Part shown: positions 1 to 25,755 of the stretch, piece after piece | Numbering within the stretch: the stretch's first letter is position 1 | Layout: every line of letters begins with the position of its first letter | Virus record (IMG/VR): IMGVR_UViG_3300021349_000048 | Span: 1 to 25,755 of that record | Source: a virus | Strand: one strand, 5' to 3' | Length of the DNA stretch: 25,755 nucleotides | Notes under the pieces: model-generated | Told to the model about the DNA's origin: nothing | The model's input: only the letters and a program-made list of their open reading frames with translations | Databases searched by the model: none | Program-made: the position numbers and the translations under genes

Positions 1-1442
1 GTCCCAGAAACGGCGGGGGGAGAAAACTTAGAACTTTCTAAAGCTTTAATAGTTTGCTTGCTTAATTTTTTGTCAAAATTATCCAAACCCGTTGCGTCCA
101 TATACTGTTGACGCAAACCGGACAATTGACCGCCCATCAGCTTTTTGGCCGTCGCAATAACGCCTGCAAGCTGTTCAGGGCTATTTGCCGCATTAAATTG
201 TGCTTGGAACGCCTCTCGATCTGCGCCGGTTCCTGCGCCAGATCCCAAAACAGCTTTTACAACTTCATCGGCTACAACTTGTTTTGCAGCGTTAAAGTCT
301 GTGATGTTGCTCTTGCCAAACTCTGACGCTATAAAATTGTAGAATCGGTTGATGACTTTGGTATCATGGTTGTTCAAACCTTTTGCAATATTTTCAAGTG
401 AAGCAAGATGTTGGACAGATACGTTTAGTGACCGGACTAAATCGGCTTGTTTTCCGGTGCCAAAGTCTTTAACTGCTTTTACTTTCTCGCCATATGAAGT
501 TTCATCGTAATCAGGATTGGCTTTGAACACTTCAGCCATGATGCGAGCCGATCCCGGAGATCGGGCCGATGGCGGCGCTCTGCGGTATTCTGCAATCGCT
601 TTTGCGCTTGCCGATACATCGCCAGCGGTCGGCGTATTAACATTAATTGTTTGCGGGCGCTCAGCCGATTCGGCAATGCCCATGTCGCGCTCTTCGCCCG
701 TCACCTTGTTTGCAAAAAATAAATGCGGTTTACCGTCTGATCCTTTTCTAGTTATTTTTTCAATGTTCTGACCAGCAACAGCGCCTTCTTCTTTTTGAAC
801 GCCCATCCGTTCTTTTTGAAGTTTTGCAATTTGTTCTTGCGCCTTCGCATTGGACTGATATGCGCCAGTAATGAATTTGAGCAAGCTACCGGGCGGACCA
901 GACAACGCTTGTTGCACCGCTTGTAAATCTGTTTTATTCAAAACAGGCTCACCGTTAGGCAATTTTTCTTGCGTTAACCGTTCAAGAACTTGCTTGGCTG
1001 GCATCAGCATTTGCGTTTCGATGATCTGCGGATCTACTTGGTTTTGCGTTGCGGTCTGCACTTGCTGCATAAACGGCAAAGTCGCGTTTACTAATATTTC
1101 TGCTTTTTTCAGGTGTTTATCTAATTCTGCTGCACCTAATTCTTGAGCGCCGCGCTGCGCTTCATTCATGCTCTTTTGAACTTTCATCCCCAGTGTGGGA
1201 TTAATTTTCATTGCTTCAGCAGCGTAAGAGTTCTGGCCTTCCGCAGTAGAAAGATCAAATTTTGAGCTGATGGCCTTTAATTTACCGAGGTCTGCCTGTT
1301 CTTCTTGGGCAGACGCTAGCGTCATTTTGTTCATCTGACTGCGGTCAATGGCATCGGACAGCGTGTACGCTTTTTGTACAGCGCCACCAATGTCTCCGGT
1401 GTTCTGGCCGATGCTCGAAATGCTTTGTGGGTCGATTGGCAT
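1..1442 (-). CDS. Large DNA-ejection-type virion protein, C-terminus cut by window edge
   Basis: Reading the minus strand from ATG at 1442 gives one uninterrupted frame of about 480 codons that runs off the left edge, so this is the N-terminal part of a longer protein. It starts MPIDPQSISSIGQNTGDIGG and is rich in Ala, Gln and Lys, with long helical stretches (for example around residues 85-125 and 205-225) and no catalytic motif. The start lies one base after the TAA of the preceding ejection gene, and GGTGGA upstream is a plausible ribosome site. Position after the neck genes and composition fit the internal ejection proteins of P22-like phages (gp7/gp16/gp20 type), which leave the capsid with the DNA and help it cross the envelope. 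Base composition is AT-richer than the head genes. The frame is certain; the role is inferred from context and composition. Confidence 0.72.
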   Translation of the reverse strand, partial: MPIDPQSISSIGQNTGDIGGAVQKAYTLSDAIDRSQMNKMTLASAQEEQADLGKLKAISSKFDLSTAEGQNSYAAEAMKINPTLGMKVQKSMNEAQRGAQELGAAELDKHLKKAEILVNATLPFMQQVQTATQNQVDPQIIETQMLMPAKQVLERLTQEKLPNGEPVLNKTDLQAVQQALSGPPGSLLKFITGAYQSNAKAQEQIAKLQKERMGVQKEEGAVAGQNIEKITRKGSDGKPHLFFANKVTGEERDMGIAESAERPQTINVNTPTAGDVSASAKAIAEYRRAPPSARSPGSARIMAEVFKANPDYDETSYGEKVKAVKDFGTGKQADLVRSLNVSVQHLASLENIAKGLNNHDTKVINRFYNFIASEFGKSNITDFNAAKQVVADEVVKAVLGSGAGTGADREAFQAQFNAANSPEQLAGVIATAKKLMGGQLSGLRQQYMDATGLDNFDKKLSKQTIKALESSKFSPPAVSG

Positions 1443-1443
1443 A

Positions 1444-2148
1444 TTATCCACCTATCCCGAAGCCGCTTGTTTGTACGTCTGGCAAGGTCGGTGCGACGTA
1501 TGGAGTTGCCCCGCCTCCTGCGCCTTGCAACCCCTTCAGCGTGTTCATTGTCGTGTAACTGTTAATTCCGTTGCTAATAGCCCCAGTAATGCCGCCAATC
1601 GTCCCGACGGCGATGTTGGCGTTATTTTGGCCTTGGTTCTGGTAGATGTTGCTCATGTTGTTGGCCGCGTTGCCGATGTTCGCCGCCTGCCCAGCCGCCG
1701 CCGCCTGACCGATTTGAACGGGCGCAAGCAGGTTCTGTAGTTCCTGCTGATAGGTCTGGTCGGCCAGCCCCTGGTTGTATCTGGACAGGCCTGCCAGCGT
1801 GTTGCCAGACAAGCCCATGCCCATCGCCCCGGCTGCGGCCAGCGTCTGGTTTTGGCCTTGCTGCTGCGCAAACTGGTAACCCGGCATATTCTGGAGCGTT
1901 TGCTGCGCGAGCTGCGGGTCGACCTTGCCGTCTTTGCCGATACCGAGCAGGTTCTGGTACGCGCCCATCGCGTTTTGACCGAGCTGCGTGTACGGCGCGG
2001 CCATCTCTTTCTGTTGGGCCAGTGCGGCCTGCTGCTGCTGAATGGCAGCGTTGGAGGCGTCACGGTTTGCGGATGCGGCCTCACTACCTGCTACAGCCGA
2101 GCCGGCTGCTCCGATAACTGCGCCACCGATTACTGCTGCTGCTACCAT
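1444..2148 (-). CDS. Small DNA-ejection protein (P22 gp7-like), Ala/Gln-rich
   Basis: A 234-residue protein beginning with a hydrophobic, glycine-rich segment (MVAAAVIGGAVIGAAGSAVAG), then a Gln/Ala-rich helical region with QQQQAALAQQKEMAAPYTQ near residues 37-55, and a Gly/Asn-rich C-terminal half. This architecture (short Gly/Ala membrane-active head, then Gln-rich helix with a Pro-Tyr motif) is common in phage internal proteins that are injected with DNA. AGGAG lies just upstream, inside the last codons of the acetyltransferase gene. The gene is followed directly by the larger ejection protein, and together they probably form the trans-envelope channel. A second frame over the same bases gives an Arg-rich translation that is only a shadow. 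The ejection role rests on composition and gene order, not on a specific motif. Confidence 0.68.
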   Translation of the reverse strand: MVAAAVIGGAVIGAAGSAVAGSEAASANRDASNAAIQQQQAALAQQKEMAAPYTQLGQNAMGAYQNLLGIGKDGKVDPQLAQQTLQNMPGYQFAQQQGQNQTLAAAGAMGMGLSGNTLAGLSRYNQGLADQTYQQELQNLLAPVQIGQAAAAGQAANIGNAANNMSNIYQNQGQNNANIAVGTIGGITGAISNGINSYTTMNTLKGLQGAGGGATPYVAPTLPDVQTSGFGIGG

Positions 2149-2149
2149 T

Positions 2150-2605
2150 TCAATCTCCTAACCACGCGCTGTAATACCGCTCGACTTCCTCATAGCCAAG
2201 TTTTTCAAATAACCAGCTCGCGTCCTTGTGAAGTTTAGAACCAACAAATAACCGCTGTACGCCGCGACGCTTTAATTCTTTTTCGGCTGACTTGAACAGG
2301 TGATAACCCGTTCCGCCGCCCCTATGGTCTGGGTGTACATAAAAAATATCCATTGTGCAAGTTAGGCATGTCTGATAATGCAATCCCGGCGCAATAAACC
2401 CTACAAAATAACCAATTAATTTGCCGTCCTCGCGTGCGGTGACTGAAATCACCCCACCTTGCGCATCTCGCTCCAAATACACATTGTATTGTGGATCAAG
2501 GGGCACTTTTTCCTTGTGCAAAGCCAATTCTTCCCAATGGATGGGGAGTATTGGCTTTACTTCTTCAAGAAACGGCGGAAATGGCTCAACTTGGCACGTA
2601 ATCAT
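2150..2605 (-). CDS. GNAT-family N-acetyltransferase
   Basis: A 151-residue protein with the GNAT fold signature: a beta-strand 4 segment TCTMDIFYVHPDHRGGGTGY (residues 82-101) whose RGGGTG (95-100) is the acetyl-CoA pyrophosphate-binding loop, followed by helix 3 (LFKSAEKELKRRG) and a final KLGYEEVERYYSAWL segment typical of the C-terminal strand. It would transfer an acyl group from acyl-CoA to an amine; the substrate cannot be read from the sequence. The ATG overlaps the stop of the upstream hydroxylase gene as ATGA, so the two are translationally coupled. Standalone GNATs of this size between neck and ejection genes are seen in several environmental podoviruses. Targets could be host proteins, virion proteins or small molecules. 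Family assignment is firm, function open. Confidence 0.86.
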   Translation of the reverse strand: MITCQVEPFPPFLEEVKPILPIHWEELALHKEKVPLDPQYNVYLERDAQGGVISVTAREDGKLIGYFVGFIAPGLHYQTCLTCTMDIFYVHPDHRGGGTGYHLFKSAEKELKRRGVQRLFVGSKLHKDASWLFEKLGYEEVERYYSAWLGD

Positions 2606-3189
2606 GGCGACACCACAGTGGGCGTCAAACCGCGAAAATCAGCCCGATAAGTGCGAATGTCGACGATCATATGAATCCGATCATCTGACGAATTGTTGAT
2701 TACTTCATGCTCAATGGCGTTCTGGAACCAATAGACGCCGCCGGTCTGCATATTGACCATTTCGTCGCCGCAACGAAAATTGCAGCCGGGGCCAGATTGC
2801 AGGACAAGGTGATAGCGGTCCCAGTATTCGGCATGGGCAGGCGTGTCCGCGTGCGGGTAGATACGACCGCCCGGGCGCAGCTTGTTAATCATGACGCGGC
2901 CTAACCGTTCGCCTTCAACGCGGGCCATCAAGCCGAATATCAGCGGTCGAGCTGCCGGCAGGTGCAGGGCGCCGTCCATCCAGACGCACTCGTGCTGATC
3001 CTTCTGGCCCTGCTCAAGCTCGGTCACGGACGCCGGCGGGAAGCGTAAAAAGATCGTTTCCGTGTCTCCAAACGGCCCTTGGGGGTAATCTCTCAAATAG
3101 GTGTCTGCCTTCCATAATGCCGCTTGGCGCGCAATTTGCTGCACCAATGGAATGTGGTCAAAACTTGATACAAATTGAAAATTCTTCAT
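2602..3189 (-). CDS. Aspartyl/asparaginyl beta-hydroxylase-like 2OG/Fe(II) oxygenase
   Basis: A 195-residue protein with the iron-binding facial triad of 2-oxoglutarate oxygenases: HAD (H113, D115) in PGGRIYPHADTP, and H161 in the segment WFQNAIEHEVINNSSDDRIH, with R171 placed to bind 2-oxoglutarate. The spacing and the sequence around it match the aspartyl/asparaginyl beta-hydroxylase family, which hydroxylates Asp or Asn side chains of proteins. I chose ATG at 3189 (MKNFQFVSS) because it forms an ATGA overlap with the stop of the preceding gene; an in-frame ATG at 3201 would add four residues. It is coupled to the downstream acetyltransferase, so both may modify the same target. A virion or host protein substrate is inference only. 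Confidence 0.83.
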   Translation of the reverse strand: MKNFQFVSSFDHIPLVQQIARQAALWKADTYLRDYPQGPFGDTETIFLRFPPASVTELEQGQKDQHECVWMDGALHLPAARPLIFGLMARVEGERLGRVMINKLRPGGRIYPHADTPAHAEYWDRYHLVLQSGPGCNFRCGDEMVNMQTGGVYWFQNAIEHEVINNSSDDRIHMIVDIRTYRADFRGLTPTVVSP

Positions 3190-3575
3190 TTCCCTACCCA
3201 TCCCGTGTTGGTTCCCGCTCCCGATTCCTTCACATACAGCGTTGTCCCGGCCCCACCCGACGTATTCAGGTACAGGTCGCCGATATTGCCAACGACAGCG
3301 CTGTTTGGACTGCCTGTGCCGGTCCGTAGCGCCACCGCGTTAATAGTTGGGGTGCCAGTCAGGGCAGGGGACGCGAGCGCCGCCTTGGCCGCCAGATCGA
3401 CTGTCAGGCCGGTGACCTGCGATTCGGTAATCTGGATTTGCGCCTGCGTAAATGCGCTGGCCGACGCCGCGCTGACGTAGACGTACAACTGGTTGAACCA
3501 CGACCGCCAAACGGGGGTCAGCATATCCTTGGCCGAAATGACGGGACCGGGGATCGGGGCCAATGGGGAGGTCAT
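3186..3575 (-). CDS. Small virion-type protein downstream of the gp10-like tail gene
   Basis: A 129-residue protein. The N-terminus has a proline-rich start and an aromatic segment (LTPVWRSWFNQLYVYV, residues 19-34), then a short helical part, then a C-terminal Thr/Gly/Ala-rich half with GDLYLNTSGGAGTTLYVKES (100-119) ending GWVGK, a sequence type often found at the ends of phage fibre or needle proteins. It begins with an ATGA overlap at the stop of the gp10-like gene. By position it could be a tail-needle or closure component, as in P22-like phages where gp26 follows gp10, but the long trimeric coiled coil expected for a needle is absent. I treat it as a small structural protein of unknown role. 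Confidence 0.6.
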   Translation of the reverse strand: MTSPLAPIPGPVISAKDMLTPVWRSWFNQLYVYVSAASASAFTQAQIQITESQVTGLTVDLAAKAALASPALTGTPTINAVALRTGTGSPNSAVVGNIGDLYLNTSGGAGTTLYVKESGAGTNTGWVGK

Positions 3576-4990
3576 TGCGCACCCTCACGAATGGAAACCG
3601 CACCCTCGGTGATGGTGAACTGCACCGGGTCGGTCATGCGTATACGAAACACAAAGTCTCGCGAACTGCCAAAACGTCGGGCGATAACGCGCTGTTTGTA
3701 GTTGCCCAGCGGACCGACCTGCAGATTGCGAGGGGTCGAGTAAGTCCTGCCGTTGTCTTTGGAACACTCAACCGTGATGTAGGGGGTGACGCCTTGGCCA
3801 GTGTTTAGGCCCACGCCGGTCTCCATGTCTAAATACATCTCGTCGATGCTGAACCGGTTAAAGTCGTAGGAACCGTGCCGGGTGACCAGCTCGCGGACGA
3901 TGGTCTGGCCGTTGTCGGTATAGACGCCGCTGTCAAACCGGTGGATCTTGCCCGAATTGACCTCAGACACCACGGTGATTCCGTTGGTGTAGGCTGAGAA
4001 CTGCGCCAAATGCCGCGTTGCGTAGTTTTGGGTCGTACCGCTTTGGGTCTCGCTCCAGAGGCCCGAGGCCGTGTCGTACAGGAACGAGCGGTCAGCCGTG
4101 GGGAACGTCAATTGGTACATGGGGTGGCCGTTGATGACGTAACTGATCGCCACCGCGTCCGACACCGTGATCTTGGACATGATGTAATCGAGGTCGGGGG
4201 TCGAGATGACGGCCAAGTTGTAGCCGGTGATCTGCACCACCTGCGCTGCGCCTTGGGGGTTCATGCCCAGAAAGCACACCGTCTGGTTCACATGGGCACG
4301 GCTATAGACCGCGGCAATGCCAAATTCTGAGGTTGCCGAGATGATCGGCTGGAACGGTTCGGGTTGTGAGCCGACGTTCTGCCAAAACTCGGTGTGGCGC
4401 TCGGAGAACAGGATCAGGTTACCGATCAGGGCATCGACGGCAAGTATGTTGTCCGAATACTGGGACGCCGATGCGAAGGCCAGCGAGTCCCAGATATTGC
4501 CGTTGAACAGGTTGGAGACCCAAAAATATTGAGTGCCGGGTTGCTCGCAGACGAAATAGCCGCTTACGAAAACAACCGATTTTGCGCCGTTTGGAAACCC
4601 GGACGAGGTGATCTGACTGAATGTGTTGGTGGCCGGGGTATAAATGTAGCCCGCGGTGCCGTCCACCACGATGATCTGGGACGGGTTGTTGGCAATGCCG
4701 ACCGCCCCGGTGTTGGTGTTCAGTGACCCCAGCAGGGTCTGCACGAGGGCGGTGGTGACGGAGTAAAAGCCGTTACCGGCCACGCAGTAGAATAAAGACT
4801 GGGTGCCGAGCATCCTGCGGACTACACCAGGCATCGTTGTGATGTTGACCAAACCGGGGGTGCCGAACACCGCGATCTGGGTCTTGTCGCCGTCTGGTCG
4901 CTGCTCGAAGTAGCAATTAAGGCGACGCTGTGCCGTAACGGGCAGCGAGCGGCCCTGAATCCCCGCGCCAAAAATAGGCACGACCTTCAT
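3572..4990 (-). CDS. P22 gp10-like packaged-DNA stabilisation / tail hub protein
   Basis: A 472-residue protein, the same length as P22 gp10. It begins MKVVPIFGAGIQGRSLPVTA and continues with QRRLNCYFE and FGTPGLVNI, the N-terminal pattern typical of the gp10 family, followed by a series of short beta-rich repeats with aromatic residues (FYCVAGNGFYSV, GYIYTPATNTF, YFWVSNLFNG) as expected for a beta-propeller. In P22, gp10 attaches below gp4 at the portal vertex, seals the packaged DNA and holds the needle and spikes. The ATG overlaps the TAA of the upstream gp4-like gene as TAATG, which fits stoichiometric co-translation. Two long open frames on the other strand over this gene are shadows. 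Confidence 0.85.
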   Translation of the reverse strand: MKVVPIFGAGIQGRSLPVTAQRRLNCYFEQRPDGDKTQIAVFGTPGLVNITTMPGVVRRMLGTQSLFYCVAGNGFYSVTTALVQTLLGSLNTNTGAVGIANNPSQIIVVDGTAGYIYTPATNTFSQITSSGFPNGAKSVVFVSGYFVCEQPGTQYFWVSNLFNGNIWDSLAFASASQYSDNILAVDALIGNLILFSERHTEFWQNVGSQPEPFQPIISATSEFGIAAVYSRAHVNQTVCFLGMNPQGAAQVVQITGYNLAVISTPDLDYIMSKITVSDAVAISYVINGHPMYQLTFPTADRSFLYDTASGLWSETQSGTTQNYATRHLAQFSAYTNGITVVSEVNSGKIHRFDSGVYTDNGQTIVRELVTRHGSYDFNRFSIDEMYLDMETGVGLNTGQGVTPYITVECSKDNGRTYSTPRNLQVGPLGNYKQRVIARRFGSSRDFVFRIRMTDPVQFTITEGAVSIREGAQ

Positions 4991-6006
4991 TAAGGGTTAC
5001 CGGCGTTCGGTTGGAAATAGATTTCCGACACTTCGGTATTGCTGTGGCGGGCAAAAGTGACCGCTTCTTGGTAGCACTCCTCCATCACCGGACCCCACGG
5101 CGCGTTAAACATGGGCGCGATTTGCTTCGATAAGCCCCAACAGAGCGCCGAATACCACTCTTGGGGGTACTCGGGGTTGTCCAGCGGGTTGTTGAAGTCC
5201 TGCACGGGACGCAGGTACACGATGTGGATCTGTTTGGTGACGTCGGACGCACCGCCACAGTCGATGTATAAGACACCGTTGGCGCCTGACGGGCCGTTGT
5301 TGCCGATCTGTGCCTCGTAGTAGATGGCGGTCGGGTCGCTGGTGTACGCGCTGCTCGTCTTGGTCGGCAGCGCTTCGTAGGTCTGGAGCGTCATGTAGTC
5401 GAGGGGGACGCTGTTCTGCGTGTTGTCCACGAGGATCGCCGTGACGATCTCTAGCGGGCGCTGGCCCTTGGTCGTGTAGTTGTAGACGTAGTTCCCGGCG
5501 GACGCCGACGAGGGTAACCCCGCCGCGATGGTGATTGACCCTGCACCCGCGTTGACCCCGGTGATGGTGGTCGAAAAGATGTCGCCCGTGTCGAGCTGCA
5601 CCACGCAATAGTCGTTGGAGGTGAAATTGCTAGTCGATCCCACCCCGGTGAACAGGGTGACTGCCGCCCCGTTGGCGCCAGTGGACAGTTGATCGGAAGC
5701 GTAGGTAACGCCTGGTACTGCCGCCACGCCACCGCACCAGTTATCGCCGGTCGGCCCGAGGTTGTACTGATACTGGCTTGCCGACAGGATGAGGTCGCCA
5801 CGCTGCCGGGTCCACATCTTCAGACCCGGAGCGTAGTCCAACCGGCCCATCCACGTTTTGACCATCATGTTGAGCTTGCGGGCGCAGTCGGTTGTCTCAA
5901 TAGGGTCGATCTGACCGTAAACGTCCAACTTGCCGATGTTGAGCAAAGCTTCCCGGATGATTTCGTCGCGATTTACGGTGAACGAATAAGTGCCGGACGT
6001 TGCCAT
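4990..6006 (-). CDS. P22 gp4-like head-tail adaptor / tail tubular protein
   Basis: A 338-residue protein starting MATSGTYSFTVNRDEIIREA, then LLNIGKLDVYG and KLNMMVKTWMGR: the helical N-terminus found in P22 gp4-type and tail-tubular-A-type adaptors that bind the portal. The middle (about residues 75-185) is Ser/Thr/Gly-rich and beta-like, and the C-terminus returns to helix (EWYSALCWGLSKQIAPMFNA). It is about twice as long as P22 gp4; the extra beta-rich middle domain may be an added decoration. The ATG immediately follows the TAA of the methyltransferase-glycosyltransferase gene, and the gene overlaps the gp10-like gene by one base. The adaptor role is supported by the N-terminal pattern and by the gene order; exact family naming is less certain. 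Confidence 0.7.
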   Translation of the reverse strand: MATSGTYSFTVNRDEIIREALLNIGKLDVYGQIDPIETTDCARKLNMMVKTWMGRLDYAPGLKMWTRQRGDLILSASQYQYNLGPTGDNWCGGVAAVPGVTYASDQLSTGANGAAVTLFTGVGSTSNFTSNDYCVVQLDTGDIFSTTITGVNAGAGSITIAAGLPSSASAGNYVYNYTTKGQRPLEIVTAILVDNTQNSVPLDYMTLQTYEALPTKTSSAYTSDPTAIYYEAQIGNNGPSGANGVLYIDCGGASDVTKQIHIVYLRPVQDFNNPLDNPEYPQEWYSALCWGLSKQIAPMFNAPWGPVMEECYQEAVTFARHSNTEVSEIYFQPNAGNP

Positions 6007-7653
6007 TTAAGCTGCCTTTCGCGCCGCTAGCGCCTCGGTAATAACGTGCCAAATGACACGGTGAGCGTGTTCTGGCGTGATGTCCATCTGACACTGCGCC
6101 ACCCCGGACGGTTTGCCATCCTCGCCCGTCACGTTTTTGCAGTGATCCCAGTTGTAATGCAGCTGGTGACAAGCTGGCGCTTCATTGTTGCCACGCCCCG
6201 GACAACTGGTTTTATCGGCCCAGAGAACATGGGTGTTGTCCCAGTCGCGGGTCAGGTTGTCGTTCGATGAGTGCGACAGGAAGATCACCTTCGGCATCGG
6301 TTCGTGCGAGACCGCATTGAGTACGCCAGTCTCTGGCCCGATCACGAGGTCCGCCGCAAGGCTGAACGTCATGGTCTGGCGGATTGACCAGTCGCCCGAC
6401 ATCGGGTGTACCCGCGGGTCGATCTGCACCTTGCGGCCCTTCTCGTCCTTCACCGGCTGACCGTCTTCGGATACCTTGAACCAACCTTGTTCGAGCAGTA
6501 CCGCAGCGGGACCGCCGACCAAGAAAATATGCAGTTTCGGGAACTCGAGCAGCAGTGCCGCAATGATGTTATCCACAAATGGCCACGTTTTATGCACGGA
6601 TGAACCGGCCAGTGACCAGACTATGTTAAATTCACCACTCTGCGCCTTCAGCACCTTGGCCCACTCGCGTTCCTCGGTAGTGGGATAGAAATGCACCTGT
6701 GGCTTGTGCGGAATACCTGCCGCGTCGTGTTGCAGCTCCAGATAGTTCATGTTGGTGAGCTTGTGCCGTAGTGCCGGTGGCACACCGTGCAGGAACCGGC
6801 CCGGTATCGCTAGAAGCGTTCCTTCCGCCGACTCCGACAGATTCACCCACTTGTCGAACTTTGCCTTCTGGTAGTCCCAGAACGCGCCCAGCGCTAGGTT
6901 AGGCACCTGATCCTTGTCCTGATAGTAGAACTCGTCTACATTCGGGTCATGCAAGATGACATCGGATCCCGGTGGAGAACAGAAGGCCGTGACATGGTAG
7001 CCCTGCTCCTTCAGGCCCGCGAAGATGCTCGACGCTTGGACGATATCGCCAAAAGCGCCGTATCGGACGACAGCGGCCCGCTTGGGGTGCTTGGGGATAA
7101 GGCAGCTAAATGTCTGCCCCTTCGCCTTTTTTTGAAAGACGAAGAACAGGCTGTACTCGCTGCCCTGATCCCGTCGCTGCCAGTCGAGCAGATCCCAATT
7201 GCCCGCCTTCTCCATCAGCTCAATCAGCCGGGTATAGCCGACGTTCCACTTGTGGTCGGGATTCGCGCCCGGCTCACCGACCTTTGGGTACAGCGTCTCG
7301 TCGGGCAGGTACAGGACCAAGTACCCGTTGATTTTGATGACCCGCAGCCACTCCCGTAGGCACTTGACCACGTTATCAAACGGAATGTGTTCCAGTACGT
7401 GACTGGAGAACACGAAGTCTAGCGAGTCGGTGCCGAAGATCTTCAAGTCTGCCGCGTCGTCGATCCAGACGTCGGGCTTGAACTGATGGCCAAATAGCTG
7501 AATGTCAGCGCCGTTGTCGACGCCGATCATGTGCGGAAATGCCTTGTTCGGGCCACAACCGATGTCTAAACCCCGGCCACGGGTCCACTTTGGCAACTCC
7601 CAACGGATCTTGCCTGCCTCGTTCCCCTGCGGATCTTCTTTCTTCCAGACCAT
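6007..7653 (-). CDS. Fused SAM methyltransferase - GT9 (heptosyltransferase-like) glycosyltransferase
   Basis: A 548-residue two-domain enzyme. Residues about 25-175 are a class I methyltransferase: motif I LDIGCGPNK (29-37), acidic D46 for the SAM ribose, and HVLEHIP (85-91), as in Methyltransf_11-type enzymes. From about 193 the protein resembles glycosyltransferase family 9 (ADP-heptose:LPS heptosyltransferases): VVRYGAFGDIVQASS (195-209), WSLAGSSVHKTWPF (346-359), FLVGGP (377-382), DLVIGPETGVLNA (435-447), and a Cys-rich tail with C484, C495, C505 and C521 before ITPEH, all in family order. GGAGG precedes the ATG. Likely role: transfer of a heptose-like sugar and methylation of sugar or acceptor. 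It sits between adhesin and neck genes and may work with the heptose-synthesis genes at the right edge. Exact donor and acceptor are unknown. Confidence 0.85.
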   Translation of the reverse strand: MVWKKEDPQGNEAGKIRWELPKWTRGRGLDIGCGPNKAFPHMIGVDNGADIQLFGHQFKPDVWIDDAADLKIFGTDSLDFVFSSHVLEHIPFDNVVKCLREWLRVIKINGYLVLYLPDETLYPKVGEPGANPDHKWNVGYTRLIELMEKAGNWDLLDWQRRDQGSEYSLFFVFQKKAKGQTFSCLIPKHPKRAAVVRYGAFGDIVQASSIFAGLKEQGYHVTAFCSPPGSDVILHDPNVDEFYYQDKDQVPNLALGAFWDYQKAKFDKWVNLSESAEGTLLAIPGRFLHGVPPALRHKLTNMNYLELQHDAAGIPHKPQVHFYPTTEEREWAKVLKAQSGEFNIVWSLAGSSVHKTWPFVDNIIAALLLEFPKLHIFLVGGPAAVLLEQGWFKVSEDGQPVKDEKGRKVQIDPRVHPMSGDWSIRQTMTFSLAADLVIGPETGVLNAVSHEPMPKVIFLSHSSNDNLTRDWDNTHVLWADKTSCPGRGNNEAPACHQLHYNWDHCKNVTGEDGKPSGVAQCQMDITPEHAHRVIWHVITEALAARKAA

Positions 7654-7672
7654 GAGTTCCTCCCTCTGGTGC

Positions 7673-7951
7673 TTACTTAAACGGGTTGAGCGCGGACAAA
7701 ATCCGCGACATCAATCCGGGCTGTGATGCTACTGGCTGAGATACTACTGGCTGTGCGTTTGGATCAGTAAACAACCCGTCCGCAGGGTTGTAGATAAACC
7801 CAATTTGCGCCGTTGGTGGGTCAGTGTCGGGCACGGCTGTTTGTGGAGTGCCGTCAGTGTCAGGATCGGGGAACCATGCGCCCTCACCATCCCACCAAAC
7901 AAGACTGGTCACGATATTGGATTGGTTGATGACTGCGTAAGTGTTGGACAT
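7673..7951 (-). CDS. Small tail-fibre accessory-type protein
   Basis: A 92-residue protein starting MSNTYAVINQSNIVTSLVWW, then DGEGAWFPDPDTDGTP and IGFIYNPADGLF. This pattern (Tyr-Ala-Val-Ile-N, a Val/Trp-rich strand, a Gly-x-Gly turn, then IG-x-x-Y-N and G-x-F) recurs in small proteins encoded just after tail-fibre genes, often annotated as fibre assembly or accessory proteins. The C-terminus is a Gln/Pro/Val-rich stretch plus a short amphipathic end (LMSRILSALNPFK). The ATG forms a TGATG overlap with the stop of the glycine-rich adhesin gene, so production of the two is coupled. I think it helps fold or is bound to the adhesin, but that is inference from position. Confidence 0.62.
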   Translation of the reverse strand: MSNTYAVINQSNIVTSLVWWDGEGAWFPDPDTDGTPQTAVPDTDPPTAQIGFIYNPADGLFTDPNAQPVVSQPVASQPGLMSRILSALNPFK

Positions 7952-9546
7952 CAGAAAAACTCCACAATGTAAACGTAGCCGTCACCGCCCTTACCGCCGT
8001 TACCGCCGGTCAATGAATTGGTGCTGTTACCGGCACCGCCGCCGCCACCGCCGCTGCCAAAGACACCCGCGCCACCGGCTTGACCATTGCCAGAAGTTGC
8101 ACTTGAGGAGCCACCGCCGCCGCCACAGGCTGCTGCTTGAGGAGATGATGTGTAAATTGCTAAATCAGAGGAAGTTCCATTCGCGCCTGCGCTTGCAACA
8201 GATCCCCCGGGGAGATTGAGCGTCGTGCCGCTGTTGCCACCCGTCACGGCTGTGCCCGCTGTTAAAACAAAACCGCCACCCGATCCGCCACCCGACGGGC
8301 CGCCGAAACAATTTCCACCGCCTGCAGATTGACCAGATGTTCCCGAACCACCACCACCCGATCCCGCATTGCTAGCCCCTGTAAGACTATTGTTTGCGCT
8401 GCCACTTGCTCCGTTAGCGTTAAATCCGCCGCTTCCACCGTATGTTCCCGTACCGGCAATAGCGTTTGTTCCAAACCCGCCGTTGGCTCCGCCACCCCAA
8501 CCGGGGCCACCGCCGCCGCTGGCCGTTGCAGAGACACCGGGAGCGCCACCACCGCCACCACCGCCGAGCAAATATCCTGCAAAACTACTGTTGGCACCCT
8601 GACCGCCTTGACCGGCAATACTGCCGCCCGTTGGCGTGACACCGCTTTGTCCGCTTGCGCCGCCCGTGCCAAGCGTAATAGCCACCGGGGTTGATAAGCC
8701 GCTTACTAAGAGGGTTGCAAATGCCCAGCCTGCGCCGCCAGCGCCGCCACCACCAGATCCACCGCTAATCGCGGCATAGGTGCCACCAAAGCCGCCGCCA
8801 CCGCCGCTACCGACCACCAAGGTGCTTAGAACAACAGCGCCAGAACTCGGCGTGTAACTTGTGCCTGAAGCGATAGTGCCGCCGCTTGAAAACGCAGTCG
8901 TTGTGGTATTGGCATACGACACGCTTGTCGTGCTTGAAGCGGTTACTTGCGCGTTTGATGCGTTGTAACCCGATGGCGTCATGCCCGTGATAGTGATGAC
9001 AGTTCCAACGGGGAGTTTTTTGGAAATAGCAGAAAATGTCAGCGTGGCAACCGATCCGTTGCCAGATGCTCCCGTTACTGCAATCGTTGTGGCCGTACTG
9101 GTTGTCGCAATGTAATAAGACAGTTTGGTGAACAGCAGCGCATTGGTCTTAGCCAAAATCGCCCCGTTTAACGTCAACCCCGTGGCCGACGTTAGGTCTA
9201 AAGACGTACCAGACGCTGCGCCCAATACGGGCGTCACTAGCGTGGGTGAGGTCGCGAGGACGTTATTGCCCGTGCCGGTGTTGGCCAGTTCGCCGACGAA
9301 GCCCGCGTTGTCGTACAAGATATAACCGGGAGTGCCGCCGACGACAGGCGTAATGCCAAGGGCCAGCGTTGCGTTCGCGGCTACCGATACCCAGACGCTG
9401 CCATTCCACGCGTACAGGCCACTGTCTGAGGTGTACGCGAGCATCCCAATGGGTTCGCCGACCATCTGCGATAGCGTCGGTAGGGTCGCGACGGTAAAGG
9501 CGCTGCCTGCCGCTTGGCTGCGTCGTACCGGTAAGTCATATGACAT
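7951..9546 (-). CDS. Glycine-rich tail adhesin (polyglycine-type receptor-binding protein)
   Basis: A 531-residue protein. I use ATG at 9546 (MSYDLPVRRSQAAGS), preceded by AGGAG; the upstream GTG at 9576 lies inside the terminator hairpin and would add ten residues. Residues 1-60 (with LAYTSDSGLYAWNGSVW) look like a tail attachment segment; about 85-130 carries fibre-type repeats (TSPTLVTPVLGAASGTSLDL); about 140-235 is Ser/Thr-rich beta structure; from about 247 to the end it is dominated by glycine, with runs of 4-7 Gly, ending GGKGGDGYVYIVEFF. Poly-Gly domains with Gly-rich helices form receptor-binding tips in gp38-type adhesins of T-even phages; this could be a similar tip. Downstream is a small accessory gene. 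Assignment as a virion adhesin is likely, the receptor unknown. Confidence 0.75.
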   Translation of the reverse strand: MSYDLPVRRSQAAGSAFTVATLPTLSQMVGEPIGMLAYTSDSGLYAWNGSVWVSVAANATLALGITPVVGGTPGYILYDNAGFVGELANTGTGNNVLATSPTLVTPVLGAASGTSLDLTSATGLTLNGAILAKTNALLFTKLSYYIATTSTATTIAVTGASGNGSVATLTFSAISKKLPVGTVITITGMTPSGYNASNAQVTASSTTSVSYANTTTTAFSSGGTIASGTSYTPSSGAVVLSTLVVGSGGGGGFGGTYAAISGGSGGGGAGGAGWAFATLLVSGLSTPVAITLGTGGASGQSGVTPTGGSIAGQGGQGANSSFAGYLLGGGGGGGAPGVSATASGGGGPGWGGGANGGFGTNAIAGTGTYGGSGGFNANGASGSANNSLTGASNAGSGGGGSGTSGQSAGGGNCFGGPSGGGSGGGFVLTAGTAVTGGNSGTTLNLPGGSVASAGANGTSSDLAIYTSSPQAAACGGGGGSSSATSGNGQAGGAGVFGSGGGGGGAGNSTNSLTGGNGGKGGDGYVYIVEFF

Positions 9547-9556
9547 CGCGACTCCT

Positions 9557-9584
9557 AAAACAAAAGACCGGCACACGGCCGGTC
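9557..9584 (-). terminator. Rho-independent terminator before the adhesin gene
   Basis: On the minus strand, a perfect 7-bp GC-rich stem GACCGGC / GCCGGTC closes a 5-base loop (CGTGT) and is followed by TTTTGTTTT. It sits in the 64-base gap between the small gene ending at 9611 and the adhesin start at 9546, the largest non-coding gap in the window. It should stop or reduce read-through from the capsid block into the adhesin/neck block. I found no convincing promoter directly after it, so the downstream genes probably depend on partial read-through, antitermination or a phage-type promoter I do not recognise. Confidence 0.75.
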
Positions 9585-9610
9585 CTCAGTCCCGGCATAA
9601 ACCGGATAAG

Positions 9611-9802
9611 TTAAACCTTCAGTTTCAAGGTCTTTTGATCTGCCGGTGTTTCGACGTAGCCTACCGGTCGACGGTCGCCACGGTAGACAAGGCCATCCTG
9701 AACAAATCGACCCTCGATCCCGCCCTCACCGTAGATGGTGCCGTGCGGTCGAGTCGGGTTAAACAGTTTCGTGCCATCAGCCAGGAATTCGTCGTTTTGC
9801 AT
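9611..9802 (-). CDS. Small hypothetical phage protein
   Basis: A 63-residue protein beginning MQNDEFLADGTKLFNPTRPH. I chose ATG at 9802 because GGGAGG lies four bases upstream; an in-frame start at 9835 would lengthen it to 74 residues but would overlap the preceding gene. It has no transmembrane segment, no cysteine and no motif I recognise; a short Gly/Arg-rich middle (EGGIEGRFVQDGLVYRGDRR) suggests a compact beta structure. It is the last gene before the terminator at 9557-9584, at the end of the row of small genes that follows the major capsid gene, so a minor virion or assembly role is possible. I do not recognise the family. Confidence 0.55.
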   Translation of the reverse strand: MQNDEFLADGTKLFNPTRPHGTIYGEGGIEGRFVQDGLVYRGDRRPVGYVETPADQKTLKLKV

Positions 9803-9813
9803 ATCGCCTCCCA

Positions 9814-10212
9814 CTAGTCCCAAAGGATGTTCCACAAACCGCCAGTGCCGGTTGTGACCACCACCAGATTACCATTGTAGCGGACGCCCGTGCCACCTGA
9901 CCCCGGATTGCCTTGGAAACCGACAGCCGTAGCCGTCTGGGTGGCCGTCATTTGGTTGGTCGTGGTGGTCGTGCCAAGAACATAGATGTCGTAAGGCGTG
10001 ATCGTCCACGATGCACCGGTACTGATCGCGTTGACGCCGTACAGAATGCCGCCACCCGAGCTGTCGATGGTAGCCGTGCCAGTCGTGCTCAACGGCGTGT
10101 AGTTGGCGCAACCGGGGCTGTAAACCAACCCCGAAGTGGCGTCAATGTTGCAGACGCCCAGCGGGGAAAGCGAGTTCGCCGGGTAAGTTGGGTTTAGGGT
10201 TGAAAGTGCCAT
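9814..10212 (-). CDS. Small beta-rich, probable virion protein
   Basis: A 132-residue protein rich in Thr, Gly, Ser and Asn, poor in charged residues: MALSTLNPTYPANSLSPLGV at the start, TGTATIDSSGGGILYGVNAI in the middle and a Thr run around residues 80-90 (GTTTTTNQ). Such composition is typical of extracellular beta-sandwich virion proteins such as head decorations or fibre parts. It follows the two related small genes after the capsid block and ends 11 bases before the next small gene. Two cysteines (C21 and C35) could be paired. I see no catalytic motif and do not recognise a named family; the structural role is inferred from composition and location. Confidence 0.55.
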   Translation of the reverse strand: MALSTLNPTYPANSLSPLGVCNIDATSGLVYSPGCANYTPLSTTGTATIDSSGGGILYGVNAISTGASWTITPYDIYVLGTTTTTNQMTATQTATAVGFQGNPGSGGTGVRYNGNLVVVTTGTGGLWNILWD

Positions 10213-10215
10213 GAT

Positions 10216-10662
10216 CTATGACCGATCCAAATAGTTATTACGCTCTATAAACCCACCCACATCGTCGTAGAAAGCGTCGTTGTGTTCGCGCGTATATTCG
10301 TCGTCCGTTTGCAGCAGCGCCTTCTTATCAAAGCCAACCCGCAGCGAATGGGCGCTCAACTCGCCATTGGTCAGGTCGCCATCGGCAAACTCGCCCGGCA
10401 TATTGCCCGCAATGTTGATGCCCATCTTGCGCTGATCGGTGACTTCCTGATCCTCAATGTCCATGCCGGGTGGCAAGCCATTGAAGAACGCCGCGTTATT
10501 CATCATCCGGGTGGAACCATCTCCACCCGGCAAGCCTTCGCGGCCGGGCATTCCCTTTTTCGCTCGGGCCTCCATGTCAGTGAGCCAGCCATGCTGATTT
10601 TCAGCACTCGATCCCTTGTCGGGGTAGTTGATCTGGAACTTTTCCTGCACAACCTTCGGCAT
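10216..10662 (-). CDS. Small hypothetical protein, paralogue of the next upstream gene
   Basis: A 148-residue charged protein starting MPKVVQEKFQINYPDKGSSA. Its centre carries FNGLPPGMDIEDQEVTDQRK (residues 60-79), nearly identical to a segment in the gene directly upstream (10677-11159); both also begin MPK-[IV]. The rest of the two proteins has diverged strongly. AGGAG precedes the ATG. It follows the major capsid and probable head-decoration genes, so a head-completion or internal-protein role is possible, but no motif proves it. The conserved LPPGMDIEDQE core is probably the functional binding site of both proteins. I do not recognise a named family. Confidence 0.6.
   Translation of the reverse strand: MPKVVQEKFQINYPDKGSSAENQHGWLTDMEARAKKGMPGREGLPGGDGSTRMMNNAAFFNGLPPGMDIEDQEVTDQRKMGINIAGNMPGEFADGDLTNGELSAHSLRVGFDKKALLQTDDEYTREHNDAFYDDVGGFIERNNYLDRS
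10445..10478. repeat. Direct repeat copy 1 (shared core of two paralogous genes)
   Basis: A 34-base segment that matches 10837-10870 at 32 of 34 positions, in the same orientation. It encodes part of the LPPGMDIEDQE core shared by the two neighbouring genes. The near-identity at DNA level, while the flanks have diverged, points to a tandem gene duplication with a strongly conserved core or recent gene conversion. Confidence 0.8.
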
Positions 10663-10676
10663 GACTGGCTCCTCGC

Positions 10677-11159
10677 CTAGATCTTCTTGCTAGGAACGTC
10701 ATTGGTCATGCCGGGACGACCCATGTCCTTCGTCTTAGGCATCATCGAACCCGAGGCTCGATAGACCCAGCCGTCACCGGGATAGCCGATGCCGCCCTCG
10801 TAGGCCAGCATCTCCATCTTACGGATGTCGCTGTTCTCCTGATCCTCGATGTCCATGCCGGGTGGCAGGCTGTTGTAGAAGGCATTGACGCCAAACTCCA
10901 ACCCCTTTTTGGCGAGGTAACCGCTGTTGCGAACACCGACCAGCTCGTTGTGCGACATCTCCGCACTGTCAGGCAGCACGCCGACATCAGCAACGTGCTG
11001 GCCCTTCATCTCGTGACGCTTCTGCGCCCGAGCGTTGGCCGACTTGATGATATCGGTGTGCGTCGGGGCATCGCCGCCGTACATTTCGGTCGCGAGCTGG
11101 TCCGCAGTGATCTGCGGAGTCTCGTACATTTTCCGACCGGGTTGCGTGATCTTAGGCAT
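10677..11159 (-). CDS. Small hypothetical protein with LPPGMDIEDQE core
   Basis: A 160-residue charged protein starting MPKITQPGRKMYETPQITAD. The segment FYNSLPPGMDIEDQENSDIR followed by KM (about residues 93-114) is shared with the downstream gene. The N-terminal half is helical and charged (IIKSANARAQKRHEMKGQ), and the C-terminal part is Gly/Met/Lys-rich. AGGAG precedes the ATG, and the gene starts ten bases after the stop of the probable head-decoration gene. Position in the capsid block suggests a head-associated role, but I do not recognise the family, and no enzymatic motif is visible. Confidence 0.62.
   Translation of the reverse strand: MPKITQPGRKMYETPQITADQLATEMYGGDAPTHTDIIKSANARAQKRHEMKGQHVADVGVLPDSAEMSHNELVGVRNSGYLAKKGLEFGVNAFYNSLPPGMDIEDQENSDIRKMEMLAYEGGIGYPGDGWVYRASGSMMPKTKDMGRPGMTNDVPSKKI
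10837..10870. repeat. Direct repeat copy 2 (shared core of two paralogous genes)
   Basis: Partner of the repeat at 10445-10478, with 32 of 34 identical bases in the same orientation, 392 bases away. It encodes the matching LPPGMDIEDQE core of the upstream paralogue. Confidence 0.8.
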
Positions 11160-11169
11160 GAATTACTCC

Positions 11170-11718
11170 TTAAGCCTGTACGTTCGCGCCGGGGAGGATC
11201 TGGTAATCCAGTGTGACAAGGTTGACACCCGAGGTGTCCGTACCGTTCACGACGTAGATCTGATCGCCCTGATTGATGGAAAGACCGCCCAAACCGGCAG
11301 TACCCGTCGACGTGTTCAGCGAGACCGTCTGTGTCGCGCCGATCTGGCCGGTGGCCGTCCCGTTCGCGTACAGCGTGTCCACGTAGAACGGACCGATGGT
11401 TGAGGTGGACAGCGAAGGCGCTACACCCGCCGCTGCGGTGTTGGTGATACGGATCAAGTTAAGCTGTGAGGCGTTAATGTGAATCGTAGCCGAGGTGTTG
11501 GTGGAACCACCGTAGTTGTAGTACTGGGTCGCGGTGTATGTCGAGGTGGACGCAACCGTCGTGAAGGCCGTGAGGCCAAACAGCAACAGGTTGGCGTGTG
11601 CCACGAATTTCGCCGAAACGCCAGACGCGCCAGCCGCCGTGATCGTCGCGAACGTGCCGCGAGCGATGTAAGCAGCGTTGTCGTAGGCCGCACTTTTGAA
11701 AGTATTGAGGTTAGACAT
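11170..11718 (-). CDS. Probable head decoration / minor capsid protein
   Basis: A 182-residue protein directly after the major capsid gene, 13 bases downstream, with AAGGAG before the ATG. It begins MSNLNTFKSAAYDNAAYIAR and is rich in Thr, Ala, Ser and Asn with few charges; the sequence alternates short beta-type stretches (YTATQYYNYGG, TIGPFYVDTLYANG, GDQIYVVNGTDTSG). The composition and its place next to the coat gene suggest a protein that decorates or cements the capsid surface. It has no cysteine and no predicted membrane segment. I do not recognise a specific family; an alternative is a minor tail or neck protein. Confidence 0.6.
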   Translation of the reverse strand: MSNLNTFKSAAYDNAAYIARGTFATITAAGASGVSAKFVAHANLLLFGLTAFTTVASTSTYTATQYYNYGGSTNTSATIHINASQLNLIRITNTAAAGVAPSLSTSTIGPFYVDTLYANGTATGQIGATQTVSLNTSTGTAGLGGLSINQGDQIYVVNGTDTSGVNLVTLDYQILPGANVQA

Positions 11719-11731
11719 AGTTTAGTGCTCC

Positions 11732-12703
11732 TTAAGCCAACGAGTCCCACTTCACGATGCGGGTGTTAATCGCAGCGGTGTGGACAATGCCGAAACCGCC
11801 CAAGTAATACCAGGCGATGCCCTTTGAACGACCGTAGTCGGTTGGGATCTTGCCGCGCATTTCTTCAGGGACCGCGATGGCTTCTGCCACCGTGTCGTTG
11901 CCGAAGAAGAACATCCAGTCGCTGACGCCCTTCGTCCACGCAGTGGTGGTCGTGCCGTCCGTGCCGGTGCCCTTGGCGATATTGGTCTGCTCAATGTACC
12001 GAGTGTTCTCGTAGCGGCCAATCTCACCGTTCATGATGAGGTTGAAGCCCGTGTCCGAGTACTGGTGAATCGTCTCAAGGTTGTTCTTGAGGGTACGCAA
12101 GGTCGTCGGCCATGCAATCGCGTAATAGTCGTCCGCGATATAAGCCGGGATGTTGCGTTCCTTCATCGCGTCCACAATGGCCTTGGCGTGCGCGTTGTTG
12201 AACGCGATGCTGTTGGTGCCCGTGACGGTGCCGTTGGTGTAGAGCGTGATGGCCGTGGAACTGGTGCCGTCGACTGGGATCGCTCGCAACAACGTCTGGT
12301 TGAACTGGGTCCAAGCACCGCGGTCGAGGTACTTGACGCAATCGTTCTTGAGTACCTTCTTGATGACGTCCTCAACCGGAAATTTCGACAGATTGTCGAG
12401 TTTGCCCGAGTAGGGAACGCTGTTACCGGCTTCAGTGACCGTCAGGGTGCCCTGAATGATCGTGAAGTTGGTTTCCGGCATCGTGTTCGTCTCGACGAGG
12501 ACCGCACCAGCGGCTGAAACGTCAGAGAAAACGTCCCACGTAAACACATCGCCTTTTTTCTTGCCCTGCTGGCTGATGTCGTGGACATCGGCAAACTGGC
12601 GGAACTTGACCAGAGGCTGCACGTTAGCGCGCAGTACGTTGGATAATTGGCGGCTGTAGAGATAGCCCCCGAGGCTGTTGACTGCCCACACCTGACCGGC
12701 CAT
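11732..12703 (-). CDS. Major capsid protein, N4-gp56 family (HK97 fold)
   Basis: A 323-residue coat protein. Diagnostic segments of the N4-gp56 major capsid family are present in order: VKFRQFADVHDISQQGKKKG (32-51), TLTVTEAGNSVPYSGKLDNL (85-104), VIKKVLKNDCVKYLD (112-126), a long helix-rich centre, and near the C-terminus MRGKIPTDYGRSKGIAWYYL followed by GGFGIVH. It forms the icosahedral shell. A strong AAGGAG site lies just upstream and overlaps the end of the homing-endonuclease gene. The scaffold gene, normally its direct neighbour, is now separated from it by that endonuclease gene. The family call is confident by motif pattern; the length is slightly short of many relatives. Confidence 0.85.
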   Translation of the reverse strand: MAGQVWAVNSLGGYLYSRQLSNVLRANVQPLVKFRQFADVHDISQQGKKKGDVFTWDVFSDVSAAGAVLVETNTMPETNFTIIQGTLTVTEAGNSVPYSGKLDNLSKFPVEDVIKKVLKNDCVKYLDRGAWTQFNQTLLRAIPVDGTSSTAITLYTNGTVTGTNSIAFNNAHAKAIVDAMKERNIPAYIADDYYAIAWPTTLRTLKNNLETIHQYSDTGFNLIMNGEIGRYENTRYIEQTNIAKGTGTDGTTTTAWTKGVSDWMFFFGNDTVAEAIAVPEEMRGKIPTDYGRSKGIAWYYLGGFGIVHTAAINTRIVKWDSLA

Positions 12704-12705
12704 GG

Positions 12706-13206
12706 TTAACTCCTTGATTCCAATAATAATTTTCGCTCATTCCACCATTGTTTCATGCGGATGGATTGAGCGCGTTTAGTTGCTTCGGACTGCTTTTGAC
12801 CGGTCAGCGTTTTAGACACAGCGGCCTTGTGTTCTGCCGATAGTGTTTTTCCAACGTGACCCGCTGAGATTTTGGCCCTTGTCAAATCGCTGTGACAAAC
12901 TTTTTTGCCGCCACCGCGTAAATTAAACAAAGGCCCTTCGTTCAGGTCTCGGCGTCCGATTTCGTCGATCAGGAGCGATTCAAATTCGTATGCTTCATCT
13001 TTGGTGAAAGGGCCAATGCGCTCTCGCGTGACCCGCAAACCTTTAGATTCAAGATCTCGAATGTGTATCCCTATGGCGCTTTTTTGATAACGATGCTTGC
13101 TGCCACAAGTTCTTTCCCATGTTCCCATTCCGACATAAACCGGAATATTGTCGATAGGTGACCGCAATACGTAGGCGTACCGTGGTTGCTCGACAATTTG
13201 AAACAT
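12706..13206 (-). CDS. GIY-YIG homing-type endonuclease with NUMOD3 DNA-binding segment
   Basis: A 166-residue protein from ATG at 13206, preceded by AGGAG; a GTG at 13233 would add nine residues. The N-terminal domain is GIY-YIG-like of the LEM-3/COG3680 type: YAYVLRSPIDNIPVYVGMGT (10-29) with YVG at 24-26, then an acidic helix DEAYEFESLLIDEIGRRDLN (70-89) holding the expected metal-binding Glu (E74 or E76), and GPLFNLRGGG (91-100). The C-terminus is a NUMOD3-type DNA-binding repeat region (SAEHKAAVSKTLTGQKQSEA and RAQSIRMKQWW, about 123-155). Free-standing nucleases of this kind spread by cutting intergenic sites in related phages lacking them. It lies between scaffold and major capsid genes, an insertion in an otherwise conserved pair. 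Confidence 0.83.
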   Translation of the reverse strand: MFQIVEQPRYAYVLRSPIDNIPVYVGMGTWERTCGSKHRYQKSAIGIHIRDLESKGLRVTRERIGPFTKDEAYEFESLLIDEIGRRDLNEGPLFNLRGGGKKVCHSDLTRAKISAGHVGKTLSAEHKAAVSKTLTGQKQSEATKRAQSIRMKQWWNERKLLLESRS

Positions 13207-13226
13207 GTGGCGTGACTCCTGTTGTA

Positions 13227-13250
13227 GAACCACGCCACGATGGCGGGTTC
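13227..13250. repeat. Inverted repeat at the scaffold stop / endonuclease boundary
   Basis: On the plus strand GAACC-A-CGCC, a 5-base loop ACGAT, then GGCG-GGTTC: nine base pairs with one bulged A. It starts at the scaffold stop codon and ends before the endonuclease ribosome site. There is no T-run after it on the minus strand, so I do not call it a standard terminator; it may protect or process the messenger, hide the endonuclease start, or mark the homing insertion site. Confidence 0.55.
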
Positions 13251-14238
13251 AGCGTCTATGAATAATCGGTCTCGACTGTCCCCGCGCTTTCGCCATCCTA
13301 ACGATGGACGATTCGTAGGTTTCGTCGTCATCCTCGTCAGCTTCTTCCGCTTGCCGTCCACCGGCTACTGGAATCGACCTGACGGACGCCTTGCGTTGCT
13401 CTTTATCGGCTCGTCGCTGGGGATCAGCGGCAGGTGCAGCAGGTTTACCTCGAAGCGCCCTTGCTTCCTCACCTACGGTGCGGAGGCGGTCCTTAAAGTC
13501 CATGTCGGGGTTGGATTGCGCCAGTTGGCTGTCCTTCCAGACGATGTATTCCTTAAGGCGGGGGTCTTTGAGTTCGGCCTGGTATTCCTTATCGAACCAA
13601 TTTACAGCTTCGCGAAACGTCAACCGACCATCAACGCGCTCGTCCACAAGTCGGGCAACGTCCGCATTAGCGGATGGTCGCTCAATGGCTTGTGCCAGTT
13701 CGTCAATCGCCTCTTGCTCACCCATAATTGCGCGGTTGAGCAGTTCTCGCACCCGGCCACTAACCGGGTTCGCCGCCTCGTCCCGGTGGGATGGAGGGGC
13801 GCTAAGACCATTTCTAACAAGTTCCTTGGCATTGCGCAAGTACTCGTCGGCTGCTGACACCTTGCCAGCGCTCTCCCGGAGCTGCTGGAGTGTGAGCCAC
13901 TTCTCAATTCCGTTAACAATCAGGCGGTAGTAGGTCTCGCCGTTGGTGATCTTGACGTCATCGGCCCCGGCAGCTCGGGCCTCGTCTAGCGCCCGGTCGG
14001 TTTCCTCAGCCTCGGCGACAATTTCGCCCTCATCCTGCTCGTGTTCAGCAGCACGGACGCCCTGTTCTGTCCACGCCTCGTCCTCCAGATCCTCCATGCC
14101 GTCCTGCGACTTGCGCTCGTCGGCTTGGTTGGCAATGTTGTTCAGCCGCTCCAGACGCTCGTCATTTCGCGCCTTGTTGGCCGCTCGCGCTTCAATTTCG
14201 CGCTGGCGCCGTGCTTCTTCTTGGTTGTCATCAGCCAT
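13249..14238 (-). CDS. Capsid scaffolding protein
   Basis: A 329-residue, very charged protein. I use ATG at 14238 (MADDNQEEARRQREIEARAA) because GGAGGA lies just upstream; the open frame extends 30 residues further but into the preceding gene. Residues 1-95 are acidic/basic alternating helix, followed by a short folded segment with YYRLIVNGIEKWLTLQQLRE (103-122) that resembles the middle of many phage scaffolds, then helical stretches and an unstructured, acidic then basic C-terminus (AEEADEDDDETYESS, then KARGQSRPIIHRR). A basic tail of this kind usually binds coat subunits during prohead assembly, as in P22 gp8. It lies between the portal block and the coat gene, the standard place. Antisense Ser/Arg-rich frames here are shadows. 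Confidence 0.78.
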   Translation of the reverse strand: MADDNQEEARRQREIEARAANKARNDERLERLNNIANQADERKSQDGMEDLEDEAWTEQGVRAAEHEQDEGEIVAEAEETDRALDEARAAGADDVKITNGETYYRLIVNGIEKWLTLQQLRESAGKVSAADEYLRNAKELVRNGLSAPPSHRDEAANPVSGRVRELLNRAIMGEQEAIDELAQAIERPSANADVARLVDERVDGRLTFREAVNWFDKEYQAELKDPRLKEYIVWKDSQLAQSNPDMDFKDRLRTVGEEARALRGKPAAPAADPQRRADKEQRKASVRSIPVAGGRQAEEADEDDDETYESSIVRMAKARGQSRPIIHRR

Positions 14239-14240
14239 GA

Positions 14241-14528
14241 TCAGTCCTCCTCCTTCAACAACTCCATCGACTGCAAGCCCATCTCCACCGCTCGACCGAG
14301 CCAGCTTTGAAACTTGCGCGCCGTCCAAATTCTGTTTCGCAATTCGAGGATTTCGCGCTCGGGTAGGATGCCCACACCCTGTACCAGCGCCTCGATGGCG
14401 CCCGCTTCCTCGTGTTTGGCCTTCTGGAGCAGGTAATCGCCGATGTCTGAGGTCAAAAAGTCCTCAACCTGCTTACCAAACACGGCAGTGCGTACCAGCG
14501 GCTCGTCGGGGTCTATGGTGCGTGCCAA
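14241..14528 (-). CDS. Small hypothetical protein between portal and scaffold
   Basis: A 95-residue protein that must start with TTG at 14528: AGGGG lies six bases upstream, the TTG directly follows the TAA of the portal gene, and no ATG occurs until near the C-terminus. It reads (M)ARTIDPDEPLVRTAVFGKQV and is largely helical with charged faces, ending MELLKEED. It has no catalytic or membrane motif. A small protein between portal and scaffold is common in P22- and N4-like phages and is often a head-assembly factor. The TTG start likely keeps its level below that of portal and scaffold. I do not recognise a named family. Confidence 0.66.
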   Translation of the reverse strand: MARTIDPDEPLVRTAVFGKQVEDFLTSDIGDYLLQKAKHEEAGAIEALVQGVGILPEREILELRNRIWTARKFQSWLGRAVEMGLQSMELLKEED

Positions 14529-16661
14529 TTACATCCCCTGCGCTGGTGCGGGCTGGCCCTGCGGAGCCTGTCCCGGCTGTTGTGGGGCCGCTGCGGCCGA
14601 CATTTGACCGACGTTAGCCTGGTGCAATGCCTGATCTTTCGCCGCGAGGTGACCGGCGTAGATTTTGACGTTCTCGTGCAAGTCCTCTTTGTCGGCCAGC
14701 AGCATTTTGACGATGTTGGCTTGCGTCGCGGTGTCTCGCTTGACCGCATTGGCTTCGGACTTGTCCCGGCGCTCCATCAGGAGCTGCTGCAACTTCATCT
14801 GCAACTGCTTGATCTGCTGTTGCTGTGCCGCCTTCTCTGGATCGTTGCCCAGTGAGAACCGCTCGCCGTCTGCGTAGCCTGACAAGGCCATGATTTCCTT
14901 GAACACTTCTTCCAGATTGACGCCCGGTGGCGGCTTTTGCGCGACCTTGGCAAACGAGGTGACGCCAACCAGAAACTTCTGCATCTTGGTCACGGGGTCG
15001 GTGTTACCCATGCCCACGTTGACGTTAACCGTCATCTCGCGCTCGAGCATATCGTCGGTGACCTTATCCATGCCGAACTTCTGGAACTGCTTGGACTTCT
15101 TGCCAGCGATCTCCAGCACCGTCTGGTCGGTCTCGTAGTGCTGTTCAAGCAGCACCAGTTGCCGCAGGACGGGCGCAATGAAGGTCTCGCAGTAGGTCAT
15201 CAGCATATAGTCGGTCAGCAGGTTGGCCGGCGCCTGCAAAAGGGTCATTGCCCGGGCCGGTTCCCGTGGTGAGCGGCTGGTCTGGACCGAGGCTGCGCTA
15301 AAGTTGCCGACCAGCTCGTCGAAGTTCTGGTTGTTTCGATCTTCCTCAGCGTAGGCCGAGGCGGTTACGTCTGGCCATGTGTTCTCCACAACGTCGGTTG
15401 CAGGGTCGTCCATGAGGACAACGCGACCGGGTACGTTGCGCACCAACGCCGGGAGGTCCACGTTTTTGCCGCGTTTGGCAAAGTAGCCCTTGTTAAGCAC
15501 GAACTTGACGTTATCCAGTCGGCTGTTCTTGATCTCGTTGATTTCATCTTGCAGCCCCTTGACCAGTTGGGGGATGGACGAGGGAATCGGGCGGTGTGTC
15601 TCGACGGTAGCCACGCCCATCACGTACGGACGTTTCCCGTGGAACACTGTGGCGTCTAGGGGTTCGGGGTCCGTCAGCATCTTGTCGCTGTTCAACGTCC
15701 AGAACTGGTAGTCGGTGCCGTTCCAACGGTGAATGTGGCGGTGCACCCACACGATGTCGTAGTCCGATATTGTGCGACGCTCCAGATGGGCGTCTTGCGA
15801 GTTGCCACCACGGGCACGCCGGGTGCTGTCGTCGGCATCGCGTCCGACTAGGGCCGCATCTGGATATTTGTGCCACTGGCGGCCCTTGGGGTCTGGCCGT
15901 TCCATGCGCTGTTTGACGTCAACGACAAACATCGGGATCAGGTGGATCAGGTAGGGTGAGCTGTTGACCGGATCGGTCCAGTTCGATGACGGGTCGAAGC
16001 GGAAGTTCTCAATGGGGATCAGGTCCACCATCGGCTTATCGTCTGACCGGATCAGCTTGCCCTTGGCGTCCTTGCGCATGGCATAGCGCCATGACACATG
16101 GGCCACACAGGCGCCCTGCACCTGCGCGTCCTGTAGGCCGCCCATGCAGATCTGGAACCAGGGGATCGACTTCGTGAGCCGGTACTGGAGCAGCTGCTGC
16201 ATGACATCGGCGGAGACTCGCTCGACTTCATCGTTGCCGTTGACCGGGGTGACCGAGATACGGTCTAGGTTGCTGAAGAACGCCGCTGCCGCTGCCGCCT
16301 CATTTTTGCGAATGATGGCGCGGGTCTTGGGGACGAAGATGCTTGACCGCTTGCGGAATATCTCGCTGTTGTACTTGCTGTCGCTAGGGTGCTGGTTGTT
16401 GAACGCCTTGATACTGTCGTCCCATTTGGAACGGTAGTTGGTATCCACGAAGCTCGTGGAGAACCGATAGGCATCTTGTGCCCGACGCCGCCAGTTGGGC
16501 TGCTCGGGGTCAAAATCGTCGTGTTCTTCCTCTGGCCCGTTTTGCTCAGGCTCGATGCCCATGCCGTCCGTCTCGTTGGCCGCGTACCAAAGGTCGGTAT
16601 CGCCGGGTGCCGGGTCTTTGATGCTCGGCGGCTGCGGACGCCACTGGGTCGATTCACTCAT
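14529..16661 (-). CDS. Portal protein (P22 gp1-like)
   Basis: A 710-residue protein, close to the 725 residues of P22 gp1. The N-terminus is acidic (PEQNGPEEEHDDFDPEQP), then FRKRSSIFVPKTRAIIRKNE, a segment typical of P22-like portals, the beta-rich wing (VDLIPIENFRFDPSSNW), a long central helix region (GLQDEINEIKNSRLDNVKFV) that forms the DNA channel, and a Gln-rich coiled coil (AAQQQQIKQLQMKLQQLLME, about 613-632). The last 30 residues are Pro/Gln/Ala-rich. Twelve copies would form the ring through which terminase packages DNA and to which the gp4-like adaptor binds. The ATG overlaps the stop of the preceding gene as ATGA. Confidence is high from length, layout and context. Confidence 0.88.
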   Translation of the reverse strand: MSESTQWRPQPPSIKDPAPGDTDLWYAANETDGMGIEPEQNGPEEEHDDFDPEQPNWRRRAQDAYRFSTSFVDTNYRSKWDDSIKAFNNQHPSDSKYNSEIFRKRSSIFVPKTRAIIRKNEAAAAAAFFSNLDRISVTPVNGNDEVERVSADVMQQLLQYRLTKSIPWFQICMGGLQDAQVQGACVAHVSWRYAMRKDAKGKLIRSDDKPMVDLIPIENFRFDPSSNWTDPVNSSPYLIHLIPMFVVDVKQRMERPDPKGRQWHKYPDAALVGRDADDSTRRARGGNSQDAHLERRTISDYDIVWVHRHIHRWNGTDYQFWTLNSDKMLTDPEPLDATVFHGKRPYVMGVATVETHRPIPSSIPQLVKGLQDEINEIKNSRLDNVKFVLNKGYFAKRGKNVDLPALVRNVPGRVVLMDDPATDVVENTWPDVTASAYAEEDRNNQNFDELVGNFSAASVQTSRSPREPARAMTLLQAPANLLTDYMLMTYCETFIAPVLRQLVLLEQHYETDQTVLEIAGKKSKQFQKFGMDKVTDDMLEREMTVNVNVGMGNTDPVTKMQKFLVGVTSFAKVAQKPPPGVNLEEVFKEIMALSGYADGERFSLGNDPEKAAQQQQIKQLQMKLQQLLMERRDKSEANAVKRDTATQANIVKMLLADKEDLHENVKIYAGHLAAKDQALHQANVGQMSAAAAPQQPGQAPQGQPAPAQGM

Positions 16662-17038
16662 TGGAATTTATCCGTCTGTCTGTAGCGCCACGCTTTAGGC
16701 ACTGTTGGCTCCCGTCCGTCCCAAGGGCCGCGAGGCAGGTCGAACGCCTCTAGCAATGCCCCGCCGAATTTAACGCAACTGTCGCGAATCTCGTCTGGTG
16801 TGCCCAACTTGTTCTTGGGCAATAGGCTGCTAAACCCTTCCTTGCCGATGACGTTGGCGACTGACCCTGCGATTGCGAGGTGACGCACGACAATGCCGCC
16901 GCCTTGGAAACCGATGACCCATGGGTGATTGGGGTATGCCTGGTTGAGTGAATCCCCGACCTTCTGCGCGAGCGCCAGTTGCGTCGCTTCCTCGGGGTCA
17001 CCCGCTTCCATGACCGCATTGAAATCAAGTCCTAGCAT
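16658..17038 (-). CDS. Hypothetical protein upstream of portal
   Basis: A 126-residue protein from ATG at 17038 (MLGLDFNAVMEAGDPEEATQ), overlapping the membrane-protein gene by seven bases; a longer frame to 17089 would overlap it much more. Residues 20-35 are helical, the middle (HPWVIGFQGGGIVVRHLAIA, about 38-57) is hydrophobic with a Gly triplet, and the C-terminal part is charged (KNKLGTPDEIRDSCVKFGGA). The hydrophobic centre could be buried or weakly membrane-associated. The stop overlaps the portal start as ATGA, so it may be expressed along with portal. I see no known catalytic motif and do not recognise the family. Confidence 0.64.
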   Translation of the reverse strand: MLGLDFNAVMEAGDPEEATQLALAQKVGDSLNQAYPNHPWVIGFQGGGIVVRHLAIAGSVANVIGKEGFSSLLPKNKLGTPDEIRDSCVKFGGALLEAFDLPRGPWDGREPTVPKAWRYRQTDKFQ

Positions 17039-17295
17039 AGCCACACCGACAGCGGCCACGCGCACGACACCACCGCCTTGCCGACGCACATCTTCAGCGT
17101 TTCGTGCTCGTAGAAGTAGTCGACGACCTTCTTCGCCGCGCTGATCGCGAACACGATGGCCAGCGCGATGACCGGCTTCTGGCCCGTCAGTTGGACGCAG
17201 ATGCCCAGCGCGCCGCCGTACACGATGTGGTTGGCCCAGTCTTGGGGGATCTGGGGAACGCGGTCTAGGGGGTTAATCCACTTTGGTGCGTTCAT
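17032..17295 (-). CDS. Small membrane protein, holin candidate
   Basis: An 87-residue protein. After a short N-terminal segment (MNAPKWINPLDRVPQIPQDW) it has two hydrophobic stretches, about residues 25-53 (VYGGALGICVQLTG and PVIALAIVFAISAA) and about 70-86 (VGKAVVSCAWPLSVW), separated by a charged loop KKVVDYFYEHETLK. The length and the two or three membrane segments are what is expected for a class II or class I holin, and no other holin candidate is visible in the window. However, no endolysin or spanin lies next to it, so the lysis role is only a suggestion; the HIVYGGALG start also recalls small DUF2279/YfiM-like membrane proteins. TAATG overlaps the tail-spike stop. Confidence 0.6.
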   Translation of the reverse strand: MNAPKWINPLDRVPQIPQDWANHIVYGGALGICVQLTGQKPVIALAIVFAISAAKKVVDYFYEHETLKMCVGKAVVSCAWPLSVWLC

Positions 17296-18743
17296 TAGAC
17301 ACCTCTCCTAATGCGCCAGTTGACGCCAGCGTTTGCAGCAGTTGCGGAAGTAAATCCAGCCACAAGATTTGTGGCGTCTACAGAACTGACGTAAACATTC
17401 TTATTTGCAGCCTCAGCATTGCTGGCTACTACTTGGCAATCGGAAACTGCCGGGGTGTAATTCAAGCCATGTGCGATGTTGTAAGTGCTGACGCCAGAAC
17501 CGACAACCACCTGTCCCCGACCTTCAGTATTGCACCCGATATTTTCGTTCACTTGAGCAAAAGTCACGTTCAGTCCGGTTATTGTTGCGCCGTTGTTAAA
17601 AAAGTTGTGCTTGATGGAAATCGCGCTGTCGCTAGTTCCTAGCGAACAATAGATTGGCGAAACACTGCCAACGGCTCCCTGACTAAAAGAATTGTTGTGA
17701 ATAAACATATTGGTGTTAGTCATTGTGAACTGAATTCCATACCGCGAAAAAAACGCAATGCTGTTGTTGCAAATTTGAATTTCATTCGGAGAAATGGCGC
17801 CGTCAATTAGCACGGCGTCGAACAAGTTACCAGTTTGAGAATGCCCTGTTAAAATGTTGTTTGTAACAATTATATTGGTACAAAAATACGCACCAGATGA
17901 CCCGATGTGAAGGGCTGCGTTGTTGTTGTTTGATCCGATATAGTTGTTGGTTAATGACGCTTCATTTGTCGCCAAGAACAAAGAGTTTGTATTGAAATCA
18001 ATAGTGCATCCATCTAGCACAGACCAAGTATCCAACCCAACAATAGACACTCCAGTTGCCCACCCCATGATTTCACAATCGCGAAGAATCAGACCTGCGT
18101 CGTATCCTGTGTTTGTGCCGGGATAGTTGACTCCATAGGGTGCGGTGGGTGCGCCTGCAAAAATGCAATTACTTACAAATGGGCTAACCGACTGCGAAAA
18201 ATAAATTCCGCTACCAGTGTTTATTCCAGTGAAATAGCAATTCTTGATGATGTGTTCTCTGCCGCCTATGGAGTAAATGCCATAAGTTCCGGCAGATGTA
18301 GCGAAATTGCAATCACACACTAGAAGTTCGTTCCCGGTGTTGTTAGATGGCGCTGCTGTGAAATTGATACCCGCGCCTGATCCGGTAAACGACAGCCCTT
18401 TGACAATCAGTTTGTTGCCGTGGTCTGTCTTTTGGATGGCTCCCGTTGCGCCGGTACAGTTCAACGTAGCGCCATACCCCGTTAGGGTTATGGCTTTGCC
18501 AGTGACGTTAACCCCGCTGACCTTGTACGTGCCGGGTGGGAAGGACAAAATAGAACCCGCAGCAGCGGCAGTAAACGCCGCAGTGATCGCCGTCGTATCG
18601 TCGTTGCTGCCGTCACCGACCGCGCCGAAGTCCTTGACGCTCACACTCTCCTGCAACTTACTCGCAGTCGTGCGCGCTACCGACCCCGTGCCGCCTTGTA
18701 GGTAGTTGGAGCCGAGCTGGCTGAGGTTGTAACTGGCTGTCAT
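17295..18743 (-). CDS. Second tail spike, pectate-lyase-like beta-helix, no anchor domain
   Basis: A 482-residue protein: a very short N-terminus (about 16 residues), then the shared linker (residues 17-49, including KLQESVSVKDFGAVGDGSND), then a right-handed beta-helix of Asn/Thr/Gly-rich coils with repeated patterns such as NNYIGSNNNNAALHIG and ICNNSIAFFSRYGIQF, and a compact C-terminal domain ending VNWRIRRGV. VKDFGAVGDG is the usual start of Pectate_lyase_3-type phage spikes that bind or cleave surface polysaccharide. GGAAG precedes the ATG. Unlike its upstream partner it lacks a virion-anchoring domain, so it probably docks on another spike or on the neck. The beta-helix is AT-rich compared with the head genes. 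I cannot locate catalytic acids by eye. Confidence 0.8.
   Translation of the reverse strand: MTASYNLSQLGSNYLQGGTGSVARTTASKLQESVSVKDFGAVGDGSNDDTTAITAAFTAAAAGSILSFPPGTYKVSGVNVTGKAITLTGYGATLNCTGATGAIQKTDHGNKLIVKGLSFTGSGAGINFTAAPSNNTGNELLVCDCNFATSAGTYGIYSIGGREHIIKNCYFTGINTGSGIYFSQSVSPFVSNCIFAGAPTAPYGVNYPGTNTGYDAGLILRDCEIMGWATGVSIVGLDTWSVLDGCTIDFNTNSLFLATNEASLTNNYIGSNNNNAALHIGSSGAYFCTNIIVTNNILTGHSQTGNLFDAVLIDGAISPNEIQICNNSIAFFSRYGIQFTMTNTNMFIHNNSFSQGAVGSVSPIYCSLGTSDSAISIKHNFFNNGATITGLNVTFAQVNENIGCNTEGRGQVVVGSGVSTYNIAHGLNYTPAVSDCQVVASNAEAANKNVYVSSVDATNLVAGFTSATAANAGVNWRIRRGV
18597..18695. repeat. Shared spike linker, copy B
   Basis: These 99 bases encode residues 17-49 of the second spike. They align without gaps with 20091-20189 of the first spike, with 27 of 33 identical residues. 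Sequences before and after the linker do not match between the two genes, so the linker marks a modular joint. Confidence 0.75.
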
Positions 18744-18770
18744 GTGGCTTCCTTAAAATATGGTGTCATT

Positions 18771-20762
18771 TTAATTAGACTGAGCGCACTGGTACGTAAT
18801 AGTTAGTTTTACCTGATTAGGTGATGCCCATGCGTAACTCGTTCCCCCAAGAATTCCAACGTTATTTTCCCACAGCCTACATTTATTACTGGTGTAAACA
18901 TCGACAGATCCAGCTTTGTAAGAAGCCGCCAGAAGCACAATAAAAGACCCAACAGAATATGGCTCAAGCGCATTAAACGGCAGTGAGAACAGCCATTGTC
19001 CAGTTCCTAAAACGGTTGTAGAACCAACAAACATACTAATATTTACTGTTATATTTGATCCGCTTCTTGCATAGGTTCCTGTGATTGTTCCGTTGCCAAG
19101 AGAAGCATCGGAATTTGTTGAAGAAAGTGCAGGGGTGTAACTGGAGAAATCACCCATCGTGTTCCCAACGACAGATGAGCCTGTTGAAAATTGGTTGTTG
19201 CCAACCCCATAGAATCCTGTGACTCCGGCTGAAACACCAGAAAAAGGCGTTCCAGAAACATTGGCATTTACAAAGTTGTTTGACTCAACAATTACCCTAG
19301 TTGCAGAAGTATTAGAAAACGTAATAAATGCAAGTGCAGCAGTGCTTGCAAATGAATTACATCTTATAGATACGCAGGAACTAAAGTTACCAGCAGTTCC
19401 CAAAAGCATAGTTCTGCTAAAACTTATTTCTGTCGTCGTTGCTGTTTCAAACGAATTTCCCTGAATCAATAAATTGTAAGTGTCTGTAATTTGGCACGAT
19501 ATTGAACCAGCATTAAAATTGTTGTTTGTAAAAACGTGGGTGTTGCCACCATCGTCTGCAATATGAACGCCAGTGGTGGTATTGAACTGGCAGCCGTCAA
19601 TCGTAATCTGATTCGTATAAAATGAATTTGCGCCAACAGTGTGACTTGCGCCATTGACAAGCCAAACACCTACGCCACCAGCCGGGGCAATGATGTAGCA
19701 GTTTTGCAATCGCACAATTTCAGATTGATCGAGAATCACGCCATACTGATTTCCATACGTCGCTACACGCTCAATCGCAAGAAAAGTTGATCCGACATCA
19801 GCAATAGATGCTTTTCCCGCCGTCTGAATTGTGCACAAAACATAAATATCGCTAATATAGATATTGGCTGCTGTGCTGGAATTTATTGGGTTGTTGATCT
19901 GAATGGCATCAGATACGCCCGTGTACTTGATAACGGTTCCTTTGACGCCCGCTAAATCTATTCCAGAGCCAATGTAATTGACGTTGTTTTTGAATATCAG
20001 TGTGCTAGAACATAGAAAAACACCTGTAGGAAACGTGAGAGTTCCGCCTACGGATGACACATAGTTGATTGCATTTTGGATTGCAGCCGCGTCATTCGTA
20101 CTCCCATCCCCCACCGCCCCAAAATCCTTAACCGACACCGACTCCTGCAACTTATTCGTCACCGTGCGAGCAACCGAGCCGGTGCTGCCTTGGGTGTAAC
20201 TCTGCCGTGCAACCGGCAAGATACCCGAACTGATATTCGCCGCGTTGGTCGTATCGGTCGTGGCCGACGCTGCAAACGCAACGCCCGCCGTCTTGGTGAC
20301 CGTCAGTGCGCCGGTCGTGGCTACCAGCGTCGCATCGCCGCCGATTGTGGTGCCGTTCAATACCCCTGAGTTGTTGTACTGCACCTGACCCGACACGCCA
20401 CCGGCCAGCGAGGTGCCGACTGGGACTGAGGTGGTGTAGTTGTACAGCACCGTTTGGCTGACCTTCAAGCCGACCAAGAACGTCAGGGTCGTTGGCGTTG
20501 TCCATGTGTAGTCGCTGCCCGGCACCATGACCGCGCCGTCGACCGAGATAAACAGGTTCGCCAGTGATCCGGGCGATGCAGGCAGGGTGAATACCGTCTG
20601 TCCAGCCGTGGCCGTGAACGTGCCGACGTAGGCCTGACCGTAGCTCGCGAGCGCTGCCAGGTTGTAGCCGGTGACCGTGTAGTCGCCGCCATTGCGGACG
20701 ATGGGGATCAGGTCGGTATTCTGGGCAACGCCGCCCGCAGGGAACTGGGAAATCTTTGGCAC
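18771..20762 (-). CDS. Main tail spike with anchor domain and pectate-lyase-like beta-helix
   Basis: A 663-residue protein starting with GTG at 20762 (GGAG six bases upstream). Residues 1-110 begin MPKISQFPAGGVAQNTDLIP, a start typical of virion-attached phage fibres, followed by a beta-rich neck (GTFTATAGQTVFTLPASPG and VDGAVMVPGSDYTW). Residues 120-190 are fibre-type repeats, 192-224 the linker with KLQESVSVKDFGAVGDGSTN, then a right-handed beta-helix to about 545, and a C-terminal jelly-roll-like domain (IVLLAASYKAGSVDVYTSNK). It should bind, and perhaps cut, a host surface polysaccharide. The anchor part (20100-20762) is GC-rich while the helix part is clearly AT-rich, which shows domain exchange. 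Family call is firm, substrate unknown. Confidence 0.85.
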   Translation of the reverse strand: MPKISQFPAGGVAQNTDLIPIVRNGGDYTVTGYNLAALASYGQAYVGTFTATAGQTVFTLPASPGSLANLFISVDGAVMVPGSDYTWTTPTTLTFLVGLKVSQTVLYNYTTSVPVGTSLAGGVSGQVQYNNSGVLNGTTIGGDATLVATTGALTVTKTAGVAFAASATTDTTNAANISSGILPVARQSYTQGSTGSVARTVTNKLQESVSVKDFGAVGDGSTNDAAAIQNAINYVSSVGGTLTFPTGVFLCSSTLIFKNNVNYIGSGIDLAGVKGTVIKYTGVSDAIQINNPINSSTAANIYISDIYVLCTIQTAGKASIADVGSTFLAIERVATYGNQYGVILDQSEIVRLQNCYIIAPAGGVGVWLVNGASHTVGANSFYTNQITIDGCQFNTTTGVHIADDGGNTHVFTNNNFNAGSISCQITDTYNLLIQGNSFETATTTEISFSRTMLLGTAGNFSSCVSIRCNSFASTAALAFITFSNTSATRVIVESNNFVNANVSGTPFSGVSAGVTGFYGVGNNQFSTGSSVVGNTMGDFSSYTPALSSTNSDASLGNGTITGTYARSGSNITVNISMFVGSTTVLGTGQWLFSLPFNALEPYSVGSFIVLLAASYKAGSVDVYTSNKCRLWENNVGILGGTSYAWASPNQVKLTITYQCAQSN
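20091..20189. repeat. Shared spike linker, copy A
   Basis: These 99 bases encode residues 192-224 of the main spike and match copy B at 18597-18695 (27 of 33 residues identical). The GC-rich anchor ends and the AT-rich beta-helix begins at this site. Confidence 0.75.
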
Positions 20763-20765
20763 GAA

Positions 20766-21038
20766 TCACTCCATCAGGATCGGGTCGCCAACCGAGTCGG
20801 CGGGCTGTTGCATCTGGATCGCGTAGCCCTGCTCGGTGAGGATATCGAGTACGCCTTGGGTGTAGAACCCGGTGACGCCTCGGTCGGTGCTATCGAACCC
20901 TCGCCCATTCGAGAACTGGTAAACACGGTGGTCTGGGGCGCTGAACTCGCTGCCCCACGCTCGCCTGCACATCTCGTTCCACGAGAACGTGCGGCTAGTG
21001 ACTGGTAAGCCAAGCGACGCCGGGACGGTAGAGCGCAT
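20766..21038 (-). CDS. Small hypothetical protein before the spike gene
   Basis: A 90-residue protein, MRSTVPASLGLPVTSRTFSW onward, with RVYQFSNGRGFDSTDRGVTG in the middle and VLDILTEQGYAIQMQQPADS near the end. It has mixed alpha/beta character, no cysteine pair, no membrane segment and no motif I recognise. The ATG overlaps the stop of the upstream gene as TGATG, with GGAG a few bases before. Located between the large terminase and the main spike, it may be a small assembly factor; that is only position-based. Confidence 0.6.
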   Translation of the reverse strand: MRSTVPASLGLPVTSRTFSWNEMCRRAWGSEFSAPDHRVYQFSNGRGFDSTDRGVTGFYTQGVLDILTEQGYAIQMQQPADSVGDPILME

Positions 21039-21226
21039 CAGTAGACTCCTTCCAAACCGGCTAGGTGACGGGTGACCGACTCACGGGAACGCAGCTCGGT
21101 CAGCTCACCAGCAATGCGTCGCACCTGACCGGCCTCGGTCGAGGTGATGTGACCCCGGCCCGCAGCCACGCGCTCGATGGTACGTACCAGTTCGCGGATC
21201 TGTAGGTCGGTGAGGTCCATTCTCAT
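21038..21226 (-). CDS. Small hypothetical helical protein after terminase
   Basis: A 62-residue protein, MRMDLTDLQIRELVRTIERV onward, predicted to be almost all helix and rich in Arg, Glu and Leu, with heptad-like spacing of Leu/Ile. It could be a small dimerising or nucleic-acid-associated protein. The first ATG overlaps the large-terminase stop as ATGA; a second ATG two codons later is also possible. I do not recognise a family. Confidence 0.6.
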   Translation of the reverse strand: MRMDLTDLQIRELVRTIERVAAGRGHITSTEAGQVRRIAGELTELRSRESVTRHLAGLEGVY

Positions 21227-22860
21227 GTTAGTTCAGGTTCCAAGATGAAGCTGTCGATGTATTCAGGTGGCCGGGGATCAAGGTCATACACCCTCGAAAC
21301 GGCATCAATTAGATCCTTCAACCCCGTGAAAGGGTAGTACCCAACCTGCATCCTGAACCGTTCGGACAGATTGTACAATTGGCCGTTTTCGTCCCTTTGG
21401 ATGATCGCCTTCGCGATACGGTAGTCATATCCGGCCTGAATCATGCGTTTCTGCTGGTCGGTTAGATCTGGATCACCGTCCTGCGGTTCGTAAGGCAGGT
21501 AAAAATTATGGCCTCGAATATCGGGCAACAGGCGCTGTACTCGGTCGTCTTTTGATCCCGGACCCTCAGCAGGCCACTCCAGCTCCTCAATGCTCAGCCC
21601 CTGCACGTTCTCCACCCGAATGCGCTCTAAAAAATAGTCCATGTCGGCAATTGCGCCATACCGCTCGTAGCCGACCTTGACGCCAATAACGCCTGGTGCT
21701 GTCCTCCACTTGGCCCACAGACTGCGCATCCCGGTCCAACGTTCCAAAAGGTCCATCTTGTGGTCAAAGCCGTCTAGCAGGTACTTCTGGCCGCTTTGGT
21801 CGATGCCAACTACCGCCATCGCGGTGTTTGCTGACCCTTTTTTCTTAGATCTCGCCGGGTCGATCATCACGTACACCATCAGCGCCTCGGGCCGTGCCTG
21901 ATAGACCTGTAGGTCGTCTGGGTTGAACCAGCGTTGCGACCCTGCCAACGGGTTCTGCAGCATCTGGGTGGCAATCGTCGCCTCAAGCTGGGTCTGGATA
22001 CGCCGATCCCACTCAGTCTGGTTGAACAGGACTGGCCGACCGTCTCTGGTCCCGTCGTGGGTAGCCGGGTAGACCCGGGGCTGCACAGCCCCAGTGCCCA
22101 TAATATGGGCGTAAGTGTCTGCAAACGAGTACCGCGTGCCGATATGCCAAACTTTACCGCCCAAGCTGCCGAGGTTGTCGGACATGGACCACGCCTCGGT
22201 GGTTTTTTGAGTCTGCTCAGGCGTGCTGACCGACTCCAGTGTCACAACGTCGTCGTAGACCCGGAGTTTGAAATGCCGGGACGTCGGCTGGCCGTCCACC
22301 AGCCCGTGCGCCTCGACCGTCGCTTCTTTGGCGTTCGATTTGCGCTTGACGATGATTCCGTTGTCCAACGACCAACTGGGCGCTTCGCCCTCGGGGTTGG
22401 CGTAGAGAATCTCGGGGAACAGCGCTTGCAATAGACGGTTGTTCGCCAGCTCGCGCTTGATCTGGGCCAGAAACGCTTTAGAGATCGGCTTGGTGTGACT
22501 GAAGATGCCCACCGTGATCTCAGGGTCGATCAGGATCTGCTGGATGATGCCGGCGAACGTGATGATCGTGGACTTGTAGTGTTCTCGCGCCCACAGGTCT
22601 AGGTGACCGTCTGGAGCCGCTTCGACCTCCCGGCAACGGGCGTACAGCCACGGGTGCCAGGCATCGGCTCGGCCCAACAGCTTGACCAACAGGTAGTAGC
22701 GGTCGACCGTCGCCAACCACCGCATCGCGCTGTAGTCGGTCCCGTTCCTGTCCAGCGCATCCCACGACGCAACTAGATCACTGAACCGAGTGGCCCTCAG
22801 CGTCGATTGCACTGCGGCCAACGAGTGCGCGGTTGAGCCGGTCGGTGAGTTCGACCCCAT
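21223..22860 (-). CDS. terL: Terminase large subunit
   Basis: A 545-residue packaging motor. The ATPase domain has a deviating P-loop LWAREHYKST (89-98; the Lys-Ser-Thr end is kept, the Gly before Lys is replaced by Tyr), a Walker B region LRVYDDVV (199-206; D203/D204), and the coupling region around GTRYSFADTY (241-250). The C-terminal nuclease starts at VYVMIDPARSKKKGS (329-343), with D334 the first metal ligand of the RNase H fold, and continues to about 520. It binds the portal, translocates DNA and cuts the concatemer. AGAGG lies six bases before ATG 22860, which creates an 83-base overlap with the small terminase; a GTG at 22812 lacks such a site. The family is certain; packaging type (headful or fixed end) is not readable. 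Confidence 0.92.
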   Translation of the reverse strand: MGSNSPTGSTAHSLAAVQSTLRATRFSDLVASWDALDRNGTDYSAMRWLATVDRYYLLVKLLGRADAWHPWLYARCREVEAAPDGHLDLWAREHYKSTIITFAGIIQQILIDPEITVGIFSHTKPISKAFLAQIKRELANNRLLQALFPEILYANPEGEAPSWSLDNGIIVKRKSNAKEATVEAHGLVDGQPTSRHFKLRVYDDVVTLESVSTPEQTQKTTEAWSMSDNLGSLGGKVWHIGTRYSFADTYAHIMGTGAVQPRVYPATHDGTRDGRPVLFNQTEWDRRIQTQLEATIATQMLQNPLAGSQRWFNPDDLQVYQARPEALMVYVMIDPARSKKKGSANTAMAVVGIDQSGQKYLLDGFDHKMDLLERWTGMRSLWAKWRTAPGVIGVKVGYERYGAIADMDYFLERIRVENVQGLSIEELEWPAEGPGSKDDRVQRLLPDIRGHNFYLPYEPQDGDPDLTDQQKRMIQAGYDYRIAKAIIQRDENGQLYNLSERFRMQVGYYPFTGLKDLIDAVSRVYDLDPRPPEYIDSFILEPELT

Positions 22861-23119
22861 TTGGTGCCTCTATAAATTCTGGCGCTTCGCCCACGTAAAC
22901 AATTTGCGCCGCTTTGCCGTCGACTCGATCAGCAACTAACTGCACCGCCCACTGCTCGCCCGCCATTGCAGCGACGATCAACTGGTCGCACAACTTGTCC
23001 AATCCCTTTTCCACCGTGCCACCAGATCGAGACAGCGCCCTTTTAACCGCGCTTTTGAACTCAGATCCACGCGCTGCGTTGTCGTTTCCAATGGGTCGGT
23101 GTTTCAAGGGCTTAGTCAT
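22778..23119 (-). CDS. Probable terminase small subunit
   Basis: A 113-residue protein placed immediately before the large terminase, with which it shares 83 bases in a different frame. Sequence: MTKPLKHRPIGNDNAARGSE, a basic helical part FKSAVKRALSRSGG, then LCDQLIVAAMAGEQWAVQLV and ADRVDGKAAQ, a pattern (helix, then [AL]-DR-x-DGK-x-Q) common in small phage DNA-binding packaging proteins. The size and location are as expected for a TerS that recognises the packaging site and regulates the motor. The last 30 residues, inside the overlap, are probably less constrained. The ribosome site is weak, so translation may depend on the upstream small gene, which ends 19 bases away. Confidence 0.74.
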   Translation of the reverse strand: MTKPLKHRPIGNDNAARGSEFKSAVKRALSRSGGTVEKGLDKLCDQLIVAAMAGEQWAVQLVADRVDGKAAQIVYVGEAPEFIEAPNGVELTDRLNRALVGRSAIDAEGHSVQ

Positions 23120-23138
23120 TGATGCGCCAAGTCTTTGA

Positions 23139-23276
23139 TTACGCTACAGAAGATGCTAACGCAGCGTCAACACCAGCCTGAAACAGCGCCCTAATCGCGT
23201 GCGCGTGGTTCTCAGTTTCAGCCGCTTTGTACAGCAGCTCCAACGCCTCATCGCTAATCAGGTCTTTGCTGTCCAT
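23139..23276 (-). CDS. Very small protein (45 aa) before terminase
   Basis: An ATG at 23276 opens a 45-codon frame that ends in TAA at 23139: MDSKDLISDEALELLYKAAE at the start, then TENHAHAIRALFQAG and an Ala/Ser/Val tail. It is acidic in the first half and strongly helical (one amphipathic helix of about 35 residues). The ATG shares its A with the last base of the preceding TAA (TAATG), so translation is coupled. The perfect packing against both neighbours supports a real gene. The function is unknown; I do not recognise a family. Confidence 0.6.
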   Translation of the reverse strand: MDSKDLISDEALELLYKAAETENHAHAIRALFQAGVDAALASSVA

Positions 23277-23410
23277 TACGAGCGCGTCTTGTTAGGCGTG
23301 GCTTTTTCCAATTTCATCGGCTTCTTCATCGCCGGCGTCTCTTTGTGCATTTTCTGCGCCATCTTTTTGGCTTTCATCGGCTTGAACTTGTGTGCTGAGT
23401 CGGCTGACAT
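23276..23410 (-). CDS. Very small basic, Met/Lys-rich protein (44 aa)
   Basis: An ATG at 23410 opens a 44-codon frame ending in TAA at 23276: MSADSAHKFKPMKAKKMAQK, then MHKETPAMKKPMKLEKATPN and KTRS. About a third of the residues are Lys or Arg, with seven Met, and the unit P-M-K recurs (PMKAKK, PAMKKPMK). It starts one base after the stop of the upstream gene and is joined by TAATG to the next, which makes it a credible gene. The strong positive charge suggests binding to nucleic acid or membrane, or a DNA-associated minor protein; I do not recognise it. Confidence 0.58.
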   Translation of the reverse strand: MSADSAHKFKPMKAKKMAQKMHKETPAMKKPMKLEKATPNKTRS

Positions 23411-23411
23411 T

Positions 23412-23636
23412 TCAGGTATCCCCATGGTAATTGGAAATCGCGTTATACCCAGTCAGCGCCCCATATGGGCTTTTGGTACGCCGGGTGTACAGCTCAAGGC
23501 GATGCGGTAGATCCTTGTTGTGCCTGTTCAGGATCGTGGCATCCAGATCGTAGTCGCCCGTAATGTACGGGGTCTGGCGCCACCCTTCCGGGCAACACTT
23601 GTGCACTGGGTAACCGTTGCCTTTAGGCGCTTTCAT
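23412..23636 (-). CDS. Small hypothetical protein (74 aa)
   Basis: I use ATG at 23636 (MKAPKGNGYPVHKCCPEGWR), preceded by TTGGAG, which gives 74 residues and a 14-base overlap with the end of the nucleotidyltransferase gene; a longer frame to 23720 would lie deep inside that gene. The sequence has two adjacent Cys (residues 14-15), then TPYITGDYDLDATILNRHNK and YTRRTKSPYGALTGYNAISN. It is polar, with several aromatic residues, and probably a small folded domain. No family is recognised. It is the first gene after the heptose cassette. Confidence 0.6.
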   Translation of the reverse strand: MKAPKGNGYPVHKCCPEGWRQTPYITGDYDLDATILNRHNKDLPHRLELYTRRTKSPYGALTGYNAISNYHGDT

Positions 23637-24096
23637 GCATTTGCTCCAACAACTTCGTCGTGCTGACGCCTTCAACCCTGCCGCACTGGTGAATTTCCGG
23701 GCCTTCAAAGACCGGTTCACCGACAGGCAGATGCTTCCACCCTATCCTACGGTAAAAGATTGGTAAAGCCCCGTGATCGTAACCTTTGAACAAAATCTGT
23801 GGCCGAATCTGCAAAAGCAACTTTTGGTCGTCCCCCTCAAACGGGATTACGGCAATCGGGGTCAGCAATTCCCACCGGGGTTTCAGTCTTGCTAGGTCAC
23901 CATGCCAGCGGTGAATTGCCCAAAACCGGTTGCCCCAGTTCTGAATCGGTCGGGTCGGTCCTTTTAACCGCATGACCGACGCATCGCTGTTTAAGGCAAT
24001 GGTCAGGTGGTCGCAATTCGCCAGCGCCTCGGCCAGCATCAGTTTGTGACCCTCGTGCAGCAGGTCGAAACAGCCGTTTACCAACCCCGTTTTCAC
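23623..24096 (-). CDS. HldE C-terminal-type / HldC-like heptose-1-phosphate nucleotidyltransferase
   Basis: A 157-residue cytidylyltransferase-fold enzyme starting GTG at 24096. It has VNGCFDLLHEGH (6-17) with the catalytic H14-x-G-H17 motif, LNSDASVMRLKGPTRPI (35-51, matching NSDAS-x-x-RLKG-x-x-RP of the RfaE2 family), an acidic EGDDQKLL segment (87-94), LFKGYDH (102-108) and EGVSTTKLL (142-150). In bacteria this domain, usually fused to the kinase in HldE, makes ADP-heptose from heptose-1-phosphate and ATP. Here it is a separate gene joined to the kinase by a GTGA overlap, almost exactly where the HldE domains are fused. Residues 52-83 are longer and more aromatic than in E. coli HldE. The family is firm; the exact nucleotide and sugar are inferred. 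Confidence 0.88.
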   Translation of the reverse strand: MKTGLVNGCFDLLHEGHKLMLAEALANCDHLTIALNSDASVMRLKGPTRPIQNWGNRFWAIHRWHGDLARLKPRWELLTPIAVIPFEGDDQKLLLQIRPQILFKGYDHGALPIFYRRIGWKHLPVGEPVFEGPEIHQCGRVEGVSTTKLLEQMHESA

Positions 24097-24878
24097 AGCA
24101 ACGCCCGCAGCTGGTCAGCCGAACAGGTCGCCGTACCCACCTGCCCCACCACATGACCGGCGGCTAGGTTTGACAGCTCAGCAGCTGTGTGCAGGTCGAC
24201 GCCTGCTGCCAGGCAGGCGCCAACTACGGCCACCACCGTGTCGCCTGCCCCACACACATCGAACACTGTTTTTGATGTGGCCGGAAAATGTTTGTCAATT
24301 CCGTTTTCGTGCAATGACAAACCACGCTCGCCTAGTTTAAACAAGATGGTCGGAAAGTCGTTCATGACGACGTTCTCGGCTTCGTCAGTGTTAGGGCAAA
24401 TGATTGTGCAGCCTCGATATTTACTGAAATCCTCACCCTTTGGGTCCACCACGACTGGGATTGTGTGCACGCGACAAGCCAGAATCAGGTCAGCGACGAA
24501 TTCCCGATCCAAAAAACCCTTGTCATAGTCGCTGAGGATCACCGCATCAATGCCGGTTAGGTCGGGCGTCTCGGTCGGCGGTTCGTAATCGACATCATCG
24601 TCGATGCGCAGCAAATGGTGGCTGCCCGCCATGTACCTGTGCTTCTCGCCCCACGCTACGGTCGGAAAATGCGTTTTTACGTTGCACCCGAGCGCGCGCA
24701 CGTTAGCCGCCACGTTGGCAGCCCCACCGGGGCGCGTCTCACGGGTAAATTCCACAAAAATCGGGACCGGGGCTTCTGGACTGATCCGCTCAACGTGCCC
24801 TTCGTGGTAAACGTCCAGCATCGGATCGCCCACCACCAACACGGTGACGTCCTTAAATTCATCAATGATGTCAGTCAC
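24093..24878 (-). CDS. HldE N-terminal-type heptose-7-phosphate kinase (PfkB family), compact
   Basis: A 261-residue ribokinase-fold protein starting GTG at 24878 within a GTGA overlap with gmhA. Motifs follow HldE in order: LVVGDPMLDVYHEG (14-27), RISPEAPVPIF (31-41), RPGGAANVAANV (49-60), LRIDDD (90-95), ILSDYDKGFLD (114-124), VVDPKGEDFSKYRG (143-156), CPNTDEAE (161-168) and DVCGAGDTVV (207-216) with D213 as catalytic base. It should phosphorylate D-glycero-D-manno-heptose 7-phosphate at O1. It is about 55 residues shorter than the E. coli kinase domain; the missing parts lie after RALG (64) and before LFKLGERG (179-186), while substrate and ATP motifs remain. It ends at the normal end of the kinase domain. 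Confidence 0.88.
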   Translation of the reverse strand: MTDIIDEFKDVTVLVVGDPMLDVYHEGHVERISPEAPVPIFVEFTRETRPGGAANVAANVRALGCNVKTHFPTVAWGEKHRYMAGSHHLLRIDDDVDYEPPTETPDLTGIDAVILSDYDKGFLDREFVADLILACRVHTIPVVVDPKGEDFSKYRGCTIICPNTDEAENVVMNDFPTILFKLGERGLSLHENGIDKHFPATSKTVFDVCGAGDTVVAVVGACLAAGVDLHTAAELSNLAAGHVVGQVGTATCSADQLRALL

Positions 24879-25450
24879 TTGCCAATCCCCTTTTCAATTG
24901 CGTGGCAAAGTACGTGCGTCACTACCATGTGCATCTCTTGGATTACCGCCGTACTGTCTCCCGGCACAATGATGTCCACCGCGCATAGCGCAGCCATCCC
25001 CTTCCGGCCACTGATCCCAAGGACTCGCATCCCCTTTTTCTGGGCCGCAAAGATTGCCTCTTTGATGTTTTTGCTTTTACCCGAGGTGCTGAACACGATA
25101 AGGGTGTCCCCAGAGTTTCCCAGCGCCTCGATCTGGCGACTGAACACTGTCTCGTACCCATAATCGTTTGCAGCCGCTGTCAAAACGCTGGTGTCCGCTG
25201 ACAGACTGATTGCAGCGATTGCTCGCCGGTCGGTCTCAAACCGCACCACCAGCTCGGCCACCAAATGTTGCGCCTGTGCCGCTGACCCGCCGTTGCCGCA
25301 GACCAGAATTTTGCCGCCGTTTGCTAGGCTTTCCAGACACATCTGGGTCGCAGGTTCCAGCCGATCGTGCAGCACCCGTGCCAGATCGGTCAATGACCGG
25401 CCCGTCTGTCCCAGTCGTTGCGATATCTCCAAGTCGGTTAAAACGCTCAT
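24875..25450 (-). CDS. gmhA: Sedoheptulose-7-phosphate isomerase
   Basis: A 191-residue SIS-fold enzyme, one residue shorter than E. coli GmhA. It shows CGNGGSAAQAQHLVAELVVR (51-70) with H62 and E66, FSTSGKSKN (120-128) for the phosphate loop, and IQEMHMVVTHVLCHAIEKG (170-188), where Q171 and H179 align with the E. coli metal and catalytic residues Q172 and H180. All four active-site positions are therefore intact. The reaction is conversion of sedoheptulose 7-phosphate to D-glycero-D-manno-heptose 7-phosphate, the first step of ADP-heptose synthesis. The ATG overlaps the stop of the Ala-rich gene upstream (ATGA), and GGGGTGAGA could serve as ribosome site. It feeds the kinase encoded next. 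Relatives include DnaA-initiator-associating DiaA, but the operon supports GmhA. Confidence 0.9.
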   Translation of the reverse strand: MSVLTDLEISQRLGQTGRSLTDLARVLHDRLEPATQMCLESLANGGKILVCGNGGSAAQAQHLVAELVVRFETDRRAIAAISLSADTSVLTAAANDYGYETVFSRQIEALGNSGDTLIVFSTSGKSKNIKEAIFAAQKKGMRVLGISGRKGMAALCAVDIIVPGDSTAVIQEMHMVVTHVLCHAIEKGIGK

Positions 25451-25710
25451 TTCTCACCCCGCGCCGCTTTTTCCGCCTCCCACGCCTCTTTCTTTTCAGC
25501 CCACGCTTTCCTAGCCCTCGCCCGCTCCGCCCGCCCCGCATCCCGCTCTTTAGCCCGCGCCGCGATAAATGCAGCATTTGCAGCAACCCACGCAATTCGC
25601 GCTGGATCCGCATCCCACGCCGCTTTCTTTGCAGCCCACGATTCAGATAACGCCGCTCGAGCCGCTTTCGCCTCAGCTTTTAGTCGCTTTACTTCAGTTT
25701 GGTCGCTCAT
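25447..25710 (-). CDS. Small Ala/Lys/Trp-rich helical protein
   Basis: An 87-residue protein with very biased composition: MSDQTEVKRLKAEAKAARAA, then units such as SWAAKKAAW (24-32), IAWVAANAAFIAARA (39-53) and KAWAEKKEAWEAEKAARGEK (68-87). It should be a continuous or broken amphipathic helix with Trp at regular spacing. Its last residues match the end of the cut gene just upstream (EAW...AA-x-GEK), so the two look like tandem copies. Both junctions are ATGA overlaps, and the downstream one leads into gmhA. Possible roles are coiled-coil structural or membrane-surface protein; I do not recognise a family. The Arg/Ser-rich reading on the other strand is a shadow. Confidence 0.6.
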   Translation of the reverse strand: MSDQTEVKRLKAEAKAARAALSESWAAKKAAWDADPARIAWVAANAAFIAARAKERDAGRAERARARKAWAEKKEAWEAEKAARGEK

Positions 25711-25755
25711 TTCTCACCCTCCGCAGCCAACGCCGCCCTCCACGCCTCCCACGCC
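25707..25755 (-). CDS. C-terminus of a second Ala/Trp-rich small protein, cut by window edge
   Basis: The right edge holds only the last 15 codons and stop of a minus-strand frame, AWEAWRAALAAEGEK, ending in the ATGA overlap with the next gene. The sequence resembles the end of that next gene (KEAWEAEKAARGEK), which suggests a tandem duplication that continues to the right of the window. The start and length are not visible. Confidence 0.5.
   Translation of the reverse strand, partial: AWEAWRAALAAEGEK

Follow-up and report, generated by a model that had tools for sequence, protein, structure and literature searches.

The question raised by this locus is what a protein that joins a methyltransferase to a heptosyltransferase-like glycosyltransferase does among the head and neck genes of a phage. 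The window analysed here is the entire 25,755-base virus record IMGVR_UViG_3300021349_000048, in which the first-pass annotation had linked this protein to heptose genes at the right edge as a make-and-transfer system for a possibly methylated heptose. The fusion is encoded at 6007..7653 on the minus strand, with an ATG start preceded by a strong Shine-Dalgarno-like sequence, GAGGGAGGA. The 548-aa product of this single ORF comprises an N-terminal class I SAM methyltransferase (residues ~5-178) and a GT9-type GT-B glycosyltransferase (~187-548), and Pfam and structure matches confirm the earlier claim that both domains belong to one protein. Its AlphaFold model, built from a 44-sequence alignment, has a mean pLDDT of 92.5 and a pTM of 0.88. 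The ORF is not a chance one, given over 100 homologues in IMG/VR and dN/dS values of about 0.13 or less in both domains (close relatives, close pairs), and both domains are under purifying selection. No description of such a methyltransferase-GT9 fusion was found in the literature searched. Physical fusion is not strictly required, since at one locus (L085:4834-7035) the methyltransferase and glycosyltransferase domains are encoded apart, in two ORFs separated by two small ones.

The methyltransferase domain (residues 5-178, 7120..7641 on the same strand) contains a Pfam Methyltransf_11 match (residues 29-114) that exceeds the gathering score, with E=6e-9, and VIA-align of residues 5-178 returns SAM methyltransferases at Z 14-16, many of them tied. 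The invariant residues in the 44-sequence alignment include G32 and G34 of motif I and D46, alongside which H85, E88 and H89 are present in the window protein. Methyltransf_11-type enzymes such as 3dli and RebM (3bus) share the fold and the SAM motif, with many family members tied in Z. In the chromosomal relatives described below the SAM motif is kept but the LEH motif is altered, and methylation may therefore vary.

The second domain (residues 187-548, 6010..7095, minus strand) had been called GT9-type, and this assignment is borne out by its predicted structure, which is closest to GT9 enzymes. VIA-align places it nearest the Veillonella GT9 protein 3tov (Z 23.8, 4.0 A over 287 residues) and WaaF (1psw, 23.1), with WaaC (2h1h) at 20.5 and TibC (4rap) at 20.4. 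The PF01075 profile finds no match in the window protein at E<=0.5 and matches 23 of the 44 aligned relatives, the best at 2.5e-10. A GT-B fold is common to the fusion, WaaC, WaaF and 3tov (Z 20-24 over 262-287 residues), and the catalytic Asp and donor Lys are common to the fusion and WaaC/WaaF; however, identity to these three enzymes is only 12-16%, and an ETGxxN motif, the fused methyltransferase and the setting as a phage late gene are the fusion's own. Alignment to WaaF with hhalign places the catalytic Asp at D203 (7045..7047) and the donor Lys at K355 (6589..6591), whereas WaaC could not be usefully aligned in this way. Both residues, encoded on the minus strand, are invariant in all 44 sequences and correspond to the WaaC catalytic base D13 and to K192, which binds the donor, the two being key residues of that enzyme (PMC5713226, PMC3559599). 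D203, K355, S351 and four C-terminal cysteines are conserved, with few or no exceptions, across the 44 and also in the chromosomal relatives. With its GT9 catalytic residues invariant the enzyme therefore looks active, and an active GT9-type transferase is likely.

The donor pocket is a different matter. In WaaC the heptosyltransferase signature D261(T/S)(G/A)xxH266 contacts the heptose (PMC3559599). In the fusion it is replaced by E441-T-G-x-x-N446 (6316..6333, minus strand), which is found in 44 of 44 aligned relatives and in nine chromosomal copies; the signature itself is kept nowhere, and ETGxxN is unchanged in records with and without a heptose cassette. An altered pocket is thus indicated, and ADP-heptose as donor is therefore unproven. 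At the positions of D261 and H266 the fusion invariably has E and N, which counts against a heptose-transferring reading. A pocket clearly shaped for another donor, which the first-pass annotation had named as contrary evidence, is seen only in part.

The four cysteines (C484, C495, C505 and C521; 6091..6204, minus strand) form a predicted metal knuckle with the spacing C-x10-C-x9-C-x15-C, and each is conserved in 42-44 of the 44 aligned relatives. The region had been singled out in the first-pass annotation, and it is present as described, but it is no distinguishing mark, as many ordinary bacterial GT9 proteins also have four cysteines (C-x2-C-x(4-5)-C-x(5-10)-C). The BAHT O-heptosyltransferases (TibC, 4rap/4rb4; AAH), which set a precedent by attaching heptose from ADP-heptose to serines of adhesins (PMC4358343), have the same fold (Z ~20) and four C-terminal cysteines. 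Further marks of that family are a dodecamer, a beta-hairpin thumb and donor contacts by Trp-305 and Arg-286. However, their N-terminal beta-barrel is missing in the fusion, where the model has the methyltransferase instead, and the four cysteines of the TibC iron finger are spaced C-x2-C-x15-C-x11-C. Because ordinary bacterial GT9 proteins share such a region, the four cysteines do not point to TibC and were rejected as evidence of BAHT membership.

The position of the gene was described as lying between a tail adhesin and neck genes, and the neighbourhood agrees with that description. On one side are a small ORF and a Gly-rich tail/adhesin-like protein (7951..9576, minus strand), which has weak or partial matches, is variable among relatives and has no PHROG or Pfam match; it is a possible acceptor. 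On the other side the TAA of the fusion directly abuts, in the window sequence, the ATG of a gene in the neck-adaptor position (4990..6006, minus strand, assigned by synteny), beyond which is the head closure protein Hc3, a P22 gp10-like stabilization protein (3572..4990, minus strand; PHROG 578, E=4e-92). In every relative compared, the fusion lies upstream of the neck genes. A promoter consensus search of 5000-10500 found none, which is compatible with a longer late operon and weakly suggests one. After the head-closure gene come an Asp/Asn beta-hydroxylase (2602-3201) and a GNAT acetyltransferase (2150-2605), a pair that recurs, jointly or singly, in several relatives; these are possible further late modification enzymes. 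Elsewhere in the window, an ORF between the scaffold and capsid genes (12706-13233) resembles by eye a GIY-YIG type homing endonuclease, with homologues at the same place in two related records (G025 and G026).

None of 50,697 isolated-phage records matches the fusion, and a search of these with a divergent member as query returned only generic methyltransferases. A capsid-anchored survey took the best 80 of 291 major capsid protein matches and therefore describes close relatives; of these 80 loci, 33 extend as far as the neck region, and the fusion is present in 32 of them, the sole exception (L235) having no neck homologue either. Median identity to the window in 17 longer records is 56% for the fusion, 56% for the portal, and 51 and 48% for the two neck genes, and the fusion is thus as conserved as the portal in this set. 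Given its presence in 32 of 33 neck-reaching loci, the purifying selection and the stop codon abutting the start of a neck gene, the fusion is not stray cargo; among close relatives, it belongs to the nearly fixed core of a little-known phage/prophage group. A core gene with a constant place among the neck genes could also serve chiefly in neck structure or assembly, its product being of enzyme ancestry and having little catalysis, and the altered LEH motif of the chromosomal relatives would suit such a role. However, the glycosyltransferase catalytic residues and cysteines stay invariant in relatives of as little as about 50% identity and also in the chromosomal fusions, and related isolates (Rhodoferax P26218, Escherichia PTXU04, Vibrio 219E41.1 and DSL-LC05) have no annotated equivalent at the neck, which makes a structural role very improbable.

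A profile of the glycosyltransferase domain was also run against 398 genomes of the phylum to which a Nevskia MAG belongs. Strong matches were obtained in nine genomes, including the Nevskia MAG, and two more genomes had weak matches only. The copy in the Nevskia MAG sits on a phage contig, and the remaining eight genomes contain nine full-length fusions at 33-40% identity. The chromosomal fusions retrieved are accompanied by portal and/or capsid homologues, in the same setting as the phage copies, and on this context they are called prophage-like. In one of them (G206 C29, L256-L257), hemE-like and cytochrome-like chromosomal genes lie on one side of the fusion block. No heptose genes were found beside the chromosomal copies retrieved.

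These prophage-like copies would suit a role at the host surface. On such a reading the enzyme alters host LPS late in infection, with a methylated heptose or another core sugar, and progeny avoid re-adsorbing to debris or to infected cells. The best-studied GT9 enzymes act on the LPS core, and two of them, WaaF and WaaC, count among the nearest structural matches. However, a place inside the neck block, directly against the following neck gene, that is shared by nearly all relatives would be unusual for surface conversion, and the LPS-heptosyltransferase signature is not retained; LPS modification is accordingly rated a minority reading, rather unlikely.

The heptose cassette at the right edge of the window is real. 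It consists, all on the minus strand, of a gmhA-like sedoheptulose-7-phosphate isomerase (24875..25450; TIGR00441, E=1e-54), a compact homologue of the HldE kinase domain (24093..24878; TIGR02198, E=1e-71) and a homologue of the HldE nucleotidyltransferase domain with an HEGH motif (23623..24096; TIGR02199, E=3e-22), each of which falls below its curated NCBIfam equivalog cut-off. In the kinase homologue, profile positions about 66-102 are unmatched, as they are in several relatives. Beside terS is a small conserved protein (23412-23720) with no Pfam match, which is about 42-70% identical across relatives with or without heptose genes.

The co-occurrence of fusion and cassette was assessed in 19 informative records, those in which at least about 2.5 kb of sequence can be seen upstream of terL, a set chosen from match positions after the results were seen. 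At least one heptose gene is present in 11 of the 19 (G000, G002, G005, G008, G013, G017, G018, G023, G029, G034 and G066). None was found in the other eight (G025, G026, G031, G038, G065, G067, G069 and G039, the last on its phage contig C524), which keep the fusion without a gmhA or HldE-kinase match; G067 and G069 were counted without the nucleotidyltransferase model, and G039 C524 without a check of the terL position. One of the cassette-less records, G025, is 43 kb long and has an end repeat. Cassettes are often partial, with gmhA only in G018, no nucleotidyltransferase in G017, no gmhA in G023, and gmhA and the nucleotidyltransferase with no kinase match in G066. Matches to the gmhB and hldD families were absent from 22 records, many of them fragments, and the absence of hldD in these is consistent with a D,D-heptose product. 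Among 50,697 phage records, by comparison, gmhA was found in 13, of which at least one is bacterial sequence; heptose genes are thus strongly enriched in the clade, although, because the fusion is nearly universal there, the enrichment may reflect common ancestry. The predicted co-occurrence therefore stands for 11 of the 19 records and breaks down for eight, and the lack of co-occurrence that would have told against the proposal is seen only in part. The cassette as an obligate partner of the fusion is ruled out by the same eight records, and the persistence of the fusion without phage heptose genes counts against a heptose-transferring reading.

The cassette position is differently occupied in some relatives. 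In the cassette-less G025 and G026 it holds a GT4 gene and a Methyltransf_24 gene (L109:9531-11404 and L112:4873-6704), and in G023 it holds GT4, cupin and HldE-like genes. Such separate glycosyltransferases bear on whether the fusion is a glycosyltransferase-methyltransferase with a donor other than heptose, the cassette then serving host nucleotide-sugar pools or another phage glycosyltransferase. The replacement of the heptose-contacting signature by ETGxxN everywhere, cassette or not, points the same way. However, no pathway for another nucleotide sugar stood out in the window, the nearest solved structures of known donor are ADP-heptose enzymes, and the clade is strongly enriched in heptose genes; a non-heptose donor of this kind is possible, with a probability well below even. 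DNA glycosylation was weighed as another possible role; no gene for base modification caught attention in the window.

The leading reading is that of a late phage glycosyltransferase with a virion acceptor, a tentative choice, which would be right if this main line holds though details differ. The protein would be a soluble, probably bifunctional tailoring enzyme produced late in infection, in which the GT9 domain uses a nucleotide sugar to glycosylate an acceptor while the fused methyltransferase methylates the sugar or the acceptor. The most likely single donor would be ADP-D-glycero-D-manno-heptose, and ADP-heptose as donor is given a little less than an even chance. It might be supplied by the phage cassette together with a host phosphatase, or by the host alone where the cassette is missing. 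The likeliest acceptor would be a virion protein of the same late operon, for example a tail/adhesin or neck protein, an assignment that is somewhat doubtful and after which LPS ranks next. The narrower version, in which a protein-glycosylation module of the head-neck operon uses its ETGxxN GT9 domain to place a methylated heptose or related sugar on virion proteins and is fed by the cassette in some phages, has roughly one quarter of the belief behind it and is unlikely as it stands. The original make-and-transfer proposal is partly supported: the fusion, the GT9 fold, the late position and the enrichment of heptose genes stand, while the fusion does not need the cassette and the heptosyltransferase signature is replaced. 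Glycans are carried by mycobacteriophage capsid and tail proteins (Freeman et al. 2023, as cited in PMC12619734); virion glycosylation has been shown there and is proposed here, and both the hosts and the glycans differ.

That a glycosyltransferase gene is near-fixed and matches the portal in conservation suggests that adding glycans is generally important to this phage group and more than an option. The usual annotation of a GT9 protein is LPS heptosyltransferase, and the ETGxxN variant warns against giving phage GT9 copies an ADP-heptose donor on fold alone. If the acceptor is a virion protein, the phage would, unusually, be helping to make and attach its own heptose.

Follow-up and report, generated by a model that had tools for sequence, protein, structure and literature searches.

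The window, a single 25.8-kb contig of an uncultured virus (IMG/VR record; 25,755 bases), carries three consecutive genes beside its terminase genes whose products are, on family and structure matches, well supported as GmhA, an HldA-type kinase and an HldC-type nucleotidyltransferase. The same contig encodes, within its virion block, a protein (MT-GT9) that joins a methyltransferase to a GT9 heptosyltransferase-like domain and is the obvious candidate user of a heptose donor. We propose, as an evenly balanced proposition, that these genes form a donor-plus-transferase module in which the trio raises ADP-D,D-heptose together with a host GmhB, and the phage GT9 protein uses this donor. Heptose-making genes are known phage cargo, but they are less familiar in combination with a core transferase; searches of one open-licence library found no description of a conserved association between a terminase-side heptose cassette and a core MT-GT9. 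Were the trio and this transferase to cooperate, they would constitute a compact module that both makes and attaches an LPS inner-core sugar. Such a module would place what is now a loosely annotated 'LPS auxiliary gene' in a pathway with a named product user, and would provide a testable glycosylation chemistry for an uncultured, widespread phage group.

The long ORFs of the window lie on the minus strand (Table 1). Their order is the gmhA cassette, a small conserved ORF, a terS-like gene, terL, two spike-like proteins and the portal, followed by a scaffold-like protein, the major head protein, a Gly/Ser-rich protein and MT-GT9, and then by a head-closure protein, a hydroxylase, an acetyltransferase and probable internal proteins; the spike, scaffold and internal-protein labels were assigned by eye and by position. 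The three heptose ORFs lie exactly where a sequence-only reading of the window had placed them, and adjoin terL and the terS-like ORF, as that reading also reported. It had further called the genes translationally coupled: both junctions are 4-bp overlaps (GTGA), and the 87-residue ORF overlaps gmhA by 4 bp, so coupling itself is plausible. Its HldE-type labels named the right families, but the kinase and nucleotidyltransferase are separate genes (HldA plus HldC) and not a fused HldE. A promoter and terminator scan of positions 20700-25755 gave nothing exceeding shuffled sequences.

Table 1. Positions of the features discussed, in the window or, where an identifier is given, in related contigs
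Feature	Position	Strand	Basis or remark
87-aa Ala/Lys/Glu-rich ORF	25447-25710	-	no Pfam match
gmhA, sedoheptulose-7-phosphate isomerase, 191 aa, ATG start	24875-25450	-	NCBIfam, solved-structure match, active site
hldA-type D,D-heptose-7-phosphate kinase, short form, 261 aa, GTG start	24093-24878	-	NCBIfam, HldA match, GAGDT, clade
hldC-type heptose-1-phosphate nucleotidyltransferase, 157 aa, GTG start	23623-24096	-	rfaE_dom_II, HxGH
Small conserved ORF after cassette, just before terS	23412-23720, true start probably 23636	-	also in trio-less relatives
terS-like ORF	22778-23119	-	position only; no family match
terL, terminase large subunit	21223-22860	-	phrog_38, E 6.5e-35
Spike-like proteins	20762-18771; 18743-17295	-	common segment, by eye
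GIY-YIG homing endonuclease-like	13233-12706	-	by eye
Major head protein	12703-11732	-	virion block
MT-GT9, 548-aa fusion: class I methyltransferase (about 1-180) and GT9 heptosyltransferase-like domain (about 190-548)	6007-7653	-	Pfam, fold, profile
Aspartyl/asparaginyl beta-hydroxylase	3201-2602	-	tail-gene region
GNAT acetyltransferase	2605-2150	-	tail-gene region
Cupin and glycosyltransferase-like gene	G009 36756-38212		beside kinase
ATP-grasp/PurD-like protein	G001 10729-12051; G004 6964-8178; G005 29148-30467; G007 11158-12480; G014 36149-37318		by eye

Profile searches, a check named in the sequence-only reading, returned heptose families as the best NCBIfam matches for all three consecutive pathway steps, with every score below the curated cut-off. 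GmhA scored 198 bits against PRK13936 and 185 bits against TIGR00441 (184.8 against a cut-off of 209.45 bits, below it yet still the best family), ahead of DiaA at 135 bits, and its profile matched the solved GmhA structure 1tk9 (E 8.5e-73). The protein combines the SIS fold with the H/E/Q/H metal and catalytic residues that had been read from the sequence: E66, Q171 and H179 do not vary among 21 aligned phage GmhAs, and H62 is conserved in at least 90% of them. The kinase scored 241 bits against rfaE_dom_I (below the cut-off of 345), and its profile matched the solved HldA structure 4e84 (E 5.9e-71). It has a PfkB fold nearest to heptose-7-phosphate kinases and a GAGD motif whose catalytic Asp, the D213 of DVCGAGDT singled out earlier, is invariant in 17 aligned phage kinases. 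Two segments found in bacterial enzymes are absent from the phage kinase (261 residues versus about 315).

Most sequences of both enzymes fall into phage clades of their own, a possibility that the sequence-only reading had raised. Sixteen of the 17 phage kinases fell into a phage-only clade (support 100/100), separate from the sampled Pseudomonadota, Synergistota and few Acidobacteriota and from cyanophage kinases; 19 of the 21 phage GmhAs formed one group (99/99) in a tree whose outgroup represents one phylum only.

The nucleotidyltransferase is the least certain of the three enzymes. The rfaE_dom_II model matched all 18 phage nucleotidyltransferases and was the best family for the window protein, at 79 bits against a cut-off of 181.5, a low score that leaves ADP insecure as the nucleotide. 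The HEGH motif noted earlier occupies residues 14-17, with H14, G16 and H17 of HxGH invariant across the 18 aligned sequences. Because the alignment profile best matched solved cytidylyltransferases, we only infer that the nucleotide would be ADP.

The operon had been treated as a trait of one phage; the genes are real, but the cassette is conserved across a large group of uncultured phages. A terminase search returned 80 loci, and the cassette was counted in the 20 whose sequence reaches 4.5 kb or more upstream of terL: beside terS/terL, 11 held all three genes, five held one or two and four held none, so that 16 of 20 keep at least one. Incomplete cassettes showed the patterns G--, GK-, G-N and -KN (G, gmhA; K, kinase; N, nucleotidyltransferase). 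The small ORF that follows the cassette is retained where the trio is absent, which makes the trio look like cargo beside a core gene. This ORF, whose product of about 74 residues (GDYDLDATILNRHNKDL in the window) has no assigned function, is a core gene, probably outside the heptose pathway.

Among cultured phages, the relatives of the window terminase are all distant, with no more than about 27% identity. L002 and L003 are the closest contigs, with kinases 100% and 94% identical to that of the window, and the three are near-identical phages. All three contigs end, the window at 25755 and L002 and L003 at their left ends, 799-898 bases upstream of the start of the kinase gene; the sequences of other relatives extend further. 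Relatives were found in MAGs labelled Acidobacteriaceae, Proteobacteria and Methylophaga, labels too weak to name a host, and host naming on this basis was rejected.

In G014, a more distant relative, genes for a kinase, GmhA, a nucleotidyltransferase and a GmhB-like phosphatase follow one another at a different genomic location. The G014 kinase and GmhA were placed outside the main phage clades, which suggests that this set was acquired separately; the kinase branch is long and its placement unsure. G014 was the only one of 18 records with a GmhB, and an HldD epimerase was found in none of the 18; because these records are fragments, absences of GmhB, HldD or trio genes carry little weight. 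A complete ADP-L,D-heptose pathway, with both GmhB and HldD, was found in none of these fragmentary records.

Turning to the candidate donor user, the MT-GT9 protein went unmentioned in the sequence-only reading. Its N-terminal half matched Methyltransf_11 (36.8 bits), and the predicted structure has a whole-protein mean pLDDT of 81.8. The GT9 domain model has a GT-B fold, matching WaaF (1psw, E 1.7e-11) best, followed by another GT9 protein, WaaC and TibC. Profile-profile comparison of this domain with bacterial GT9 proteins (E. coli WaaF, WaaC, WaaQ and WaaU plus MAG GT9 proteins) gave a probability of 98.1% (E 7.4e-14), against 0.3% for the methyltransferase half as a negative control. D203, K355, E441 and four Cys are invariant in the phage GT9 alignment, and the first three line up with equivalent conserved positions in WaaF. 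A four-Cys motif near the C-terminus is also present in a Methylophaga WaaF-like protein (L151). The phage form differs from WaaF and WaaC in being fused to a methyltransferase, encoded in the virion block and below the Pfam PF01075 cut-off, which no member reached (best relative 20.4 versus 22 bits). GT9 enzymes are not all heptosyltransferases. The TibC/Aah autotransporter heptosyltransferases (BAHT), whose four-Cys motif is an iron finger, resemble the phage protein in fold match and four cysteines, but their Cys spacing differs and their N-terminus is a beta-barrel, not a methyltransferase; a BAHT-specific reading of the C-terminal motif was dropped, since L151 has the same kind of motif. 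TibC uses ADP-D,D-heptose (PMC4358343).

Fifteen sequences cover the slot from the major head protein to the head-closure genes, and every one of them has the MT-GT9 gene; among them are the window itself, G017 (a near copy of it) and two contigs, G015 and G016, that were fetched through the MT-GT9 protein. The methyltransferase and GT9 domains are separate genes in G014, and a distant phage contig from a Methylophaga MAG (C55) carries a stand-alone GT9 gene (L147) at the same position. Profiles of all three donor enzymes found no match over the whole 45.4 kb of C55, which rules out the trio elsewhere on it; gmhA and a kinase occur on another contig (C14) of the same MAG. The 38-kb G005 also keeps GT9 and has no trio. 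As both do so, GT9 is not dependent on the phage trio; the transferase presumably can use host donor, with the trio as a booster. No relative was returned by tblastn of MT-GT9 against cultured phage records.

In the proposed pathway, GmhA would isomerise sedoheptulose 7-phosphate, the short HldA-type kinase would produce the 1,7-bisphosphate, the host GmhB phosphatase would take off the 7-phosphate, and the HldC-type enzyme would charge heptose 1-phosphate with ATP, the cassette and host GmhB together yielding ADP-D,D-heptose. The GT9-methyltransferase of the virion block would then consume this donor. Late expression of the trio and GT9 genes is probable, because they share one strand among packaging and structural genes. 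We infer the link between trio and transferase from their common genome and the transferase fold, and the tie between them is one of co-occurrence. The sequence-only reading had suggested that the phage boosts or redirects heptose supply. A boost is the natural interpretation and is partly supported, by the enzyme identities and its fit to the patchy loss of single genes. As purposes, the sequence-only reading had named surface remodelling, LPS repair and virion glycosylation, offering nothing to decide among them, and it missed MT-GT9 as the candidate donor user.

Cues to the acceptor are opposed, with the virion-block position slightly favouring a particle protein and the similarity to WaaF favouring LPS. 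Since the transferase belongs to the core genes of the particle block, we lean slightly towards a virion surface protein rather than host LPS. A more specific proposal is that this phage group heptosylates its own virion: the donor pathway would feed a core GT9-methyltransferase, which would attach D,D-heptose, possibly methylated, to a particle protein. We consider this proposal unlikely in its full form; if true, it would be protein heptosylation run by a virus. A fibre-like gene just upstream of GT9, Ser/Thr-rich in the window's closer relatives (S+T about 0.22 versus a background of 0.129, sd 0.052), was considered as acceptor and set aside as not general and only a hint.

Host LPS remodelling differs from the proposed module in the acceptor alone: the phage would raise ADP-heptose, and its GT9/methyltransferase would decorate the host core or O-chain with (methyl)heptose, so that superinfection is blocked or new particles do not stick to debris. 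The top fold match of GT9 is an LPS heptosyltransferase, the four-Cys motif is common to phage GT9 and the bacterial WaaF-like protein, and comparable cyanophage genes have been read in this way (PMC2984593). However, GT9 lies within the virion block and is kept in all slot-reaching relatives, unlike typical accessory surface-modifying genes, and we give remodelling a real but distinctly minor chance. The single-gene losses, expected where the host supplies the remainder, and the presence of GT9 without the trio would also fit a trio that only tops up the host pathway during infection, so that host enzymes can carry on ordinary LPS synthesis, the GT9 protein having an unrelated job. Such a top-up, which we think rather doubtful, leaves unexplained both the transferase fold of known ADP-heptose users and the trio's persistence in the packaging cassette.

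Possibly, the enzymes have changed specificity to a different sugar or nucleotide, such that the product is not ADP-heptose, as the sub-cut-off NCBIfam scores of all three and the proximity of the nucleotidyltransferase profile to solved cytidylyltransferases might indicate; with three consecutive steps best matching heptose families and all active-site residues kept, a shift of this kind seems improbable. Cyanophage LPS clusters have been raised as possible stuffer DNA for headful packaging (PMC3037559), but active sites kept across diverged relatives and the placement of most genes in phage-only clades make it very hard to regard the trio as passenger DNA without function in the phage.

Previous studies list gmhA among well-characterised viral auxiliary genes (PMC9238414) and report waaC/waaF/waaQ and gmhC in Lake Baikal viruses (PMC8066274; PMC9611531). 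Phage heptose clusters are already a known kind, since comparable clusters exist in cyanophages. Seven LPS genes are common to P-SSM2, S-SM2 and S-SSM7 (T4-GCs 260, 265, 266, 304, 305, 307 and 308; PMC3037559); in the P-SSM2 annotations, T4-GCs 304 and 305 are a heptose kinase/adenylyltransferase-like gene and a carbohydrate kinase, and T4-GCs 307 and 308 a cysteine dioxygenase (cupin) and a nucleotide-sugar epimerase. The clusters of P-SSM2, S-CAM1, S-CAM3 and S-T4 likewise hold nucleotidyltransferase, short kinase and GmhA-like genes together, and their adjacent cupin has a relative beside the kinase of G009 (best E 1.7e-15). Unlike the window cassette, they lie mostly near tail-fibre genes, with none beside the terminase in the stretches read, and they include a carbamoyltransferase in three of four cases, an epimerase nearby in all, and short annotated phosphoheptose isomerases (about 107-115 residues). 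Cyanophage and present phage kinases form separate clades yet lack the same segment, which may reflect either common descent or parallel trimming; the trees do not join the groups. The bacterial GmhA/HldE (HldA plus HldC) pathway has the same enzyme families and active sites, whereas in the phage the kinase and nucleotidyltransferase are separate, the kinase is shortened and the cassette is without GmhB or HldD.

Elsewhere in the window, the two spike-like proteins have in common the segment GSVARTxxxKLQESVSVKDFGAVGDG, as in pectate-lyase-type tail spikes. The GIY-YIG homing endonuclease-like protein, encoded immediately ahead of the major head protein, appears to bear NUMOD3-type repeats and has a relative (55%) in G005. 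Relatives of the beta-hydroxylase occur in G005 and G007. After the internal virion proteins, related phages carry a conserved protein of about 390-440 residues that resembles an ATP-grasp/PurD-like ligase.
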